This document shows, one piece after another, positions 1-64,000 of a stretch of DNA of 64,000 nucleotides. Numbering within the stretch: position 1 is the stretch's first letter; every line of letters starts with the position of its first letter. This DNA is from a virus. Where the stretch lies: the IMG/VR virus record IMGVR_UViG_3300025000_000067, positions 1-64,000 of that record. One strand, written 5' to 3'. Made by a program: the position numbers and the translations under genes. Under the pieces are notes generated by a model, which did no database searches, was not told the DNA's origin, and worked only from the letters and a program-made list of their open reading frames with translations.

Positions 1-189
1 GGTGTATCAGCATTTCCCTTACCCGTAGGATACAGACCTCTACTTGCGGCTACGTTTGCTACAGTGGCTAATAATGCTATAGGTGCAATAACTGTAACAT
101 CTTCTGGGGGAGTTATTATGGGGGCAAACGGTTTGGGGACAGGTTGGTTTTCGCTTTCCAGTATTCCACCATTCAGAGCAGAACAGTAA
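1..189 (+). CDS. C-terminal end of a tail-fibre-like protein (partial)
   Basis: The reading frame is open from the first base to the TAA at 187-189, so the 5' part lies outside the window. The 62 visible residues are rich in Gly, Ala, Val and Ser and end in the segment WFSLSSIPPFRAEQ. A low-complexity beta-rich tail of this kind, followed by a lysis cassette, fits the distal end of a phage tail fibre or receptor-binding protein. The assignment rests on composition and position; no enzymatic motif is seen. Confidence 0.55.
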   Translation, partial: GVSAFPLPVGYRPLLAATFATVANNAIGAITVTSSGGVIMGANGLGTGWFSLSSIPPFRAEQ

Positions 190-201
190 AGGAGTAAAAC
201 A

Positions 202-354
202 ATGAAAACAGTCGGTGAAGTCCTAGAAGAACTAGCCAAATTTCCTAAAGATGCGTTATGCTACGCCTATGAAGGTGAGATGCACGGTATTGTTATTGTA
301 GACAAAGATACTGATGAGCAACTAGGTACTGTTGAAGGAATGGAGGAATATTGA
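202..354 (+). CDS. Small acidic hypothetical protein (50 aa)
   Basis: The ATG at 202 sits eight bases after GGAG (191-194), and the frame closes with TGA at 352. The product begins MKTVGEVLEELAKFP and is acidic with no Cys cluster or membrane segment. It lies between the tail-fibre end and the YorD-like gene, with its stop overlapping the next gene's ribosome binding region. It is probably co-transcribed with the tail genes; function unknown. Confidence 0.55.
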   Translation: MKTVGEVLEELAKFPKDALCYAYEGEMHGIVIVDKDTDEQLGTVEGMEEY

Positions 355-355
355 T

Positions 356-664
356 ATGAAAAAAGTAATACGCATTGACCAAAATGGATATTTCGTAGAA
401 GATGTATTATTGGAAGACTGGGAGGAAACATCCGAAGGTCTAGTTTCTCTCGAAGTTCCTGCAGGATTATATCTTCCTAGATATGTGGCAGGTGAGTGGG
501 TTGAAGGTAAATCGCAGGAAGAGATTGATGCTATTAGGAATGTGGTAGCGCCAAAGACAGAATTTGAGCTACTGCAAGAAGAAAGCGCCAAGCTAAAAAA
601 TGAATTACTGGTAACACAAACTGTACTTGATTTTGTTTTAGTTAATTTTATCCCCATGTTTTAG
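356..664 (+). CDS. Small tail-associated protein, YorD-like
   Basis: The frame could open at TTG 332, but ATG 356 follows GGAGG (343-347) at good spacing and gives MKKVIRIDQNGYFVED. The N-terminal half (IDQNGYFVEDVLLED, then LYLPRYVAGEWVEG and SQEEIDAI) resembles short proteins commonly encoded just after phage tail-fibre genes (YorD-type). The C-terminal part is a short coiled coil followed by a hydrophobic end. A role as tail chaperone or base-plate accessory is inferred from position only. Confidence 0.55.
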   Translation: MKKVIRIDQNGYFVEDVLLEDWEETSEGLVSLEVPAGLYLPRYVAGEWVEGKSQEEIDAIRNVVAPKTEFELLQEESAKLKNELLVTQTVLDFVLVNFIPMF

Positions 665-701
665 ACATGGGGATAATAACATATGAAGGAGGTGAAAGGA
701 G

Positions 702-887
702 GTGGAAAAGAATATGGCAGCATACTTTGCAATGAGGACAATAACCAAGTATAACGAATCAGGATTAGTTGCAGCACAGACATACTACAATCAAATCTTT
801 GCAATCCCGCTCTACCAAACGTACCAAGCTGATACCAACGCGATTCTAATCGTTGACGGTTATGGTGATGTAATTCCGGTAGTTTAA
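702..887 (+). CDS. Hypothetical protein (57-61 aa) before the lysis cassette
   Basis: Two starts are possible. GTG 702 follows GGAGG at 688-692 and ATG 714 follows a second GGAGG at 698-702. From the ATG the protein reads MAAYFAMRTITKYNESG, rich in Tyr and Gln and ending in VIPVV. It is the last gene before a strong terminator at 927-952, so it closes the tail transcription unit. I do not recognise the family; short proteins in this position resemble XkdX-type tail accessories only in size. Confidence 0.5.
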   Translation: MEKNMAAYFAMRTITKYNESGLVAAQTYYNQIFAIPLYQTYQADTNAILIVDGYGDVIPVV

Positions 888-926
888 GTCCCTACTCATC
901 CGTGTGCTAGTTAATCTACTTCCGAA

Positions 927-952
927 GCCCTCCTGAATGGAGGGCCTTTTTT
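927..952 (+). terminator. Rho-independent terminator after tail genes
   Basis: GCCCTCC (927-933) pairs perfectly with GGAGGGC (939-945) around a 5-nt loop and is followed by a run of T. It separates the tail unit from the lysis unit. Confidence 0.85.
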
Positions 953-1039
953 ATAATTAGGTATAGGCTAAAACTGTATACTATGGTAATATTAGCTATG
1001 CCTAAATACTTCCGAAGTTAATAGCAAGGGGCGGTGCTT

Positions 1040-1510
1040 ATGGGTGGACCTACAAATTTAACGTTAAATTCTATGCCATGGTGGGTAGGTATTGTCGCTG
1101 CAATTGTATCTGGACTGTGTGGTTATTTCACCACTCGAATGACTTCCAAGAGCAGGGTGCAATCAGAAAAGGACAAGGTTCAAGCAAAAGCTCAGTCAGA
1201 ACTAGTAACTCAGACTGTAGAACGTCAAAGACAGCTTGATGAGCGACAAGATAAAATGATGGATGACTTTTGCACGGATATTGACCGGCTGCGTGACGAA
1301 CTTCTACTCGTAAGAAAAGAGCTAAATGCCGAGAGGAGCCACAGCAGGGCCTTAAGTGTGGAAATGGAGTCAATTAAAACTGAGAACCGCAAGCTAAGTG
1401 AGGAAAATATTAGGTTGCAAGAGCAAGTCACTGAGTTAAAGGCTGAGCTTCAGAAGGTACAGAGTAATGAACGGGCAAGGTCTATGCGTGAGGAAGGAGT
1501 CAATGCCTAG
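1040..1510 (+). CDS. Membrane-anchored coiled-coil protein of the lysis cassette
   Basis: ATG 1040 lies eight bases after AAGGGG (1026-1031); GTG 1034 is an alternative start. Residues about 12-30 (WWVGIVAAIVSGLCGYF) form one transmembrane segment. The rest is a long, highly charged coiled coil (for example LDERQDKMMDDF, ELLLVRKELNAERS). Its stop overlaps the start of the amidase gene. The arrangement of membrane anchor plus coiled coil, amidase and holin suggests a lysis regulator or anti-holin/spanin-like factor. That role is inferred from position, since the sequence itself shows no catalytic motif. Confidence 0.55.
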   Translation: MGGPTNLTLNSMPWWVGIVAAIVSGLCGYFTTRMTSKSRVQSEKDKVQAKAQSELVTQTVERQRQLDERQDKMMDDFCTDIDRLRDELLLVRKELNAERSHSRALSVEMESIKTENRKLSEENIRLQEQVTELKAELQKVQSNERARSMREEGVNA

Positions 1511-2226
1511 TGAAGGAGAGAACCAGACCCTATGCCTACATAAACCTACACCATACTGCAGGGCATGAAGAAAATACGCAAAAGGTTCGTGAGATCCATA
1601 CTGGACCACCAAATAACTGGGGAGATATTGGCTACAACGCTGTAATTGAACCTAATGGGGCCATTGGCATAGGGCGGGATACTAAATGGTGTGGAGCCCA
1701 TAATCCGGGGATGTCACCTGACAAGGTTCATTCGATGAATGAAGTAGCTTTTGCGGTTTCACACATAGGTGATTTTACGAAAGATGCTATGGGGGAAGCC
1801 CAGTTTCGATCATCCATAAAATATGTAGCTCAAAAAATGAAAGAGTTTGGCCTAGTACCCTCAAAGAGGACCATTAGAAAACACAAGGATGACTACGCTA
1901 CGGATTGCCCAGGGGATAACTTTCCCTATGAACGATACGTTTCTGAGGTTATAAGGCTAATGAAAGGAGGAAGTACGGTGCCAGCTATTGCTATCTTAAA
2001 ATTCTCTCCTGAAGATGACTGGTCAGCTAAGGACATCGATGCTAGACTCGGTGGTGTGGCCACATACGTTAGGCAGGGCACAGACCGAAAGATTCCTTCA
2101 GAAGCTATGTCTGCCACTAAACTCATCGTCATTGGTGGACCAACAACAGGACATCCTAATGAAGTCCTGCTATCTGGAAAGACTAAGTATGATACAGCTG
2201 CAGCGGTAACTAAGTACTTAGGATAA
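1510..2226 (+). CDS. Endolysin: N-acetylmuramoyl-L-alanine amidase with CWB2-like tail
   Basis: The protein (238 aa, GTG start overlapping the upstream stop) is a zinc amidase of the Amidase_2/PGRP fold. It would cut the bond between muramic acid and L-alanine in peptidoglycan at lysis. Visible zinc ligands are the HH pair near residue 14 (INLHHTAG), a later His in RKHKDD near 124, and Cys in DCPGDNFPY near 133. After a linker at about 155, residues 165-238 (LIVIGGPT, LLSGKTKYDTAAAV) resemble one cell-wall-binding type 2 (CWB2) repeat, a domain known from clostridial surface proteins. The holin gene follows directly. Confidence 0.88.
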   Translation: MKERTRPYAYINLHHTAGHEENTQKVREIHTGPPNNWGDIGYNAVIEPNGAIGIGRDTKWCGAHNPGMSPDKVHSMNEVAFAVSHIGDFTKDAMGEAQFRSSIKYVAQKMKEFGLVPSKRTIRKHKDDYATDCPGDNFPYERYVSEVIRLMKGGSTVPAIAILKFSPEDDWSAKDIDARLGGVATYVRQGTDRKIPSEAMSATKLIVIGGPTTGHPNEVLLSGKTKYDTAAAVTKYLG

Positions 2227-2254
2227 TATACTAAGAAAGGAGAATGGTTATCTT

Positions 2255-2647
2255 ATGGACGTTGCTGTTACCTTTGCCTCGGTATTGGCACCTGTTGTTC
2301 TTGCCTTAGTACAGGTTGTCAAAACATCGTTTCCCATGCCAAAAAACTTTATCCCACTTCTCGGGCTACTCTTAGGGCTCATTGTCGGGTACTTAGCCTA
2401 CCCGTTTACTGATCTAACAGTTCCTGTTAGACTGTGGGCCGGAGCCATTGCCGGCCTAACTTCAGTAGGCCTCTTCGAAACTTTTAACACCCGGGTTGGC
2501 CTAACAACTGAAAAAACCCCAAATACTATCTCTTCAGCAGGGGCTATTATATCATCTAGATCCAGCTACGCAGTGGATAGTGAGTCTAACTTAGCGCAGG
2601 ATGTATCTAAGCATTTAACTTCCAAACAAAAGATTATAGGATTTTAA
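2255..2647 (+). CDS. Holin-like membrane protein
   Basis: The 130-aa product starts at an ATG preceded by AAAGGAG (2235-2241). It has three hydrophobic segments: VAVTFASVLAPVVLALVQVV, FIPLLGLLLGLIVGYLAYPF, and RLWAGAIAGLTSVGLF. A short polar C-terminus follows, rich in Ser and Thr. Size, topology and position immediately after the endolysin match phage holins that perforate the membrane so the amidase reaches the wall. The exact holin family was not identified. Confidence 0.72.
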   Translation: MDVAVTFASVLAPVVLALVQVVKTSFPMPKNFIPLLGLLLGLIVGYLAYPFTDLTVPVRLWAGAIAGLTSVGLFETFNTRVGLTTEKTPNTISSAGAIISSRSSYAVDSESNLAQDVSKHLTSKQKIIGF

Positions 2648-2660
2648 TATAAAGGGTAAA

Positions 2661-2692
2661 AGCCAGTGTAGTTAAAATCACTGACTTTTTAC
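2661..2692 (+). terminator. Terminator after holin
   Basis: AGCCAGTG and CACTGACT pair with one mismatch across a 10-nt loop and are followed by TTTTT, directly upstream of the next promoter. Confidence 0.65.
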
Positions 2693-2721
2693 TTTACAAA
2701 CTTGTTCAGTGTTGTTATACT
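2693..2721 (+). promoter_or_regulatory. Sigma-70-type promoter with embedded TTGTTCA element (HU gene)
   Basis: TTTACA (2693-2698), a 17-nt spacer and TATACT (2716-2721) form a good promoter. The spacer contains TTGTTCAGTGTTG (2702-2714), a copy of an element repeated at the heads of other units in the window. Confidence 0.7.
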
Positions 2722-2798
2722 TTGCTCAAGTGGTAGGGCAATATCACAGGGCTCAGAAGACTTCAAGCTTCTGAAGTAGAAAACAGGGGGAATAAACC

Positions 2799-3107
2799 AT
2801 GGCTAAGGCAGATTTTACCGGGGAAATTATGAATAAGCCTGAACTCATTGCAGCCGTTCAAGAAAAAACAGGAAGCAATAAAAAGGATGCAACAGCAAGC
2901 GTGAACGCAGTTTTTAAGATCATCGAGGAGCATCTGGCTAAGGGAAACAAGGTTCAAATCGTCGGACACGGTACATATGCAACAGTAGACCGTGAAGCAC
3001 GCACCGGGCGTAATCCTCAGACAAAAGAGCCTATTCAGATACCAGCTAAACGGGTGCCAACCTTTGACCCCGGTAAGGGTTTGAAAGACGCTGTACTGAT
3101 CAAATAG
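2799..3107 (+). CDS. HU/IHF-family DNA-binding protein
   Basis: The product (102 aa) carries the HU signature: helical N-terminus MNKPELIAAVQEKTG, then the beta arm with FxxxxRxARxGRNPQT (here YATVDREARTGRNPQTKEP) and the end FDPGKGLKDAV. HU proteins are small dimers that bend and coat DNA. Here it could organise phage DNA or help replication or partition. The start at 2799 adds ten residues (MAKADFTGEI) to the usual N-terminus; an internal ATG at 2829 would give the classic length. It is transcribed alone from a clear promoter and ends before a terminator. Confidence 0.92.
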   Translation: MAKADFTGEIMNKPELIAAVQEKTGSNKKDATASVNAVFKIIEEHLAKGNKVQIVGHGTYATVDREARTGRNPQTKEPIQIPAKRVPTFDPGKGLKDAVLIK

Positions 3108-3213
3108 ACGGTGGTATACTGTACTAGGTATAAGGTGCTCTAACGCCTTAGACTTGGTGTCCACTTGAAAGTACCTTCTCTTGGCAGGGGTGTATTCATT
3201 TTCAAATGGGGTG

Positions 3214-3250
3214 AAAAAGTAGCTTTTCCTAGCAGGGGGCTACTTTTTCT
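3214..3250 (+). terminator. Terminator after HU gene
   Basis: AAAAAGTAGC (3214-3223) is fully complementary to GCTACTTTTT (3239-3248), giving a ten-pair stem with terminal T run. The A-rich left arm would also allow termination on the minus strand. Confidence 0.8.
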
Positions 3251-3265
3251 ATGCCCTTTTACTAC

Positions 3266-3335
3266 CGTCCACTCTTTAAAGATGCCTATGTATAGTATAG
3301 ATAGAGGGGAGTATCCCCTAAAATAAAAGGAGCGT
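3266..3335 (+). promoter_or_regulatory. CGTCCACT-type dispersed promoter unit and hairpin leader, copy A
   Basis: The block reads CGTCCACTCTTTAAA, then CCTATGTATAGTAT, then AGGGGA-gta-TCCCCT, then an A-rich stretch with AAAGGAG. At least six near copies precede other genes. TATAGTAT probably serves as the -10 region, and the G/C arms fold in the 5' leader just before the ribosome binding site. Confidence 0.6.
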
Positions 3336-3338
3336 GTA

Positions 3339-3746
3339 ATGATGAAACAACTTATTACTAAAGCCAATGCTGAGAGCTACTGCAAGATGCTGGAAGAATC
3401 CCTTGATAAATTTATTAGCTACTGTGAAGAGTACCCTGCGTACACAAAGTACACCATACATTATCTACCTGCTAGGTGGATTAAACAAAACTATAAGGAT
3501 AAGATAGCCTTGCATATCCTGAGCTTTGCAAGTTCTGGAACACCACACTTCCTTGATGGGAAGCCTGCTTTTGTGGGGCAGACCCTAGATTTTATGCAGC
3601 ATGTTGAATGGTTTATCTTCACTTTTAATGAGGCACGATCCCCATTAAGTTTAACTGAACAAAACGAGCTCAGTAAAAAGTATGTGCACTTTGACTTCTC
3701 AGTCAAAAAAGTGAAGACGATTAATGATCTACTGCAGAAAGGGTGA
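3339..3746 (+). CDS. Hypothetical protein (135 aa)
   Basis: The gene starts at one of two adjacent ATG codons (3339, 3342) after AAAGGAGCGTGT. The product is a mixed helical soluble protein rich in aromatic residues (SYCEEYPAYTKYTIHYLP, VEWFIFTF). No catalytic or metal motif is visible. It heads a cluster of small genes behind a dispersed promoter unit, so an early or middle expression time is likely. Confidence 0.6.
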   Translation: MMKQLITKANAESYCKMLEESLDKFISYCEEYPAYTKYTIHYLPARWIKQNYKDKIALHILSFASSGTPHFLDGKPAFVGQTLDFMQHVEWFIFTFNEARSPLSLTEQNELSKKYVHFDFSVKKVKTINDLLQKG

Positions 3747-3752
3747 TAAATT

Positions 3753-3935
3753 ATGAGACTAGGAACTGGTCGTGCTGGCTACTCAAAGTTACCTTGCCCA
3801 TACTGTAAAAAAGAGATTGATGGTAATCGTATGGCTGTCCACAAGAGAACTTGCCCTCTGCGAATATACAAGGCACCCATAACTGAGTTACTTTATGGCG
3901 AAATTAAGAAAGCTGGTAGATGGTCTGAGGTTTAA
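3753..3935 (+). CDS. Small C2HC zinc-finger protein
   Basis: The 60-aa product contains CPYCKKEIDGNRMAVHKRTC, a Cys-x2-Cys-x12-His-x4-Cys array that should bind one zinc ion. The rest is basic. It may bind nucleic acid or a protein partner. It lies six bases after the preceding gene and is followed by a GGGG/CCCC leader hairpin (3951-3970). Confidence 0.6.
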   Translation: MRLGTGRAGYSKLPCPYCKKEIDGNRMAVHKRTCPLRIYKAPITELLYGEIKKAGRWSEV

Positions 3936-3993
3936 AACCTTTAGAAGAGCAGGGGAGCAAGCCTCCCCTAAAACAAAAAGGAGCGTGTAAACT

Positions 3994-4677
3994 ATGAAAC
4001 TACGTGCAAGCAAAAAATCCCTTGAGGACAATAGAATGGCACCTATTTTGCCCGAGAAGCCCAAAGAGGTCCAAGTATCTATCCAGCCTATATTGGATGC
4101 TCAGAAAGGCGAGTTTTTGTACTGGCTAGAGCAGAAAGCACAAGACTCCAGTTTTGTGTTCTTTTCTGATATGTTCAAGAGAATCAATAATGGTCAGGTG
4201 CTCACCCCGAATATGATTACAGCCCTACGGAGGTGCATGGGGCAAGATGCAGAAAGATCAAATCCTGATAAACCTGTGGACGAGAAGGACCTTCCGACCA
4301 TGACCTTCAAGATGAAGCAGTTCTGGACCAAGAAAAATGACCTTGGGTCCCGGGTGATTACAGGGAAGGTTCTCAGGGAAACACATAAGGCTTATCTCCT
4401 GAAGGGGCATGCAGATATGGTTGAAGGCTCCTGGTGTATGAGGTGTGGGAGGGAGCTGACTGAACCTGCATCCATGGTTATAGGCTATGGTGCTATATGC
4501 TGTGCAAAGCTAGGGGTTGACTATCCGAGTGATATCCTAACTTCAAGTAAGAAAGAGCGGTTGGCCATCCGGAAGAAGCTAATGACAGTTCTGCACAATC
4601 AGACGTTTGAAGCATGGGTCCCGAAGTCTCAAATTGAGGAAATTATAGAAAAGAAGGGAAGTAAAAGGAGTGAGTAA
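3994..4677 (+). CDS. DUF6011-like zinc-motif protein (227 aa)
   Basis: The central-C-terminal segment CMRCGRELTEPASM, then GYGAICCAKLG, matches the DUF6011 pattern (CxxCGRxLtdpxS...GxGPxCA) found in many phage proteins, where four Cys form a zinc site. The N-terminal 120 residues are helical and contain LYWLEQKAQDSSFVFFSDMF, seen in proteins that combine this finger with other modules. The role is unknown; association with nucleic acid is a guess. The ribosome binding site AAAGGAG follows a leader hairpin. Confidence 0.65.
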   Translation: MKLRASKKSLEDNRMAPILPEKPKEVQVSIQPILDAQKGEFLYWLEQKAQDSSFVFFSDMFKRINNGQVLTPNMITALRRCMGQDAERSNPDKPVDEKDLPTMTFKMKQFWTKKNDLGSRVITGKVLRETHKAYLLKGHADMVEGSWCMRCGRELTEPASMVIGYGAICCAKLGVDYPSDILTSSKKERLAIRKKLMTVLHNQTFEAWVPKSQIEEIIEKKGSKRSE

Positions 4678-4828
4678 AATTTACACTCTATCTATAAATG
4701 ATGGATTGGGTAGATCCACAGATATTGGGGCATTTACCTCCATGGTGAAACTTCAAGTATACAAAGATGAAAACCCTATAGGCGCATATGAATCATACGA
4801 AATTAATGAATTTATTTTTATAGAATAA
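4670..4828 (+). CDS. Small hypothetical protein (52 aa), GTG start
   Basis: GTG 4670 follows AAAAGGA (4663-4669) and overlaps the end of the DUF6011-like gene by eight bases. The frame gives MSKIYTLSINDGLGRSTD and ends INEFIFIE. Translational coupling and an uninterrupted frame support a real gene. It is the last gene before a 459-bp noncoding region. Confidence 0.45.
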   Translation: MSKIYTLSINDGLGRSTDIGAFTSMVKLQVYKDENPIGAYESYEINEFIFIE

Positions 4829-4931
4829 AGGCTCCTAATATAGGGGTCTTTTCCCATTTTATAACTGTCAGAATAATCAGATAACACCATGAAAAGTATC
4901 TATATAAGAGAAAAAGTAAAAGGGTTTTTTA

Positions 4932-4956
4932 GATTACGTATGAGTTGGTACGTAAT
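4932..4956 (+). repeat. 22-bp dyad site, left arm of pair 1
   Basis: TTACGTA (4934-4940), TGAGTTGG, TACGTAA (4949-4955). The site is itself a palindrome with an asymmetric 8-bp centre that gives it a direction. Confidence 0.85.
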
Positions 4957-5080
4957 TTTCATATGCCATCGGTTTTTCTTTTGTGTTAAATTTTTTTTTT
5001 TTTTTTTTATTTTATGTTTTTAAAAAGTGTTAAAAATATTTTTAAAAGAGACACCCCCTATTTTCTGAAAAGTAATTGCG

Positions 5081-5103
5081 ATTACGTACCAACTCATACG
5101 TAA
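5081..5103 (-). repeat. 22-bp dyad site, right arm of pair 1
   Basis: TTACGTA (5082-5088), CCAACTCA, TACGTAA (5097-5103). It is the exact reverse complement of the site at 4934-4955. Confidence 0.85.
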
Positions 5104-5287
5104 CCTCCAATAGCCCGAATTTTTAATATTATAAATTACTAATGTATACTTCTTTTTGCCTATTCCCATTAAAAATACCTTGCATACTAAGGCTTATAGC
5201 GGTGTATACTAGCTATGAGTGGCTTCGGAAGCCATGCAGGAGGAGGCTATGTCCCCCAAAATAAACTACTAAAGGAGCTGTAAATTT

Positions 5288-6352
5288 ATGCCAAGGGTAT
5301 TAAAGGCAAAAAGAAGTGATATTAACCCCGTGCTGCTGGATCCTTCTATACATTGTAATCAAGAGTATATGAGTCCATCAGACTGTATTTATGAGGGCAT
5401 GGAGAGCATCACAACTGCAGGATATCCGAGTACAGAAGTTCATGAGCAGCCTATTGTAGAGGTTACCCAACTAGAGGTGAAGAAGGCCTTAAAGTTGCTC
5501 CAGACTAGGCAGAATGCTATCATGAGTGTGCTCTATAAGGCTCATGATGACTACAACCATAAGTACTTCCAAGGAAGGCTTTCAGTGCCTCTTATAACGA
5601 TTGAGAAGCTATCCCATAAGACGCTTGGTAGTTATATGGCAAATGCTGACTCTGCAGGTCTTGAGAATCATATAATACTCAATCGTAACTTTGTGGCCTT
5701 GAATACAGAGACTAGGATACTTGAAGCCCTTAAGCATCAGATGATTCATCAGTATCAGGATGAAGTTATCTATGAGAAGCACACTAAAGATGGCTTAATT
5801 CTTCATGAGGGTGAAAAACGTCCTAAGGCTTGGCATAACAAAGACTTTAAGAACTTGGCTATAAATATTGGCATAGCAGCTAAGGGCTCTAAATGTTACG
5901 GAAGTCCTGCTAAGATGCCTGAGCCTAAGAGCTATAATCGAAAGTTTGTGTGTAGGTGTGTAGCTTCTAACGGATATCCCCTGACAATATGGTCAACCCG
6001 GGAGATTAAAGCTACTTGCCAGGTGTGCAGCAGCTCATTTGTTGAGGTAAGTAAGGCCGGAGATGTTATACCTGTAGAAGCTAGTGATATTGAGGGTACA
6101 GGGCAGGATGCTATTGAGATCCGGATGAGGGGGGAGTTTTCTGTATTTGAGAAATTTAAGGATAAGCGTGCCCTAACGAGTAAGATAAAGGAGCTTAAGA
6201 AGTCGGGTACTAGGTACAAAGAAGGTATATACCAGAAAGGGCATAATTCCTGTCTTGCAGGGTATAGTTACTGGGTAGCCTTCGAGGATCGGATAACACC
6301 AGTGCCACCGCTAAGCAGACTAAGTAGGTTAAAGAGGGGAGCTGCAAAGTAA
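5288..6352 (+). CDS. SprT-like protein with altered HExxH motif
   Basis: Residues about 75-170 match the SprT-like metalloprotease fold: AHDDYNHKYFQGRL, then LIIxxxxL-type strands, then LKHQMIHQYQDE near residue 148. SprT proteins use HExxH; here the general-base Glu is Gln (HQMIH), so the zinc ligands remain but proteolysis may be lost. A zinc-ribbon-like CRC...CQVC follows at about 215-240. The C-terminal part (FEKFKDKRALTSKIKELKKSG) occurs in phage SprT relatives. It may act on DNA-protein complexes or serve as a DNA-binding factor. The gene is translationally coupled to the next one. Confidence 0.7.
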   Translation: MPRVLKAKRSDINPVLLDPSIHCNQEYMSPSDCIYEGMESITTAGYPSTEVHEQPIVEVTQLEVKKALKLLQTRQNAIMSVLYKAHDDYNHKYFQGRLSVPLITIEKLSHKTLGSYMANADSAGLENHIILNRNFVALNTETRILEALKHQMIHQYQDEVIYEKHTKDGLILHEGEKRPKAWHNKDFKNLAINIGIAAKGSKCYGSPAKMPEPKSYNRKFVCRCVASNGYPLTIWSTREIKATCQVCSSSFVEVSKAGDVIPVEASDIEGTGQDAIEIRMRGEFSVFEKFKDKRALTSKIKELKKSGTRYKEGIYQKGHNSCLAGYSYWVAFEDRITPVPPLSRLSRLKRGAAK

Positions 6353-6660
6353 TGTCTAGAGAAGAACTGTTGGCTAAGCTTAGTAATTCCAAGTTACGTA
6401 AAGTAAAAGCACGCATGGTTAGGGAGGCCCTAAAGACCGGGGCCTGTGACCGTGGTAACCATGCGGTTATTGCTAGTGAAGTAAACATTCGTTTCTTTTA
6501 CCGGGGTGTGGTAGTGGCCTGCATTTCAATTGATACACTAGCAGTTGATTATCCGCTCGTGGGAGAATATGAGCATACAGCGTCTACGTCTTATCATCGA
6601 AAGACTATAGGCGATGCCATAGGGGAGATACAAAGACTAATTGATAGGGAGGCATGCTAG
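6352..6660 (+). CDS. Hypothetical protein (102 aa)
   Basis: The ATG overlaps the upstream stop by one base. The N-terminal third is basic and helical (SKLRKVKARMVREALKTG). The remainder has alternating strands (NIRFFYRGVVVACISIDT) and a helical end. Family not recognised. It belongs to the tightly packed run from 5288 to 7238. Confidence 0.6.
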   Translation: MSREELLAKLSNSKLRKVKARMVREALKTGACDRGNHAVIASEVNIRFFYRGVVVACISIDTLAVDYPLVGEYEHTASTSYHRKTIGDAIGEIQRLIDREAC

Positions 6661-6927
6661 ATGGTAGCTTGTGAGGATGCAGAAGCACTAGATTTTGTTA
6701 ATGCCATGATACTCGTGAGTAAAGCACACGATGAACTCTTGAGAAGGCTATTTGGGGGTGTTCCTGTAAACGTTAAATTTCTAGCTGTATCTCGGGAGAA
6801 GTATACTGAAGTCATGCAAGATATTCAAAAAGAGTATGGCTTAGGTGAAGGTAGCCCTAATCATATGCTTTTCGTTTTTGAACAGCTCAGTCGATCACCA
6901 AGATTTGAGGAGGATGAAAGCCAATGA
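6661..6927 (+). CDS. Hypothetical protein (88 aa)
   Basis: The gene begins immediately after the preceding stop. The product is mostly helical (LDFVNAMILVSKAHDELLRRLF) without Cys clusters. Spacing and coupling suggest the same transcript as its neighbours. Function unknown. Confidence 0.55.
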   Translation: MVACEDAEALDFVNAMILVSKAHDELLRRLFGGVPVNVKFLAVSREKYTEVMQDIQKEYGLGEGSPNHMLFVFEQLSRSPRFEEDESQ

Positions 6928-7238
6928 GTGAAGCACAGCCACAGTGGGTAAAGTTATTCTTAGTACCACAAACTGATCATTTGAACAGCATGCCACCCTC
7001 CGTTATTGGGCTTCTCATAAAAGAAACACCAGGTAGCTATGTGCTTAACCCTATGCTTGAACCTACTGAAGACGAAGAAACCTATGATACAGTGTATATC
7101 TCAGCCGGCATGAACTTCGTCAACAAAACTTATGTATGGAGAAACCAGATACTAGAGTATAAGCCAGAAGTTGGGGTTATTGGCTCAAAGCTTCAGAAGA
7201 CAGAGTCCTACGATGAGAATAGTGGTGGGCTAGGTTAA
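6924..7238 (+). CDS. Hypothetical protein (104 aa)
   Basis: ATG 6924 overlaps the previous stop by four bases (ATGA) and follows GAGGATGAAAG. The protein looks like a small beta-barrel (WVKLFLVPQ, TVYISAGMNF, KTYVWRNQILEY). It ends the SprT transcription unit directly before a terminator. Function unknown. Confidence 0.55.
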   Translation: MSEAQPQWVKLFLVPQTDHLNSMPPSVIGLLIKETPGSYVLNPMLEPTEDEETYDTVYISAGMNFVNKTYVWRNQILEYKPEVGVIGSKLQKTESYDENSGGLG

Positions 7239-7262
7239 AAGGCAGCTTAACGCTGCCTTTTT
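7238..7262 (+). terminator. Terminator
   Basis: AAAAGGCAGC pairs with GCTGCCTTTTT around TTAAC, closing the 5288-7238 unit. Confidence 0.85.
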
Positions 7263-7273
7263 GGTAAATAAAG

Positions 7274-7286
7274 TTGTTCAAAGTTG
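7274..7286 (+). promoter_or_regulatory. TTGTTCAAAGTTG element
   Basis: Exact copy of the dispersed element, followed by TATACT (7289-7294) and TACAAT (7311-7316). It lies between a terminator and the next gene, the place expected for a promoter or operator. Confidence 0.55.
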
Positions 7287-7342
7287 TGTATACTTGTACC
7301 CTAAAATAGGTTACAATGAGAAGACTAAAGGAGATGATTTTA

Positions 7343-7954
7343 GTGACTGAAAAAGAACATGTATCGTGGGTTAAAACACTAAAAGTAGGTGATGAGGTTT
7401 GCTATACAGTCGGTGGCTCACACATTGGCAGCAGGGGTGATACTAGGGTGGTACTGGTAAAAAAGGTAACCCCAACAGGCATGATTAGAGTTTCGGATGG
7501 TACGCTATTTAATACCCGGGGAAAAGCAAACAATGGGACGAGATGGATATTCTTAGAGGCTTTTAATGAAGTTAAGAAAGCGCAAGTAGCACGGGGGCAG
7601 ATAGTAGATAAAGCTGGTCATAGTGCTTATGTACTAAGCAGCAATAAGGTTAGCCTTTCAAAAGTCTCAAGTAGTCTTCTTCAGGAACTTGTTAACCTAG
7701 AAGCTAGGATATCTCTAAGTTTAAAAGAGCCTGCTGAGGAGACTGATGCCCAAAAGAAACTGTGTGGGTGTGGAAGAGAGTCCACGAAAGTATATACCGA
7801 TCCTCGGTTCGGTGGGACTTTGGATGTATGTGATGACTGCTATGATCTAAATGAATGTCAGGACCAGGGTCATGGTGTTACAGGTGAATCATACTCTATA
7901 GAAGAGTGCATTGAGATTTTGGAAGCTAGGGGATGGAAAAGTCACTATGACTAA
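7343..7954 (+). CDS. Hypothetical zinc-motif protein (about 203 aa)
   Basis: GTG 7343 lies nine bases after GGAG, a better placement than ATG 7316. The N-terminal 70 residues look like a small beta domain (VGDEVCYTVGG, TRVVLVKKVTPTGMI). The C-terminal part holds CGCGRESTKV and CDDCYDLNEC, which together can bind zinc. The end (SYSIEECIEILEARGW) is helical. Function unknown. Confidence 0.6.
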   Translation: MTEKEHVSWVKTLKVGDEVCYTVGGSHIGSRGDTRVVLVKKVTPTGMIRVSDGTLFNTRGKANNGTRWIFLEAFNEVKKAQVARGQIVDKAGHSAYVLSSNKVSLSKVSSSLLQELVNLEARISLSLKEPAEETDAQKKLCGCGRESTKVYTDPRFGGTLDVCDDCYDLNECQDQGHGVTGESYSIEECIEILEARGWKSHYD

Positions 7955-7960
7955 AAAACC

Positions 7961-8040
7961 ATCCACTTTTTAAAAGTTCCTATGTATGATCCCAGTAAGG
8001 GGCGGGGCAGGAAGCCCCTAAAATAACTACTGTGAGGAGT
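7961..8040 (+). promoter_or_regulatory. CRTCCACT-type dispersed promoter unit, copy B
   Basis: ATCCACTTTTTAAAA, CCTATGTATGAT, then a GGGGC...GCCCC hairpin and an A-rich stretch before the ribosome binding site of the helicase gene. Confidence 0.6.
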
Positions 8041-8048
8041 GAAAACCT

Positions 8049-10031
8049 ATGATTTTAGACTTAGTCGATGCCAAGCATGCCTTTTTCAACGGGAATACGT
8101 TCAGCTACAAAGCCCTTATTAAAGTAGTACCAGGGGCTGCATGGAATTCAAGTGACAGGCGCTGGGAGGTGCCCATAGAGAGTGTAATGGATGCTAAGCG
8201 TATTCTCCCATCCCTGCAGCTTTCTGAGGATATACAGCGCCTTGTAAAGGCTCTTGACGTTAGAAATAAGAAAGCTATTGAGCTTAAGTCAGCTGATGAG
8301 TCAAAAGCAGTTGCCACGGTTAAAGGTCTTAAAGGAACTCTACGGCCCTATCAGGCAGTTGGCAAAGCCTTCTTGGATGTTCTTCAGCAGGGGGAGGGTG
8401 CTATTCTCGGTTATGACATGGGTCTTGGGAAGTCACTGACAGGATTAGCAACGTTCTTAGACTGGAAGAATAGAGGGATTGTTGATTATTGTTTAGTAAT
8501 CTGCCCAGCGCCTCTGAAGTACTCGACATGGGAGAAAGAAGTTCAGAAGTGGACTGACCTTGAGGTAGTAATTGTCGATGGGGATAAGCCAGAAGTGGTG
8601 GAATGGGACGATGGCACAAAGGAGAAGTTAAAAGGACGGAGTTTACGAGAGGTCCAGTATCTTCAGTACCAGTACGGGGCAGCTATCATTGTTATGAACT
8701 ATGAGCTTTTTCTCCATGATAGTGAAGTTGACCGGTGGGATAAAGTTCGTGATCTAAACCAAGATGAGATAGACATGTACTTTAGATTAGCATCTGAAAA
8801 TAATGATGCAAATGGGCGAAAAGCTGACAGTGCTAAAGGGTTAGCTGTCGCAAGTAAAGCACTTGTTAAAATGCTGGTGTCTTCTGCAGAAGCAAAGGAA
8901 CATAAGATTTATGGTAAGAAGACCCCATGCCTAGCAAAGAGGCGCGTGCTTCATAACATCATACCGAGAATTAATGATCGCTGGTGTGTGATCCTTGATG
9001 AAGCTCACAGGTGTAAAAATAACAAGAGCTCAGCTGTTAAAAGAATCTTCAAAGCCCTTCCCAATGCAGGTAGAAAGATCCCAATGAGTGGAACACCCCT
9101 AGAGAACAATATCCAAGAGCTCTGGTCACTTGTAGACTTGTGTAGGCCAGGACTTTTAGGTACTCACTTTAAATTTATTGATCGTTACTGTGAGAAGGAC
9201 TTCTTCGGAACCATTGTAGGCCCTAAAGTGGGTATGATGCAGGAATTAAAGGACCGCATAGCCCCTATAATGCTTCGGAAGACAAAGGAAGAGGCTCTAC
9301 CAGACCTGCCAGAACTTACAGTCCAAGACTACTGGGTGACTATGACTCCTGAACAAACTAAGCTCTATGCTATGATCAAAGAGGGCATACTTCAGAACCT
9401 AGAAACTCAAGAGTTTTCGTACTTAGAGACTTTAGCCCAACTCACTAGGCTTCAGCAACTCCTTGATAGCCCAAGGCTCCTGAAGGAGGTCCTAGGAGAT
9501 GATACCCTGCCTATTGAAAGTGGTAAGCTGAATGAACTAGCTCATTTGATTGAAGACATAGGTCCTAAAAAATTTGTGCTCTTCAGTCAGTACAGGGAGA
9601 TGACTGATATCCTGTATAATTGGCTTATTGACTCAAAGATCCTTCAGAAGGACCAGATAGGGTACATTCATGGTGGTATGCAGGCCAGAAAAACAGCCCA
9701 AATTCAGGATGGCTTTCAAGAAGGGGATATCCAATGTGTACTCATGACGACAGCTGGTAACTATGGTCTTCAGTTGGATGCTGGAAGTTACGTCATATGT
9801 TACGATGAATTATGGAATCCTCAGAAGATGGCCCAGATATACTCGCGAGTTCACCGGAGCGGGGTTAAGAACGCAGTAATAGCCATTAATATGGTAACCC
9901 GGGGAACTTATGAGGAGAACAAGCTAAAGATCCTTGAGGGTAAGCGTGAGCTGTTCAGTGCCATGATCGACAATGATGACACAGCCTTTGCTAGTATTCT
10001 TAGTAAGGATGACTTTATAAATATGATTTAG
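8049..10031 (+). CDS. SNF2/superfamily 2 helicase-like ATPase
   Basis: The 660-aa protein has an N-terminal HARP-like or substrate domain (1-90) followed by both RecA-like halves of a Snf2-type translocase. Motif I is DMGLGKS near 125, motif II is LDEAHRCKN near 317, and motif III is MSGTPLENN near 350. The second half carries FSQYREMTDILYNWL, GLQLDAGSYVICYDELWNP and a motif VI-like QIYSRVHRSG. Such enzymes move along double-stranded DNA using ATP and are common in phage replication or recombination modules. It heads its own unit behind a dispersed promoter. Confidence 0.9.
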   Translation: MILDLVDAKHAFFNGNTFSYKALIKVVPGAAWNSSDRRWEVPIESVMDAKRILPSLQLSEDIQRLVKALDVRNKKAIELKSADESKAVATVKGLKGTLRPYQAVGKAFLDVLQQGEGAILGYDMGLGKSLTGLATFLDWKNRGIVDYCLVICPAPLKYSTWEKEVQKWTDLEVVIVDGDKPEVVEWDDGTKEKLKGRSLREVQYLQYQYGAAIIVMNYELFLHDSEVDRWDKVRDLNQDEIDMYFRLASENNDANGRKADSAKGLAVASKALVKMLVSSAEAKEHKIYGKKTPCLAKRRVLHNIIPRINDRWCVILDEAHRCKNNKSSAVKRIFKALPNAGRKIPMSGTPLENNIQELWSLVDLCRPGLLGTHFKFIDRYCEKDFFGTIVGPKVGMMQELKDRIAPIMLRKTKEEALPDLPELTVQDYWVTMTPEQTKLYAMIKEGILQNLETQEFSYLETLAQLTRLQQLLDSPRLLKEVLGDDTLPIESGKLNELAHLIEDIGPKKFVLFSQYREMTDILYNWLIDSKILQKDQIGYIHGGMQARKTAQIQDGFQEGDIQCVLMTTAGNYGLQLDAGSYVICYDELWNPQKMAQIYSRVHRSGVKNAVIAINMVTRGTYEENKLKILEGKRELFSAMIDNDDTAFASILSKDDFINMI

Positions 10032-10047
10032 GGGGAGGTAACAACTA

Positions 10048-10341
10048 GTGCCTATACAGAGTATCCAAGGGGGAGGGCATAGTGTATTTATCTCTGACGT
10101 TACAGAAGAGGAGTACAAGGCCTTTTGGGAATGGGTAGATACGCATGGTTGGTGCGGAAATGTTGGAGCAACGCTTTTCCCAAGCGATGTAGAAGGAACG
10201 GCAATGATGTACTTTGATTCTGGATTTAACCACACTTGGTATCAAGACATTGTGCCAGCTCTTGAAGAGTACTGGGGTAAAGAACGAATTATCCATGAAG
10301 TAGAGTTTTATGAAAAAGGAGATGATACTCTATGCGAATAG
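10048..10341 (+). CDS. Hypothetical protein (97 aa)
   Basis: GTG 10048 follows GGGGGAGG. The sequence contains VFISDVTEEEYKAFWEWVDTHGW and is acidic. Its 3' end overlaps the next gene. No motif is recognised. Confidence 0.55.
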   Translation: MPIQSIQGGGHSVFISDVTEEEYKAFWEWVDTHGWCGNVGATLFPSDVEGTAMMYFDSGFNHTWYQDIVPALEEYWGKERIIHEVEFYEKGDDTLCE

Positions 10342-10733
10342 AAATGACAGTTAAAGTCCTAAGAACAGGTGAAGAACACCTTGAAGAGAACCACATAGAT
10401 GATTCTGCAGATCCTGAAGTTTATGCTCAGAGCCTCATTGATGGATTTAATAGGACCCTGAGATCCCATGAAAGTGTAAGAGAGCTTTTAGGTGTAAGAA
10501 TTATTGATGGCAGTAACGCTCATACCCATGACTGGGCTAAACAGAACTTAATTACTGTCATTAATAACCGTGGAAACTATGATGTTATGAAGTGTTCAAG
10601 ATGTGGCATAACAGGTAAGCGCTTTGGTATTGGGCATGGAGTTACAGTAGACCATGCGTATAAAACTAAGGTATATGGGACTTGTGAAGGTGCATTAGCT
10701 CAAAGGGAAAAGCTACGAAAAAAGAAAAGCTAG
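10332..10733 (+). CDS. Hypothetical protein with C-terminal zinc knuckle (133 aa)
   Basis: ATG 10332 overlaps the upstream gene by ten bases. The N-terminal half is an alpha-beta domain. The C-terminal part has KCSRCGITGKRFGIGH and later GTCEG with His residues between, a plausible zinc site. Function unknown. Confidence 0.55.
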   Translation: MRIEMTVKVLRTGEEHLEENHIDDSADPEVYAQSLIDGFNRTLRSHESVRELLGVRIIDGSNAHTHDWAKQNLITVINNRGNYDVMKCSRCGITGKRFGIGHGVTVDHAYKTKVYGTCEGALAQREKLRKKKS

Positions 10734-10763
10734 TATTAGAATGAAGTTGAGGAGATGATAACC

Positions 10764-10943
10764 GTGCCCGTGGCACCAACAACCCATGAATGTACTCGTT
10801 GTGGTCTACATGGGGTAGTGGACTACTACAACATGTATGATTATCTTAAGCTACCAAAATGGGTAATTTTAAAAGTAGGGCACAGTTATGATTATCTAGA
10901 ATGCCCTAAGTGTAAGTGCCCTAATATACTATTTGTTAAGTAA
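10764..10943 (+). CDS. Small zinc-ribbon protein (59 aa)
   Basis: GTG 10764 is nine bases after GAGGAG; the ATG at 10755 abuts the ribosome binding site and is less likely. Two CxxC knuckles (ECTRCG and ECPKCKC) form a zinc ribbon. It is one of many small zinc-ribbon genes in this window. Confidence 0.55.
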   Translation: MPVAPTTHECTRCGLHGVVDYYNMYDYLKLPKWVILKVGHSYDYLECPKCKCPNILFVK

Positions 10944-10964
10944 AAGTAAAGGAGAGTGGTAACC

Positions 10965-11213
10965 GTGGAAGTCGTTCAACCTAAGCGCACAGGCAAAAAA
11001 GCTACGGCGATCATGGTTATCGAAGTCCTTGTAGAGGTCGAGGAGTCCGAGAGTTTCTATGATATGGAGGAGCAGGCCCGGGCAAAGCTTCAGAAGCACG
11101 TTGTCGAGGGCCGGGGCTTTTTCCCATTTCGAAATCATTGTGAGACGATCCATGAAATGCCCCTAGAAACGGTCATTGGCAGTACGACGATTAATCCAAG
11201 GAGGAGATGGTAA
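10965..11213 (+). CDS. Hypothetical protein (82 aa)
   Basis: GTG 10965 lies about ten bases after AAAGGAG. The product has a hydrophobic beta hairpin (ATAIMVIEVLVEVEES) and a basic end (PRRRW). No family is recognised. Confidence 0.5.
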   Translation: MEVVQPKRTGKKATAIMVIEVLVEVEESESFYDMEEQARAKLQKHVVEGRGFFPFRNHCETIHEMPLETVIGSTTINPRRRW

Positions 11214-11216
11214 GAG

Positions 11217-11717
11217 GTGGGCCGTAGTTATCTAAACAAAGAGGAGAAAAATATTGTTCTGACACTAAGTTCCTTTATAAGCTTTCTAGGCAACCAAACA
11301 ACCAACTGGAAGAAGCTTAAAAGACCAGCTAATCAGCTAAAGTATGCAAAGACAGCCAAAACTTTTTCAGAAAAAGTACTTGGTTTTTTACTGGAGGGTC
11401 TAGATCCACTTGAGGCAGAAAGAATACGAGTAGGCACGAATAGTGTGGAAGTCATTGTAAAGTATACGGATAATGCTATTAGAGCCTACAAAAACATGGA
11501 GAAGCTGGACAGTGTAACACCTATAGAAACAGACCACCTGCTCTATATAGCAGCACAAGCTATTGAGGTGTGCAAAGGGTGCGACTACAACGCTGAAGCT
11601 GTTAAGAAGTGCCCTCTGCGCTTTGTGCTAATTAAGTATGATATTCCAGTACTGGATGAGGATGCCGTGGAAACCTGCCCATACAATGACCAACAATTTA
11701 CAAACTTAACAAAATAA
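11217..11717 (+). CDS. DUF5651-like phage protein (166 aa)
   Basis: The helical N-terminal two thirds are followed by CKGCDYNAEAVKKCPLRFVL and ETCPYN, a spaced Cys pattern that resembles DUF5651 proteins of Bacillota phages. The Cys residues may coordinate zinc. It is the last gene of the helicase unit; a TTGTTCA-type element lies directly after its stop. Family identification is from memory and moderate. Confidence 0.55.
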   Translation: MGRSYLNKEEKNIVLTLSSFISFLGNQTTNWKKLKRPANQLKYAKTAKTFSEKVLGFLLEGLDPLEAERIRVGTNSVEVIVKYTDNAIRAYKNMEKLDSVTPIETDHLLYIAAQAIEVCKGCDYNAEAVKKCPLRFVLIKYDIPVLDEDAVETCPYNDQQFTNLTK

Positions 11718-11719
11718 TT

Positions 11720-11783
11720 TTGTTCATTGTTGGTTGTATTTGTTCATAAAATATGTTAGTATTACATATACTATCAGCATGGA
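11720..11783 (+). promoter_or_regulatory. TTGTTCATTGTTG element and promoter region for the HTH gene
   Basis: TTGTTCATTGTTG (11720-11732) is followed by a second TTGTTCAT (11750-11757) and by TATACTAT near 11768-11775. This is the only intergenic space upstream of the small HTH gene. Confidence 0.5.
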
Positions 11784-11798
11784 AGGAGCGAAGCTCAT

Positions 11799-12053
11799 AT
11801 GGTACTAAAACGACCAGCACCACGACGATGTAGCAAGACTGTAAGCACCGAGCGTATGCTGACCATGCAGGAGGCTATGGACTACTTAACAGACAAAGGA
11901 GTGCCTTGTAAAAGTAGGGCGACGTTCTACCGCATACTTAAGGACTTTGACATCCAGCATGTGAATGTCAACCCGAACGGGAAGAATGCAGTTCGAAGAT
12001 TTCCCCCAGAGAGTTTAGTAGAGATCCTAGAGGCTAAGGGTATCCTTCCGTAA
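11799..12053 (+). CDS. Small HTH (excisionase/MerR-like) DNA-binding protein
   Basis: The 84-aa product carries LTMQEAMDYLTDKGVPCKSRATFYRILKDF, a winged-helix layout like excisionase or MerR-type first helices, then a wing with RRFPPESLVEILEAKG. It should bind DNA specifically. It is followed directly by the structured RNA and tRNA region, so it may regulate that locus or the neighbouring early units. Start ATG 11799 follows AAGGAGCG. Confidence 0.65.
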   Translation: MVLKRPAPRRCSKTVSTERMLTMQEAMDYLTDKGVPCKSRATFYRILKDFDIQHVNVNPNGKNAVRRFPPESLVEILEAKGILP

Positions 12054-12056
12054 TAT

Positions 12057-12161
12057 GACCTGGGTAGCTCAATGGTAGAGCAACGGCCAGAGTGTACACC
12101 TTTTCCTTAGGGGAAAGCTGGTTAAGCGTGTGTTGAGGTTCGATTCCTTGCCTGGGTCCCA
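12057..12161 (+). ncRNA. tRNA-like element with replaced anticodon arm
   Basis: Acceptor ACCTGGG (12058-12064) pairs with CCTGGGT (12151-12157) using two G-U pairs. G12057 can pair with C12158 as in tRNA-His. CCA is encoded at 12159-12161. The D arm is GCTC-AATGGTA-GAGC and the T arm is TGAGG-TTCGATT-CCTTG. Where a 17-nt anticodon arm is expected there is a segment of about 50 nt folding as GGCCAG/CTGGTT around a CTTTTCC-TTAG-GGGAAAG hairpin. No conventional anticodon loop is seen. It could be a decayed tRNA, a tRNA mimic or part of the larger folded RNA here. Confidence 0.55.
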
Positions 12162-12186
12162 AAAAATATAAGTCGTTCAAATTATC

Positions 12187-12260
12187 AGCGGGATAGAGTA
12201 AAGGTAGCTAGTTAGAGAAATCTTCTAGTGAAGAAGGTTCGATTCCTTCACCCGTGCCTA
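12187..12260 (+). ncRNA. Degenerate second tRNA-like element
   Basis: A T arm GAAGG-TTCGATT-CCTTC (12233-12249) is perfect. An anticodon-like arm TTAGA-GAAATCT-TCTAG has a 7-nt loop but lacks U33. The D arm and acceptor each contain mismatches, and CCTA replaces CCA. It looks like a tRNA pseudogene or a tRNA-shaped domain of a larger RNA. Confidence 0.4.
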
Positions 12261-12261
12261 G

Positions 12262-12475
12262 ACTATAAGGGGAGTGAAGCAAAACCATTCCCTCTTATAT
12301 AGATTAAAGGTAATTCTTTAATCCGCTCCTAGTTACCTTATTAGGTCGCTGAGATGGAGTGAGGTAGGATGAGTAACTGAAGTCTGCGTAAAAGAACCGC
12401 TTCCCTCGATGGTTGCAGACAAGGCGATAAGATAATCGCGGGTAAAACTTGTCTACCCATCCTCCCTACCAAATA
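12262..12475 (+). ncRNA. Densely folded noncoding segment with alternative stems
   Basis: Perfect helices include GATTAAAG/CTTTAATC (12302-12323), AGTTAC/GTAACT (12331-12378), GTCTGC/GCAGAC (12382-12420), GACAAG/CTTGTC (12418-12453) with an inner GCGAT/ATCGC, and GGTAG..GATG with CATC..CTACC (12363-12470). GTCTGC/GCAGAC and GACAAG/CTTGTC share three bases and exclude each other, as in switching RNAs. No reading frame is supported. Confidence 0.5.
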
Positions 12476-12476
12476 A

Positions 12477-12552
12477 TGGCGCGTAACTCAGTGGTTAGAG
12501 TGCCGAGCTTATACCTCGGAAGTCGTTGGTTCAAACCCAACTGCGCCAACCA
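12477..12552 (+). tRNA. tRNA-Ile, anticodon UAU
   Basis: All four arms are regular: acceptor TGGCGCG/TGCGCCA, D arm ACTC-AGTGGTTA-GAGT, anticodon arm CCGAG-CTTATAC-CTCGG and T arm GTTGG-TTCAAAC-CCAAC. Discriminator A and CCA are encoded at 12549-12552. Anticodon UAU reads AUA directly. Most bacteria instead read AUA with a lysidine-modified CAU tRNA, so this phage supplies an unusual decoder for a codon its genes use often. Confidence 0.92.
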
Positions 12553-12859
12553 AAAGGTATAAAGTGCCTCTTGTCAGGTACTTTAGATAAAAAACAGAGA
12601 AAGTGCCTTCAACAATCACTTGCTCTAGGGGTAAAGCCATTAGTAACCCCGCTAGGTTCAGCCTAGCAAATGGCATTCTGAATGAATGATATTATAAATG
12701 CTGAAAAGCGTGATTTTAATACGGCTTCAGAATGCCATTTGGTAGGTTGAAATTTTAGCAGCCTGCGAACGTGCAAAGAGAATCAAGTTTCACGCATTGA
12801 GAAACGAGAATTGAGAAATGAGAGAAGAGAGCACGGCAGTATGAAAGGAGCAAATTTCT
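12553..12859 (+). ncRNA. Folded region downstream of the tRNA
   Basis: Helices are AAAGTGCCT/AGGTACTTT (12561-12584, one G-U), GCTAGG/CCTAGC (12651-12667) and a 16-bp perfect stem CAAATGGCATTCTGAA with its complement (12667-12682 with 12726-12741). A purine-rich leader follows before the next gene. No gene is seen until 12860. It may continue the RNA that begins at 12057. Confidence 0.45.
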
Positions 12860-13582
12860 ATGTGTGCATTAAGAGCAACACGCCCAACAGCAGCCCCGGC
12901 AGCGGTAGTAAATCAGATCCCAACTGGTGTAGATCCAGCAGCAGCCCAAGCAGCAGCCCAAGCAGCAGCCCAAGCAGCAGCCCAAGCAGCACCTGACCCT
13001 GTAAATAACACCCCAGTAGTTCAAGGTAGTGGAGCGGTAGCAGTACCGGGGACAGTCCAAGACCTTAACGCCGGAATCCTTGATAACATTGAAGGTATGG
13101 GAAACACCGGAAACTTTGTTACCATGGATGGATCAGATTTTCTGTTCAAAGCAGATAACACAGTAACACAAAGCATTGAGTTAGTCGTTACTTATGGTAA
13201 GCGATACTATCAGTGGGTTGAGGAGCTTCCTGGTGGAGTTAACATTTATCATGACAGCGATGTTAAGCTTGATGATCGATACAAACTCAGGTTTAAAATG
13301 CACTGGTTAGAAGATGGGGCAGAGGCAGGCGACGAGCCTATCGAAATGCAGTTCCACCTACCGACTGCTTCAGCGATGCGCTTCATTGATTATGTAGGTC
13401 AACTGGCCAAGGCTGGTTTCGGAATTGGGAGTGTCGTCACTCAGGCTACCATTAGTCGCCAGATTCAGAACGGAACTACTAACCGTTACAGCCGTGCAGA
13501 GTTTACTATGATTGGCATCGTTAACCCAGATGGAACAACTAATACAGTGAACACGGGGATCACAACGGTTAATAAAAAGTAA
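12860..13582 (+). CDS. Hypothetical replication-module protein with AAAQ repeats (240 aa)
   Basis: The N-terminus is a low-complexity Ala/Pro region with four tandem AAAQ repeats, encoded by a 12-bp DNA repeat near 12938-12992. From about residue 70 a compact beta-rich domain follows (IELVVTYGKRYYQWVEELPG, YKLRFKMHWLEDGAEAG). It is encoded alone, between the RNA locus and the primase-helicase, and has its own terminator. A highly expressed single-strand-binding or accessory replication protein is possible from position and size, but no SSB motif is evident. Confidence 0.55.
   Translation: MCALRATRPTAAPAAVVNQIPTGVDPAAAQAAAQAAAQAAAQAAPDPVNNTPVVQGSGAVAVPGTVQDLNAGILDNIEGMGNTGNFVTMDGSDFLFKADNTVTQSIELVVTYGKRYYQWVEELPGGVNIYHDSDVKLDDRYKLRFKMHWLEDGAEAGDEPIEMQFHLPTASAMRFIDYVGQLAKAGFGIGSVVTQATISRQIQNGTTNRYSRAEFTMIGIVNPDGTTNTVNTGITTVNKK
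12938..12992 (+). repeat. 12-bp in-frame tandem repeat (AAAQ codons)
   Basis: GCAGCAGCCCAA is repeated four times with a partial fifth unit. Confidence 0.85.
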
Positions 13583-13600
13583 GCAAGCATCATAGCGTAC

Positions 13601-13632
13601 AAAAGGCCTCTGACTAGTCAGGGGCCTTTACT
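13601..13632 (+). terminator. Terminator
   Basis: AAAGGCCTCTGA pairs with TCAGGGGCCTTT with one G-U, around a short loop. Confidence 0.75.
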
Positions 13633-13654
13633 CTTAGAAATAGGGAACTGGTAC

Positions 13655-13807
13655 ATGGGCCTAGACTCATCTTTAATTAGCTCTGTATGTAGAACGTACC
13701 GAAAGGACGCTTATACTATTTCGCAGAGGCAGAAGATGATAGACTATCCATTGTCAGGAATCTCAAAGAAAATCAGGGGGAAAGAGTATGGCAAGAGAAG
13801 CTCGTAA
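13655..13807 (+). CDS. Possible small basic protein (50 aa) overlapping the primase start
   Basis: ATG 13655 follows AGGGAAC at ten bases, and the frame MGLDSSLISSVCRTYRKDAY runs to TAA 13805, overlapping the next gene by 20 bases. It is basic and Ser-rich. Overlap and a plausible ribosome binding site support it weakly; it may instead be leader sequence. Confidence 0.3.
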   Translation: MGLDSSLISSVCRTYRKDAYTISQRQKMIDYPLSGISKKIRGKEYGKRSS

Positions 13808-16800
13808 GAAACGAGGTAAAGAAGAGGACAATCTTCTGAACTTCAAGTACGTGGATGTATTTTATCTTAACCCTCAGTCTGGGCAGCGGTCTAAATGGGT
13901 TCGCGTAGAGCAGGGACCCGCTGTAGAAGACTTCAGAAATAAACACGGGAATTACAACGTCTTTGCAACAATTCAAAGCTACCCGAACAGGATCAAGCGT
14001 GAAGGTGGCGGGGAGGAAATGTACGCCCCGCTGTTTTTTGATATCGATAGCTCTTGTTTGCTAGCTAGGGATTGTGCAGCAGACAAAGGTAAAAAGAACA
14101 AACCCGGGCTAATAGACATAGGAGCCTTGAGTAGGCATGATACAGATTCTTTGCAAGTAAGTGGCCTTCTACCTAAGGAACTTATAGCCCATATACTAAA
14201 TAATGACATGGGTATACCCCTATCAGATGAAGTTTGCCAAAAGATCAATGCAGAAGTTGATGCTAATCCGGACCTTAAGCGGTTAGTATGGCTTAAGAAC
14301 TTAGAGCAGAGCAGAATCGACGCTGTAAAAATCATTACTTTCTTTACTGAGCGCTTTGGCCTTACAGAAGATGAAGTTCGGGTGTATTTTAGTGGGTCTA
14401 AAGGGTTTCATATCTTAGTAAATCCCATTGTTTTAGGAATTAAACCAGATAAGAATCTCCATAGGTTTTTCAAGCTCATAGCTATGTACCTAATAACTCA
14501 ACTAGGGCTTAAGAGCCTAGACACGGGGTCTATCTATGGGCATGCTCGTATGCTTAGACTTGTTAACTCGACTCACCACAAGTCAGGCCTGTTTAAAGTT
14601 GAGCTCTACCATAGAGAGCTTAAAGGGGACTTGGAGCGCATTATAACGTTTCTGGCAAAGTCTCCTAGGGATGACTTCTACCCGCCTGACATACAGGAAC
14701 TTCAGTTGAATGATGCAGCTAATGAATGGTACTTAAAGAAGGTTCAAGAGTTCACAGAAGCCCTAAGGATGGAAGAACTATCTGCTACAGGTAGTAAAAG
14801 TGAAGTACTATCTAAAATGGAAAGTGTACCAGCCTGTGTGCAGTTTATTATGGAACGTGGCATTCTGAAGTCTGGGGATCGGAATAAGGCTACCATGGCT
14901 TTAGCTGCTTATGCTAAGGAAGTAGGAACCTCACAGAAAGAGACAGAGCGTACCTTGGTTGCTTGGGTTAAGAAGATACCAGCGTCCATGACATCTAGCT
15001 CATCCTCAGAAGCTGAAGCGTCAACTATATCCTGTGTTAAAACAGTCTACCAAGAGGATAAGTACCGATTTGGATGTGCTTACATTCGAAGTCTGCATGG
15101 TGATAAGTCAGGTAAAGACTACGAGGCTGTCCCTTGTGGTGGACGGAACTGTCCGGCGCATGAGGATCATGCCATAGACGCTGAACCCGCAGAGGAGATG
15201 CATCTTAGCCAGACTTCTAAAGCCGAGTTCACTGGGAAAAAAGTGTCCTTTAGTGCACTAGTAAGTGGTAAACTTGACACTCCATATATTGTACCTAAGA
15301 AGGTCCGGTTTTTATGCAGGAATTTTAAGTACTGTGATAAACCCTGTGTTATGCATGAATACGAAGGAACGTATGACCGAGAGTTCCATGAGAACGAGCG
15401 CTTCTTGATCGAGGCCACAAACCAAAATGACAACAACTTGAAGGGTGTACTTAGGGCCCATAGCGGAGCATCCTGCAATAAGCTGTCTTATGAAGTCCTA
15501 GAACATATCAACGTGTCAGAGCTTTTAGTGGTTCCCATGGCCGACCGGGTGAAGTCGGTTAAAACTTCAGAAGGTCAGTATCAAGATGTTGATGAGTCAG
15601 GCAATGAGTATGTAACCAGAAAGATGTATGCCATAGGTAATGACATCCAGGCAAATAGCCATTACCAAATTGAGGGCTATGTGTACAGCCATCCCCGTAA
15701 TGCTATGGCGACGATTCTTAGTCAAAAGCATGAACCTATGGAAGACAGTATTTCTAGTTTTGAGTTAACCGATGAAGTTAAAAAGTCCTTTGGGGTTTTT
15801 CAAGTTCAACAAGGTGAGACTTTGGATGACCGAATATCCTTTATTGTTGATGACTTAGTTGATAACGTAACCTTGGTGCGTGAAAGGTTCGCTCCTCATC
15901 TAGCTATACTAATGGTGTACCACAGCTGTCTGCACTACTACTTCCAAGGTAGTCTAGAGAAACGTGGCTGGATGGAGACTGTATTTGTTGGAGATAGTGG
16001 AATGGCCAAAACACAGATGGTGAATAACATCATGGAATTCTGTGGACTTGGAAACACAGCATCCGGTGAAGGAACAAGCCGTACTGGGTTAGTATACCGC
16101 TTAGAACAGCTTGGGGAGCGCTGGTTTATTACATGGGGTAAGTATCCTTTGTCTGATCGGAAGCTTATTGCTATTGATGAATTCTCAGAACTGGATCCTG
16201 AAGACTTCGGGAAAATTACAGAAGCCCGAACCACTGGGGTCTTAAGAGTAGACCGAACCGTGAACACTGAAACAAATGCCCGGGTTCGTCTGATACTCTT
16301 AACTAACCCAGTAAGAACGATGACCTTATCCAGATATACCCATGGAGTTGAGTCACTTCGCCCCCTTTTTGCTACCCCTGCAGATATCCGTCGTTTGGAC
16401 TTAGCAGTCTTTCTTCAATCCGGTGACGTTTCTAAATCAGTCCTTAATGCAGAGTACCCGGCTCCCGCAACTCAGGCAGTGTCTTCAGAAGCTCTCCGTA
16501 ACTCAATCTTATGGGCATGGAGCAGGAAACCACAGGATATTACCATTGGAAAACCAACAATGAAAAAGATTCTACAAAGGGCTGATGACCTAGCTACAAA
16601 GTACGGGGATGCTCAGGATATTCCCCTTATGGAGCCCGCCGACCTTCGAAAAAAGCTAGCCCGTATGTCCATAGCCTTAGCCTCCTTAGTTCATAGTACT
16701 GATGAAACACATGAGAAGATCATTGTACTCCCAGAGCATGTAGAGTACGTTGTGGACTTCCTAAGCGTTGTTTACGATGACAGAAACTGCCGTTTGGACC

Positions 16801-17093
16801 TTTACAGCGCTAAGTCAAAAGAGGAGTCGGACTTAACCGATGCAGAACGTGCTGAGGTAAAGAAGGCCTTGGAAGATTTAGACTTTGCTGACCATGCCTT
16901 AGCCTCTGCAGAACTTATTGATCTGTTCCGTAGAAATGACGTTCTGAAGCCCAATGAGATTGTGGATATGTTAGGATTTGAGAGGGCTCAAGTGAATACT
17001 CGTTTGGCCATCTTAACCAAGCATAGTATGATCAAGCGCACCCGAGACGGACTTAGAAAGTTACCGAAGTTTATAGAGTATTTGTTATTGTAA
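13788..17093 (+). CDS. AEP primase fused to MCM-like AAA+ helicase
   Basis: The 1101-aa protein combines priming and unwinding. The N-terminal archaeo-eukaryotic primase shows the metal motif FFDIDSS near 85, YFSGSKGFHILVNP near 202 and RMLRLVNSTHHKSG near 258. A zinc-binding stretch with FGCAYIRSLHGD and CGGRNCPAHEDH lies near 425-465. The C-terminal half is MCM-like: Walker A GDSGMAKT near 735, Walker B IAIDEFSELDPEDF near 795, then EARTTGVLRVDRT and the sensor region ARVRLILLTNPVR. A winged-helix end follows. AEP-MCM fusions are known in mobile elements of Bacillus. It is followed by the DNA polymerase module. Confidence 0.88.
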   Translation: MAREARKKRGKEEDNLLNFKYVDVFYLNPQSGQRSKWVRVEQGPAVEDFRNKHGNYNVFATIQSYPNRIKREGGGEEMYAPLFFDIDSSCLLARDCAADKGKKNKPGLIDIGALSRHDTDSLQVSGLLPKELIAHILNNDMGIPLSDEVCQKINAEVDANPDLKRLVWLKNLEQSRIDAVKIITFFTERFGLTEDEVRVYFSGSKGFHILVNPIVLGIKPDKNLHRFFKLIAMYLITQLGLKSLDTGSIYGHARMLRLVNSTHHKSGLFKVELYHRELKGDLERIITFLAKSPRDDFYPPDIQELQLNDAANEWYLKKVQEFTEALRMEELSATGSKSEVLSKMESVPACVQFIMERGILKSGDRNKATMALAAYAKEVGTSQKETERTLVAWVKKIPASMTSSSSSEAEASTISCVKTVYQEDKYRFGCAYIRSLHGDKSGKDYEAVPCGGRNCPAHEDHAIDAEPAEEMHLSQTSKAEFTGKKVSFSALVSGKLDTPYIVPKKVRFLCRNFKYCDKPCVMHEYEGTYDREFHENERFLIEATNQNDNNLKGVLRAHSGASCNKLSYEVLEHINVSELLVVPMADRVKSVKTSEGQYQDVDESGNEYVTRKMYAIGNDIQANSHYQIEGYVYSHPRNAMATILSQKHEPMEDSISSFELTDEVKKSFGVFQVQQGETLDDRISFIVDDLVDNVTLVRERFAPHLAILMVYHSCLHYYFQGSLEKRGWMETVFVGDSGMAKTQMVNNIMEFCGLGNTASGEGTSRTGLVYRLEQLGERWFITWGKYPLSDRKLIAIDEFSELDPEDFGKITEARTTGVLRVDRTVNTETNARVRLILLTNPVRTMTLSRYTHGVESLRPLFATPADIRRLDLAVFLQSGDVSKSVLNAEYPAPATQAVSSEALRNSILWAWSRKPQDITIGKPTMKKILQRADDLATKYGDAQDIPLMEPADLRKKLARMSIALASLVHSTDETHEKIIVLPEHVEYVVDFLSVVYDDRNCRLDLYSAKSKEESDLTDAERAEVKKALEDLDFADHALASAELIDLFRRNDVLKPNEIVDMLGFERAQVNTRLAILTKHSMIKRTRDGLRKLPKFIEYLLL

Positions 17094-17112
17094 AAAGGAG
17101 GAGGTTTAAAGG

Positions 17113-17625
17113 GTGAAAAATCACAGCATTAAAGCATGGCCTGTATACTTTCAAGTGGCTAAAACAGGAGAAAAAACATTTGACGAAAGAGTAGATGACC
17201 GGGGATATAAAGTAGGTGATACATTAACACTTCAAGAGTTTGACCCAGAAAAAGGGGAGTATACAGGGGATGAACTCGTTAAGAGGGTAACATACATTCT
17301 GCGTGAACCTTATGCTAAAGATGGTCATGTGATTATGTCATTGGTAGCTGTGGGTAATGTGCCCATGAATGGGACACTTACTAAAAAGGATATTTTGCTC
17401 TATGGAGCACTACTAGAGAGCGACATGTATGTCGATGGCTATGGTTCAACTGATGAAGACACAGTACTTTTAAAAAAGGCTTTAAAAAAGGTTTATGGCA
17501 TAGGTTCAGAGTTCACATCTGATGAAGAAGCAGCCTGTGAAAAGCAACTAAACGAAGACTTAAAGGCACTGGTAGTTGAGATGCGTGGCCTAGTAACCAG
17601 TTATGTTAATGATGGGAGCTCATAG
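17113..17625 (+). CDS. DUF3850 (PUA/ASCH-like) protein with extension
   Basis: The first 80 residues read HSIKAWPVYFQVAKTGEKTF, DERVDDRGYKVGDTL, then VTYIL, the classic DUF3850 pattern of an ASCH/PUA-like RNA-binding fold. The remaining 90 residues are helical and acidic. It is translated from GTG 17113 after AAAGGAGGAGG and ends at a terminator. A role in RNA binding is family knowledge; the phage target is unknown. Confidence 0.7.
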   Translation: MKNHSIKAWPVYFQVAKTGEKTFDERVDDRGYKVGDTLTLQEFDPEKGEYTGDELVKRVTYILREPYAKDGHVIMSLVAVGNVPMNGTLTKKDILLYGALLESDMYVDGYGSTDEDTVLLKKALKKVYGIGSEFTSDEEAACEKQLNEDLKALVVEMRGLVTSYVNDGSS

Positions 17626-17640
17626 GCTCCCTTCCTCTTT
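17612..17640 (+). terminator. Terminator after DUF3850 gene
   Basis: GGGAGC (17614-17619) pairs with GCTCCC (17626-17631), followed by a T/C-rich tract; it overlaps the stop codon. Confidence 0.75.
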
Positions 17641-17642
17641 GC

Positions 17643-17705
17643 TTGACATATTGTTCAAAGTTGTATAAACTTGGATGTATAAAGTACCACTTGGTACGGT
17701 ACAAT
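17643..17705 (+). promoter_or_regulatory. Promoter region with TTGTTCAAAGTTG and a GTACCA dyad
   Basis: TTGACA (17643-17648) and TATAAA (17664-17669) are separated by 15 nt that contain TTGTTCAAAGTTG (17651-17663). Downstream, GTACCA-CT-TGGTAC (17684-17697) is a perfect dyad that ends just before TACAAT (17700-17705). The dyad is a candidate operator for the wHTH protein encoded next. Confidence 0.6.
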
Positions 17706-17729
17706 AAAGTGAAAAGTAGGTGATACCAA

Positions 17730-18104
17730 GTGAAAACCCCAGTTGAACTTCTGTCAGACTATCAGCGGAAAGTGAAGCTTATGATATCCCAGAAAATACC
17801 GCATAAGGATATCCAACCACTAGACCAGCGAGATATTATACTCTTCATGGCCTTACTCCATCCAACTGCTAAGCGGGAGTCTAAGGAGCTAACCAAGGAG
17901 CTGATAACATTCATTTGTGATCAAGGGATTATTACAGCTGAAGATATTTATGCAAAGTATAACTGGAGTGATAAACCAGTTATGCGACGTTTGAAGCTTT
18001 TTAGGGAGTTTGGCCTAATAAAGCGTGAGCAGAAAAAGTACTACATGCCAACCCCTAGGATGCTAGAACTTCGGAAGACTTATTTAGAAAGGGTGTGTAA
18101 ATAG
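17730..18104 (+). CDS. Winged-helix DNA-binding protein
   Basis: GTG 17730 follows AGTAGGTG. The 124-aa product has a helical core and a C-terminal winged helix: ITAEDIYAKYNWSDKPVMRRLKLFREFG, then LIKREQKKYYMPT as wing. It probably regulates the polymerase operon that it heads, possibly by binding the GTACCA dyad upstream (inference). Confidence 0.65.
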   Translation: MKTPVELLSDYQRKVKLMISQKIPHKDIQPLDQRDIILFMALLHPTAKRESKELTKELITFICDQGIITAEDIYAKYNWSDKPVMRRLKLFREFGLIKREQKKYYMPTPRMLELRKTYLERVCK

Positions 18105-18105
18105 T

Positions 18106-18381
18106 TTGTCAGTAGCCATGAATATTGGTTCCTTGCCATTAGATTTAAAGGAGCATGTGACCTTAGTGCTCGTGAGTAAAGAAGTTATAGCGGATAAGGT
18201 TATTAACGGGAAATGCCTTGCTGATTTTAATGAGGTATTCTTTGATGAGAAGTATTCCCCGCTTAGAAGCTATGTAAGAGATTACTTTACTCAATATGGT
18301 CAATATGGTCAATATGGGTCAAGCGCTAAGGTAGTAGTAGTGAAGTCCAAGCGGGAACAGCCTAAGGTTATTGTGTGTTAG
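18106..18381 (+). CDS. Hypothetical protein with YGQ repeats (91 aa)
   Basis: TTG 18106 follows AAAGGGTG at the same spacing as in the next gene; ATG 18118 is an alternative. The centre has QYGQYGQYG, encoded by three 9-bp TCAATATGG repeats. Otherwise it is a small alpha-beta protein with a basic end. Function unknown. Confidence 0.5.
   Translation: MSVAMNIGSLPLDLKEHVTLVLVSKEVIADKVINGKCLADFNEVFFDEKYSPLRSYVRDYFTQYGQYGQYGSSAKVVVVKSKREQPKVIVC
18291..18317 (+). repeat. 9-bp in-frame tandem repeat
   Basis: TCAATATGG occurs three times in a row. Confidence 0.85.
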
Positions 18382-18398
18382 AAAGGGTGTATAAATGA

Positions 18399-18656
18399 AT
18401 GCCTAAAAAATGGGAAGATGCCCATGTAATAGTTAAAAAGATTCGCGCTATGAATTTCAGTAAGGACTCTCTGGAACGTATCTTAGGTGTCCTGATGGAA
18501 ATGTTAATGGATGGAGGTAGCGACCTAACAAAGATTGACGCTGCTGGAAAGCTTATTCTAGTACTCAGACAGCCTAATGGTGATCAGGCGTACCTAGATG
18601 AAATGAAGAAGCTGGATACTAAGCTTCGGAAGGGGTGTGTAATTAGTGGACGATGA
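18399..18656 (+). CDS. Hypothetical protein (85 aa)
   Basis: ATG 18399 lies after AAAGGGTGTATAAATGA. The product is helical (SKDSLERILGVLMEMLMDGGS) with a basic end and overlaps the next gene by eleven bases. It belongs to the polymerase operon. Function unknown. Confidence 0.55.
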   Translation: MPKKWEDAHVIVKKIRAMNFSKDSLERILGVLMEMLMDGGSDLTKIDAAGKLILVLRQPNGDQAYLDEMKKLDTKLRKGCVISGR

Positions 18657-18846
18657 GATTATGATTCGTAATTCATTTGACATTGTTCAGCTAGACCTTG
18701 ATAAGGAGAAAAGGGAGATTAGGCTTAACCTACCCTTAGACGTTTTAAACCTAGTAGATAAAGTAGTTGTTACTGTGTTTAAAGACAAAGTAATGGGTGA
18801 GACTATGCTTAGTCGTGATGGTGAGAAAAAGCCATGGGAAGTTTAA
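18646..18846 (+). CDS. Hypothetical protein (66 aa)
   Basis: GTG 18646 follows GGAAGGGGTG and overlaps the preceding gene. The product is a short alternating strand/helix protein (FDIVQLDLDKEKREIRLNL). Its 3' end overlaps the DNA polymerase start by 13 bases, implying translational coupling. Confidence 0.5.
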   Translation: MDDEIMIRNSFDIVQLDLDKEKREIRLNLPLDVLNLVDKVVVTVFKDKVMGETMLSRDGEKKPWEV

Positions 18847-21473
18847 CGCAGCTAAAGAAACGTCTTGAGAGTCAGAAAGCTGGCAGACCAACTCCTACAG
18901 AAGAGGATAAAGTAACAGGAGTCCTGCAAAAGCAGACTCCTGTGGCGTTGAATTCACCACCGAGTACAATTATAACCCCAGAGGCTGTAAAGGCCCCTAG
19001 CAGGCTGATTATACCTAGAGCTAGTCGATTACCACATGGGGTCACTATTCTAAATGATGAGTTGCCTATGGGGTACCACGCTTTAGGTAAAAATGATGTC
19101 AGTAGACTTATGAAGCTTAAAGAGGAAATTATCAAAGCAGGTGTCTGTGCTTTTGACTATGAATCAGATGGTGATCCGGACGATGAGGCCCAAGACCCTC
19201 AGGATCACAAACTTGTCAGTGTATCACTCGCTTATCAAATTGGTCAGGCATTTTGCACTCCAATAGCACATGATTTCTATGCTGCCAATTGGGATAAGGA
19301 TTGGTTCATTGATAACTTCCTGAAGCCAGTGTTAGAGCACCCAGAGGTCCTTATCATAGCCCACAACGTTAAGATGGAGCATGGTATGAGCATATGCCTA
19401 GGCATTGACATGTTTGAGAAGGCCTGTAATGGGAAGGCCTGTAATGGGAAGGTCATGGATACTATGATCATGCTTAAGGCTTTAGCTCTTCCAGAAACAA
19501 TGGTTCAACGTGGGGAGGATTGGGACGTTCAACTAGGACTTAAGCCTGCTACAAAGGCACTTCTAGCCGATGCAAATGGCTGGGTCCATGGGTTACTGCA
19601 CATCGGCCAGATTAAGAGCTTTGAGGAAACCGTGGGGAGAATTGAGTGGGAAGAACCAATACCCGGGGAGTTCTATAAGTCAGGTGCCAAGAAAGGTCTT
19701 CCGAAGACAAAGAAGATGAGTAGGAGCAGAACCTTTAATGAACTACCAGTGGATCAAGAGACAATTGATTATGGCTGTTCTGACAGTGACTGGGCACTTG
19801 GACTTTATTACAAGCTTCTTCCTATGTGTCATTCAGAAGGTGTCTATGATGTCATTGTTGAGCTCGATGTCCCTCGGATGATGGTCCTTGCAGAATATGA
19901 ACTAGCCGGGTGGCAGATCAATCCTGAAGAGCTTAAGAAGCTCGGGTACATTGCAGATAAAGCCTTAGCTGAGTTGGCACCTCTCCTGCAGGAAGGCCTT
20001 TTAGAGGTAACGAAAGGATACGCTGATACTGATGGGGATGGAAATGTCTTGGTCCCTGTAGGAACATACCCTATGGGTAAATGGCGAAAGGATCCCGTCT
20101 CTTTAACGATTAAGAACGCTAGGCCTTTTAGCTGGGGGAGCACCCAACATATGCAGTGGTTATTCTTTCATGTTTTACAGGTCCCTTTTGGGGATGTAGA
20201 AAGGTCTAAAAAGACCGGACTTCCTAGCATGGGAGAGGTTAGTTTAGATAGTCTTCTTGAGGTGTATACCAGCAGTGGTGGGAATAAGTTCATGGATGTC
20301 CTTAAGGAAAAACGTAAGTATGACAAAATTAAGAGTACTTATGTTGGCAAGTGGAATGAAGACACACAGGAGTATACAACTGGAATGCTTCAGTTCTGTC
20401 GGGAGGACACCCACAAGGTTCACACGAATCTTAGGCTAGTTAGTACTTGGAGACTAGCCAGTAAACGCCCAAATTTGCAAAATATTCCCAGACCCGAGAA
20501 CGACCCCATGGGTATACGTGGGGTGTTTGAGGCTCCAACATATGACCTGACTGTAGACTATGGGCTATTTAATCCACTTACTAAACCTGTGCACTTTATT
20601 TTTAAGGATAATCTCTCAGGCATTACAGTATGGGTCGGCGCGGATTATGCCCAAATTGAGTTAAAAGTGCTTGCTGTTTACACCGGCGAAGAGTCTATGA
20701 TTAGGACTTTAGTTAATGGTGGGGATATTCACTCAAGTACAGCCATTGATGTCTTTAACCTAAACTGTACTGAAGCACAGGTAAAAGAGCTTTATAAGCC
20801 TTTTAGGTATCGAGCGAAGGCTGTGAACTTCGGTTTGGTATATGGTCTTACAGAGTATGGATTAGCTAAAGACCCTGGAATGGGTATGACTGTGGACCAA
20901 GCTAAGGTATTTGTTGAGCAGTATATGCAACGGTATCCTGGTGTAAGAGCCTACATGCATGGAATGATAGCCTTTGCCCGTAAGCATGGATATGTAGAAA
21001 CAATGTTTAAGCACAGAAGGGCTCTCCCACGTATCAATCACCCAAACAAGTGGGTACGTCAGTCTGAGGAGAACAAGGCCATTAATACACCCGTGCAGGG
21101 CACCGCTGCAGACATCATGGGGCTGGCCATGGTAAACGTTCGAAAAGATGCTCCTAAGTGGTTAAAGCCTGTCATACAAATCCATGATGAGCTCATGTGT
21201 GAGTGTCCAATTGAGTATGCAGTTGAGGGATCTATTATCCTTAAAGAGATCATGGAGCGGGAGATCGAAGGTTTCTCTGAGGTCATGCCTTTACTGGCTG
21301 AGCCTTCAGTAGGTAAGATATGGCGACATGCTTTAGACATCAAGTGGGATGACAGAGGAACACCCTATGTAAAGCCTAAACGGGAGCGAAAAGAGCTATC
21401 TGATGTAACGTTAGGTGACATTGAGTACATGATGCCATTGTATAAAATGGCTGGAATTGAGGTGCACGTTTAA
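18834..21473 (+). CDS. Family A DNA polymerase with 3'-5' exonuclease
   Basis: The 879-aa replicative polymerase contains exonuclease motifs VCAFDYESDG (ExoI, near 105), IIAHNVKMEHGM (ExoII, near 177) and DYGCSDSDWALG (ExoIII, near 310). The polymerase domain has motif A GADYAQIELKVL near 603, motif B RYRAKAVNFGLVYG near 660 and motif C IQIHDELMCE near 780. It lacks a 5' nuclease domain, as usual for phage PolA. A 15-bp tandem duplication near 19430-19450 encodes NGKACNGKAC in the exonuclease domain. It acts with the upstream AEP-MCM protein. Confidence 0.95.
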   Translation: MGSLTQLKKRLESQKAGRPTPTEEDKVTGVLQKQTPVALNSPPSTIITPEAVKAPSRLIIPRASRLPHGVTILNDELPMGYHALGKNDVSRLMKLKEEIIKAGVCAFDYESDGDPDDEAQDPQDHKLVSVSLAYQIGQAFCTPIAHDFYAANWDKDWFIDNFLKPVLEHPEVLIIAHNVKMEHGMSICLGIDMFEKACNGKACNGKVMDTMIMLKALALPETMVQRGEDWDVQLGLKPATKALLADANGWVHGLLHIGQIKSFEETVGRIEWEEPIPGEFYKSGAKKGLPKTKKMSRSRTFNELPVDQETIDYGCSDSDWALGLYYKLLPMCHSEGVYDVIVELDVPRMMVLAEYELAGWQINPEELKKLGYIADKALAELAPLLQEGLLEVTKGYADTDGDGNVLVPVGTYPMGKWRKDPVSLTIKNARPFSWGSTQHMQWLFFHVLQVPFGDVERSKKTGLPSMGEVSLDSLLEVYTSSGGNKFMDVLKEKRKYDKIKSTYVGKWNEDTQEYTTGMLQFCREDTHKVHTNLRLVSTWRLASKRPNLQNIPRPENDPMGIRGVFEAPTYDLTVDYGLFNPLTKPVHFIFKDNLSGITVWVGADYAQIELKVLAVYTGEESMIRTLVNGGDIHSSTAIDVFNLNCTEAQVKELYKPFRYRAKAVNFGLVYGLTEYGLAKDPGMGMTVDQAKVFVEQYMQRYPGVRAYMHGMIAFARKHGYVETMFKHRRALPRINHPNKWVRQSEENKAINTPVQGTAADIMGLAMVNVRKDAPKWLKPVIQIHDELMCECPIEYAVEGSIILKEIMEREIEGFSEVMPLLAEPSVGKIWRHALDIKWDDRGTPYVKPKRERKELSDVTLGDIEYMMPLYKMAGIEVHV

Positions 21474-22345
21474 TGCCTACACTTAGAAATTGTTTTGATA
21501 AAGTACTCTGCACTGAATACGTGTACACAGAAGAGGATACTAAACAAATTAAGGAGATGATAAAGCCTATGGAAGAGAAAAGAGAGAATCCAAAAGTAGG
21601 GGAGATATGGCAAAGGCACGATGGGCCAATATTTAAGATTATTCCTGCACCCTCAAATGCAATCAGCTGTGTACATTACCTTGACATAGGAGGTAAAATT
21701 TCCACGGTATCCCCTAAGGTATTTATGGGTGTAGTGTTTGGGTTTGGTCAAATTATAGGTGTACCTAATTTTAAAAAAGTTCCACAGGTATATTGGGACC
21801 GTGCAATGGCAGCGAAAGGCGCCTTAACACCAACAGAAGATGGTAGTCTTCAAATGGCGCGGATTGAGGGTGTGCTAAGTAAGTCAGAGGGTGCAGAAAA
21901 GTGTATAGCACCATCTATGCAAGCTGTACAGGTCAAAGCTGGTGAAATATACAGGCACCATGGGGGTAATATTTACAGGATAAAAGCTGTAGATAAAGAC
22001 TCTGAGGATCCTAAAATATTACGTGTGTCCTATGAAGATGCTACAGGTGATGGGCATAGCAGAGCACTTAGAAAGTTTGTTGAAATGGTGGAAGATTCCT
22101 GTGGTGCTTGGGATAGGACATCACGTAAAGTCCCGCGCTTCACTCTTGTTGATTACACAGAATGGGAGAAGGCATGTAATGAAGTTGAGCGATTGAAAAA
22201 AGCAGAGAAACTAAAACAGAAGGAGGATCAAATTGATCGATACCTAAGGTGCATTAAGGCTCAGCTTATGGAAGCTAAGGATTACATGGTAAGTGAAGAG
22301 GGGTTCAAAGGGACAGCTAGAATAATACTTTCTATTAGGGCGTAG
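21473..22345 (+). CDS. Hypothetical protein with duplicated beta domain (290 aa)
   Basis: ATG 21473 overlaps the polymerase stop. Two similar segments, VGEIWQRHDGPIFKII near 42 and AGEIYRHHGGNIYRIK near 158, indicate an internal duplication of an SH3-like module. A charged coiled coil (CNEVERLKKAEKLKQKEDQ) and a helical end follow. It might hold the polymerase or DNA, but no known family was recognised. Confidence 0.6.
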   Translation: MPTLRNCFDKVLCTEYVYTEEDTKQIKEMIKPMEEKRENPKVGEIWQRHDGPIFKIIPAPSNAISCVHYLDIGGKISTVSPKVFMGVVFGFGQIIGVPNFKKVPQVYWDRAMAAKGALTPTEDGSLQMARIEGVLSKSEGAEKCIAPSMQAVQVKAGEIYRHHGGNIYRIKAVDKDSEDPKILRVSYEDATGDGHSRALRKFVEMVEDSCGAWDRTSRKVPRFTLVDYTEWEKACNEVERLKKAEKLKQKEDQIDRYLRCIKAQLMEAKDYMVSEEGFKGTARIILSIRA

Positions 22346-22348
22346 GCC

Positions 22349-22648
22349 ATGGCAGTACTACCGAAGCGTAACTTAGTACCTACATCAGCAGCACGTAAAA
22401 AAGCGATCCCAAAAGTAATGGAATCGCCTGTGCTACCTGTGATAGAATCTAGTAAACCTGTTCTTCCGAAGTATAACCAGAAACTTAAGCCATGGCAAAG
22501 CGCTCCTAATACATCTATGGAGCTAATAGGGTGCTGCTCTAGCCACAAGGAATGTCTGGCTTATGGGGATTGTGTAGAAAAACTGTATCATGTCAACTAT
22601 AAAAAAGTATGCAGCCTCTACAGACGCATACGAAAGGGAAGGGGGTGA
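22349..22648 (+). CDS. Hypothetical basic protein with Cys cluster (99 aa)
   Basis: The N-terminal half is Pro/Lys-rich and probably disordered. The C-terminal half has GCCSSHKECLAYGDCVEK and a further Cys (KKVCSLYRR), a possible metal site, followed by a basic end. Function unknown. Confidence 0.5.
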   Translation: MAVLPKRNLVPTSAARKKAIPKVMESPVLPVIESSKPVLPKYNQKLKPWQSAPNTSMELIGCCSSHKECLAYGDCVEKLYHVNYKKVCSLYRRIRKGRG

Positions 22649-22815
22649 TTACAATACCAAATCCTTTTAGCAAAGAAATGACACTTAAGGAGTGGATGGC
22701 CCAGTATGGATACCGATGGGTAGAGGGTAGAGAAGAGCTATGTAAGGGGTTAATGGGGGTTGTTAAGGCTATGGATATTATGTACGAACTTAAAGCTAAG
22801 GGGGCGATTGTCTAG
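22645..22815 (+). CDS. Small hypothetical protein (56 aa)
   Basis: GTG 22645 overlaps the upstream stop and is preceded by GAAAGGGAAGGG. The product reads VITIPNPFSKEMTLKEWMAQYGYRW and is mainly helical. The TAG stop abuts the next gene's start. Function unknown. Confidence 0.45.
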   Translation: MITIPNPFSKEMTLKEWMAQYGYRWVEGREELCKGLMGVVKAMDIMYELKAKGAIV

Positions 22816-23102
22816 TGCTTAACGAAAAAGAACTACTTACCCCTGAGAACATGGAGGACTTCTTTAACCTTCTGAAGGCCACGGAAACTAATTATGTCTA
22901 CTGGACCGGAGTACTACCTAAGAAGCTAATCATTAGCTTTGATATCCTAAAAAAATTGTCTAAGGTAACAGGGTTCTACCAAAGGCCTGAGCTTAAGGCC
23001 GAGGTCACAGCCTTCTCTCCTATTGTCCGGTATTTTAGGTTAACCCATGGTGTAGTCACGATTCAAGAGGACTATGAAGAGTTATTCTTTCACTTCGAGT
23101 GA
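22815..23102 (+). CDS. Hypothetical protein (95 aa)
   Basis: GTG 22815 overlaps the preceding stop by one base. The product has a helical N-terminus (TPENMEDFFNLLKATETNY) and a beta C-terminus (PIVRYFRLTHGVVTIQEDY). Family not recognised. Confidence 0.55.
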   Translation: MLNEKELLTPENMEDFFNLLKATETNYVYWTGVLPKKLIISFDILKKLSKVTGFYQRPELKAEVTAFSPIVRYFRLTHGVVTIQEDYEELFFHFE

Positions 23103-23123
23103 AATTTAAAGGAGCTGGATTAA

Positions 23124-23789
23124 ATGCATATTATTCAACCATCCGTGGAAATTGAAAGTCAAGACTGGGATCTGATACTACGAAGGATCGAGAAGAAGGG
23201 CCGGGTATGCTATAAGAGCGAAGACCACATTACAGACACTTCTGCAGCAGCGTTTGTTGCAATGCTAGCTAAACTAGGTCATCTATCAGTTTTGGAACAT
23301 GAGAAAATATCTATTAAGTTCACCGTTGACCGGGGGATATCACATGAATTAGTTAGGCACTGGTCAGCTAGTTTCAGCCAAGAAAGCACACGCTACTGCA
23401 ATTATGGTAATGATGACAAGGGTATCACAGTCATTGAGCCATTCTTCTACAAAAAAGGAAATCTAAAATACGATGCATGGAGAGAATCTTGTCTAATGTC
23501 AGAGCAGATGTACCTAGCTTTATTGGCACAAGGATCTACACCGCAGGAAGCTAGAGATGTTTTAATCAATAGTCTAAAAACAGAGGTATGGATGACGGCT
23601 ACTGTTAAAGACTGGCTAATATCTATCTTCCCTCAGCGGTGTTCTCCAAAAGCTCACCCACAAATGCGGCAGGCTATGATTCCAACTCTATTGAAGATGA
23701 AAGAGTTAGTATCTGCTATTTTTGGTAATGTACCTTTTGATATGGGATTCCCATTTGAGCATTATGCGGAGGTCATTGTAGCAGACTAA
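23124..23789 (+). CDS. thyX: Flavin-dependent thymidylate synthase ThyX
   Basis: ThyX makes dTMP from dUMP with FAD and methylenetetrahydrofolate. The signature is VRHWSASFSQESTRYCNYG near residue 75, matching RHRxxSxxxxSxRY with Trp replacing the third residue. Near the C-terminus KAHPQMRQAM fits the substrate-binding Arg region. The length of 221 aa is normal. It is encoded with dNMP kinase, dUTPase and dCMP deaminase, which together supply thymidine nucleotides for replication. Confidence 0.93.
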   Translation: MHIIQPSVEIESQDWDLILRRIEKKGRVCYKSEDHITDTSAAAFVAMLAKLGHLSVLEHEKISIKFTVDRGISHELVRHWSASFSQESTRYCNYGNDDKGITVIEPFFYKKGNLKYDAWRESCLMSEQMYLALLAQGSTPQEARDVLINSLKTEVWMTATVKDWLISIFPQRCSPKAHPQMRQAMIPTLLKMKELVSAIFGNVPFDMGFPFEHYAEVIVAD

Positions 23790-23827
23790 ACTAAAAAAGA
23801 CCCTTAGGTCTTAGAAAGGAGATTCAT

Positions 23828-24334
23828 ATGAAAAAGAAGCCTGTTATTCTTATTAATGGCACTGGCAGGTCCGGTAAGGATACCTTCATTGGTTTTTGTG
23901 ATGAGATGGTGCCATGTTTTAATATTTCAGCAGTGGATAAAGTGAAAGAGGCTGGGGCTATCCTGGGTTGGAATGGGGCTAAAACTGAGAAAGATCGTAA
24001 GTTTCTCTCAGACCTAAAAATGCTATCCATCGCATACTCTGACCATCCATACCAGTATAGCACAGAGCAGATTGAGCTATTTCAGAGTGACCCACAGTAT
24101 GCTCTTATGTTTCTTCATTGTAGAGAACCTGAAGAGATAAAACGTTTTGAGGAACTTGGCTGCATTACCCTTTTAGTTACTAACAGCAATGTGGGAATCA
24201 TAGAAAGTAATGAATCTGATGCAAATGTTCTTGATTTTAAGTATGACCACTATGTAGACAATAGCAGGTCACTAAAACACCTTGAAGCTAAAGCTCACGC
24301 GTTTGTCCGTTTACTAATAAAAAGTGCTGAATAG
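23828..24334 (+). CDS. Deoxynucleoside monophosphate kinase-like P-loop protein
   Basis: The P-loop NGTGRSGKDT lies at residues 9-18, typical of phage dNMP kinases and DUF-type AAA kinases. Later FLHCREPEEIKRFEELG fits the LID/NMP region, and a Thr/Asn-rich strand follows. The enzyme would raise dNMPs to dNDPs, consistent with the adjacent ThyX. Its stop lies at the start of a folded noncoding region. Confidence 0.78.
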   Translation: MKKKPVILINGTGRSGKDTFIGFCDEMVPCFNISAVDKVKEAGAILGWNGAKTEKDRKFLSDLKMLSIAYSDHPYQYSTEQIELFQSDPQYALMFLHCREPEEIKRFEELGCITLLVTNSNVGIIESNESDANVLDFKYDHYVDNSRSLKHLEAKAHAFVRLLIKSAE

Positions 24335-24750
24335 CTCAGCGGGACAACGCCAAGCCATTCAGCTTCAAGGAAATATGAAAAGAGCTGGTATTTAGTGTCC
24401 TAACGAGAGAGCCAGGGGGAACTCAGGTCGGACAAAACTTACGGTATAACTTAAATTACTCGTATACGTAGGTACGCTAACGGTCAGAGTAGCTCCTAAG
24501 GTTGGAAAACTGAGCTTAAGCTCTAGCTGCATCAAGCGACTCAAGATGCTCACCTCTGATATAACGATTAACCCTACATCGAGTTATTAAACTAACCTGA
24601 CTTAATTACAGTGTATGCAGGTACAAGACTAGTATGCCACCGGGTAGCTTAGTATATACACAAAAATATGTTATAGCTAACATACTAAGCTATTCGACAT
24701 GGTTCGTCAATGCTTAAAGTCCCTAAAAGAGAGGTTGGTGATAAAAATTT
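24326..24750 (+). ncRNA. Structured noncoding region between dNMP kinase and RuvC genes
   Basis: No gene is seen for about 415 bases. Helices visible by eye are GCTGAAT/ATTCAGC (24326-24332 with 24357-24363), a junction closed by TCAGAG/CTCTGA (24484-24489 with 24554-24559) holding AGCTC/GAGCT and GCATC/GATGC, and an 11-bp hairpin TAGCTTAGTAT with its complement (24645-24692). The 5' part TAGCTCAGCGGGA resembles a tRNA D arm. It may be a new RNA, a decayed intron, or an RNA relative of the 12 kb locus. Confidence 0.5.
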
Positions 24751-25350
24751 ATGCCAACTAAGCTAGGCACAGTAACGATCCTTGCCTTTGACCCCGGTAC
24801 AGCTAACCTAGGTTACGCTGCTTTATCCTGTGACTTAAGAACTTCAGAAGCTCGAATAAGCGAAAATTATGGTGTTTTTAGAACAAGTAAGCTGAATGAT
24901 GGAACAGAGGTTCCTATCCGTGAGCGTATTGATACTCTAGGTGCACAGGTTAGACTACTTATTAGGTCCATTAATCCTAGTTTCATTGCTATGGAAGATT
25001 TTGTAGAGCAGGGTAAATTTGTAGGAAAGACCTACAAAGAGATGAGTTATCTAACTGAACACCTGCGCCTTGTATGCAGAGAGATGGGCTACGATGTGAC
25101 TATATACTCTAATGGAATCTGGAAGAAAAAAACCTTAAATGCGACGAATGCTAGTAAGCTACAAGTTCAGCACTATATCAGACACAAGGTTCTTGGTACA
25201 GAGTGCCTTCAGAAGGAACCCGATCATGTATGGGATAGTGTAGGAATTGGCTACTGCAGGTGGTTGGACTACTTAAAAGGTGGCAAGGGGAGGACTGAGA
25301 ACGAAAGGAAAGTACCAAGGGTCAGGAGGGTTGCCTTACGTGCGAAGTAG
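24751..25350 (+). CDS. ruvC: RuvC-like Holliday junction resolvase
   Basis: The RNase H-fold nuclease shows the first catalytic Asp in ILAFDPGTANLGYA (residues 10-23), Glu in IAMEDFVEQGK near 78, and the C-terminal Asp in PDHVWDSVGIGY near 155. These match RuvC's DDE/D set. It would resolve branched DNA before packaging. The ATG follows a region with AGAGGTTGGTG; the C-terminus is basic. Confidence 0.88.
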   Translation: MPTKLGTVTILAFDPGTANLGYAALSCDLRTSEARISENYGVFRTSKLNDGTEVPIRERIDTLGAQVRLLIRSINPSFIAMEDFVEQGKFVGKTYKEMSYLTEHLRLVCREMGYDVTIYSNGIWKKKTLNATNASKLQVQHYIRHKVLGTECLQKEPDHVWDSVGIGYCRWLDYLKGGKGRTENERKVPRVRRVALRAK

Positions 25351-25370
25351 ACACACCTAGAAGATGCCCG

Positions 25371-25574
25371 TTGTTTGACCCAGAAGAGCCTACTGCCCGG
25401 GAAAACTGTGGGAGTTGTGTTATTTGGTGCTTTAGTGAGGAGAGATGCAGTGTGCAGGAAGAAGTTGTTAAGCTTATGGAGCAGGCTGAGCAGGAACAAA
25501 AACTAAAAGAAGGTCTAAAAGGAGGGGTTAAGTATGAACAACTTAGCTGGTGGGGAGACGATCAAACAAGCTAG
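25371..25574 (+). CDS. Cysteine-rich small protein (start uncertain)
   Basis: The frame contains ENCGSCVIWCFSEERCSV followed by a charged helix. Further Cys codons continue upstream of TTG 25371 in the same frame (near 25332-25370), but no start codon occurs there, so the true start is unresolved. It overlaps the next small zinc-ribbon gene. Function unknown. Confidence 0.4.
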   Translation: MFDPEEPTARENCGSCVIWCFSEERCSVQEEVVKLMEQAEQEQKLKEGLKGGVKYEQLSWWGDDQTS

Positions 25575-25665
25575 TGATATGCTATGCCCTAGCTGTGGTA
25601 TGCAACTAGTTCACCAGAGTGGCTGCCCTTGGTGCCCTCACTGCGCTTGGAGTCAGTGCGGTTGA
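25534..25665 (+). CDS. Stand-alone zinc ribbon resembling the ribonucleotide reductase C-terminus (43 aa)
   Basis: ATG 25534 follows AAGGAGGGG. The product ends CPSCGMQLVHQSGCPWCPHC, then AWSQCG. This is the pattern CxxCG...GCxxCxxCGxSxCG of the C-terminal zinc ribbon of class II ribonucleotide reductases, here encoded alone. No reductase gene is seen in the window. It may act as a redox partner in trans, or be a relic. Its stop overlaps the next gene by four bases. Confidence 0.55.
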   Translation: MNNLAGGETIKQASDMLCPSCGMQLVHQSGCPWCPHCAWSQCG

Positions 25666-25931
25666 CAAGAAGGGCTGGTGAGTTTAAATACCCACATGAC
25701 ATTGTTAAACAGGACATAGTTAACGCAGTGTCTGAACTATACCAGATGCACGGTGCAGGAAATCAGATGACTTTAGATAGTATCCGTTCTTGTATGGTCT
25801 ATAAGTTGCCAAAGTCAACACTGCGACCCCTATTGACTGAGTGCATCAGTGAAGGTTTAATTCATAGGTTTAACCTTCATAGCAATAGCCAGAAGGCAAG
25901 GCCTATATACTCCTATAAACCAACTAGATAG
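25662..25931 (+). CDS. Winged-helix protein (about 89 aa)
   Basis: TTG 25662 overlaps the upstream TGA (TTGA) and lies about ten bases after GGAG. The frame remains open further upstream. The sequence DIVKQDIVNAVSELY, MTLDSIRSCMVYKLPKSTLR, PLLTECISEGLIHRF has a winged-helix layout. A DNA-binding regulator is likely. Confidence 0.5.
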   Translation: MTRRAGEFKYPHDIVKQDIVNAVSELYQMHGAGNQMTLDSIRSCMVYKLPKSTLRPLLTECISEGLIHRFNLHSNSQKARPIYSYKPTR

Positions 25932-25952
25932 AATAGAAGGAGCTGGATTAAC

Positions 25953-26552
25953 ATGTTTAGGGAAGGTAATTGGATTTTTTCAGAGGGTGAGTCAGGGGAA
26001 TCTACCATTTTAGCACCCTGCCTACCAAAGGTTATTATTGAGCGCTTAAACCCGGAGGTCATTACACCTACTTATGCTTCTGAAGGTGACTCTGGACTAG
26101 ACGTTTACGCAGTAGAAGATACTATTATTCAACCTGAAGAAACAGTTCTTATGAGGCTCGGTTTTAAGCTGGGTGTACCGAAACACCCTTTGCATGATTT
26201 CGGTTACCGTTGGGAAGTTCAGGTAAGGCCTAGAAGCGGTATATCAGCACGCACTAGTTTAAACGTTAAGCTTGGATCAGTGGATAACTTCTATCGGGGT
26301 GAGGTCGGAGTTATTATGCATAATACCAATACCCGTACGGCTAAGCTAAGATACCCTCTAGACTTGAACAATGAACATGATAATATGGTAGAACCTACTC
26401 GTCGTTTTCCTGAAGGGACTTATATCATTAGAAAAGGTGACCGATTCGCTCAATTAGTATTTAACGAAGTCATCCGGCCACTGGAACTTGTTGAGGGCAA
26501 AGTTGAAGATACAGACAGGGGCGCCAAAGGCTTTGGCTCTAGTGGTATATAA
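25953..26552 (+). CDS. dut: dUTPase
   Basis: All five trimeric dUTPase motifs are present: SGLDVYA (I), RPRSGIS (II), GSVDNFYRGEVGV (III), GDRFAQLVF (IV) and RGAKGFGSSG (V). The enzyme hydrolyses dUTP to dUMP, feeding ThyX and keeping uracil out of DNA. The length of 199 aa exceeds the usual 150, because of an N-terminal extension of about 30 residues and an insertion near 130. It is preceded by AAGGAGCTGG. Confidence 0.93.
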   Translation: MFREGNWIFSEGESGESTILAPCLPKVIIERLNPEVITPTYASEGDSGLDVYAVEDTIIQPEETVLMRLGFKLGVPKHPLHDFGYRWEVQVRPRSGISARTSLNVKLGSVDNFYRGEVGVIMHNTNTRTAKLRYPLDLNNEHDNMVEPTRRFPEGTYIIRKGDRFAQLVFNEVIRPLELVEGKVEDTDRGAKGFGSSGI

Positions 26553-26555
26553 GTT

Positions 26556-26969
26556 ATGACACTTGATGAGTTTAACGCATTAGCTCAGATGCAAGATGAC
26601 TATCTTCATAGCCGGGGCTGTAATAAGCCTAAGGAAATGATTGTGAGCCAATCGCTGCACAAAAGACTTAACCTAGGTGATACCATAGTGCTTAGCCATG
26701 CAGGAGAAGTACCGCTTATTGAAGATCCTAGTATTCCCCTGTTCATGTTTCGAGGGTTTGTATATGACCGCAAGAAGGACACTAGCTCAGTTGTAGCCAT
26801 AAAAACAACAAGCGTAGGTCCTTCAGAAGTGCAGTTAACTCCTGATGATGTAATAGACACTGTAGTTCCTGTGCCTAGTGTAAAAGCTGAAGACTTTACA
26901 CCTAAAATGGGAAATCCAGTGCATGCACATAGGGTATCCTTGAACCAGCGTAAACGTGCATCTCGTTAG
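26556..26969 (+). CDS. Hypothetical protein (137 aa)
   Basis: The gene starts three bases after dut and is probably cotranscribed. The product is an alpha-beta protein with VSQSLHKRLNLGDTIVLSH and VYDRKKDTSSVVAIKTTSV. The C-terminus is basic. Family not recognised. Confidence 0.55.
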   Translation: MTLDEFNALAQMQDDYLHSRGCNKPKEMIVSQSLHKRLNLGDTIVLSHAGEVPLIEDPSIPLFMFRGFVYDRKKDTSSVVAIKTTSVGPSEVQLTPDDVIDTVVPVPSVKAEDFTPKMGNPVHAHRVSLNQRKRASR

Positions 26970-27014
26970 TCTCAAAAGTGCTCTAGGTGCATAGTATGCT
27001 TGTAAAAAAGAAAG

Positions 27015-27263
27015 TTGGTGTTTTGCATGGGGGGTGTTGCTCGGAAGGCTAAAATGGAGTGCTGGGGGTTACTTGATCTATTGGTATATATGATTGTAGG
27101 GTTCTTAATTCCAATAGTTGGCCTTTGTGTAGGTATCTATGGGATATGCCATAGAGGTAAAAGATGTGATGGCATGGTTATTCTTTGCGCAGGTTTAGCA
27201 GGTGTTGTATACATGCCGAGACTTCTGCTATTAGCTTTCTTCACGGGTGGGGCACTGCTCTAG
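27015..27263 (+). CDS. Small membrane protein (82 aa)
   Basis: Two hydrophobic segments are present: LLDLLVYMIVGFLIPIVGLC and MVILCAGLAGVVYMPRLLLL, separated by a basic loop (ICHRGKRCDG). This suggests a two-pass inner-membrane protein. The start may be the TTG/GTG pair at 27015 or ATG 27027. It ends at a terminator. Confidence 0.5.
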   Translation: MVFCMGGVARKAKMECWGLLDLLVYMIVGFLIPIVGLCVGIYGICHRGKRCDGMVILCAGLAGVVYMPRLLLLAFFTGGALL

Positions 27264-27280
27264 GGCAGTGTCTTCTTTTT
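27251..27280 (+). terminator. Terminator
   Basis: CACTGC and GCAGTG pair across TCTAGG and are followed by a T-rich run. Confidence 0.7.
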
Positions 27281-27340
27281 GAATTAAGTTGTTCAAAGTT
27301 GTATAAAATTGTTGATAATGACACAGACTATTGGTATAAT
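27279..27340 (+). promoter_or_regulatory. Double promoter with TTGTTCAAAGTTG element
   Basis: TTGAAT-17-TATAAA (27279-27307) contains the element in its spacer. TTGATA-17-TATAAT (27312-27340) lies just downstream. Both would drive the nuclease gene, and a protein on the element would block the first. Confidence 0.7.
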
Positions 27341-27379
27341 AGAATATGGACCAAAAAAGAATTTAAGGAGCTGGTATTA

Positions 27380-28861
27380 GTGTTATTACAAGCTATGAAC
27401 TCATTCCAAGTAGCAAGCCGGGAGTACAAAGAAGCTAAGAAAGGTCAATACTCGGATAAGACGGGGCCTAAGGAGTTTTTCAGGGCTTCGGAACTAGGCA
27501 GTGGTGACCGGAAGATTATCTACAGCTTTTTTAAACACCAACTGCCAACTAAAGGCAGATCTGCTAAGAGTCTTAGGCAGCTGGAGAACGGTGATAAAGT
27601 GCATGAAAGATACCAAACGGCATGGGAGGACATGGGAGTACTAATATCCATGGAGCAGCGCCTTTCCTCAAGGGACGACACCGAAGGTTTAGCTAAGTAT
27701 CCATGGGAGTGGGCAGGGCACTACGACGGACTACTCGATATGAATGTTCTAAGAGCCCATGCACTTGGTAAGACAACCGTTAACACGGTTAAAAAGCTTA
27801 ACGAGGCTGGAGAAGAAACTGAAGAGTTTGAGATGGAAGTGTCCATTGATGATGACTTTGCAGAGGAAATAGGAATTTTCAAAGTTGACGCTGAAGGAAA
27901 CTCAACCTATGAAGAGATTACTATGGTGGCTGACATTAAGACCATGAATCCCTTTGGATTTAAGTCCCTCAAAGGTGGTAAACTCTCAGAGATCACTGGA
28001 TACATTGACCAATTATCCTTTTACATGTACATGCTGAACACACCATACGGGTCAATCTTTGTTGAATGTAAAGGGTCAAATGACCTCTGCGAAATCCAAA
28101 TTGTTTGGACTGACCTACATGAAGGTCAAGAATATGTTTTTGATCCGGATCTTCATGGGGAGATTGAGGCTGGTAATGGAGTTCACCGGGTTGTCATTAA
28201 TAATGACCGATTCTTCGGAAGCGATAAGGAAGTTGGCCTAGTACCGAGACTTGACAAGCTGTGGAACACTAAAGAAATGCTGCTGAAGATCGAGGCCGGG
28301 GAACTTGATAACCCTATGCAAGAGGTTATGCCTCCAAGGTGCTCAACGGATCCGAGTAAGTTCCCATGCTCATGGGGAGAAGGTAAAGAAAAATGTGAGT
28401 TCTTTGATCACTGCTGGAATGACATCCACCACGGCTGCGCTACTAAACCCGAGGAAGGGTGTCCAGAGGAACTGGTGTGGGAAATGTCTGTAAGTACTGG
28501 TGGTAAAGACATTCGATTTGACAGCCGGAAGGTACCTACTGGGATTACAAAAGAAGCCTTTGAGACTTTAGTTAGAATGGGTGCCCTAGATCCTATTAAA
28601 TTTATCATTGTAGATCCAAGTACGGCTTCTGAGGTTGAGCTAGAAGATACAGCTCAGATTGATCACATGTTTGGCGCGGGTGGAGAGCTTAACCTAGCAC
28701 CACCTACAGAAGCTTCTGAAACAGTTGAATATACTAACACCGAGGGTAAAAAAGCCATCCAGTGTACCAAGTGCCATAAGGAAACAACCTACCAGAAGCT
28801 TGGAACCGGGAACACAAAAAAGTGTAGCTTCTGTAACCACATAAACAAGGTCAATCGATAA
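27380..28861 (+). CDS. RecB/Cas4-like PD-(D/E)XK nuclease
   Basis: GTG 27380 follows AAGGAG at nine bases and lies downstream of the double promoter; the open frame to 27185 is not coding by this reading. The 493-aa product shows AGHYDGLLDM near 118, VADIKTMN near 192 and GYIDQLSFYMYML near 212, the Gly-Asp, Asp-x-Lys and Gln-x3-Tyr elements of RecB/Cas4 nucleases. Cys residues in PCSWGEGKEKCEFFDHC may ligate iron-sulphur or zinc. The C-terminus is a zinc ribbon (QCTKCHKE...KCSFCNH). It may process DNA ends in recombination or host DNA degradation. Confidence 0.8.
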   Translation: MLLQAMNSFQVASREYKEAKKGQYSDKTGPKEFFRASELGSGDRKIIYSFFKHQLPTKGRSAKSLRQLENGDKVHERYQTAWEDMGVLISMEQRLSSRDDTEGLAKYPWEWAGHYDGLLDMNVLRAHALGKTTVNTVKKLNEAGEETEEFEMEVSIDDDFAEEIGIFKVDAEGNSTYEEITMVADIKTMNPFGFKSLKGGKLSEITGYIDQLSFYMYMLNTPYGSIFVECKGSNDLCEIQIVWTDLHEGQEYVFDPDLHGEIEAGNGVHRVVINNDRFFGSDKEVGLVPRLDKLWNTKEMLLKIEAGELDNPMQEVMPPRCSTDPSKFPCSWGEGKEKCEFFDHCWNDIHHGCATKPEEGCPEELVWEMSVSTGGKDIRFDSRKVPTGITKEAFETLVRMGALDPIKFIIVDPSTASEVELEDTAQIDHMFGAGGELNLAPPTEASETVEYTNTEGKKAIQCTKCHKETTYQKLGTGNTKKCSFCNHINKVNR

Positions 28862-28871
28862 GTAAATACGA

Positions 28872-28894
28872 GGGACCTTCTATGGGGGTCCCTT
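28872..28894 (+). terminator. Hairpin after nuclease gene
   Basis: GGGACC pairs with GGTCCC around TTCTATGGG, followed by TT; a weak terminator. Confidence 0.5.
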
Positions 28895-28915
28895 AATTAT
28901 AAGGAAGTGGTGTTA

Positions 28916-29071
28916 ATGTTAGAGCGGTGCAGGTCTTGTAGTTTTGAGCATACAGACTTTACCTACGTTTTGTTTAAAAGGCATTTTGTTTCTAACCGTG
29001 TCTTGTCCTATTGTTCACGATGTAACCGTAGATTGTACCTAATATGCCACAAACCGAATCATACTGTTTAG
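28916..29071 (+). CDS. Small zinc-ribbon protein (51 aa)
   Basis: ATG 28916 follows AAGGAAGTGG. Two CxxC knuckles (ERCRSCS and SYCSRCN) with a later ICH form a zinc ribbon in a basic protein. Function unknown; one of many such genes here. Confidence 0.5.
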   Translation: MLERCRSCSFEHTDFTYVLFKRHFVSNRVLSYCSRCNRRLYLICHKPNHTV

Positions 29072-29083
29072 GGTGGTGACTAA

Positions 29084-29575
29084 GTGAGGTTAAAAGTAGT
29101 AATTGCAATTGAAGTACTTCTTATATTTATATTACTTCTGTTGATCTCATACCAAGAGCAGCATCTTATGCCTAAGCCTAGTATTCATACTGTAGCGAGT
29201 GGCTTTCCCCAAGACTACCAAAGAGTTGTAGTACCACCTAAACCAGAACCTCAGAAGTCCCGTAGTAGTGACTTAGACCTTTTATGTGATTTTGAAGTCA
29301 CATGGTATAACAACGATGGCATAACCTATACAACAGCTAGTGGAGGACAGACCATAGCTGGCCGGACAGTAGGAGTTGATCCTAGGATTATACCCTTAGG
29401 AACATGGATCGAGATTCACATGCCTGATGGCAGTATTTTAAAACGAAGAGCTGAGGACACAGGGGGAGCAGTAAAAGGACGCATATTAGACGTCTACGCT
29501 AACAGGTCGAACGCAGAGCTTTTAAAACGTGGTAGAACTAAAGGGGTTGCAGTACGAATACTAGGAGGTAGTTAG
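29084..29575 (+). CDS. 3D-domain protein with N-terminal membrane anchor
   Basis: Residues 1-20 (VVIAIEVLLIFILLLLIS) form a signal anchor. From about 70 the 3D domain is clear: CDFEVTWYNNDG, VGVDPRIIPLGTWIEI, AEDTGGAVKGRILDVY, with the three conserved Asp. This double-psi barrel occurs in lytic transglycosylase-like wall enzymes such as YabE/Rpf relatives. It may remodel peptidoglycan. GTG start after GGGTGGTG. Confidence 0.8.
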   Translation: MRLKVVIAIEVLLIFILLLLISYQEQHLMPKPSIHTVASGFPQDYQRVVVPPKPEPQKSRSSDLDLLCDFEVTWYNNDGITYTTASGGQTIAGRTVGVDPRIIPLGTWIEIHMPDGSILKRRAEDTGGAVKGRILDVYANRSNAELLKRGRTKGVAVRILGGS

Positions 29576-29578
29576 ACT

Positions 29579-29743
29579 ATGTGTAGGATTAGAGAAGACC
29601 TAGGTGACGATCTTTGTGAACACTGCCCTCTCGATAGAGAGCTTAGGGGTACTTATAGTACTCCAGGTGGTAATTCTTCTGGGTGTGAGGGTAGTCACTG
29701 TGCTGAGGCCTACGAACTTTACCTAGATACTATGGAGGAATAG
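29579..29743 (+). CDS. Small Cys-rich acidic protein (54 aa)
   Basis: The frame MCRIREDLGDDLCEHCPLDR continues to SSGCEGSHCAEAYELYLD. Five Cys and two His could bind a metal. It lies between the 3D-domain gene and the next hypothetical gene with short gaps, and its ribosome binding site is GGAGG in the upstream gene. Confidence 0.5.
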   Translation: MCRIREDLGDDLCEHCPLDRELRGTYSTPGGNSSGCEGSHCAEAYELYLDTMEE

Positions 29744-29746
29744 CCT

Positions 29747-30094
29747 ATGGTCAAAGTTATCAGTCTTAAGTCAGGAAAACGGTTAAATAGGCAAAATACT
29801 AAGTCCAATGACAAGCTAATTAACCAAGAGGGGCGCTACATCGGCGTCCTTCCTTCTGAAGATGCAGAGTTCATGAGGAAGTGGCATGATCGGCTTACCT
29901 ACGAGCAGGCGCAGATCCATGAGCTTATTGAAGAGTACGAGAAGAACCACATGCAGTACCTAACGGACCTAACGAGCATGATGCTCTATTTAGGATTTGA
30001 TCCGGAGTCATATGATCCTACCAAAGAGCGCTTATTTATTAGTGAGGATGGACATATTTGGCTAATAGAAAAGAAGGGGGGGGGGAGTAGTTAA
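29747..30094 (+). CDS. Hypothetical helical protein ending in a G10 tract (115 aa)
   Basis: The product is largely helical (LTYEQAQIHELIEEYEKNHM) and ends in GGGSS because ten G residues (30076-30085) lie just before the stop. Slippage there would extend or alter the C-terminus. The stop abuts the next start. Function unknown. Confidence 0.55.
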   Translation: MVKVISLKSGKRLNRQNTKSNDKLINQEGRYIGVLPSEDAEFMRKWHDRLTYEQAQIHELIEEYEKNHMQYLTDLTSMMLYLGFDPESYDPTKERLFISEDGHIWLIEKKGGGSS

Positions 30095-30366
30095 TGGATC
30101 AAAAAACTAGAACAGCTAAGGATTTTGTTATCCAAGTGGCCGGAGGTAGGGAGCAGGCCGAAAAGATTATGGCTGAAGTCAGAGAGAACAACAAGAAGCT
30201 CGACTCCTGTATGCTGCATGACTTCTCTATTGACCTTATGCCAGAACGTCCTATTGCTATGGGTAATAAGTGGCAGTGCTCTAAATGCGGTGGAAAAGTA
30301 GACCATGATAGAAAACGGTGGTATGAGCTAGGCCTTATGCATATGGCTACAGAAGGGGGAGTTTAG
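30094..30366 (+). CDS. Hypothetical protein with CxxC knuckle (90 aa)
   Basis: The helical N-terminal half (VAGGREQAEKIMAEVREN) is followed by SCMLHDFSIDL and WQCSKCGGKVDHD, a plausible Cys/His zinc site. The start overlaps the upstream stop and is preceded by the G-rich tract. Function unknown. Confidence 0.55.
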   Translation: MDQKTRTAKDFVIQVAGGREQAEKIMAEVRENNKKLDSCMLHDFSIDLMPERPIAMGNKWQCSKCGGKVDHDRKRWYELGLMHMATEGGV

Positions 30367-30369
30367 ACT

Positions 30370-30921
30370 ATGTACTTTATTGAAAAATCTGAGGATCTAG
30401 TGGGTAAAATAGTAGCTTTTGTTCATGCTGCACGGTTTGCTGAAGCTATTACAATTGCAACCACAGATGGTGGGGTTATGGTTATAGAACAGGATGCTGA
30501 TGAAGAGATACGAATTTTTAAGCAGCATCAGGTTCAAAGGTACCTTTTTGAAAATCATGATAGTGGTAAGACTCTACTACCTAAGCTTCAGGAACTTGGC
30601 ATTATTAAAGAAAATGAGTACGCGGATTTGAAAGAGGCCCAGCGTCTCCGGCGTGAGGAGTCTGATAGGCAGCAAGCTATTCAGAAGGAGAAGAGAGAAC
30701 GCGCTGAGCTTATAAGGCTTAAGGAAAAGTATGATGGTGTAGGTCCTGAAATCACTAATGAAGCTGTTTTAAATATGCTTAAGAATTCCGGCTTTACTGT
30801 GACAGAACGTAAGCTACCTGCTAAGGATGCTAAAGAACTCTTAGACAGAGTGTTTATCCCACCTGAATTTAAAGCAGAAGCTAAAAACCCTGAAATTAAG
30901 TGTGAAGTCTCAAGGTGCTAA
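30370..30921 (+). CDS. Hypothetical coiled-coil protein (183 aa)
   Basis: An N-terminal beta domain (AITIATTDGGVMVIEQDAD) is followed by a charged coiled coil (KEAQRLRREESDRQQAIQ) and an alpha-beta end. No catalytic motif is recognised. It is preceded by GGGGGAG. Confidence 0.55.
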   Translation: MYFIEKSEDLVGKIVAFVHAARFAEAITIATTDGGVMVIEQDADEEIRIFKQHQVQRYLFENHDSGKTLLPKLQELGIIKENEYADLKEAQRLRREESDRQQAIQKEKRERAELIRLKEKYDGVGPEITNEAVLNMLKNSGFTVTERKLPAKDAKELLDRVFIPPEFKAEAKNPEIKCEVSRC

Positions 30922-30933
30922 GTTCTTAAAAAG

Positions 30934-31047
30934 ATGGTGATGTGTAGGTATACATGGGGTTGTGCCCAGTGTAATCAACATTATGATTGTAAAACTAAGT
31001 ACTGTAACACATGCGCTTTACCAGATTGTCCTTTATTATTAAAATAG
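30934..31047 (+). CDS. Possible Cys-rich micro-protein (36-37 aa)
   Basis: ATG 30934 or 30940 opens MCRYTWGCAQCNQHYDC, continuing KTKYCNTCALPDCP. Seven Cys in 36 residues suggest a metal knuckle. The ribosome binding site is weak (AAAAAGATGGTG), so the gene is uncertain. Confidence 0.35.
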   Translation: MVMCRYTWGCAQCNQHYDCKTKYCNTCALPDCPLLLK

Positions 31048-31053
31048 TGGATA

Positions 31054-31096
31054 AGAAGAGCCTGTGGTGACCTCGGATGGGGGCCACAGGCTCTTC
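31054..31096 (+). terminator. Long hairpin/terminator (copy 1)
   Basis: AGAAGAGCCTGTGG pairs perfectly with CCACAGGCTCTTCT over 14 bases. A near copy lies at 31715-31760. Confidence 0.7.
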
Positions 31097-31117
31097 TACT
31101 AGGGGGTGTCGTAGGTA

Positions 31118-31708
31118 TTGTTTGAGAAGACACGAAGTCTTAATAGCATTGTAAGTTTTAATTTGAACGTGCACCAATTCTATATACCTAAGCTATATAC
31201 AGAGTATCGGAGTTTGGTTAATAAGCTTGGCTTGTGCACTCTAAGAACTGATCATGCATCTCTACTTGAAGACTTGCCATTTTATATAGTCGATGCCCAT
31301 AAAGACAGCAGTGAAAAATTAGATGCTATATGGGCTAATGCACAGGATAGGGGTTACAGGTTTATCATAAGTGACGGTATTAAGTATGATGCTATTCAAG
31401 AGTATAATATGGTTGTTAAATTTCAGGAAGACGGTCATTTTTTATTTGAAGCTTCAGGCTTAAAAGTCCCACTTAGGCATATGTACAGATATCCTACTTC
31501 ACTGCTATCATGTACTGGCACCTTATCAGAGGGGATTCACCTTTGGTACATGTTTAATGTACAATATGGGCTAAATAGGCTAGTAATTAAAAATGATTTG
31601 TTAACTCTATACAACTACGGATTATTTGATAAGTGGTTAGAGGTAACAAAGTACCCAATACCAGTAGGCATAAGAAACGAAAACATTGTATTCTGGCAAA
31701 TAAAGTAA
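31118..31708 (+). CDS. Hypothetical protein (196 aa)
   Basis: TTG 31118 is the most upstream start with AGGGGGTG nearby. The protein is rich in aromatic residues (VHQFYIPKLYTEYRSL, IHLWYMFNVQYGLNRL) and seems globular. It is convergent with the minus-strand transfer-like module and isolated between two similar hairpins, like an inserted single-gene cassette. Function unknown. Confidence 0.5.
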   Translation: MFEKTRSLNSIVSFNLNVHQFYIPKLYTEYRSLVNKLGLCTLRTDHASLLEDLPFYIVDAHKDSSEKLDAIWANAQDRGYRFIISDGIKYDAIQEYNMVVKFQEDGHFLFEASGLKVPLRHMYRYPTSLLSCTGTLSEGIHLWYMFNVQYGLNRLVIKNDLLTLYNYGLFDKWLEVTKYPIPVGIRNENIVFWQIK

Positions 31709-31714
31709 TTAACA

Positions 31715-31760
31715 GAAAGAGCCCGTGGTTACCTCAGATGAGGGCCACAGGCTCTTTCTG
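31715..31760. terminator. Bidirectional hairpin/terminator (copy 2)
   Basis: AGAAAGAGCCCGTGG pairs with CCACAGGCTCTTTCT with one mismatch. It lies between convergent genes and resembles the hairpin at 31054. Confidence 0.7.
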
Positions 31761-32642
31761 TTTACCATACCATATAGGCCCCAAGGGATCTTCTGAAGCC
31801 AATTCATTTGATGTAAAGAGCCACTGCAGGTCAGTATTGTCTATTCCATAGATAGCGTTCCTCAGCCTCAGAGCGCGGTCTAGGTTTGTCGTGACTGTTA
31901 GGATAAGGGGGAAGGTTCCATAGATCGATTCAAAGCTTTTAGAGGCATAGTAGGCTGTATAGCGCTGGTGTTTCCTTTGGAAGACCGGTAGGCTCATGGT
32001 TCCATTGTCTAATTCTAGGAAAAAGTGGATACCTTCATCTTCTGAAAACCAATACTGGCCATAAGCATCCGGATTACATACCATCTTCTTCCCCCAGAAG
32101 GTGAAACTATGTCGGGTATGGTTTTCTGTTCTGTACCCGGTAACTTCATGCTTATGTTTTCGAGCATTCCGGAGAAGTGAAATGTAGAAGTTATTGATGT
32201 CTACCATATGCTTAAGGTACGGAAGTCTTGTTTCGTTCATTTCATAGGACCATGATAGTTCTTCTACTTCTTGGTTAAGAAGTCCGGCTACAATCTTGGC
32301 ACCCAGTTTATCAAGGATAATATGGCCTTGGCTTGTTCCTTCATTCCCAATGTCTACAAAGAATCGGTCAACGAGTTGAGCATCAAAAAGTTTTCGGATC
32401 CTTCGTCTTGCAATAAGCTCTGATTGAGAGTTTTCAAGTCCTTTAGAGTTGTATCTGTAGTGCATTTCAGCTATTTGTCTGGTGGTTAAGCAGCGTTGAT
32501 AGTAGATAGATAACAGGACTTCTCTATCCCTTGGCGTTAACATAGGGTTCTGGTAAACTTCTCGTATTGACCGCTCAGTGTCCCCCTGTTTTCTGACGAA
32601 TTTATTAATCCTTCGTGAGGTAATTTGTCTAGTTTCTAGCAT
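31734..32642 (-). CDS. Replication-relaxation family protein
   Basis: The 302-aa protein begins with a winged helix: LTPRDREVLLSIYYQRCLTT, RQIAEMHY, LIARRRIRKLFDAQLVDRF. The second half (RHSFTFWGKKMVCNPDAYGQY, then FFLELDNGTMSLPVFQRKHQRY) matches the replication-relaxation family (PF13814 type). That family is usual on plasmids and integrative elements of Bacillota beside TraG-like ATPases. It is encoded directly after the ATPase gene here. The role is probably control of initiation or of transfer of element DNA. Confidence 0.78.
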   Translation of the reverse strand: MLETRQITSRRINKFVRKQGDTERSIREVYQNPMLTPRDREVLLSIYYQRCLTTRQIAEMHYRYNSKGLENSQSELIARRRIRKLFDAQLVDRFFVDIGNEGTSQGHIILDKLGAKIVAGLLNQEVEELSWSYEMNETRLPYLKHMVDINNFYISLLRNARKHKHEVTGYRTENHTRHSFTFWGKKMVCNPDAYGQYWFSEDEGIHFFLELDNGTMSLPVFQRKHQRYTAYYASKSFESIYGTFPLILTVTTNLDRALRLRNAIYGIDNTDLQWLFTSNELASEDPLGPIWYGKQKEPVALI

Positions 32643-32653
32643 ACCCTATCCTC

Positions 32654-35131
32654 CTACTTAACTCTCTGGATCTTACCTGTGGCCTTCCCAGTCTTTATAG
32701 AAGCACTCTGGTCTTCGGTAATCTGATTCTTTTGGATGGTACTATATCGGGCTTCTATGTCATCTTTTATTTCTGAGATATGCTTATAATTCCTAGTTTT
32801 ATAAGCATCTTTCCATTTCTTAACTTCAGCTAGCCCAACACTAGGAAAGTAGTCATCCATGTTAAGACAATCAAAAGTGAAAGGACTTGGGTGGATCTTT
32901 TTAAACCGTCCGTAGCCTGTATACTGAACCATAGATGTTAGGTCCTCTTCTGTAACTTCCGGCAGCATACGTTTGATTTTAGGTGCTGAAGATGTCCCTA
33001 TGAGTAGGCTCACTTGGGTGAAGGTGTTGTCTTCGATCATGCCCATAAGCTTAGCTGGGATCTGTTCAACGCTTTGATGGGCTAGGACTAAACCTAGGCC
33101 ATAGCTTCTGGCCATTTCTAAGAAACGCTGAATATCAGATTCTTGGTCGAGGAACATCTCAAATTCGTCTAAGATGGCCACATGGGGTATCCGTTTATCG
33201 ACTTCTGTATCCCCTCTACTAAATACCGCTTTACTGATAAAGGCAGTGAATAGGGTTCCGAAGAAGGAGATAATTTCGTTTTCGTTTTTGTCTAGCGCAA
33301 AGTTGACTATAATAATTGCTTTTTCGTCTAACATCTTTCTCCATTTATACAAGTTTGTCTTTTGACACATGCTATACCGCGGTAATTCATTTTGGGTAAT
33401 GACCTCAAGCTTATTAAGGATAGCTTTAGACTCTGCTTGGCGTGCTCTAATCTTCATGCCTTTGTAGCTTTGCCAGTAGCTTAGGACATCCGGAAATTCT
33501 GTGTCATCTTCCATCTTAGCTAGGGTCCAATCTAAATAATCTTCATCTGTGAACATGCGGTAGACTTCTAGTATAGATCCTTCAGGATTTGTGCTTATGA
33601 CTGCAATGAGGGCTCTTCTGAGGATGCTTTGACTGTGCTCCTTAATAGAACCCTCACTATTGAGTTTTAGGAAGACAGAGACGATCATAGTGGCCAGATT
33701 GTAGGTGCTCATACCAGGCTGTATCAGGAAATTAAGAGGTATAAACTGCGCTATGTCCTGAAGGTCAATGTAATGTACCCGGTGCCATTCACTTTTTGGA
33801 AGATGGGCCATTAGTTCATCGGCCACATCTCCTTTAACGTCAAAGAAGGTCAGACCACAGTGTCTTATAATTTGAAGTCCTAAGAACGATAGCCACCAGC
33901 TTTTTCCGCTACCTGTTCCACCAATGCAGTAGACATGTTGCATAAGCATTTTAATATCTTTAAAAGCTAGGTATTTTAGACGACCTCTAAAGTTTGATCT
34001 TCCGAAGACAATAGCTTGGTCTTTCCACGCTTCTTCAATGGTATTGTACTGATAGACTCCATCAGGTACAGGCATTTTTTTAGCCTGCAGTCGTATGATT
34101 CCTGGGATGTTCTTTGCTGGGAAATGGAGGATCGTTGCAAGCTCTGCTGGGGTAACATAGTTTTCAATAGGGTATGTATGAATTCTTCTTGCTGCATAGT
34201 CTTTCAAGAATTGACTTACCCCGTGTTGGTTAAATAATCTTAAATGTCTTTTATAGTATTTTTCTCGGTAGTCAGAGAAGGGTCTAAAACGATTTTTATC
34301 AGTGGCTGGTGCAAAGGAGCTAATAACTGTGGATAAGCGTGCTCGGGCTTTACCGAAGGCATTGTGGCTGCATACGAGACGTATTTCTAAGTCAAAATAA
34401 ATACCGGCTTCTAGTTTCTTTTGAATTGAGTTTAAACTGGTGTTATGGTCTTTTGATCCAGCATTGCCTGTGAGGGTATAGTGTATAGCTCCTAGTAATG
34501 CTTTGGGGGTTTTCATTAGTCCAGTCCATTTAGCATATGGGTAGTGCATGCGACTAGGTCGTTTACCTGTTTTTTTATATATTTCGTAGTGGCTATTGGC
34601 TATGACTAAGGCTCTATAGGGTACAGGTCTTAGGGTAAATTGAACCCATACTTCTTCTTCATCATCTAGGTTTTGCATGGAGGCGCATAAACTAGCTATC
34701 ATATCTGCTCCGATGCGTTCACCGTCTGACTGTAGAAGATTAAAGAGATAATGGCTGTCAAGTTCTAGCGTGGCACAGGCTACGTTTAAGGCATAGAGTC
34801 TTCCGAAGCGTCCGTAATCTTTTTTAGGTGTAATAATTTCTGCTGATTTGTGGATAGAGTTTATATTGCTCTGGATAAAATCTTTTTCTAGATTTTTTGA
34901 AAGCCAAGTGTATAGGTTAATACCTTTATTGGTTCCTTGGAACTCAAAGCTTAACCAGTCATAGGGTTTTTTAGGGTTATATATCGTATAGAGAGAATCA
35001 AATAGACTATTGTACTGAGATGGCTTAAATTCAGAATCTTTTTCAATGAGTATTTGGTATAGGTTCCCATTCTTAGATCCACTGCTTAAGCGTTTTCGGT
35101 GAATAGGGTACATTAGGCTTTTTATGATCAT
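32654..35131 (-). CDS. TraG/VirD4-like ATPase (coupling-protein type)
   Basis: The 825-aa protein has a Walker A CIGGTGSGKSWWLSFLG near 416, FFDVKGD near 443, Walker B HVAILDEFEMFL near 655, and the arginine/Gln region ARSYGLGLVLAHQSVEQIP. These are features of the VirD4/TraG/TrwB and FtsK-like DNA pump family. The first 400 residues are a plasmid-specific domain without clear membrane helices. Two small membrane proteins encoded upstream may anchor it. The likely job is moving DNA or substrate across a membrane or between cells, in a phage context. Confidence 0.82.
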   Translation of the reverse strand: MIIKSLMYPIHRKRLSSGSKNGNLYQILIEKDSEFKPSQYNSLFDSLYTIYNPKKPYDWLSFEFQGTNKGINLYTWLSKNLEKDFIQSNINSIHKSAEIITPKKDYGRFGRLYALNVACATLELDSHYLFNLLQSDGERIGADMIASLCASMQNLDDEEEVWVQFTLRPVPYRALVIANSHYEIYKKTGKRPSRMHYPYAKWTGLMKTPKALLGAIHYTLTGNAGSKDHNTSLNSIQKKLEAGIYFDLEIRLVCSHNAFGKARARLSTVISSFAPATDKNRFRPFSDYREKYYKRHLRLFNQHGVSQFLKDYAARRIHTYPIENYVTPAELATILHFPAKNIPGIIRLQAKKMPVPDGVYQYNTIEEAWKDQAIVFGRSNFRGRLKYLAFKDIKMLMQHVYCIGGTGSGKSWWLSFLGLQIIRHCGLTFFDVKGDVADELMAHLPKSEWHRVHYIDLQDIAQFIPLNFLIQPGMSTYNLATMIVSVFLKLNSEGSIKEHSQSILRRALIAVISTNPEGSILEVYRMFTDEDYLDWTLAKMEDDTEFPDVLSYWQSYKGMKIRARQAESKAILNKLEVITQNELPRYSMCQKTNLYKWRKMLDEKAIIIVNFALDKNENEIISFFGTLFTAFISKAVFSRGDTEVDKRIPHVAILDEFEMFLDQESDIQRFLEMARSYGLGLVLAHQSVEQIPAKLMGMIEDNTFTQVSLLIGTSSAPKIKRMLPEVTEEDLTSMVQYTGYGRFKKIHPSPFTFDCLNMDDYFPSVGLAEVKKWKDAYKTRNYKHISEIKDDIEARYSTIQKNQITEDQSASIKTGKATGKIQRVK

Positions 35132-35367
35132 GCTGTCATACCACCTTTGACTGCTTCTTTAATAATATTCCATAGGAGCTGGCCAAGGTCTGTTATTGCT
35201 TGACCGGAGTGTAAGTAGAGTACTAACGCATCACGTTTTACTTGTAGGGCATAGATAACTAAATTACACATTTTAACTATAAAGATTAAGATTACACCAG
35301 TAAAAACACTACCGAAAGTTATCTTTAATATCCAAGATTCAATCTCGTTATGTGAAGGTATATGCAT
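35128..35367 (-). CDS. Small membrane protein of the transfer-like module (79 aa)
   Basis: The start overlaps no other gene, and its stop overlaps the ATPase start by four bases. One hydrophobic segment, ILKITFGSVFTGVILIFIVKMCNLVIYALQ (split here by position 15-45), is followed by an amphipathic end. It is likely cotranslated with the ATPase and anchors it, as T4SS accessory proteins do; this is inference. Confidence 0.6.
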   Translation of the reverse strand: MHIPSHNEIESWILKITFGSVFTGVILIFIVKMCNLVIYALQVKRDALVLYLHSGQAITDLGQLLWNIIKEAVKGGMTA

Positions 35368-35376
35368 AATATCCTC

Positions 35377-35823
35377 CTAAACGCTAAGTAACGTTTTACA
35401 AGCAGCATAGATATCATTAAATAACCCAATAACTTCATAAAGTATAATTCCACCACCGACAAAGGCAACAAGAGGAATAACATCACCGCGTCCTGTAAAC
35501 TTTAAAAATGAACTTACAACTAAAGTAAAAAAGCCAACAACAAGCATATGGAGTAATATAGCTCCTTTCCCTCCCCAAAAACTTGTAGGTACGACTGTTC
35601 CTGATGTAACAGCTAGCGCTGGGTGCATAAAGTTAAAGAGAGCTGAACCAGGTAGTAGAATATTAAGAGTTGTAAAAGCTATACTAGGTGCTAAAGCAAC
35701 AGCTAGATTAACTATTTTTTGGTGTTTTTTGTACCAACGTATAAAACTTCGATTAATAAATACTAATTCAGAATCTAAATACTTTAATTCAGACAACTTT
35801 CCAATTACTTGTACTTTTTTCAT
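35377..35823 (-). CDS. Multi-pass membrane protein of the transfer-like module (148 aa)
   Basis: Hydrophobic segments lie near 40-60 (VNLAVALAPSIAFTTLNILL), 85-105 (AILLHMLVVGFFTLVVSSFL) and 110-130 (VIPLVAFVGGGIILYEVIGL). A basic N-terminal part (SFIRWYKKHQK) precedes them. Topology recalls VirB2/TrbC- or VirB6-like subunits, but no family match is claimed. It is the first gene of the unit that contains the ATPase. Ribosome binding site AAAGGAAG. Confidence 0.6.
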   Translation of the reverse strand: MKKVQVIGKLSELKYLDSELVFINRSFIRWYKKHQKIVNLAVALAPSIAFTTLNILLPGSALFNFMHPALAVTSGTVVPTSFWGGKGAILLHMLVVGFFTLVVSSFLKFTGRGDVIPLVAFVGGGIILYEVIGLFNDIYAACKTLLSV

Positions 35824-35840
35824 AAGACACTTCCTTTTTA

Positions 35841-35869
35841 GATATACTGTGGTGTATTTTTATGTTAAA
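35841..35869 (-). promoter_or_regulatory. Promoter of the transfer-like module
   Basis: Read on the minus strand: TTTAAC, 17-nt spacer, TATATC. It is well placed before the gene that starts at 35823. Confidence 0.55.
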
Positions 35870-35937
35870 CATTAGATTTACATGCAAGTACCAATAAATT
35901 AAGAAATAGTATCTCAGGTATATCTTTATTGAATAAT

Positions 35938-35986
35938 ACAAAAAGAAATGCTAAGAAGCTTGCTGTCAGCGGTTTCTTAGCATTTT
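35938..35986. terminator. Bidirectional terminator
   Basis: AAAATGCTAAGAA pairs with TTCTTAGCATTTT, with A and T runs on the two sides. It separates the ParM unit from the transfer-like unit. Confidence 0.75.
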
Positions 35987-36080
35987 TATATAGACTAGTT
36001 TATTTCTTTTTTCTATTTTTAATATTTAAATTTACAATTCTCAAAGTGAGGAGGATTTCTTTTTCTCTCTTTTCTTCTTC

Positions 36081-36425
36081 CTACCATATCTTTAGTTGAA
36101 ATCGTTGTTTCCTTGGAAACCAAGAAATCAACTTATCACTCAAAATATGAACAACAGCTCCTAAAGCTATAAACTCAAAAACTACTACACCAAACAATAA
36201 GAAAGGAAAAGCTAACAATAAAATACCAAATAAGCTATGACAATGCCCTCTGTGTTTCATCCATCGACTAAAAATATTATATCGACCCAATGTTGATGTT
36301 CGGAGATCAATATCAGGTAATAGACTTCCAAAAAGAATACAAAAAAACAATAAAGGACTTTGAACTATAAACAACCCAACTACTGATCCTATAATAAGAT
36401 GACCTAAAAAGTTGAATACAATCAC
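36081..36425 (-). CDS. YdjM-like membrane-bound metal-dependent hydrolase (short)
   Basis: The sequence GHLIIGSVVGLF, LFGSLLPDIDLRTSTLGR and MKHRGHCHSLFGILLL follows the YdjM pattern, with His/Asp metal ligands between membrane helices. At 114 aa it is shorter than chromosomal homologues. Some members are induced by DNA damage. It is the last gene of the ParM transcription unit. Confidence 0.7.
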   Translation of the reverse strand: MIVFNFLGHLIIGSVVGLFIVQSPLLFFCILFGSLLPDIDLRTSTLGRYNIFSRWMKHRGHCHSLFGILLLAFPFLLFGVVVFEFIALGAVVHILSDKLISWFPRKQRFQLKIW

Positions 36426-36489
36426 CTTCTCTCTTTTAAGTTGATAAATATAGTATGTTCAATTTCAAGTTCATCTATCCTACCAAATT

Positions 36490-36744
36490 TTAGAATTTAT
36501 TTTTATACAGAATATTAGCTTTTAAAGATCCCTCAGGCTGCTTTTTAACTGTAGGCTCTTCAGGTATTACCCAAGGTTCAGGAGTCTTAGGGACTTCTGG
36601 AATAGCCCTCATCACTGGCGACCCCTTCTCTATCTGCATAGCTTTACGGTAAACCTCTTTAAGTCGTCCGGTCTTATTCTTATACCGCTCCAAATCTCTT
36701 ATAATATCTGCATCATCTGTAGGATGTAACCTAAACCCAGCCAT
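36490..36744 (-). CDS. parR: ParR-like adaptor protein
   Basis: The 84-aa product starts MAGFRLHPTDDADIIRDLERY, then GRLKEVYRKAMQIE. This resembles the ribbon-helix-helix N-terminus of ParR proteins (usually H/N-P-x-DDxDI...L...R...I/V-R-KAL). The C-terminus is Pro-rich and probably binds the actin filament. It follows parM by eight bases, the usual order in type II partition operons. ParR binds the parC repeats and links plasmid DNA to ParM filaments. Confidence 0.7.
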   Translation of the reverse strand: MAGFRLHPTDDADIIRDLERYKNKTGRLKEVYRKAMQIEKGSPVMRAIPEVPKTPEPWVIPEEPTVKKQPEGSLKANILYKNKF

Positions 36745-36752
36745 AGCTTAAA

Positions 36753-37730
36753 TCACCCCTCTGAGAGCTTAAGAAGCCCGTATTTCCGGTAACCATTAGC
36801 ATTTGCAAGCTCTGCATTATCCATAGTAAGGCAAGGTACACCTGTAAACTCAGTAATGTAGTCTGTATAAACATGAGCCCCACCACCACAAAGGATCACC
36901 GCTGAAAACCTTCTGAAGTCTGGTATATGAAGACTAAGCTCATCTTGTAGTGTAGGTAGCCTGACTTCAATAGCCTTTCTAACAAGTTCATGAACCTCTA
37001 CCTTTTTACCACCTAGCTTTAAAAGACCTGTACGTAAGACTCGATCCACTTCCATAGGCTGAGGTAAAAAACTAAATGAGTGTGAGATAAGCTTTCTAAG
37101 TTCTTTTTGTACTTCATGAACTCCTTCCCAGATAGTAAAGGAGTCCTGTGAGAAGGCACCTTCCTCCATTATGCATCCATCCGTTGACTTACCACCTATG
37201 TCAAGGATTAAGAGGTCTTCAGAAGCCAGCTCTGTGTTCCTCTCTTCCCCCTCAGCATCCAGTACAAAGTCAAAAAATGCCCCGGCAGACTGGGGAAGGA
37301 CTAAAGAATCATTGACTTTAACAAGGCGCTGCACAGCATTAAAGCCGAAGTTAAAACCCCCCTTTAACCGTTCAGCAAAAGCTAGCTTAGAAGCTTCACG
37401 CTTATACTCTTCAACCGGTAGGCCAGATACAAGTAAATCAATAATACTAACACCTGTAGATTCTTGGTAGAGTCCTAAAATTGTGAGTAACTTCGGTAGA
37501 TCCGATTCAGAGGACAACCGCTCAGACTTAAAATCAAAAGATCCTTTAGACCCTACGTTCCATGATCCCCCATGCTCCGTTGTAATAAGATATCCTTCTG
37601 AATCATTTAGATCTCCCATAATAACTTCTGAACGCCTTTTGCTAAGTGACGGGCAAGTATCATCCCAGTCTTTTCCTACCCCTTTAAGTTGGACAAAGCC
37701 AAGGTCAGCACCAACTACATTTTTCTTCAT
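36753..37730 (-). CDS. parM: ParM-like actin-family segregation ATPase
   Basis: The 325-aa protein carries the actin-fold nucleotide motifs: VVGADLGFVQLKG at 4-16 (phosphate 1), LILDIGGKSTDGC near 176 (phosphate 2) and VILCGGGAHVYTDYI near 283 (adenosine). These match ParM/Alp-type bacterial actins. Such filaments push replicated plasmids apart. Upstream lie repeats that could be parC, and a ParR-like gene follows. Its presence implies that the phage genome is kept as a low-copy plasmid in lysogeny. Confidence 0.85.
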   Translation of the reverse strand: MKKNVVGADLGFVQLKGVGKDWDDTCPSLSKRRSEVIMGDLNDSEGYLITTEHGGSWNVGSKGSFDFKSERLSSESDLPKLLTILGLYQESTGVSIIDLLVSGLPVEEYKREASKLAFAERLKGGFNFGFNAVQRLVKVNDSLVLPQSAGAFFDFVLDAEGEERNTELASEDLLILDIGGKSTDGCIMEEGAFSQDSFTIWEGVHEVQKELRKLISHSFSFLPQPMEVDRVLRTGLLKLGGKKVEVHELVRKAIEVRLPTLQDELSLHIPDFRRFSAVILCGGGAHVYTDYITEFTGVPCLTMDNAELANANGYRKYGLLKLSEG

Positions 37731-37740
37731 TGTTTAACCA

Positions 37741-37872
37741 GCTCCTTATTTGTTGAACACTCCGTTAAACACTATTCAACAAAGCTTAGTTATATCCTGC
37801 TTAGAGTGTTAAACATTTGATAAAACAACTATACTCCTACGCTATTATGTGTTAAGTATATAGGGACTATCT
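37741..37872 (-). repeat. Iteron-bearing region upstream of parM (candidate parC)
   Basis: Variants of TTNAACACT recur in both orientations: TTGAACACT (37753), TTAAACACT (37765), AGTGTTAAA (37805) and GTGTTAAG (37850), with CAACAAAG between. Type II centromeres lie in this position and both bind ParR and control the promoter. Confidence 0.55.
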
Positions 37873-37958
37873 TATGGGAGGGGTTGTAGACGAGTAGAAG
37901 AAAAGGTTATAGGAACCGTGTCAAGACAATTAGAAAGTACAGAAAGGTTAGGTGTTTT

Positions 37959-38414
37959 ATGGATGAACCAGTATTGAGCCTAAAAGAATTTAAGCTTCTA
38001 GAAAGAGCTGACCAAACAACTCTACTTAAAAAGTACCTTAGTAAAATGACTAAAGAGGAAATAGCAAAATCCTGGGGTTGTGGCCTTGCTAATATAAATG
38101 GCTGGAGAAAACGGCTAGGCCTTACGGAAACTAGGGATATAAAGCGTATGCCTAAGGCAGAGGAACCTTCAGAAGTCATGCTAAGCCCACAAGAAGCAGT
38201 AGATACTATGTACGAGGAGACTCATAGTGAGTCTGAGAATACCCTAATGTTAAGTTCCACAGTAATCTATGTTAATAAAAGGAAATCTGCCTTTTCATTA
38301 CATCTTGAAAAAAGTATGGATGGATCAGAGATCAAAGAGGCGCTTTTAAGTTATGCATCCATCTTAGATGACAAGAAAGTTTATGACCTTCTGCTTGATA
38401 TAGGAGGAGACTAG
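37959..38414 (+). CDS. HTH DNA-binding protein divergent from parM (151 aa)
   Basis: The N-terminal helices LLKKYLSKMTKEEIAKSWGCG and LANINGWRKRLGL form a homeodomain-like HTH. The C-terminal part (VIYVNKRKSAFSLHLEKSMDG) may be an oligomerisation or ligand domain. It shares the iteron-bearing intergenic region with parM, so it could regulate partition or the following gene array. It contains PSEV encoded by CTTCAGAAG. Confidence 0.6.
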   Translation: MDEPVLSLKEFKLLERADQTTLLKKYLSKMTKEEIAKSWGCGLANINGWRKRLGLTETRDIKRMPKAEEPSEVMLSPQEAVDTMYEETHSESENTLMLSSTVIYVNKRKSAFSLHLEKSMDGSEIKEALLSYASILDDKKVYDLLLDIGGD

Positions 38415-38425
38415 CATCATCCATC

Positions 38426-38498
38426 ATCCACTTTTTAAAGATACCTATGTATATTAATAATAGGGGATAGAGCCCCTAAAATAAGTGAAGGAGCTGGT
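38426..38498 (+). promoter_or_regulatory. CRTCCACT-type dispersed promoter unit, copy C
   Basis: ATCCACTTTTTAAAG, CCTATGTATATTAATAA, then AGGGGATAGAGCCCCT and AAATAAGTGAAGGAG. Confidence 0.6.
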
Positions 38499-38501
38499 CA
38501 T

Positions 38502-38660
38502 ATGTTAAAGAGAATCACATTAGCCCATGTCGTTATCTTGGTCCTTGTAGGCATAGCAGTCTTCAGTAAATACCATGAGCCCAAAGCGGTTCAAGGATTT
38601 GGTACAAAGGACAATATTGTACCAACGTTCCATGTGACTTCAAAAGCTACTAAAATGTAA
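38502..38660 (+). CDS. Small single-pass membrane protein (52 aa)
   Basis: ATG 38502 follows GAAGGAGCTGG. Residues 6-22 (TLAHVVILVLVGIAVFS) form one membrane segment, followed by a polar tail. It is encoded alone between two dispersed promoter units. Function unknown. Confidence 0.55.
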   Translation: MLKRITLAHVVILVLVGIAVFSKYHEPKAVQGFGTKDNIVPTFHVTSKATKM

Positions 38661-38680
38661 TCTAGGGGCCTACGGGCCCC

Positions 38681-38755
38681 CGTCCACTTTTTTAAAAAGC
38701 CTATGTATAGTATTAGTAGGGGATGGAACCCCTAAAACAAGAAGGAGCGTGTTGA
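38681..38755 (+). promoter_or_regulatory. CRTCCACT-type dispersed promoter unit, copy D
   Basis: CGTCCACTTTTTTAAAAA, CCTATGTATAGTATTAGTA, GGGG...CCCC hairpin and AAGAAGGAGCGTG. A GGGGCC/GGCCCC hairpin just upstream (38665-38680) may terminate the previous transcript. Confidence 0.65.
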
Positions 38756-38758
38756 GAA

Positions 38759-38944
38759 ATGAACTACATCAAACAAATGCAAGAAAATGTTGAGGATCTT
38801 AAGAAAACCAATGCTGAACAGTGTGAGGTTATTAATGAATTTTTACACTACCTCGGGTCCTCTAAATTCTGGAATGATCCTACGATTCAGGTTAGCGAAG
38901 TCCAACAGATGCTAGTGAATATCAAAATGGCTTTGACCACATAA
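38759..38944 (+). CDS. Hypothetical helical protein (61 aa)
   Basis: The product is mostly helical (YIKQMQENVEDLKKTNAEQC) and acidic. It begins after GGAGCGTGTTGAGA. Function unknown. Confidence 0.5.
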   Translation: MNYIKQMQENVEDLKKTNAEQCEVINEFLHYLGSSKFWNDPTIQVSEVQQMLVNIKMALTT

Positions 38945-39013
38945 TTACTTCGGAAGTGGGTATATTAAGAGTATAAGGGGCTCCGGCCCCTAAAACAAAA
39001 GGAGTGTTAAACG

Positions 39014-39304
39014 ATGGAAAGATTAACATATCAATACAACTGTGTTGGATGTCCCAATATCAATGAGCTAAACTACATCATAGACAACGCTAAGGACATC
39101 ACGTACCAAACTTTTCGAAGGCATGTTGATACAGAATCTTTTACTCTGCTAAAAGAGCAGCTAGGTTACACACCACAATTAGCGAGAGACTGTAGCTTAA
39201 CCCTGGCTAATGACTGGGCCGTAAGCTTTTGCAAATCAAAAACACCTAAGGGTAAACCTGTGTACTATATACGTCACTCAGCAATTGAACACATTTTTAA
39301 GTAG
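39014..39304 (+). CDS. Hypothetical protein (96 aa)
   Basis: A hairpin leader (GGGGCTCCGGCCCC) and AAAGGAGTG precede ATG 39014. The sequence contains CVGCPNINELNYIIDNAKDI and a basic helix-rich remainder. It resembles small phage early proteins but no family is recognised. Confidence 0.55.
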   Translation: MERLTYQYNCVGCPNINELNYIIDNAKDITYQTFRRHVDTESFTLLKEQLGYTPQLARDCSLTLANDWAVSFCKSKTPKGKPVYYIRHSAIEHIFK

Positions 39305-39320
39305 GGGGAGTGGACCTAAG

Positions 39321-39515
39321 ATGAAAAAAGGCGATTACGTAGAGACTCCTAGATTCTTGATGGTAAAAATTGAAAAGGTATTTCGTAAAATGGAGAGGGC
39401 TGTAAAAGAGGGGTATACTGAGCCAACTCATTACAGGAATTCAGATTATCACATTAGAGGTAAGTGCCTTGGTGAAAATCGGATGATCTTTGCAGCAGTT
39501 AAAAGAGAACTATAG
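39321..39515 (+). CDS. Hypothetical protein (64 aa)
   Basis: ATG 39321 follows GGGGGAGTGGACCTAAG; the longer frame from 39285 overlaps the previous gene without a ribosome binding site. The product starts MKKGDYVETPRFLMVKIEKV and is basic. Function unknown. Confidence 0.5.
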   Translation: MKKGDYVETPRFLMVKIEKVFRKMERAVKEGYTEPTHYRNSDYHIRGKCLGENRMIFAAVKREL

Positions 39516-39625
39516 AGGAATACTTCTGTGCTACGGAAGACAGGCAGGCGCTTAACATCCTGCCTTGATTCGGGCTCACAGGCGAAGAGGCATCGACCTC
39601 TAAGATAGAAGGGAAGTTTAGGAAG
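39516..39625 (+). promoter_or_regulatory. Multi-hairpin leader of the PAPS-reductase-family gene
   Basis: Stems AGGCAGG/CCTGCCT (39542-39548 with 39559-39565) and AGAGG/CCTCT (39586-39601), preceded by CTTC/GAAG. This leader differs from the GGGG/CCCC type used by neighbouring genes and could be a regulatory element. Confidence 0.4.
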
Positions 39626-40408
39626 ATGAATGAAATTACAGGACCTTTAGAGTTACGAGATGACTATACATCCATAATCGTTAGTTACTCAACAGGCATA
39701 GACTCAACAGGGGCCTTAGCCAAAGCCTTAGAACTTGCTAAGAAGTTACCACGAAAGACCAAAAAGTTTCTGCTTTATTGTGACACAGGTATGGAGTACA
39801 AAATTAATACTGGGTTATTCTACCAAGTAGCAAAAGCGTTTAAATTAGTACCAGTGCTACTTCAGAATGAAAAAACCTTTCTAGATATCCTACTTGAGCG
39901 CCAGAAGTGGCCGGATATGAAAAATCGTTGGTGTACCTCCTATCTTAAGACAGGAGTAACAGATAAATGGATCAGAGCAAATCGTCACATGCTAGGAGAG
40001 AGGGTGCTGTTTATAACCGGGGAGCGCCGGGATGAAAGTCCACGTAGAGCAAAGTATCCAGAATTGGATTGGCAAAGCACTACGCTCAAAACAGAGCGGA
40101 AAGGTAGATTCATATGCCACTGGTATCGGCCTGTTCTTGACTTTGAGAAGGGTAAAATGTTTGAGTATGGTAAAAAACTCCATATTCCCCCGCACCCCTG
40201 CTATGAGTATGTGAATAGATGTAGCTGCATGTTCTGTGTTTTCATGATGGATAAGCATACTATTGAGAATATGAAAAACCATCCTCAAGACGCACAGAAA
40301 TGGTTACAGGCAGAACTAAAGATAAATCACACCTGGAAGAACAAGATGAGCTTAAATAAGCTCTGGAATGAAAACTGTGAAGAAGCCCCTATGAATATCA
40401 TTGTCTAA
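39626..40408 (+). CDS. PAPS reductase/DndC-family PP-loop protein
   Basis: The PP-loop SYSTGIDSTGALAKAL near residue 18 fits the SGGxDS consensus of adenylyl-sulphur transfer enzymes, with Thr and Ile in place of two Gly. RWCTSYLKTG near 101, GERRDESPRRAKYP near 131 and the Cys cluster NRCSCMFCVF near 200 match the PAPS-reductase/DndC branch. Such phage proteins may act in sulphur chemistry, including DNA or tRNA modification; the substrate is not visible here. No DndA/D/E gene is seen nearby. Confidence 0.78.
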   Translation: MNEITGPLELRDDYTSIIVSYSTGIDSTGALAKALELAKKLPRKTKKFLLYCDTGMEYKINTGLFYQVAKAFKLVPVLLQNEKTFLDILLERQKWPDMKNRWCTSYLKTGVTDKWIRANRHMLGERVLFITGERRDESPRRAKYPELDWQSTTLKTERKGRFICHWYRPVLDFEKGKMFEYGKKLHIPPHPCYEYVNRCSCMFCVFMMDKHTIENMKNHPQDAQKWLQAELKINHTWKNKMSLNKLWNENCEEAPMNIIV

Positions 40409-40426
40409 AAGTCATAGGGTGGCTTC

Positions 40427-40505
40427 CGTCCACTTTTTAAAAAGGCCTATGTATGGTATTAATAGAGGGGTAGGACCTCTAAAACAAACGAAGGAGAGTG
40501 TATTA
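40427..40505 (+). promoter_or_regulatory. CRTCCACT-type dispersed promoter unit, copy E
   Basis: CGTCCACTTTTTAAAAA, CCTATGTATGGTATTAATAG, AGGGG...CCTCT hairpin and CGAAGGAGAGTG. Confidence 0.62.
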
Positions 40506-40507
40506 AA

Positions 40508-40981
40508 ATGACAGAGAAAATCAATTGGGTAAAAGTTATGGAAGACAACAGTGAGGCAATAGTTGACACAATCAAACTAGCAAAAGAGGAAGCTTATGGC
40601 TGCATGCAAGGATGGCACATTGACGTTGAAATAAACGAGGATGGTAAAGTATGGACCAGTGGTCTTAATTCCCATGGAAGTCAATCAATGTCTTCGTGGA
40701 AAGGTGAAACCCTTATTGTCTGCCATGTAAACTCTTGGGAAGTTGACACAAATGAAGCAGAGGATATTAAGTATTCCCCAGAAATATATGCTGAGTATCT
40801 GGCACAGCAGGAAGCCGAAGATGGTTATGACTCCGCTTGGGAGTTCATGGAGAATAAATACCCTGAGATTCGCCAACAATGGCAAAAAGATGCTAGAAAC
40901 TTTGAGATCAGTGAATTTGATGCAGGTGAACTGCTGGATAGAGCTATTGAGGGGCAGAGAGCATACCACCAGTTTGACTAA
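40508..40981 (+). CDS. Hypothetical acidic protein (157 aa)
   Basis: The product begins MTEKINWVKVMEDNSEAI and contains GWHIDVEINEDGKVWTSG, then VNSWEVDTNEAEDIKYS. It is acidic and globular, without membrane or metal motifs. It has its own promoter unit and a GGGG/CCCC-type end. Function unknown. Confidence 0.58.
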   Translation: MTEKINWVKVMEDNSEAIVDTIKLAKEEAYGCMQGWHIDVEINEDGKVWTSGLNSHGSQSMSSWKGETLIVCHVNSWEVDTNEAEDIKYSPEIYAEYLAQQEAEDGYDSAWEFMENKYPEIRQQWQKDARNFEISEFDAGELLDRAIEGQRAYHQFD

Positions 40982-41016
40982 GTATTTCAGGGGTCCTTAG
41001 GCCCCTTTCCTATTAT

Positions 41017-41085
41017 CGTCCACTTTTTAAAAAAGCCTATGTATAGTATTAGTAGAGGGGATCGAGCCCCTAAAATAAAAGGAGC
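41017..41085 (+). promoter_or_regulatory. CRTCCACT-type dispersed promoter unit, copy F
   Basis: CGTCCACTTTTTAAAAA, CCTATGTATAGTATTAGTAG, AGGGGATCGAGCCCCT and AAATAAAAGGAGCGTG: the best consensus copy. Confidence 0.65.
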
Positions 41086-42003
41086 GTGTTGAAGGTGCGA
41101 GACACATTTGAAATGGTCAATGGAGCGGTTACAGTAATTTTAGGTGGAGCAGACCAGCAAGGTAAGTTTTCTTTTGAAGGTGTTAAAGTATCAACGAAAC
41201 CTAACGTATTGTTTAAGTCCTATGTTCACAGCTTAGATAAAAAAGTTAGTGGAGAGCTTACAATCACCTCCCTTCGTGAGCACATCTATGGAAAGATCAA
41301 GGTTCAAGCAGATTCGGAGCTTAAAGATTATATCAAAAAGCATATCAATGACACGGCATTTTACACTGAGAAGGATGAATACGAATACAAGTTTTTCTCC
41401 CGCGGAGTTAACTCCAAAGATGCATATCCGGAAATTGACGAGAATATCAACTTAACTTACGGTAGTATTGGCCATGGCTTAGTTAACTGCACAATTAATA
41501 ATAGATACTGTGTTTACGACCTTGTTCAGGACAAATTTATAAGCATTAGATCATCTAGTTATAGCGATGCGGTAGATGTAACCCCACTGCAAATTTTCTA
41601 TGGGAGAGAACTAAACTTCATTATTGCCCTTGAGCAGTACAAACTTGGTAAAGCTCACCCGGCCTTTACAGAAGTCGTTAACCTGAATAAGTTCCTTGAG
41701 GGTAAAAAGTCAGTGAAACTTAAAATGACCAACGGTAAAGTTCATGAGCTTAAAAGCACATCTTCAGAAGTTCGGGCTAATCAAATTATAGAGTGCATCA
41801 ATGGTGTCTTCTCTATGGAGAATAACTACCACCTATCCCCGCGCCTTGAAAAAGATCACACAGGTTTAGAGTTCCTTGATTGCTTGCAGTTCGGTAAACA
41901 GACCTATAAAATTAATGCAGCGAACCTAGTAATTAAAGCCCCGGCCCCAAAAGTAAAGGCACCTAAGACCCGGGTTCGGAAGTCTAAAAACGCAGCGAAG
42001 TAA
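41086..42003 (+). CDS. Hypothetical protein with basic tail (305 aa)
   Basis: TTG 41086 lies six bases after AAAGGAG. The protein is beta-rich (TFEMVNGAVTVILGGAD, LTYGSIGHGLVNCTINN) and ends in a Lys/Ala/Pro tail (APKVKAPKTRVRKSKNA) that could bind nucleic acid. Its size and strong promoter suggest an abundant product. No family recognised. Confidence 0.58.
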   Translation: MLKVRDTFEMVNGAVTVILGGADQQGKFSFEGVKVSTKPNVLFKSYVHSLDKKVSGELTITSLREHIYGKIKVQADSELKDYIKKHINDTAFYTEKDEYEYKFFSRGVNSKDAYPEIDENINLTYGSIGHGLVNCTINNRYCVYDLVQDKFISIRSSSYSDAVDVTPLQIFYGRELNFIIALEQYKLGKAHPAFTEVVNLNKFLEGKKSVKLKMTNGKVHELKSTSSEVRANQIIECINGVFSMENNYHLSPRLEKDHTGLEFLDCLQFGKQTYKINAANLVIKAPAPKVKAPKTRVRKSKNAAK

Positions 42004-42045
42004 TTAATAGGGGCTTCGGCCCCTTAATATAAAGGAGTGTTTAAG

Positions 42046-42666
42046 ATGGAATTAGCTACTTTTGAGCTACCTAAAGGCTATGAACTTCTGAAGTCTAAGG
42101 TCAAAGAGGGCGAAACAGTTGATGGTGGCCCGGTGCGTATTATCCTAGCTGTAAGAGCTTCTGACGGGGAACATGTTACCTGGGAGTACAATGACAGGAG
42201 CAAGTGTTACTGGGGTCACTACTACAGAAGTAAGTGTTACTGGGGTCACTACTACAGAAGTTTAGAGGCTGCTGAGAGAGACTTCGAAACTAGGAACCCT
42301 GACTATACGAAAGCTATCAGAGATGCTAAGGCGATCTACGAAGAAATGAAGGCCCTCTATGCAGCAGGCAATGAGAACCCAGAGGATTACTTGGTAGTAG
42401 CTAAGAAGTATGCTAACTTAGTTACTAAGTACGGAAGTTGCAGGGATGGGCTCCATACTGAATGGACTATTCCCGGCACAACATTCCTATCTTCACGGAA
42501 TACACCTACCTATACTTCCTATAAATCGTTCACCAGACTTCCGGATTTCCTTATATTTGCTGAGGACTGTGCTATGATGGTCTATCGCCTAAACGGTGGC
42601 GAAGGGTTTACTACGCCAGAGCTTGTGAAGTTCTTAGACAGTCGGCCTAAGTTCTTAGGGGAATAA
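42046..42666 (+). CDS. Hypothetical protein with duplicated 10-aa segment (about 206 aa)
   Basis: ATG 42046 follows AAAGGAGTG. A perfect 30-bp tandem duplication near 42200-42260 repeats SKCYWGHYYR. The rest is alpha-beta with AAERDFETRNPDYTKAIRD. The gene lies between two GGGGCTTCGGCCCC-type leader hairpins. Function unknown. Confidence 0.55.
   Translation: MELATFELPKGYELLKSKVKEGETVDGGPVRIILAVRASDGEHVTWEYNDRSKCYWGHYYRSKCYWGHYYRSLEAAERDFETRNPDYTKAIRDAKAIYEEMKALYAAGNENPEDYLVVAKKYANLVTKYGSCRDGLHTEWTIPGTTFLSSRNTPTYTSYKSFTRLPDFLIFAEDCAMMVYRLNGGEGFTTPELVKFLDSRPKFLGE
42198..42260 (+). repeat. 30-bp in-frame tandem duplication
   Basis: The unit starting AAGTGTTACTGGGGTCAC and ending CTACAGAAG-type codons occurs twice in a row. 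Confidence 0.8.
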
Positions 42667-42704
42667 AAGGGGCTTCGGCCCCTAAAATAAAAGGAGTGCT
42701 GTAA

Positions 42705-43244
42705 ATGAAAAAGCTTTTTAAGGCTATGCAAAGCCTAGTCAACAAACATGTTGAATGCTATCAATCGGACTTCGGAATTGACAAGAAAGTGATCATGGCT
42801 AACCCTAATGAAGTTCTTTATTATTGGTACATTTGTCAGTATGGGACCTTTCTTGCAAGCGCTACTGACATGCAGTGGGTCGAATCAGGTAGACCAAAAT
42901 CCGCTAAGTTCTGGTTATCTGAAACTAAGATGATCTTTGAAGTTCATATAGATACTAAGGAGCTTAAGTCCATAACCCCATACAAAATGGAGGGTATTAT
43001 TAAGGCAGCTAAATCTATGTCTGAGAACATTAAACTTGACTATCTAATCAAGTGGATGGGCAGAGGTCCTATGTTCGAGAATGAGAGGCCTTCTGAAACA
43101 CTCTACCATGTAGCTGATAGCCTTAACTTTAAACATCCTAAAATTAATGAACTCATTAAGGATTGCTCAGGTATCCTTACTATTCTTGCTGCCTTAACTG
43201 AACTAAAGGCTAGCACAATGCATGAACTAAAGGAGCGTGCTTAA
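42705..43244 (+). CDS. Hypothetical protein (179 aa)
   Basis: The product begins MKKLFKAMQSLVNKHVECYQ and is mainly helical with an aromatic centre (LYYWYICQYGTFLASATDMQ). It is preceded by GGGGCTTCGGCCCC and AAAGGAG. Its 3' end overlaps the ribosome binding site of the next gene. Function unknown. Confidence 0.55.
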   Translation: MKKLFKAMQSLVNKHVECYQSDFGIDKKVIMANPNEVLYYWYICQYGTFLASATDMQWVESGRPKSAKFWLSETKMIFEVHIDTKELKSITPYKMEGIIKAAKSMSENIKLDYLIKWMGRGPMFENERPSETLYHVADSLNFKHPKINELIKDCSGILTILAALTELKASTMHELKERA

Positions 43245-43245
43245 A

Positions 43246-43647
43246 ATGATGGAATTTAATGACACAGATGTAGTTAAAGAGCTAGTAATCGAGATCAAAT
43301 TAGAGTTTACAGCATCGGATATTGATAACCTTATTGTGACGGCTTTTGAGGGTGGTACTGATTATTGGGCAGGCATAATTTATAAAAAAGAGCAGTTTAG
43401 TCTTAAACCGAAAGGTGTACCTACGGCACAGTGGATTACTAAGCTTTTACTTGAGGGGCAAGACGTTGAGCTATGTGATATTGAGGACAGGTCTGAACGT
43501 TGGGTACTGAGCTTACAGAAGCTCATGGATGGTATTGCTTTGAATGCTAAGGAACGTCCAGAGCACATAGACAAGGATAATTGGGATGCTGAGGACGCTG
43601 ATTGTATTATGCAGTACGCCTTATTCGGGGAAATTGTATACAGCTAA
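43246..43647 (+). CDS. Hypothetical protein (133 aa)
   Basis: ATG 43246 follows AAAGGAGCGTGCTTAAA. The sequence VKELVIEIKLEFTASDIDNL, then GGTDYWAGI, and DNWDAEDADCIMQYALFG recurs in phage proteins of this type, but I cannot name the family. It is the last gene before a TTGTTCAAAGTTG element. Confidence 0.55.
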   Translation: MMEFNDTDVVKELVIEIKLEFTASDIDNLIVTAFEGGTDYWAGIIYKKEQFSLKPKGVPTAQWITKLLLEGQDVELCDIEDRSERWVLSLQKLMDGIALNAKERPEHIDKDNWDAEDADCIMQYALFGEIVYS

Positions 43648-43683
43648 TGGGGCTTAAATGCCCCTTCTTTTCCATAATTTATT

Positions 43684-43733
43684 TTGTTCAAAGTTGTATA
43701 AGTTTGGTCATTATGTGGTATGATAGTATCATT
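43684..43733 (+). promoter_or_regulatory. TTGTTCAAAGTTG element with promoter-like boxes
   Basis: Exact element at 43684-43696, followed by TATAAG and, further on, TATGAT (43719-43724). It lies in the only gap before the 43764-48.3 kb gene run. Confidence 0.58.
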
Positions 43734-43763
43734 GAACTAGTGAAATGAAAGGAGCGGATTATA

Positions 43764-44324
43764 TTGTCAATCGAACCTATTATTTGCCCAGCAGAGGGTA
43801 ATGGGAAGGTCATGGACTTTCATCAGAAACTAGGTACTATTCTAGGTCTTACAGGCTCAAAAGAGCTGTACCTATGGGCTAGTAGCTCTGCGAGTGAATA
43901 CCTGTTCTGCTATGGTAATGCAGAGTACGCGGTGTCTAAGATTCATTTCTACGATCCAGCAGGGAGAGTCTACACAAATCCTCATGGGTACTTTGGTTAC
44001 TGGGAGGGCGAAACTAGCTACAGGTATCGAGGTATAAGCTTTAAGACAAATCAAAAGCTTCTGAAGCGTGTGAAGCTGACGAAAGACTTCAATTGGAAAA
44101 AGTCCTACGATGAAGATATTCTGTTCTTTGTATCCCGGGGGAGGATGGGATACACCAAACCACAAGCTGAGATATATATCCCCTTCTCATACCTTAGGAA
44201 CCTAGGGTTTACCGTTGAGGTTGCAGAGTTTGATCATAATGATGATGAGATTCTGCAGGTGGCTAAGCTGGTAGCGCCAGAATTTTCTGTGATCATAGGT
44301 CAAGAAGTTAAATTGAAGGAGTAG
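43764..44324 (+). CDS. Hypothetical protein (186 aa)
   Basis: TTG 43764 follows AAAGGAGCGG. The product is an aromatic-rich globular protein (EYLFCYGNAEYAVSKIHFYD, GRMGYTKPQAEIYIPFSYL). It heads a long operon of small genes ending with the exonuclease. Function unknown. Confidence 0.55.
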   Translation: MSIEPIICPAEGNGKVMDFHQKLGTILGLTGSKELYLWASSSASEYLFCYGNAEYAVSKIHFYDPAGRVYTNPHGYFGYWEGETSYRYRGISFKTNQKLLKRVKLTKDFNWKKSYDEDILFFVSRGRMGYTKPQAEIYIPFSYLRNLGFTVEVAEFDHNDDEILQVAKLVAPEFSVIIGQEVKLKE

Positions 44325-44331
44325 GTGGGGA

Positions 44332-44580
44332 ATGCTTAATCCTATAAAAATTACATGGGAACCTGTAACCTATGGTATGGGGCAGTGGATCGGGTACATG
44401 AGGATTAACAATCTACGTAGGGGAGCTGTGCAAATAGACAGCATAAGAATTGTACTCAAGATATACACTGCTAACCTTTTAACTTGCTCGGAGTTGAATG
44501 CACTAACGCATGAGCTAGTGCAAAATCCAAATATGAGGGATAAGCTAGTCGAGTTGACGTGCATAGAGGAGGGAGGTTAA
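44332..44580 (+). CDS. Hypothetical protein (82 aa)
   Basis: ATG 44332 follows GGAGTAGGTGGGGA. A small beta-strand half (WEPVTYGMGQWIGYMRI) precedes a helical half. Cotranscribed with its neighbours. Function unknown. Confidence 0.5.
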   Translation: MLNPIKITWEPVTYGMGQWIGYMRINNLRRGAVQIDSIRIVLKIYTANLLTCSELNALTHELVQNPNMRDKLVELTCIEEGG

Positions 44581-44583
44581 GCT

Positions 44584-44808
44584 ATGAATCTAATTGATTG
44601 CCATGTAACAAAGGTTATCAGTGTTCGGGAATTTAACGCTACTGAAGAGTGGAAGCTTGTTAAAGGGGACTGGGGCTTTGGTAATGTCTATACTGAGTTT
44701 ATGGTGGAGTACTGGGATGACGGCGGGCAGCAGAAAAAGCCTGAACAATTAATCTTTGAAAGGGGAACTGAGCCAGATGTTAAACCTGGGTACATTTTTC
44801 AACACTGA
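44584..44808 (+). CDS. Hypothetical protein (74 aa)
   Basis: ATG 44584 follows GGAGGGAGG. The product is a small beta protein (EEWKLVKGDWGFGNVYTEFM, VEYWDDGGQQKK). The stop overlaps the next start (TGATG). Function unknown. Confidence 0.5.
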   Translation: MNLIDCHVTKVISVREFNATEEWKLVKGDWGFGNVYTEFMVEYWDDGGQQKKPEQLIFERGTEPDVKPGYIFQH

Positions 44809-45011
44809 TGAGGAAGACTAATGAATCTCAAGCGCACCTTAACTGCTCAAAGTGCAAATGGTCAGACATAAAGGTTAAGGCAGACTACCAGCATAGGGGA
44901 GTTGGTTTCTGCCTCGTGCATAAGCAGCAGTGGATAATCGAACAGCATCCAGAGGAGGATATATCAGAACGGGAATGGGCCAATTCAACCTATGCTAGGT
45001 ACTACGTCTAA
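44808..45011 (+). CDS. Small zinc-ribbon-like protein (67 aa)
   Basis: The sequence LNCSKCKWSDIKVKAD, then GVGFCLVHKQQW, gives CxxC plus C-x2-H, enough for one zinc. Coupled translation with the upstream gene is indicated by the overlapping stop and start. Confidence 0.5.
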   Translation: MRKTNESQAHLNCSKCKWSDIKVKADYQHRGVGFCLVHKQQWIIEQHPEEDISEREWANSTYARYYV

Positions 45012-45043
45012 AGATAAGAAAGAGGAGAGCTGGGGGTTAAATT

Positions 45044-45538
45044 ATGGCAGAGGACAAAATGCCCAAGCATTGGGAAATGCAAAGAGTATCTAGACTTTCA
45101 CATGAAGAGCAGCTAGAAAATATGAGGGGTAGTCTTAGAAGACTAGAGGACAGAAACTCTACGTTAGAACAACGTGTAGAACACCTAAGAGTATCCCGTA
45201 GAGTGCTTATGACCTTACTTGAACAACTAGAGCAGGAAAATGCTTCTGAAATCAAACGCTTGGAAAAACTCTTAGCCTTAGAGAGAAGTCAGAAGAGGCG
45301 TGTGTCTAAGGATCATCCTTTATGGGCACCCCAAGAGCATCCTAGTCTAGATGCTTTAGCCAACGAGTACTTAAAAAGTTACCCTAATGATCCTCAAGCT
45401 GTACTAGAAGCCCAAGGTATTAGGGAAAATGCAAAGAGTATACGTGAGGAGTTTAAATCTGATGAGTCAGAAGTGCTAGCCAGTAAGCAGGATAAGTTGC
45501 GGAAAATACGCAGACTTACAGAGCAGGAAAGAGTCTAA
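45044..45538 (+). CDS. Coiled-coil protein (164 aa)
   Basis: A long Leu/Glu/Arg-rich coiled coil (LSHEEQLENMRGSLRRLEDR, LEQRVEHLRVSRRVLMTL) covers residues 18-90. A helical C-terminal region follows. It may serve as a structural adaptor. Function unknown. Confidence 0.55.
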   Translation: MAEDKMPKHWEMQRVSRLSHEEQLENMRGSLRRLEDRNSTLEQRVEHLRVSRRVLMTLLEQLEQENASEIKRLEKLLALERSQKRRVSKDHPLWAPQEHPSLDALANEYLKSYPNDPQAVLEAQGIRENAKSIREEFKSDESEVLASKQDKLRKIRRLTEQERV

Positions 45539-45559
45539 GAAAGAGGAGAGTGTTCAACT

Positions 45560-46174
45560 ATGAAAAGTATTAAGGGGATTGCTGCAGATGCTCGAGACTT
45601 AGAACTCATTGAATTAGCCTTTGCTAAAACTGAGAGAAATCAAGCTGCAACAATCAGCTCCAAGCTAATCTACGGAGCAGCAAGGCAGTGCGGTAAAGTT
45701 GACTTCACTGCTTCAGCTTTAGAAGGCCTACTAAAAAGTTCACCCATCGAAGTCACGTGTTGCAAATGTGGTGATAAGGGCTTAGCTGAACCTATACCAA
45801 GAGTCGATGACAACGTTAAAGAGTGGATCTATGAGCTCTGTGACGAAGCTTTTAAGGCCCTAGAGCGAGATCCTAATATACCACCTGATGAAGAGTGCCT
45901 ACCCGGTAAACCCTGCGCCCGGTGCGCTGAAATACTAGCTGAGGTCTTCTGTTCTGAGTGCGGGTGTTTGGTAGATCTGGATGAGCTTTCCAATGAAGAA
46001 CGCCCTAATAAGGGGTTGTGCAAAGACTGCTTTGAGGCTATCAGGAGAGCTGGTATTTGCTCAGTATGCGCTTCAGAAGAGTACGATGCAGATGAGTTAC
46101 AGGAGAGCAGGTGTCCCAGTTGTTATGAAGAGTTTAGTGCTTACATCGGTGTACAAAAAGAGGAGGAGGAATAA
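45560..46174 (+). CDS. Multi-zinc-ribbon protein (204 aa)
   Basis: At least four CxxC pairs occur: TCCKCGD, PCARCAE, FCSECGCLVD, and later LCKDCF, ICSVCA and CPSCYEEF. They suggest two to three zinc ribbons separated by helices. The N-terminal 60 residues are helical. A nucleic-acid or protein interaction role is likely but unproven. It lies three bases before the deaminase gene. Confidence 0.6.
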   Translation: MKSIKGIAADARDLELIELAFAKTERNQAATISSKLIYGAARQCGKVDFTASALEGLLKSSPIEVTCCKCGDKGLAEPIPRVDDNVKEWIYELCDEAFKALERDPNIPPDEECLPGKPCARCAEILAEVFCSECGCLVDLDELSNEERPNKGLCKDCFEAIRRAGICSVCASEEYDADELQESRCPSCYEEFSAYIGVQKEEEE

Positions 46175-46177
46175 GCG

Positions 46178-46996
46178 ATGTTTGTAATTTGTATGAATGA
46201 CTATCCAGTGGCCACGGCTGAAACTGAACAGAAAGCATCGAAGGCCCGGGCTTATATTCAAAGGATTTATGACATGCTGTGTATAGCTAGCTCACAATAT
46301 GGGAGTAAAATTTATATCCATATACATGAAGTACCTGAAATTTCAACAGTAGAGGATTATCACAATGTCTTTATAAAGTCGGGGGGAGGGCAGTACCAAC
46401 ATATTCTAAATAACCTGATGCACCGAGTATCGTACCCATTAACTAGCACTGTACCTATACTTAATGCAGAAGAGGCTACTGACCTATTCAAGAACTTTCG
46501 GAAAACGTACCCGACCATTGATGAATTCATTAAGCGTACACAAGCTGAAGGCTGGTCTGTTAGCTCTAAAGAGGAAATCAAGGAAGATATTAATTACTGG
46601 AATGTAGCTAGATCATATATGGTGCGTAGTAACTGTTTAAAAAGGCAGTACGGATGTGTCATTGTCCGAGCGGACGGGGTTGTAGCTTCTATGGGGTGTA
46701 ACAAAAGCCGTGTGCCTTGCACCACTTGTGCTAGGGAAAATGTTGATCATAATTCCGGAGACTATGCAGGGTGCCCGGCTATCCACGCTGAGCAAATGGC
46801 TCTTATGAAAGCTAGTGCCCATAACTTGAAAGGGGCTAAGCTTTACCTAGTTAGTAATGACAACCTAAATGTAACATGCTGCCCTACCTGTCAAAACATA
46901 ATGAACTGGTATGGAGTAACTCAAGTAACGGAGGTGTTAATAACGGAGGTGTTAATAACGGAGGTGTTAATAACGGATGAAAGTCAAGAAAATTGA
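46178..46996 (+). CDS. dCMP deaminase-family protein with N-terminal extension
   Basis: Residues 135-245 hold the zinc deaminase core: PAIHAEQMAL (His and catalytic Glu) and CCPTCQNIM (two Cys), with RQYGCVIVRADGVVASMGCN before them. dCMP deaminase makes dUMP for ThyX. The first 130 residues are an unrelated alpha-beta domain. The C-terminus contains three VLITE repeats from a 15-bp tandem DNA repeat (46927-46977). The extension is unusual for this family. Confidence 0.85.
   Translation: MFVICMNDYPVATAETEQKASKARAYIQRIYDMLCIASSQYGSKIYIHIHEVPEISTVEDYHNVFIKSGGGQYQHILNNLMHRVSYPLTSTVPILNAEEATDLFKNFRKTYPTIDEFIKRTQAEGWSVSSKEEIKEDINYWNVARSYMVRSNCLKRQYGCVIVRADGVVASMGCNKSRVPCTTCARENVDHNSGDYAGCPAIHAEQMALMKASAHNLKGAKLYLVSNDNLNVTCCPTCQNIMNWYGVTQVTEVLITEVLITEVLITDESQEN
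46927..46977 (+). repeat. 15-bp in-frame tandem repeat
   Basis: TAACGGAGGTGTTAA is repeated three times. Each unit also contains a GGAGGTG ribosome-binding-like sequence ahead of the next gene at 46977. Confidence 0.85.
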
Positions 46997-47171
46997 AAAG
47001 CGAATATCTGATGCACTTATAGCAGCACGAATGACTAATGCATCATTTGGCTTTGGTGCTAAAACTTCACAGGACATTATTGCAACAACAAAACCATATA
47101 GAGATACCTATATCATAGGACCTCTAGAAGAGGCCTTAAAACTTCTTCGTGAGGGCAAGCGTCATGATTAG
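46977..47171 (+). CDS. Hypothetical protein (64 aa)
   Basis: ATG 46977 overlaps the deaminase end and is preceded by repeated GGAGGTG sequences within the 15-bp repeats. The product is helical and basic (MKVKKIEKRISDALIAARMT). Function unknown. Confidence 0.5.
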   Translation: MKVKKIEKRISDALIAARMTNASFGFGAKTSQDIIATTKPYRDTYIIGPLEEALKLLREGKRHD

Positions 47172-48303
47172 GGATTGGCATTGTCCTGAAGGATGCACGG
47201 GTGTAGCCCTTTATCAAGGTGCGTGTCCCGATGATCTAGGTCCAGATGAACCATGTGTTAATGGAATCCTTGATGATGAGGAGTACAAAGCTTCAGAAGA
47301 TTCAAGAGATGTTCCTACGCTATTCAAAACTGAGGAGGAGATACAGACAATGGTTGACTTTAACAAGCTGAGAGCTAATAGGGACCAGAAGGATAGGAGA
47401 ACTCAACAGAAGACATCGGGAGTGGTTAAACCGCTCCCTCGGACTTTTGTTGTATTAGACCTAGAGACAACGGGTTTTGATCGTGTTAATGACCGAATCA
47501 TTGAAATCGGCGCGGTGAGATTTACAGATGGTGAGCCTGTGGCCATATTTAATACACTCGTTAACCCAGAAGTGCTTGTAAGTGAAGAGATAACTAAACT
47601 TACAGGGCATACCAACGAGGACCTTCTGAAGGGCATGAGTGAAGATCACGCAATTATCACCTTAATATACTTTCTTCGAAGTGAGCCTATCGTTGGCCAC
47701 AATGTTCTTTTTGACTATGAGCTATTCTACCGGGCTGCTGGAAGAATTGAATGTGGTGTGTGTAACCCCTTAATCGATACACTCACCATTGCACGAGACA
47801 GGCACAAGTACCCTCACAAGCTCCCAGATATGTGTAAGAGGTATAATGTTCACCAAGAAGGCTGGCATAGTGCTTATTTCGATGCCCTAGCATGCGGGGA
47901 CCTGTTACTCGCTATGCACGCAGAGGATAAAAACTACCCCGAGGGTAAACAGGTAGCTGACTATACAAATGTGATTGGTTGGAAGAGGCAGTATGGAGAA
48001 CCTAAGTGGGGACCATCATGGGTAACACTCAAAGGGCAGGGTGATATGCATGTTCAAGAAGGTCCTCGGAAGGCTAGGCAGGTTATGGTGCCTAAGCATG
48101 ATAAACCAGATGCTAAGTGGTTCGGCAAAGGGTGTGCATATCAGGCATGCCAATTTGAAGAAAGTGGTGTTCAAGGGGAAGGTGTAGGTTTTCCAGTACT
48201 GACTGCCTGTAGCCATCCTGAAGCATCACAAAGCATACGAGAAGATAATTGCCAAGCCAACATGCTCTGTCCTATGGGTCTAAGTGATGACCTCCCATTT
48301 TGA
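47164..48303 (+). CDS. DnaQ-like 3'-5' exonuclease with Cys domains
   Basis: ATG 47164 is chosen as the start, overlapping the previous stop. The exonuclease core spans about 97-260: FVVLDLETTGFDRVNDRIIE (ExoI DxE), IVGHNVLFDYELF (ExoII) and HSAYFDALACGDLLLAM (ExoIII HxxxxD), the DEDDh type. The N-terminal region has WHCPEGCTGVALYQGACP, and the C-terminal 60 residues contain further Cys (GCAYQACQF, NMLCPMG). It may proofread or degrade DNA or RNA. CTTCNGAAG occurs twice in the gene. Confidence 0.85.
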   Translation: MIRDWHCPEGCTGVALYQGACPDDLGPDEPCVNGILDDEEYKASEDSRDVPTLFKTEEEIQTMVDFNKLRANRDQKDRRTQQKTSGVVKPLPRTFVVLDLETTGFDRVNDRIIEIGAVRFTDGEPVAIFNTLVNPEVLVSEEITKLTGHTNEDLLKGMSEDHAIITLIYFLRSEPIVGHNVLFDYELFYRAAGRIECGVCNPLIDTLTIARDRHKYPHKLPDMCKRYNVHQEGWHSAYFDALACGDLLLAMHAEDKNYPEGKQVADYTNVIGWKRQYGEPKWGPSWVTLKGQGDMHVQEGPRKARQVMVPKHDKPDAKWFGKGCAYQACQFEESGVQGEGVGFPVLTACSHPEASQSIREDNCQANMLCPMGLSDDLPF

Positions 48304-48324
48304 AAGAAAGGAGTTGAATCTCCT

Positions 48325-48735
48325 GTGGACATGACCCCACACCAAGTACGGGTCTGTAAGAACTGTAAAAATAGGTTTGTTATAGCCTGCGCTTGTTATG
48401 ACAAAAAGCACTGGGAACTTAATTTAGAATGCTATGGCTGTACTCATTGCTTTAACAAAAGTTCCACGGACACTGTAATGTGCTACAGGTGCAATAACTT
48501 TAGTAAAAAGATTATTAAGCTAAAACCAAAAGGAGTTGATGATACAGTGGCAAATATCAAAATTGAGTACAGTGCAACGGACCTAAAAAATCTCGTACTG
48601 AAGGACCTGCAGGAAAAATTCCCAAACCAAAAGATTGAGCTGCATCGAGTAAACATTGAAACTAAGTCTAAGCAGAATTATAAGTCTGAGTGGGAGACTG
48701 CTGATTTTAGAGCTAGTATTAATGTAAATATTTAG
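48325..48735 (+). CDS. Cys-rich zinc protein (136 aa)
   Basis: GTG 48325 follows AAAGGAGTTG. The N-terminal 55 residues contain VCKNCKNRFVIACACYD, LECYGCTHCFN and VMCYRCNN, three paired Cys sets. The C-terminal half is alpha-beta and basic (DLQEKFPNQKIELHRVNIE). A zinc-stabilised nucleic-acid-binding protein is likely. Confidence 0.55.
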   Translation: MDMTPHQVRVCKNCKNRFVIACACYDKKHWELNLECYGCTHCFNKSSTDTVMCYRCNNFSKKIIKLKPKGVDDTVANIKIEYSATDLKNLVLKDLQEKFPNQKIELHRVNIETKSKQNYKSEWETADFRASINVNI

Positions 48736-48752
48736 AGAGGAGTTGATTACTG

Positions 48753-48920
48753 ATGAAAGCTGAGGACTTAGATAGCAAGGCTAATGAAAACGAAACATTT
48801 CGCCAATTTATTCAATACGGTGAAAAAGAGTTTGGTTTAGAGCCACAAGACTTAAATTCAATGTCTGAACAAGAATTAACCGATTATTTAGATTTAATAG
48901 ATTATCTGTGGACTAAGTAA
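48753..48920 (+). CDS. Small acidic protein (55 aa)
   Basis: ATG 48753 follows GAGAGGAGTTG. The product MKAEDLDSKANENETFRQFI, ending LDLIDYLWTK, is acidic and helical. Acidic small phage proteins sometimes mimic DNA, but no specific evidence exists here. Confidence 0.5.
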   Translation: MKAEDLDSKANENETFRQFIQYGEKEFGLEPQDLNSMSEQELTDYLDLIDYLWTK

Positions 48921-48935
48921 AGGAGTTGAATACCT

Positions 48936-49142
48936 ATGCCTCACTGTAAGTGCACACAAACTGACCAAACATGTAAATGTAACGGATGTGCCGAAGCTTT
49001 TGACTGTGATCTATGCCCTGAGCACGGATGTCAGAAGAACCCAGTAAACGGGGCTAGAACAAGCATGTTCCTATGCTTCTATACGCTTAAGCCAGGATAT
49101 AGAGAGGCATGGAAAAAATTAAATAAGGGAGCTGAGAGCTGA
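48936..49142 (+). CDS. Cys-module protein, paralogue 1 (68 aa)
   Basis: CKCTQTDQTCKCNGCAEAFD is followed by CDLCPEHGCQKNP. The same Cys module starts the next two genes, indicating tandem duplication. The basic C-terminus lacks a further domain. Metal binding is likely. Confidence 0.6.
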   Translation: MPHCKCTQTDQTCKCNGCAEAFDCDLCPEHGCQKNPVNGARTSMFLCFYTLKPGYREAWKKLNKGAES

Positions 49143-49615
49143 TGCTATCTAAAACATGTAGTGAAGTTAAAGCAGGGTTGGAGGGTCCTTGTATCCAGCA
49201 TATAGAAAACACTTGCTTATGCTTAGACTGCTCAGAGAGTGGGGACTGTCTTTTATGCCCTAAACACGGGTGCCCTGTGTACCCACAAGATCATAACTTT
49301 ATAGCTGATGTAGAGTTTCAAGGAAACAATGGTGGGGATTATGTGAAGATAAGCCAGACTGTAGGTCAATCTAAAGAATCATGTCTTAATATTGAAGTCG
49401 GTCATTGCTGCGTTGTTACCCTTAGGGCAGTTGTCCCTGTTGAGTTTCTAACATCACTTATTACTAAGTTCATGTTTACCGATACAGAGGGTATGTCAAG
49501 AGCCACGGATGATAAGCTGTCTGACTTTGCTAGAGAAATCATGGACGAATGGCCTAAGGACTTTGTAGATGAGAGGTTGTCTAAAATAGTTGAAGGAGGT
49601 TTTTGGAATGCCTAA
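49142..49615 (+). CDS. Cys-module protein, paralogue 2 (157 aa)
   Basis: NTCLCLDCSESGDCLLCPKH and GCPVYP form the Cys module at 18-50. A C-terminal domain rich in strands and helices follows (CCVVTLRAVVPVEFLTSL). The start overlaps the upstream stop. Function unknown. Confidence 0.58.
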   Translation: MLSKTCSEVKAGLEGPCIQHIENTCLCLDCSESGDCLLCPKHGCPVYPQDHNFIADVEFQGNNGGDYVKISQTVGQSKESCLNIEVGHCCVVTLRAVVPVEFLTSLITKFMFTDTEGMSRATDDKLSDFAREIMDEWPKDFVDERLSKIVEGGFWNA

Positions 49616-50243
49616 AACGTGTACTGATGTTGTAACCAGTCCTAATGGTAATCCTCTAGATTGTCTAAACTGTAGGTGCGTAGGGTGTGGGGAGTATAAA
49701 GATCCCTATAATGCAAACTGTGACTTATACCCAGAGCACGGGTGCCCTAAGTACCCACTAATACCTGAACCTGAGAAATGGTCCTATAACTTTACTGAAG
49801 ACGGTCTATGGGATAATGAAGTCTTTGAAACAGGTGAAGAAGCTTACGAGGCTGGTAAAGCGGAAGCCCTAGATCGTGGGGGCGATACCTTCTACATTGG
49901 CCAGTTGGTGCCTATCACTATTTCTAGTAATGCTGCTGTTGATGTAGATGGGATATTTGATCTAATATCCCAACAATTAGACGATGAGTATGGGTCAGAC
50001 TTCGAGCACGGTGAGCGGTGGTACGATGCCATTACATCCGATGATAAGCTCACCTTGGAGGAGATGCTTAATGCAGCGTTCCACGAGTGGCTTCAGAAGA
50101 CCAGCAACCAACCTACGAGTTTAACGATTATTGACATTGATGAGTACTGCAAGACTGCAAACACATGGGTAGAGAAGCTTAGTACGCAGAAGGCAAAGAG
50201 GCTAAGTGAAAAATTAGGGGAGGATATGCTAAATGAAAACTGA
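49608..50243 (+). CDS. Cys-module protein, paralogue 3 (211 aa)
   Basis: ATG 49608 follows GAAGGAGG; the frame from 49590 has no better site. DCLNCRCVGCGEYKD and CDLYPEHGCPKYP form the shared module. A longer acidic domain follows (EAYEAGKAEALDRGGDTFYI, VDGIFDLISQQLDDEYG). Function unknown. Confidence 0.58.
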   Translation: MPKTCTDVVTSPNGNPLDCLNCRCVGCGEYKDPYNANCDLYPEHGCPKYPLIPEPEKWSYNFTEDGLWDNEVFETGEEAYEAGKAEALDRGGDTFYIGQLVPITISSNAAVDVDGIFDLISQQLDDEYGSDFEHGERWYDAITSDDKLTLEEMLNAAFHEWLQKTSNQPTSLTIIDIDEYCKTANTWVEKLSTQKAKRLSEKLGEDMLNEN

Positions 50244-50658
50244 TATTGAAGTACTCCGGTTCGGGTATAATGATGAACTGTATGCCGTTGTAGAGAAGCT
50301 GAAAGATGTGCATAAAGAGGATCCTACGTCACTACGCATCTTCGAAGTTGAGGGGGAAACTCGACCTCCTAAAGATCTATACATTTATGGATCGGCTAGT
50401 GTTCAGAAGCTCAGGGACTTCTTAAACAGCTTATACGAGCCAGCTAAACACACCAAGGATTGCTCCTGCATTGACTGCATCAATACATCAGCTATGCGAA
50501 TGCTGTTGCAGGAGGCAGTTAAGCTCTTTGAGGGGTTAGATCTTAACCGGGATAGGGCAAATTCTTGGATAGTTAATCTCAGTGAACATGGTCTGCTATA
50601 TGCTGATATTCTAAGGTTAAAAGGGTCCATAAGAGACTTACTAGAGCCCCAAGAATAG
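50233..50658 (+). CDS. Hypothetical protein (141 aa)
   Basis: ATG 50233 overlaps the preceding gene by eleven bases. The N-terminal alpha-beta half is followed by TKDCSCIDCINTSAMRMLL and helices. It closes the operon at a terminator that overlaps its stop codon. Function unknown. Confidence 0.55.
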   Translation: MKTDIEVLRFGYNDELYAVVEKLKDVHKEDPTSLRIFEVEGETRPPKDLYIYGSASVQKLRDFLNSLYEPAKHTKDCSCIDCINTSAMRMLLQEAVKLFEGLDLNRDRANSWIVNLSEHGLLYADILRLKGSIRDLLEPQE

Positions 50659-50668
50659 GGGCTCTTTT
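50643..50668 (+). terminator. Terminator
   Basis: AGAGCCCC pairs with GGGGCTCT, followed by TTTT; the stem spans the stop codon. Confidence 0.85.
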
Positions 50669-50721
50669 CCTTTACTTAGTATGTGGGCAAGCTTACTAAA
50701 ATAAAAGGAGTGGTTCGTACT

Positions 50722-50868
50722 ATGCTAGAGGGTATCAGTGGAATAATTGAGGTCTTTGTTACAGTATTTAAAGATTCAAAATATTTTGTTAAATCATTCA
50801 CTATAGAGGATGTCTGGGGTGGCATAGCCCTAGTGACTGTGCTGTTCGTGCTAAGTATTTTACTATAA
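50722..50868 (+). CDS. Small membrane protein (48 aa)
   Basis: ATG 50722 follows AAAGGAGTGGTTCG. The C-terminal segment GGIALVTVLFVLSILL spans the membrane, and the N-terminal part is amphipathic. Function unknown. Confidence 0.5.
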   Translation: MLEGISGIIEVFVTVFKDSKYFVKSFTIEDVWGGIALVTVLFVLSILL

Positions 50869-50872
50869 ATAC

Positions 50873-50901
50873 TTGTCTATATTTGTTCATCGTTGTATAC
50901 T
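50873..50901 (+). promoter_or_regulatory. Promoter with TTGTTCATCGTTG in its spacer
   Basis: TTGTCT (50873-50878), 17 nt, TATACT (50896-50901). The dispersed element occupies 50883-50895. Confidence 0.7.
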
Positions 50902-50958
50902 ACTTAACAGGGGGATTTTAGGAAGAACTAAAATTTTTAAAGGGATGGTGGACAAGCT

Positions 50959-51291
50959 ATGCCAGTTAAATATCCCAGGCCGGCAGCCGGAGCTGTTGCA
51001 GAACAAACGGATACCTATGTCAAGAAAGAGAAGCACCAAGTGGAATTAACTAAGAACCTACGGAAGCCTAGTGTCACTAAAGCTAAAGAGCCTGTAACTG
51101 ATTGGTTTATACTTCAGGCAGGTGATGACCCGGGTCCAGGAGATGGTACAGAATGGGTATGGAGAAATGACTTTAAGTCCATTCATAGGGGAACTAGAAA
51201 AGAGTGCTTGGATTATATAGTGACCTATAAGCGTAAGAACCCAAAGGATACAACTGAGATGTTCTTGGCCCATGGGTTAAAGGTGATCTAA
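50959..51291 (+). CDS. Hypothetical protein (110 aa)
   Basis: The basic N-terminus (KYPRPAAGAVAEQTDTYVKK) precedes a compact domain with DWFILQAGDDPGPGDGTEWV and KECLDYIVTYKRKNP. It is the first gene after a good promoter. Function unknown. Confidence 0.52.
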   Translation: MPVKYPRPAAGAVAEQTDTYVKKEKHQVELTKNLRKPSVTKAKEPVTDWFILQAGDDPGPGDGTEWVWRNDFKSIHRGTRKECLDYIVTYKRKNPKDTTEMFLAHGLKVI

Positions 51292-51316
51292 TAAAGAGGA
51301 AGAGGAGCTGGCGAAT

Positions 51317-51688
51317 ATGAAAGAGATGGATGTACTACTAGCACGAAAGCTGCTGATTACTCTAGGTGTACTTACTGAAGTCGATGAGCAGGAGAACGGT
51401 GAGATTATTGCTGTACTTACTGCTGAAGACATGGCTGCTTATGAGGATCTTGCTTCACAGGCTGCAGAGATTCGTAATTTAGAGAAGTTACTAAAAGAAC
51501 TTAAGGTTAAAATCAATACGAAAGTACTTGTGCATAATGCCCGTCGGGATATGTGGTGGAACTGCATAGAAATGCGACATGGAGTAACCAAAGAGCAGAG
51601 CACCACTGGATTGCACGTTGATAGGATAAACAATGCACTAAGAAAAGGTATACTGGCTGACAATACCTATGGAATTAATCGGACTTAA
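51317..51688 (+). CDS. Hypothetical helical protein (123 aa)
   Basis: ATG 51317 follows AGGAAGAGGAGCTGG. A coiled-coil centre (AAEIRNLEKLLKELKVKINT) is followed by RRDMWWNCIEMRHGVTKEQS. No family recognised. Confidence 0.52.
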   Translation: MKEMDVLLARKLLITLGVLTEVDEQENGEIIAVLTAEDMAAYEDLASQAAEIRNLEKLLKELKVKINTKVLVHNARRDMWWNCIEMRHGVTKEQSTTGLHVDRINNALRKGILADNTYGINRT

Positions 51689-51712
51689 GTTAAGAAGAGG
51701 AGGAATTTATCC

Positions 51713-52279
51713 ATGAGTAATACTATTGCAGTGAGTTCTTCAGATTACAAAGAATCAGGTTGTGTAAAGTGTGGTTGTGAGTACTGTTATGGACAGGGTA
51801 TAAGTGGTGGAGGCACGACACCTGTAGTATGTGGAGAGTGTGAGACACGATTTATTATCCTTGCAGAAGGCTTAACCAAGTCAAGGATAGGCTTTGGATC
51901 TGGGGATGGCCCCGCATCGTACCCTGAGCTACAAGCACACCCACGAAAAGGTACTCCTAATCATCCATATATAAGACCTGATGTAAAGCCAGAGGGTGGT
52001 GGTGAATACTGGGCACCACGGGGCGTAGGGTATGACCTATCGGGCTTCGTCAAATGTAAGGAGGCCGGGGAGCGTATTGTTAAAATGGTGGAAAAAGGCA
52101 TTGGAAGAACTCCCAAAACTTGGCTAGACTACAGACCATCGGAACCTAAATGGGTACAGGTAAAAGTTCAAGCTGTCGATGGGATTAACCTTGAAACGCT
52201 GTGTGATTTATGCAAAGATGGAATCATAACGGAGCAGAGGATAATTACATCCTTAACCATTGAAGCTCTGACTAAGTGA
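51713..52279 (+). CDS. Zinc-ribbon protein (188 aa)
   Basis: CVKCGCEYCYGQGISGGG and VVCGECETRF form an N-terminal zinc ribbon. The middle is Gly/Pro-rich (GSGDGPASYPELQAHPRKG) and a C-terminal domain has LCDLCKDGIITEQR. It is the last gene before the AT-rich region and ends in a terminator. Function unknown. Confidence 0.55.
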   Translation: MSNTIAVSSSDYKESGCVKCGCEYCYGQGISGGGTTPVVCGECETRFIILAEGLTKSRIGFGSGDGPASYPELQAHPRKGTPNHPYIRPDVKPEGGGEYWAPRGVGYDLSGFVKCKEAGERIVKMVEKGIGRTPKTWLDYRPSEPKWVQVKVQAVDGINLETLCDLCKDGIITEQRIITSLTIEALTK

Positions 52280-52287
52280 TCTTCTGA

Positions 52288-52321
52288 AGCCCTAGTGCCA
52301 CAAGGCATTGGGGCTTTTCCT
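52288..52321 (+). terminator. Terminator before AT-rich region
   Basis: GCCCTAGTGCC pairs with GGCATTGGGGC with G-U and a mismatch, followed by TTTT. Confidence 0.7.
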
Positions 52322-52797
52322 ATACCCGCTCAATGCCCTCTCATATATGCCTTTGACGAATGTTACATAATAAGCATATGTAACATTCAGGTTTAAGTGG
52401 GGGGTGCTCCTATACTCCTAGATGCCTCCTATAAATGGGCTAAAAATCCATGACAGAATACTCTGACAGGGTTTATGCAGTCGAGTGCATAATTATGCAT
52501 AGGTGTTTTCTTGCAATTCTTAGGAGCCTATAGTATAGTATAGGGATTTTTAAAATGGGGTGTTTTCATGTGAAAAGGAAAAATGTTACAAGTAGCTGTA
52601 ACCCTTGGTATCGCTGGGTTTGGGCATTTATTACAAAAGTATCCATGTAAAAAATTAGGATATTTTTAAGATGGGGTGAGAGGCTCAGAGAATTGGACTA
52701 ATGGTCTGACTATTGGTAAGACGAAATTGTAAATAAATGGAGCCAAAAATGGGGGCAAAATGAGGCCTTTTTGCCTTTTTGAAAAAAATTTTCTCGA

Positions 52798-52819
52798 TTA
52801 CGTACGAGTTGGTAAGTAA
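52798..52819 (+). repeat. 22-bp dyad site, left arm of pair 2
   Basis: TTACGTA-CGAGTTGG-TAAGTAA, preceded by TTTTCTCGA. It differs from the 4934 site at two positions. Confidence 0.85.
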
Positions 52820-52969
52820 TTATTAAAGACACAAAGAAAAAAGGGGTCTATAAAAAAAAAAAATGGTTTTTGTACCAATACTGCAAATTTGTTCATAGTT
52901 GTTCATAAAAAAGTGCACAAAAAAATAAAAAAAAAATTTGCAAAAAATAAAACGCTTGGCACCTGATAA

Positions 52970-52991
52970 TTACGTATCAACTCGTACGTAA
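52970..52991 (-). repeat. 22-bp dyad site, right arm of pair 2
   Basis: TTACGTA-TCAACTCG-TACGTAA, followed by TCGAGAAAA. With the left arm it forms an inverted repeat of about 32 bp with two mismatches. Confidence 0.85.
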
Positions 52992-53178
52992 TCGAGAAAA
53001 CCTTGAAAACAGTTAAAATGACCTATTTTTGAAATATATTTTAAAAATGTAGTGTATAAAGTGCATAAAAATTCATAAGAAAACGACAAAGGAAATAAGT
53101 ACTTTAAGGATGAAAAAATAGTTTTATTTATATTAGGTTTATTTTTTATTTCTTCTTATATATGTATTTTAAAATTGT

Positions 53179-53237
53179 TTGTTCAAAGTTGTGAACTATT
53201 GTCTATCAATTTTCTTATAGATGTGGTAAAATACTCC
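53179..53237 (+). promoter_or_regulatory. TTGTTCAAAGTTG element before terminase genes
   Basis: Exact element at 53179-53191, followed by a TAAAAT box near 53227. It is the only promoter-like region upstream of the small terminase gene. Confidence 0.55.
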
Positions 53238-53301
53238 ATAGAATTCCTCGGACGCAGGTCCTGGGAGTCCCTATACACCTAGGGAGGAGGCGATTTTACC
53301 C

Positions 53302-54123
53302 ATGGGGCATAAACTAATATCTAAGATAAAGCAGGCTGCAAAACCTGTTAAGTATACACCTGAAGAAATAGCAGTAGCAGAGGCCCCAAAAATAGCTAAA
53401 GGGAAAAGACAACGCATGCAACTAAATATGCCCGTCCCTGCCACACAGACTAGGGTTATAGCTGTTAGCAAAAGAAAAAACCCCATAACAGCACGCAAAG
53501 TACTAACGGGCAAGTCTCCGAAGTATGTGCAGCTTGAGGTTAGAGGTTCTGGCGATAAGGTATATACAATTGTCGTTCCTGCTAGCTACAAGAACGTGAT
53601 ACCGAAGACCTGGAGATGGAACCCTAGGCGCTACAAGGCTGCTGATATGATAGGTGCTGGGCATCCTATTACCCAAATAGCTAAAGTGCTAGGCATGCAT
53701 AAGTCTATGATCTATGCATGGTTGCAGCATCCAGAGTTCAAGGGTCATGTTAATGGGCTCGTGATGGAGACAGGATGGGCCAATAAGCAGGAGCGGATTG
53801 CAGGGCTTAACAAAGTGACCCGCTTACTCTTTGATAAGGTTGTAGCGGAGATTGATGGGGTTAACTTAACAGATAAGTCTATTGGCCCAGTGCTAACAGC
53901 CATCCAAACGATTGCCAAGCAGATCGCTCAAGAAAAAGATGAATTTGTAGAGCAATCGAAGGTGGAGCAGAATACCAACTTGAGCGGTGTCGTTGGTATA
54001 GCTATCGCTAATATTGATACTATAATGGCCAGCAAAAGCGCTGAAGAACGAAGGGCTTTAGAAGCCCAGTTTAAAGATGTCAGTGATGATGTGATTCGGG
54101 GTATCACTGGTGAGAAGGAGTAG
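53302..54123 (+). CDS. terS: Terminase small subunit-like protein
   Basis: The 273-aa protein has a basic N-terminus, a beta segment (KYVQLEVRGSGDKVYTIVV) and a clear HTH: RYKAADMIGAGHPITQIAKV, LGMHKSMIYAWLQHPEFKGH. This HTH-plus-helices layout matches small terminases of Bacillota phages (phBC6A51 type). A helical oligomerisation region follows. The large terminase gene lies 2.3 kb downstream, with small regulators between. It would recognise the packaging site. Confidence 0.75.
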   Translation: MGHKLISKIKQAAKPVKYTPEEIAVAEAPKIAKGKRQRMQLNMPVPATQTRVIAVSKRKNPITARKVLTGKSPKYVQLEVRGSGDKVYTIVVPASYKNVIPKTWRWNPRRYKAADMIGAGHPITQIAKVLGMHKSMIYAWLQHPEFKGHVNGLVMETGWANKQERIAGLNKVTRLLFDKVVAEIDGVNLTDKSIGPVLTAIQTIAKQIAQEKDEFVEQSKVEQNTNLSGVVGIAIANIDTIMASKSAEERRALEAQFKDVSDDVIRGITGEKE

Positions 54124-54130
54124 AGGGAAT

Positions 54131-54406
54131 ATGAAAATATACATTGCTGGTGCTATAACAGGCAATGAAAATTATCAAGCAGAATTTGCACAGGCTGAGA
54201 AAGAGTTAACGGAATTAGGGAACACAGTGCTTAATCCTGCACTACTACCTAAAGGATTTACACAAGAGGAGTACATGAGTGTATGTATCCCAATGCTTAA
54301 TATTTGTGAGGCGATATACCTACTACGTGGCTGGGAGCCTAGTATTGGTGCAAATATTGGAAAGCTACATGCAGAGCATGTAGGGAAGATAGTTATCTTC
54401 GAATAG
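54131..54406 (+). CDS. DUF4406-like (nucleoside deoxyribosyltransferase-fold) protein
   Basis: ATG 54131 gives MKIYIAGAITGNENYQAEF, then LGNTVLNPALLPKG and the C-terminal WEPSIGANIGKLHAEHVGKI. This is the DUF4406 pattern related to the deoxyribosyltransferase fold, with the SxGAxxE-like end. It may bind a nucleoside or nucleotide sugar. In this setting a role in nucleotide handling or counter-defence is possible but not shown. Confidence 0.72.
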   Translation: MKIYIAGAITGNENYQAEFAQAEKELTELGNTVLNPALLPKGFTQEEYMSVCIPMLNICEAIYLLRGWEPSIGANIGKLHAEHVGKIVIFE

Positions 54407-54504
54407 TAGTTGTTAAACAACCTGCACAACGCCATAGAGTGGACAAACTATGGCTATGAGCGGGTTCGTGTTAAACGAATGAGTAAACAGGGGGAATGAT
54501 TGTC

Positions 54505-54684
54505 GTGCCTAAGATTTGTCAAGTATGCAATGTTACCTATGGAAGTACCAACCAAACGAAATGCAGCTACTGTGAGAGGCCTCTTCAAATTGTATCCAGC
54601 CAGGGCATGTGCCCAAACAGCAGTCTGCAACTTCTCCAAGCGGATATGGAGCAGCATAAGAATCCATACTTTGGTACTCACTAA
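54505..54684 (+). CDS. Small zinc-ribbon protein (59 aa)
   Basis: GTG 54505 lies nine bases after GGGGGA; ATG 54496 is an alternative. KICQVCNVTYGSTNQTKCSY then CERP gives two CxxC pairs. The stop overlaps the next start (TAATG). Function unknown. Confidence 0.5.
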   Translation: MPKICQVCNVTYGSTNQTKCSYCERPLQIVSSQGMCPNSSLQLLQADMEQHKNPYFGTH

Positions 54685-54872
54685 TGGCTAATGTGCTGCA
54701 GGAGGAACCTGCTACAACCCATATGCGGAAGTCAAAGCGGTGTAGCCATTGCAACGGTTCAGGCAAGGTTCCAGTATCTTGTATGATACATAATAACCAT
54801 GGGCTACCTACACGACTAGAACTTAAGGAGTCGTGCCCGGTGTGTAAAAGGCATGGGTTTGTGAAGGTATAA
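54684..54872 (+). CDS. DnaJ-type zinc-knuckle protein (62 aa)
   Basis: The sequence CSHCNGSGKVPVSC and later CPVCKRHGFVKV resembles the CxxCxGxG repeats of DnaJ's zinc domain. It stands alone without a J domain. A peptide-binding or redox role is possible. Coupled to the upstream gene. Confidence 0.55.
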   Translation: MANVLQEEPATTHMRKSKRCSHCNGSGKVPVSCMIHNNHGLPTRLELKESCPVCKRHGFVKV

Positions 54873-54875
54873 GAA

Positions 54876-54904
54876 AAAGATCAACTCGTTAAGAGTTGAT
54901 CTTC
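54876..54904. terminator. Bidirectional terminator
   Basis: AAGATCAACTC pairs perfectly with GAGTTGATCTT around GTTAA and lies between convergent genes. Confidence 0.8.
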
Positions 54905-55056
54905 TGCTGTTGAAGTTTGAACTTAACAGCTAGGTCTTTTATAGCTTCATCTAGTAGTTTAGCAATGGAAATTCTTGAGTCTACTGATAGGTTTTTTAGT
55001 ATTTCGTATGTTTCACGATCAACGGCTGAGCCTAATTTAACCCTATTCTTAAGCAT
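54889..55056 (-). CDS. Ribbon-helix-helix repressor-like protein (55 aa)
   Basis: On the minus strand ATG 55056 follows GGGAGGG. The product MLKNRVKLGSAVDRETYEIL, KNLSVDSRISIAKLLDEAIK has the RHH layout of CopG/Arc-type repressors: beta strand, helix, helix. It is the only minus-strand gene in the packaging region and faces away from the Rha unit, so it probably represses that divergent region. Its end shares the terminator hairpin. Confidence 0.7.
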   Translation of the reverse strand: MLKNRVKLGSAVDRETYEILKNLSVDSRISIAKLLDEAIKDLAVKFKLQQQKINS

Positions 55057-55190
55057 GGGTAGCCCTCCCTAAAGTGGTATGACTTGTAAGTGGAAGCATT
55101 TAGCAGTATAGTATATCCAAGTAATTACTGTTTATGCTACTAGGAAGTACACTAAATGTCAAACTAAATTAGCAAGGGAGTGGGATTAGG

Positions 55191-55340
55191 ATGTTTAAGA
55201 CAGAGGAACAGGCTCAGGCAGTATTTAGAGTTTTTATTGATGTTGCGCTTAATCGGGAAGTATCTTTAGTTGATCTTATGCAAATTACACCACGACATAT
55301 GGATGTAGAGGCAGCTAAAGATTGGCTTAATTCCATATGA
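55191..55340 (+). CDS. Small hypothetical protein (49 aa)
   Basis: ATG 55191 follows AAGGGAGTGGG. The product MFKTEEQAQAVFRVFIDVAL, ending AAKDWLNSI, is helical. It is the first gene to the right of the RHH gene. Function unknown. Confidence 0.5.
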   Translation: MFKTEEQAQAVFRVFIDVALNREVSLVDLMQITPRHMDVEAAKDWLNSI

Positions 55341-55349
55341 GCACCTGTA

Positions 55350-55457
55350 ATGAGAAAACAGCTATGCGAGTTACATGGTAAGGACACCTATGAAGAGTGC
55401 CTACAAACTATCTTAGGTAATAAGGAGTTAGATGAACAGGTACATACCTATGAATGA
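55350..55457 (+). CDS. Possible micro-protein (35 aa) overlapping rha
   Basis: ATG 55350 opens MRKQLCELHGKDTYEECLQT and ends inside rha. It lacks a strong ribosome binding site and overlaps the next gene by 26 bases. It may be a leader peptide or spurious. Confidence 0.25.
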   Translation: MRKQLCELHGKDTYEECLQTILGNKELDEQVHTYE

Positions 55458-56022
55458 ATTAACTAAGATAGTTGTTGAAGGCGATATCTTTAAAGTAGAC
55501 AGCAGAATTATTGCTAAAAACTTTGAAAAGGACCACAGGCACGTATTACGAGATATTGATAATCTAATTGCGCAAATAGATGTGTCCAAAATTGGGCACA
55601 TCTCTGAAAGCTATTTTGTGCCAGCTAAGTATGCAGATGTGCATGGTAGGGTACAAAGATTCTATGATATGACTTTTAGAGGTTTTATACTTCTTACTAT
55701 GGGTTTTACAGGGGAAAAGGCATTTGCTTGGAAATTAAAGTACATTGATACTTTTGAGTGGCTGAGACAAGAGTACTTAAAAAAGCTAAAAGTACCTGAG
55801 CATCCCTTTATAAACCTAGCTACTATGACAGGTCTTCAAATGGATGTTTTTGAGCGTTTTGTGCCAGATGGTATGACGCTGAGGGAAGGGGCTTTTTGGT
55901 TTAATACAGACTTCTATAAGGATATAATTAGATCCTATGAAAAGGGAGTAAGGAAGTTTGAGCGTAAACAAGCTAGGCTAAAACAAAAGAAATTAGAATC
56001 ATCTTCAGAAGTTGAGGACTAA
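55432..56022 (+). CDS. rha: Rha-family phage regulatory protein
   Basis: The 196-aa protein matches pRha: DSRIIAKNFEKDHRHVLRDI near 20, then ISESYFVPAKYADVHGRVQR and YDMTFRGFILLTMGFTGEKA, then FAWKLKYIDTFEWLR. Rha proteins are DNA-binding regulators of temperate phages that can interfere with host factors. ATG 55432 follows AAGGAG; ATG 55450 is an alternative. The C-terminus is a basic coiled coil. Its presence supports a temperate lifestyle. Confidence 0.85.
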   Translation: MNRYIPMNELTKIVVEGDIFKVDSRIIAKNFEKDHRHVLRDIDNLIAQIDVSKIGHISESYFVPAKYADVHGRVQRFYDMTFRGFILLTMGFTGEKAFAWKLKYIDTFEWLRQEYLKKLKVPEHPFINLATMTGLQMDVFERFVPDGMTLREGAFWFNTDFYKDIIRSYEKGVRKFERKQARLKQKKLESSSEVED

Positions 56023-56059
56023 GGTCAAATAGACCAGAGCATAAAGGAGGAATACACCG

Positions 56060-56239
56060 ATGTATGATGCAGGGACAACTGTATCGATCATCATTGTGCT
56101 TACACTAGGCCTTATGGTCGTTAGCCTAATATTCGCTGTAAAGATCATTCAGCTAAAGAAGGTAATTAAAGCCTTAAGAGCTAAGTATACCAAGATTAGA
56201 GCTTTAGGCCGAAAGCCTAAGTACTATAACTGGTCCTAG
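56060..56239 (+). CDS. Small single-pass membrane protein (59 aa)
   Basis: ATG 56060 follows AAAGGAGGAATACACCG. Residues 8-28 (VSIIIVLTLGLMVVSLIFAV) cross the membrane and a basic tail follows (VIKALRAKYTKIRALGRKPK). Function unknown; next to another membrane protein gene. Confidence 0.55.
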   Translation: MYDAGTTVSIIIVLTLGLMVVSLIFAVKIIQLKKVIKALRAKYTKIRALGRKPKYYNWS

Positions 56240-56251
56240 AGGGGGAACACT

Positions 56252-56458
56252 ATGTTCAAGGTATCAGACACTTTAATACATGCGATTATTATTCTATCCT
56301 TATCCGGACTAACTGGTCTGCTTGTTGTAGCTGTATTTTATGCGTGGGATTGGGCCTTTACCAAGATACTAGAAGTATTAGGCGTTAAAAAATGCTTCGT
56401 TGAGTTTTTGATTAAAAAATACCGAGATAAGCGAGTGACTAAACAGAAGATGGAATAG
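56252..56458 (+). CDS. Small membrane protein (68 aa)
   Basis: The segment HAIIILSLSGLTGLLVVAVF is hydrophobic and the remainder is basic. It begins after GAGGGGGAAC and lies just before the large terminase. Function unknown. Confidence 0.52.
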   Translation: MFKVSDTLIHAIIILSLSGLTGLLVVAVFYAWDWAFTKILEVLGVKKCFVEFLIKKYRDKRVTKQKME

Positions 56459-56470
56459 GCAGGTGACATC

Positions 56471-58288
56471 ATGGAGGGCTTCTCACGACAGGAGATATTT
56501 GACTATCAAATACGCACTAGGCCCTCTATATGGGCTCAGTACCACACTAAGCTAAGGGGAAAGCCTTATCGCTTCGAACAACTCAATCCTGATGGCTCCT
56601 TGGACCTACGGAAGGCCTTTCAGATATCCCCTCAAGAGCAGAATATAGGGCTCCGTGGTCAAAGGCAGTTTCTTCAGCAAATGCTAGATGACCAGCACCC
56701 ATATAAGTCAGAACAGAAGTCCCGGCAATGTGGGGCCAGTGAGAACGAGGTTAGAGAAGTCTTATGGTTTGCTGATACTCATCCCTACTCATCTATCGTC
56801 TATGTCTTCCCAACGTTTGACCAAGTGGCTGACTTCTCAAAGACACGGATCGAGGAGGTTATGAGAGAGTCACCTCATGTGAAGAGTCGTATGGGCTATG
56901 ACCCAAAGACAGGTAAAAAGAGGCAGGGTGAAGATCCTGTGGACAATGTACGACTACGGAAGATGGGGGATAACAGCTGGCTCTATTTCCGTAGTGGTAG
57001 TACACCAAAAGCCGGAGAAGGAATACCATGCGACGTGGTTGTGTTCGATGAGATCGACAGAATGGCACCAAATGTCATGATTGCCTTCAATGAAACGCTG
57101 TCATCCAGCGCCTATGGATGGAGAAGGGACGTATCAACCCCTAGCCTCCCTGGTGTAGGTGTGAATGCAAGCTTCAAAGATTCAGATCAACAGCATTGGT
57201 TTATGAAATGCCCACACTGTAATCATTGGACTACGATGATACATGACTTTCCGAAGGGTGTAGAGCAGCTTACTGTAGACCGCCATGATCGGCCAAATCA
57301 CAACTTGCATCTAGTCTATGACTGGGTGCAGGAGTCAGACAGGTACATATACACTTGTTTGAAGTGTAAGAGACCTATTAGTGACGAAATGCGGATCAAT
57401 GGCATATGGCAACCGCTCTACCCTCATAGAGATCGAATCAGGGGTTATCAAATAAGCCAACTTATGTGCCCGTGGATAAGCCCTAGCCAACTCATGCAGA
57501 AGAAAGCTGACTATAAGCTAGAGCAGCTGTTTATGAACTATGTTATTGGCCTAACCTACCTTGGGGACAATGTCATGATATCTAAGGGGGATATTCTTAG
57601 ATGCTGTGATACGTCGCTTACGAATCCCTATGACCTCAGAAGGGATCGTGTGTGTCTAGGTGTAGACTGGGGTAACACATCGTGGGGTACTGCTGGCATG
57701 CCTCATCCAGATAACCCAAGTAAGATCATTATTCTGGACATATGGGACGTTAAAGATGATGAAGCAGTGACTACAGATGGCCGGAAGAACAACCCACATA
57801 TATCGAGGACCGCTGATAAGATGAGACAATGGGATGCTAAACGTGGGGTATTTGACGCAGGCTATGGCAAGGACCGTAACTGGGAGCTTATGCAAGTATT
57901 CCCGGGTAAAGTATTTAGCTGTTTCTACCCTAATCTGTCAACGACCTCAACGAAGAATGTAGATGATCAGTGGCACGAGGATGAGGCCAAGGTTAACGTT
58001 GATCGAACACTAGACCTTAAGCTTATGGCCCGGATGTTTAGAGAAGGGCTCTTTGTGATACCAGCATGGGTTGTGCTTAATCCGCTCTTTGAAACCTTCT
58101 TTATCAAGCACCTAACCAACATTGTCCTGATAAGAGATATTGAAGAAGATGAGAAGACTAAAAAAGAGATCATATCTGAGAGAGTGGGCACCCTTCCAGG
58201 TGGAGATCACTTTGCCCATGCAACGAACTATTTGACAATCGCCTTACGGAAGGTTGGTAAAGGTGGCGGGGGAGATTTCTTTTTCTAG
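56471..58288 (+). CDS. terL: Terminase large subunit (GpA-like)
   Basis: The 605-aa packaging motor contains QKSRQCGASENE near 75 (adenine/Walker A region of GpA-type terminases), VVVFDEIDRMAP near 185 (Walker B and catalytic Glu) and a zinc-binding insert CPHCNHW...CLKCKRP. The nuclease half has CLGVDWGNTSWG near 396 and FDAGYGKDRN near 455 with acidic residues for metal. It cuts concatemers and pumps DNA into the prohead. It is followed by small genes, an Ig-like protein and the portal. Confidence 0.9.
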   Translation: MEGFSRQEIFDYQIRTRPSIWAQYHTKLRGKPYRFEQLNPDGSLDLRKAFQISPQEQNIGLRGQRQFLQQMLDDQHPYKSEQKSRQCGASENEVREVLWFADTHPYSSIVYVFPTFDQVADFSKTRIEEVMRESPHVKSRMGYDPKTGKKRQGEDPVDNVRLRKMGDNSWLYFRSGSTPKAGEGIPCDVVVFDEIDRMAPNVMIAFNETLSSSAYGWRRDVSTPSLPGVGVNASFKDSDQQHWFMKCPHCNHWTTMIHDFPKGVEQLTVDRHDRPNHNLHLVYDWVQESDRYIYTCLKCKRPISDEMRINGIWQPLYPHRDRIRGYQISQLMCPWISPSQLMQKKADYKLEQLFMNYVIGLTYLGDNVMISKGDILRCCDTSLTNPYDLRRDRVCLGVDWGNTSWGTAGMPHPDNPSKIIILDIWDVKDDEAVTTDGRKNNPHISRTADKMRQWDAKRGVFDAGYGKDRNWELMQVFPGKVFSCFYPNLSTTSTKNVDDQWHEDEAKVNVDRTLDLKLMARMFREGLFVIPAWVVLNPLFETFFIKHLTNIVLIRDIEEDEKTKKEIISERVGTLPGGDHFAHATNYLTIALRKVGKGGGGDFFF

Positions 58289-58300
58289 AGGAGGATTAAT

Positions 58301-58615
58301 ATGAAAATGCGGAAGATTGTGCAGAAAGTTGTACATTTGAAAGAACATAGGGTAGCCGTACTAGCCTATAGAATGTCAGAGGGTTCTGAAGTACAATACC
58401 TGACTGCTATGCCTAAGGAAGGTAGGCGCATGCTCAAGGAGTTTAGAGAAACTGGTAAGTTTACACGATTAAAACCATGGGTAAGCAGAGATGCCTTAGA
58501 AGTTCTAGAGCCTGTGAGTATGACTATGGCATACACAGATGGCTGGTACGCTAAGATTCCTGCAGTCATTGACTATAAGGAGGATGAAACAAATGGATAT
58601 GTACATTGGATTTAA
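58301..58615 (+). CDS. Hypothetical protein (104 aa)
   Basis: ATG 58301 follows AGAGGAGG. The product is basic and beta-rich (KVVHLKEHRVAVLAYRMSEG, PVSMTMAYTDGWYAKIPAVI). Its end overlaps the next gene. Function unknown. Confidence 0.55.
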   Translation: MKMRKIVQKVVHLKEHRVAVLAYRMSEGSEVQYLTAMPKEGRRMLKEFRETGKFTRLKPWVSRDALEVLEPVSMTMAYTDGWYAKIPAVIDYKEDETNGYVHWI

Positions 58616-59207
58616 GATGATCGAGGCAAAGCCTATGACAGCAAAAGAGGCTAGCCTAATACTATTTGATCGGCCAATTAGCACTGAGAACGCTGATGAA
58701 GAAGGTAATGGCTATCTAGTGAAGTATGAAGATGGCTACACCTCATGGTCACCTAAAGCTCAGTTTGAAAAGGCATACACAAAATTTGGGACTAGGAGTG
58801 CCATAGGTGAAGGCCTAGAAATCAAACCGATTGACTCAAGTGTTTGTATAATCAAATTTAAAGAGGACTTCTCACACGAAGAGATTGAGTCATTTAAGAA
58901 AGCATGGAGAACTGCGATGTGTAGTCCAGGATCACCTAAAGTAACAGCGCTCTGTGTGCCAAATACCATAGACATAAAATCCTTAGAGGGGACAACCTTT
59001 GATTTCTCAGTGGCCCTGAAGCTTCTGAAGTTAGGGTATAAGGTCACAAGAACCTACTGGATGGATGGGGATAGTGTGGTTTACTGGCTAGAGCTGGTAG
59101 ATAACGATATTCGAAAAGGCCGGATGTACGCTGGTAACCTAAGCTATTGGGATGATGCAGAGTCGGCAGCTCTGTTAGCTGAAGACTATAAGCTCATGAA
59201 GCGCTAA
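58593..59207 (+). CDS. Two-domain phage protein with DUF2829/Tad2-like C-terminus (204 aa)
   Basis: ATG 58593 follows AAGGAGG at nine bases. The N-terminal part KMIEAKPMTAKEASLILFDR and YLVKYEDGYTSWSPKAQFEK matches a small domain frequent in phages. The C-terminal part TFDFSVALKLLKLGYKVTRT, then WMDGDSVVYWLEL and ALLAEDYKLMK resembles DUF2829, the fold of Tad2. Tad2 is known to sequester the Thoeris signal molecule. Anti-defence function is inferred from this resemblance only; the middle region is unassigned. Confidence 0.5.
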   Translation: MDMYIGFKMIEAKPMTAKEASLILFDRPISTENADEEGNGYLVKYEDGYTSWSPKAQFEKAYTKFGTRSAIGEGLEIKPIDSSVCIIKFKEDFSHEEIESFKKAWRTAMCSPGSPKVTALCVPNTIDIKSLEGTTFDFSVALKLLKLGYKVTRTYWMDGDSVVYWLELVDNDIRKGRMYAGNLSYWDDAESAALLAEDYKLMKR

Positions 59208-59223
59208 GAGGAGGAAGGGGAAT

Positions 59224-59514
59224 ATGTTAGACGCTGGGTGGACTGTGCATGTCGGATGGCTTGTACTTGCGGTATTAGTTGGGGTAATTATCGGTTGTCT
59301 AATCCTCGGATTCTTTGCAGGGGCAAAGGAACCAAAGTGTGACGAATGCGTGCTGATGTGCAGAGCTGTGTCAAGTGGTAAAGGTACTTACTGCAGCAAT
59401 CAAATGGCTAAACATAAGGCAGAACCACCACTAAAACATAACTGGGAAATAACCCATGCAGATAAACCTACAAGGAGCCCGTACCGTAGAAATGAGCGTC
59501 GTAGTAAGGTTTAA
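59224..59514 (+). CDS. Membrane-anchored Cys-rich protein (96 aa)
   Basis: Residues 12-32 (WLVLAVLVGVIIGCLILGFF) form one membrane segment. The following CDECVLMCRAVSSGKGTYC has four Cys, possibly disulphides or a metal site. The C-terminus is basic. Function unknown. Confidence 0.52.
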   Translation: MLDAGWTVHVGWLVLAVLVGVIIGCLILGFFAGAKEPKCDECVLMCRAVSSGKGTYCSNQMAKHKAEPPLKHNWEITHADKPTRSPYRRNERRSKV

Positions 59515-59599
59515 TAATCTTCGGAAGTAAAAGGGCTATTGATTTTCCATAAATAATGGTATTATTAGTTTAATATGCAAATGGGACGGGGGAATTTAT

Positions 59600-60880
59600 A
59601 TGAGTCAGATTGGAGATACACGAGAGTATACAAATATTGATGAGAGTGCCAGCAAGTTGCTTGCTAAGTGTCCACAATGTCAGGTAAAAGCAGTACCGAA
59701 GGGAATCAACTCAACGAGTCCGGGGGCACCAGGTGAAAAGCACTGCCCTAATTGTGGCCAGATCTTTGGCCGGGGAACCTTCCCGACAAAGGTGCTAACA
59801 GTTGCTGTAACTGGGACTGCAGGAGCGGTAACCATTGCAGTGGATAAGGCTAGGCTGCAAATGTTATCTGAAGTCCTTCCTGCTATTGCTACCGATAAGT
59901 CAGTAGCATGGAGTGTAGCAGCTGGGACAGGAACAGCGTCAATCAGTTCTGGTGGCTTACTGCAGTCACTAACAAACGGCACTGTTACCGTGTTGGCTAC
60001 AGCTAACGATGTGACTAAGGTATCCGGAAGCAGGGTAGTCACGCTAAGTAACCAGAGTATCTGGGTACAGAGTTTAGTAGTTACTGGGGCAGGGAATGCC
60101 ACAACCGTAGAAACAGACAGAGGCACCCTCCAAATGGCCGTAGCAGTATTACCTGCTAATGCTGCGGATAGTGCTGTAGTCTGGAGTGTTACAGCGGGTA
60201 CGGGAACCGCTACAATTAGTGCAGAAGGCCTACTCTCTGCAGTGTCTAATGGGACTGTAACCGTTGTAGCAACCGCTCATGATGGCTCAGGGGTTATTGG
60301 TAGCCGTGTGATCATGTTAAGTAATCAGAGTATCTGGGTAGCTAGCCTAGTTGTATCGGGTGCAGCTGGTGCAACAACTATCACAGTAGATGGTGGTACC
60401 CTACAGATGGATGTTGCTGCATTGCCTGCTAATGCTACAGATGCTTCTGTAACATGGAGTGTAGCAGCTGGAACTGGTACAGCAACGATTAGTGCGGGTG
60501 GATTGTTAACCGCAGTAACAGATGGAACAGTAACCGTCACAGCCACAGCAGACGATGCGGGTGGAGTTACAGATGATCTAGTAATTACGCTCAGTAATCA
60601 AATTAAGCTGGTGACTAGCATTGTAGTAACTGGAGCGGGAAGTGCAGTAATCATTGATGTAAATGATGGCACCCTTCAGATGGCTGCAGCAGTTTTACCT
60701 GTTGATGCCGATGATGGTACCTATACATGGTCCGTAGAGCCGGGAACCGGGGCAGCTGCGATCAGTGATACTGGGTTACTCACTGCGGTAACCAATGGTA
60801 CAGTGACCGTAAAAGCTACAGCTAATGATACCTCAGGTATTGTTGGTGAGAGGATAATTACAATTAGTAATCAAGTATAA
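59600..60880 (+). CDS. Zinc ribbon plus four Ig-like (BIG2-type) repeats
   Basis: The 426-aa protein starts with CPQCQVKAVPKG...CPNCGQIFG, a zinc ribbon at 24-56. Four repeats of about 92 residues follow, each with a W-S-V core (SVAWSVAAGTGTASIS), a GLL turn and NGTVTVLATA before SNQ. These are BIG2-like Ig domains known from phage capsid and tail decoration and bacterial surface proteins. The position between terminase and portal suggests an outer capsid decoration, perhaps binding host surfaces. Repeat DNA is diverged, so the duplication is old. Confidence 0.82.
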   Translation: MSQIGDTREYTNIDESASKLLAKCPQCQVKAVPKGINSTSPGAPGEKHCPNCGQIFGRGTFPTKVLTVAVTGTAGAVTIAVDKARLQMLSEVLPAIATDKSVAWSVAAGTGTASISSGGLLQSLTNGTVTVLATANDVTKVSGSRVVTLSNQSIWVQSLVVTGAGNATTVETDRGTLQMAVAVLPANAADSAVVWSVTAGTGTATISAEGLLSAVSNGTVTVVATAHDGSGVIGSRVIMLSNQSIWVASLVVSGAAGATTITVDGGTLQMDVAALPANATDASVTWSVAAGTGTATISAGGLLTAVTDGTVTVTATADDAGGVTDDLVITLSNQIKLVTSIVVTGAGSAVIIDVNDGTLQMAAAVLPVDADDGTYTWSVEPGTGAAAISDTGLLTAVTNGTVTVKATANDTSGIVGERIITISNQV

Positions 60881-60909
60881 GCTAACCACGAGCCCAGGGG
60901 GAATTAAAG

Positions 60910-60954
60910 AAAGAGCGGAGGAAGGGGACAACCTTCGTCTGCTCTTTTTGTTTT
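60910..60954 (+). terminator. Terminator before portal gene
   Basis: AAAGAGCGGAGGAAGG pairs with CCTTCGTCTGCTCTTT with few mismatches, followed by T runs. Confidence 0.8.
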
Positions 60955-60973
60955 AGGTAGAGGAGGTATGGTT

Positions 60974-62776
60974 ATGGATAACATACTAGACATTTGTGCA
61001 ACAGCCCCAAAAGCTGAAGAGCTTCTGAAGGCCTTTGCTAGTGGAGAAAAGATAAAGATGGGTAAGCCTAAGTCTGCAATTATTGATCCGTATATGACGA
61101 CAGGGGCTAACGGCCTAAGACAGAAACCTACTGCTGTTCCATACTCTGTGCTTAGACGAATGGCTAAGGTCCCTGCAGTAGCTGCGATCATTAACACAAG
61201 ACTCAATCAAGTTGCACGGTTCTCTCGACGGCCACGATTTGAAGGGGATATGGGATTTAAGATCGTACTGAAGGACAGAGAAGCTAAAATGTCAGAGGCC
61301 CAGAAAAAACGAGCCTTCGAGCTGGAAGAGTTCTTCATGACCACAGGTGCCGTGCCTAATGCTAAGCGCAAAGACAACTTTGATAAGTTCATGCGTAAGA
61401 TTGTACGTGATACCTTGACATTAGATGTTGTGACCTTTGAAAATGTAGGTAATCGCAAAGGAACCATAGCTGAGATATGGGCTATTGATGGCGCAACGAT
61501 TGAACTTGTAGCCAGTGATCTAACAGGTGCAGAGCGGGAAATGCCTGTCTATGAGCCAATGACCCGGGCCGGGCAGTCAATAGCTAAGGACATATCCTAT
61601 GTGCAGAGGGTTAATGGCCAGATTATTGCGGAGTTTACAGAAGACGAATTGTGTTTTGCTATTCGCAATCCTCAGACAGATATCAACATGGTGGACTTCG
61701 GAATGTCAGAACTTGAAACACTAATAGAGATTGTCACAGGAATTATGAATAGCGTCCGGTACAATACAAGCTATTTCAGTGAATCACACCTACCCCAAGG
61801 GATACTAGAAATCGTGGGTAGCTATGAAGACTCACACTTAGAAGGTTTTAAGAAGCACTGGAAAGCGATGACTAGTGGCGCATCAGGGAAGTGGGCAGTG
61901 CCTGTGATGGCCTTAAAAGAAGGAGCAGGGTTTAAGTTCACAAACTTTAAGGCAAATAATCGGGATATGGAGTTCAATGAGTTCTTAGAGTTTTTGTTCA
62001 ATATCGCCTGTGCAGTGTATCAGATCGATCCCAATGAAGTAGGTTTTAAGTCTTGGACCAGTGGTGGCAACGGAGCTATGAAATCGGACAATACAGAAGT
62101 CAAGATTGACCAGTCAAAGGATAAAGGATTCGTCCCGCTCATGCAGTTCTTAGCCAATACCTTCAATTCAGAAGTCGTGGACCGGATTGATGATCAGTTT
62201 GCCTTTACATGGATTGGAATTGATGAACAAGATGAGGAGCAGAAGTGGGCGCGGTATAAGGAGCAGATTGACTCGGGAGTTGTCGTCGTTGCAGAGATCC
62301 GGAAGAAAGAAGACATGGATGAACTGTTGGATGAGGAAGGTAAACCCGCTCAATGGACAACAGCACCTGGTAACCCCACCCTAATTCAGGTGTTTATGGC
62401 TGAAGTCAATGCTAAGATGGCAGAAGAACAGCAAGCACAGCAACAACAGCAGGGTGCTATCGACGGAGCACAGGAGAAGATGACTGCTGATGATACCCAT
62501 AGTAAGGCTTTAGAAGTCATGGATAAGCAACACCAGCAGGGATTAGAAGCTAAGAAGTTGGATCAAGAACATCAAGTTAACCTAGAGAAAATCAAGCATA
62601 AACAAGGTCTTGAAGGTAAACAGCTTGACCAAAAGCATCAGACAAATATTGAACAGATGAAAGCAAAAGCACAGGCTAAGAAGCCACCGCTTAAGAAATC
62701 TCTTATAGATTCTTCCGAAGTATTAGATTCCGAAGAGGACGAGCTGCAGGTATCAATTGAGTGGGGAGATTACTAA
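60974..62776 (+). CDS. Portal protein
   Basis: ATG 60974 (seven bases after GGAGG) is preferred to ATG 60968. The 600-aa protein has the phage portal pattern: VPYSVLRRMAKVPAVAAIIN and TRLNQVARFSRRPRF near 60, then a long wing/stem core with SELETLIEIVTGIMNSVRYN and FLFNIACAVYQIDPNEVGF. The C-terminal 100 residues are a Gln-rich coiled coil of heptads (HQQGLEAKKLDQEHQVNLEK). It forms the dodecameric ring through which DNA is packaged. Confidence 0.85.
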   Translation: MDNILDICATAPKAEELLKAFASGEKIKMGKPKSAIIDPYMTTGANGLRQKPTAVPYSVLRRMAKVPAVAAIINTRLNQVARFSRRPRFEGDMGFKIVLKDREAKMSEAQKKRAFELEEFFMTTGAVPNAKRKDNFDKFMRKIVRDTLTLDVVTFENVGNRKGTIAEIWAIDGATIELVASDLTGAEREMPVYEPMTRAGQSIAKDISYVQRVNGQIIAEFTEDELCFAIRNPQTDINMVDFGMSELETLIEIVTGIMNSVRYNTSYFSESHLPQGILEIVGSYEDSHLEGFKKHWKAMTSGASGKWAVPVMALKEGAGFKFTNFKANNRDMEFNEFLEFLFNIACAVYQIDPNEVGFKSWTSGGNGAMKSDNTEVKIDQSKDKGFVPLMQFLANTFNSEVVDRIDDQFAFTWIGIDEQDEEQKWARYKEQIDSGVVVVAEIRKKEDMDELLDEEGKPAQWTTAPGNPTLIQVFMAEVNAKMAEEQQAQQQQQGAIDGAQEKMTADDTHSKALEVMDKQHQQGLEAKKLDQEHQVNLEKIKHKQGLEGKQLDQKHQTNIEQMKAKAQAKKPPLKKSLIDSSEVLDSEEDELQVSIEWGDY

Positions 62777-62792
62777 AAAGGGGACGGTGTAA

Positions 62793-63152
62793 ATGACTAA
62801 GTCTAGATTAAGGCACTGCAAGGATGGCGTTCAAGAATATGATCTTCTGTGGCTCTGGTGCCCAGGGTGTAACGAGTACCATGCAGTTAAAGTTAACACT
62901 TCAAATGGTTGGAATTGGAATGGAAGTCAAGAAAAACCGACAGTTACACCTTCAATACTAGTGCGAGGTACAAAACCAATAAGTGATGAAGAAGCTAAGA
63001 GAATCCTGAATGGTGAGCATATTGAGTCAATTCCACTGGTATGTCATAGTTTTGTAACAGACGGTAGAATACAGTTTCTTAGTGATTCAACTCATGTGTT
63101 AGCAGGCCAAACAGTGGATTTACCTGAATTGGACGAAAATGATATTGATTAG
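62793..63152 (+). CDS. DUF6527-like phage protein (119 aa)
   Basis: The sequence LWLWCPGCNEYHAVKVNTS, WNWNGSQEKPTVTPSI, LVCHSFVTDGRIQFLSDSTH and VLAGQTVDLP matches DUF6527 proteins found in many phage genomes. Conserved Cys and His could bind a metal. It sits between portal and head genes, where it is often found. Function unknown. Confidence 0.72.
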   Translation: MTKSRLRHCKDGVQEYDLLWLWCPGCNEYHAVKVNTSNGWNWNGSQEKPTVTPSILVRGTKPISDEEAKRILNGEHIESIPLVCHSFVTDGRIQFLSDSTHVLAGQTVDLPELDENDID

Positions 63153-63175
63153 AGGAGTTGAGGAGGTTGAAGCAA

Positions 63176-64000
63176 TTGAATATCGTACTTCCGAAGACTC
63201 TGCAGGCATTGTCAAATGATCATAAGCTTCAGATAGTCTCTGAACTATCTAAGGCCCTAGATATTAAAAGCCCTAAGGCCTCGGGATTAGAACGCACAGT
63301 GTGGACCACGAACGATGAGCAGTTACTCGGTGAAGCTGAGGATGAACTTTATGAAATACTAGTGGGTCCAGCTCTAGAGAATATGGCTGAGCTCATAGCA
63401 GCCTTGGAGCGAAGTGATGAGCCAATACAACTACAGAAGGCCTTCAGTCCAGAATACTTAACCTATGAAGATCAATTGTTTAAGGCCTTGGACAATGGTA
63501 AGCACAAGTTAAGTGATCTTATCAACCTATCGAAGACTAAGCGCAATGCTTTTACTAAGCTACTGCAGGAGGGTAGTGAGTGGACAAAAGCTAAGCTTAA
63601 GCAAATTGACGATATCATGAAACAAAAGTTACCGGACTATGCAAAGTTAGCTGAGCAGTTTGCAGTAAGAGCAGCGTTTATAGCTAAGATCCGGAGTCAT
63701 GCAGACACTGAGATGTTGAGCACTGTAGGCGCTTTTGTAGACCGCTTTCCCTCAACGATTAAAGAGGCAGAGCATGAAGGGTTAGTTCTAACTCTTAAAG
63801 AGCAGGAGAGGGCTAAGGCAGAAGGTCGAACAGTGAAGATCCTTCCTCTACAACCCCAAGAACTTAGGGCAGTAGAACATGCAAATTTACGAGCGGGCGA
63901 TAAGCTGACAGAGATAAGTGATCGCCACCGAGCAGGTGTCCGGCAATTAGTGATCCGAGCACAGAATGAGCGCTGGGGTGCTCAGAAGTTAGCTCAAGCC
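63176..64000 (+). CDS. Head morphogenesis-like protein (3' end outside window)
   Basis: TTG 63176 follows AGGAGG at nine bases; the frame is open to the last base, giving 275 residues. The visible part is helical and charged (KLQIVSELSKALDIKSPKAS, FVDRFPSTIKEAEHEG). Its position after the portal fits a minor head or morphogenesis protein, but the diagnostic C-terminal part is not in the window. Confidence 0.58.
   Translation, partial: MNIVLPKTLQALSNDHKLQIVSELSKALDIKSPKASGLERTVWTTNDEQLLGEAEDELYEILVGPALENMAELIAALERSDEPIQLQKAFSPEYLTYEDQLFKALDNGKHKLSDLINLSKTKRNAFTKLLQEGSEWTKAKLKQIDDIMKQKLPDYAKLAEQFAVRAAFIAKIRSHADTEMLSTVGAFVDRFPSTIKEAEHEGLVLTLKEQERAKAEGRTVKILPLQPQELRAVEHANLRAGDKLTEISDRHRAGVRQLVIRAQNERWGAQKLAQA

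Follow-up and report, generated by a model that had tools for sequence, protein, structure and literature searches.

A ParM/ParR/parC-type gene block with an adjoining VirD4-like coupling ATPase in the genome of an SPO1-related phage

The stretch of DNA analyzed here (the window) comprised bases 1-64000 of a 102,131-bp IMG/VR virus record, which had no end repeats and is possibly incomplete. Plus-strand genes predominated in the window; on the minus strand the main block ran from 37730 to 31734, and its first gene encoded an actin-like ATPase of 325 aa, ParM (36753..37730). This protein matched Pfam ALP_N (3.2e-12; 47 bits, cut-off 26), Pfam MreB-like_C (1e-9, above cut-off) and the PHROG 691 'partition protein' (8e-42). 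When a three-sequence ParM profile was compared with the PDB, the ParM proteins of pCBH (6ixw, 1e-13), pSK41 (3js6, 4e-12) and R1 (5e-5) were recovered, showing that the actin-like ATPase of a type II partition system was present. No match was obtained in a viral-contig scan with the single ParM protein, and four were found when the ParM alignment was used.

An ORF of 84 aa (36490..36744, minus strand) started 8 bp after ParM. It consisted of an RHH-like N-terminus, a linker and a conserved C-terminal peptide, and homologs directly followed ParM in three related phages (L014, L019 and L023). In this family the N-terminus resembled an RHH-type segment (FRLNPNTDADIIKDL in L019), and similar C-terminal peptides were present in every ParM-bearing relative (LKANILYKNKF in the window; VKSRLLGNNF, IKSNMLQDF and ILRNMLAGFE). 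The ORF had no convincing match in Pfam, PHROG or NCBIfam, and its profile retrieved only noise from the PDB. Structure prediction of both proteins agreed with the ParM half of the pair, since the better half of an otherwise poor AlphaFold model (pLDDT 46) ranked ParM and archaeal actin on top; the model of the small ORF was of low confidence (pLDDT 61) and contained no strand. When the family was aligned with gp505 of phage G and gp27.8 of SPO1 by hhalign, probabilities were low. The family profile scored the ORFs after ParM in phages vB_BboS-125 and G above all 500 shuffles each, but SPO1 gp27.8 did not score above its shuffles. Judged by its position, its conservation in the three relatives and the shuffle-tested similarity, the ORF is probably a ParR-like adaptor, and its RHH fold is a prediction from the N-terminal segment, given that no family model matched and that the profile exceeded shuffles for vB_BboS-125 and G and not for SPO1. 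An orphan ParR-like gene was also observed at L016:8021-8227 (G002), a 105-kb record with no ParM; its C-terminus departed from the peptide conserved in the ParM-bearing relatives.

The leader of parM (37730..37860) was parC-like, with GTTNAAC boxes and a sigma-70-like promoter at the upstream end. The boxes were TGTTTAAC at 37731, GTTGAACACT at 37752, GTTAAACACT at 37764 and the inverted GTTTAACACT at 37814-37805, with diverged half-sites between them and at about 37855. The 150 bp preceding parM held four copies of GTTNAAC where 0.047 would be expected (Poisson P 2e-7, an optimistic value because the motif was chosen after the region had been seen), and the leader was the densest 100-bp stretch for this motif in the 102-kb record. 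The related phages are a fairer test of clustering: 3 copies were present upstream of parM in L014 (0.036 expected, P 8e-6) and 2 in L023 (0.044 expected, P 9e-4). The L019 leader had no GTTNAAC; a variant (TGTTATAC type) was present there 5 times within about 130 bp, and 3 more copies were spread over the rest of its 22.5 kb. The promoter-like site, TTAACA-16-TATAGT at 37855-37828 on the minus strand, was a consensus match only, and such sites occurred near chance level in the region (23 found, 18.7 expected). Its place at the array's upstream end is the one that autoregulation would require. Clustered repeats upstream of parM and, by consensus only, a promoter were therefore both found, as in type II partition loci.

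The exact sequence GTTNAACACT occurred five times in the 64 kb. Three copies lay in the leader, at 37752, 37764 and 37805, and the other two overlapped the Shine-Dalgarno/start regions of genes. Exact boxes at gene starts elsewhere, together with the lack of a family match for ParR, would fit an ordinary operator for another regulator, next to an unrelated small protein and a ParM relic. We regard this explanation as very unlikely: among the relatives that kept the pair, ParM (51-58% identity) and the small ORF (38-51%) were conserved together, the C-terminal peptide was conserved where ParM was present, and the two outlying boxes coincided with ribosome-binding sites. A genome-wide operator role for the boxes had also been considered, and was dropped on account of that overlap. 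The ParM/ParR/parC-type cassette proposed in the preliminary description was well supported by the ParM matches, the conserved ParR-like ORF and the clustered boxes.

The block extended beyond the partition genes that had been described, down to 31734. ParM and ParR were followed on the minus strand by a YdjM-family membrane protein (36081..36425, 114 aa; PF04307 1.5e-12), conserved in L014, L016 and L019, and by a hydrophobic protein of 148 aa (35377..35823) whose C-terminus resembled SpoIIIAC/AD (weak PF06686, 0.0086; 4.7e-5 and 23.9 bits for the L019 homolog, cut-off 24). A second small hydrophobic protein (35128..35367, 79 aa), conserved in L014 and L019, was encoded by a gene whose end was overlapped by the start of the next, encoding a VirD4/TraG-like coupling ATPase of 825 aa (32654..35131). 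This ATPase matched PF02534 (23.1 bits, cut-off 20.1) and PHROG 5156 (2.5e-47), fell below the cut-off of the NCBIfam VirD4-like CD1115 model (4e-9), and was 63-73% identical to its counterparts in L014, L016 and L019. The last gene encoded a Replic_Relax protein of the SPO1 gp27.3 family (31734..32642, 302 aa; PF13814 2.6e-24; PHROG 9381; tblastn 1e-8 against gp27.3).

The block was preserved in L014/L015 and L019, and the ParR-like gene and leader repeats were kept with ParM in four phages (window, L014, L019 and L023). In the L023 record ParM and ParR were present, with no Replic_Relax or VirD4 match. G002 had the VirD4 part with parM absent, and neither parM nor the VirD4 gene was detected in G009 (TerL 71% identical), indicating that the block is dispensable or that these records are incomplete. 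Allowing for incomplete records, the ParM-VirD4 block is a variable cassette.

The genome carrying the cassette appears SPO1-like by its gene content. Its TerL (56471..58288, plus strand; PHROG 675 2e-123), the terminase of the preliminary description, was nearest to SPO1-type phages, with 32% identity to SPO1 gp2.11 over 98%. A contractile tail sheath match above cut-off was found in the record, which also encoded its own polymerase, primase/helicase-type protein and nucleotide-metabolism genes. Both an SPO1-type TerL and a contractile sheath, as expected of SPO1-like phages (Herelleviridae, Spounavirinae), were thus present; the 102-kb record, without end repeats and possibly incomplete, compares with genomes of 127-157 kb with terminal redundancy in this group (PMC7409376).

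SPO1 itself (NC_011421, Okubovirus) carries a block of the same order, antisense to its neighbors as in the window. Genes 27.9 to 27.3 encode a 'partition protein', a 141-aa ORF in the ParR position, three ORFs of 48-73 aa in the place of the small membrane proteins, a 906-aa VirD4-like ATPase and Replic_Relax. Matches reached 68 bits for gp27.9 with the ParM-family profile, 50-64 bits for gp27.4 and 62 bits for gp27.3, and at 22-27% identity the homologies are real, if distant. YdjM was missing from SPO1, and inspection of the 27.9 leader by eye revealed no obvious iterons. In the VirD4 tree the window protein grouped with two Bacillaceae plasmid proteins (99/98) and the SPO1 protein with other phages; in the ParM tree that of SPO1 grouped with Alicyclobacillus phage KKP_3916 and that of the window with G and MTATph1, groupings that long branches make tentative. 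Orthology of the two blocks was accordingly rejected, with the uncertainty that the long branches bring: the trees argue for similar content and order rather than simple common descent. If they are right, the ParM-VirD4 association came about, or was put together again, on more than one occasion, because they separate the window from SPO1.

Comparable gene sets were found in other Bacillus phages. In vB_BboS-125 (gp17-gp21), ParM, an RHH-like ORF, a LytM peptidase and a VirD4-like protein were consecutive within 6 kb (L030:7001-12545), in the same order as in the window, and this is a further case of the ParMR-VirD4 association. It differed from the window in being a 58-kb Elmenteitavirus (siphovirus by name), in the intervening peptidase, and in that no Replic_Relax was annotated around gp17-gp21. 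Phage G likewise had ParM followed by an RHH-like ORF (gp506/gp505) and encoded Replic_Relax and VirD4-like proteins (gp146/gp156), but its Par genes were about 295 kb from the latter. The repeated association of ParMR with a coupling ATPase of conjugation type is underexplored, and it was perhaps assembled more than once. ParMR and the VirD4-like ATPase/Replic_Relax pair could work as a single machine found again and again in unrelated phages, in which ParM filaments hand phage DNA to a conjugation-type ATPase bound to the membrane, serving its packaging, its transfer or its replication at a membrane anchor. In that case SPO1 and the window group would have built the machine separately, as the trees split their ParM and VirD4. 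We consider such a machine unlikely. The conserved leader repeats, the adaptor and the adjoining coupling ATPase nonetheless offer a testable handle in SPO1, a B. subtilis laboratory phage.

The company of the VirD4-like gene raised the further idea that ParMR and VirD4/Replic_Relax direct phage DNA to a channel in the membrane, through which it would be exported to a neighboring cell. In three Bacillaceae plasmids (L025, L026 and L027), typed as non-mobilizable, the gene order was a VirD4/TraM-type ATPase, a replication-relaxation protein and then conjugation genes of TcpE or PrgI type, and Replic_Relax may belong to the transfer machinery of these plasmids. The window VirD4 adjoined Replic_Relax in the same manner, and it was with two such plasmid proteins that the tree placed it. 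There is also a precedent in R1, whose ParM binds TraD and TraC and whose ParM/ParR stimulate the relaxase (PMC4949242). However, of the coupling ATPase, VirB4 ATPase and relaxase (PF03432) that mark conjugative (type IV secretion) systems, only the VirD4-like protein was found; TIGR00929 matched the VirD4 gene itself, weakly, and no separate VirB4-type ATPase or PF03432 relaxase was detected. The evidence does not support a complete conjugation apparatus and, as the phage has an exit route of its own, delivery of this kind is highly improbable.

The preliminary description had gone on to call the element probably a phage-plasmid, which the present results do not support, as lytic SPO1 has a block of the same kind and the closest TerL proteins are those of SPO1-type phages. 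A low-copy circular plasmid prophage, segregated at division by ParMRC and in no need of an integrase, would account for the complete ParM-ParR-parC layout. The Rha-domain regulator noted earlier was real (55432..56022, plus strand; PF09669 1.1e-25) and is consistent with such a life. So is the record that no integrase had been seen: no tyrosine integrase, serine recombinase or resolvase match was found in the possibly incomplete 102-kb record, an observation equally expected of a virulent phage, and a distant integrase is possible since the record may be incomplete. Plasmid prophages with ParM and RHH proteins (IEBH and B83) are listed in PMC8026635, and the table there also includes the 151-kb B. 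pumilus myophage Bp8p-C, with a ParM-like protein and no recombinase listed.

On the other side, the virion and replication genes were those of a virulent-type myophage. The RHH repressor that had been reported was not identified, and the record yielded no HTH_3-type repressor match and no dimer-resolution recombinase. TerL and VirD4 pattern scans of 84,980 bacterial genomes found no relatives, although absence from a pattern scan is weak evidence. Partition genes without an integrase, the marks of a phage-plasmid, were present, but partition genes occur in lytic SPO1 as well, so that a ParM system alone is no proof of plasmid life; Par proteins are likewise no guarantee of plasmid replication (PMC8026635). 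By rule of thumb spounaviruses are strictly virulent, which is disputed (PMC7409376). ParM in lytic SPO1 was noted in a Genome Announcement, where the role of such proteins in phage replication was called unknown (PMC3853049). A plasmid prophage is therefore a possible but less likely explanation, its stable inheritance is not needed to explain the cassette, and Par genes alone are insufficient to label a phage as a phage-plasmid.

The most likely role of the cassette is to move phage DNA, or to anchor it, while infection proceeds. In our judgment it is probably a functional ParM/ParR/parC-type operon of an SPO1-related contractile-tailed phage that moves or positions phage DNA in the lytic cycle. 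From the gene identities, their order and conservation, and the clustered boxes, we infer DNA binding, filament formation, and the direction and timing of transport as follows. ParR would bind the leader's GTTNAAC boxes and, when bound, would repress the promoter there. By analogy with the parMRC paradigm it would cap ParM filaments through its C-terminal peptide, and in the lytic cycle these filaments would transport phage DNA or set its position. The DNA would probably head to the membrane, the presumed site of the VirD4-like ATPase and of the small hydrophobic proteins that partner it. Precedents for membrane-directed transport are the binding of TraD by R1 ParM and the AlpC/AlpA system of the Corynebacterium prophage CGP3. 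In CGP3, AlpC/AlpA couples the phage DNA to filaments of actin via repeats upstream of the operon, both proteins are required for efficient phage replication, and the DNA is found at the membrane (PMC4446434).

CGP3 AlpC/AlpA/alpS resembles the window in its phage-encoded actin, adaptor gene and upstream repeats, and it serves phage DNA positioning and replication. It differs in that the adaptor gene precedes the actin gene and the prophage integrates, and no VirD4 block is mentioned in the part of the source that was consulted (PMC4446434). The parMRC systems of R1, pSK41 and pCBH share with the window an actin-like ATPase, a small downstream adaptor gene, and leader repeats with a promoter, but the window ParR is just 84 aa and unrecognized by family models, and its carrier is a virulent-type phage. 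Several observations count against a lytic-cycle role: ParR was unrecognized by family libraries, its model was of low confidence and SPO1 gp27.8 showed no similarity above shuffles. The want of obvious SPO1 iterons, the absence of parM from the records of some relatives and the listing of Bp8p-C (PMC8026635) also weigh against it.

Three further features were observed in the record. A tRNA-Ile gene with anticodon TAT (window 12477-12552) was the sole tRNA detected. A PAPS-reductase-like protein (window 39626-40408; PF01507 1e-10) is possibly the product of an auxiliary metabolic gene or of one for DNA modification. An HNH/homing-type endonuclease gene was located on the minus strand between late genes, at L002:389-1291 (record 64389-65291).
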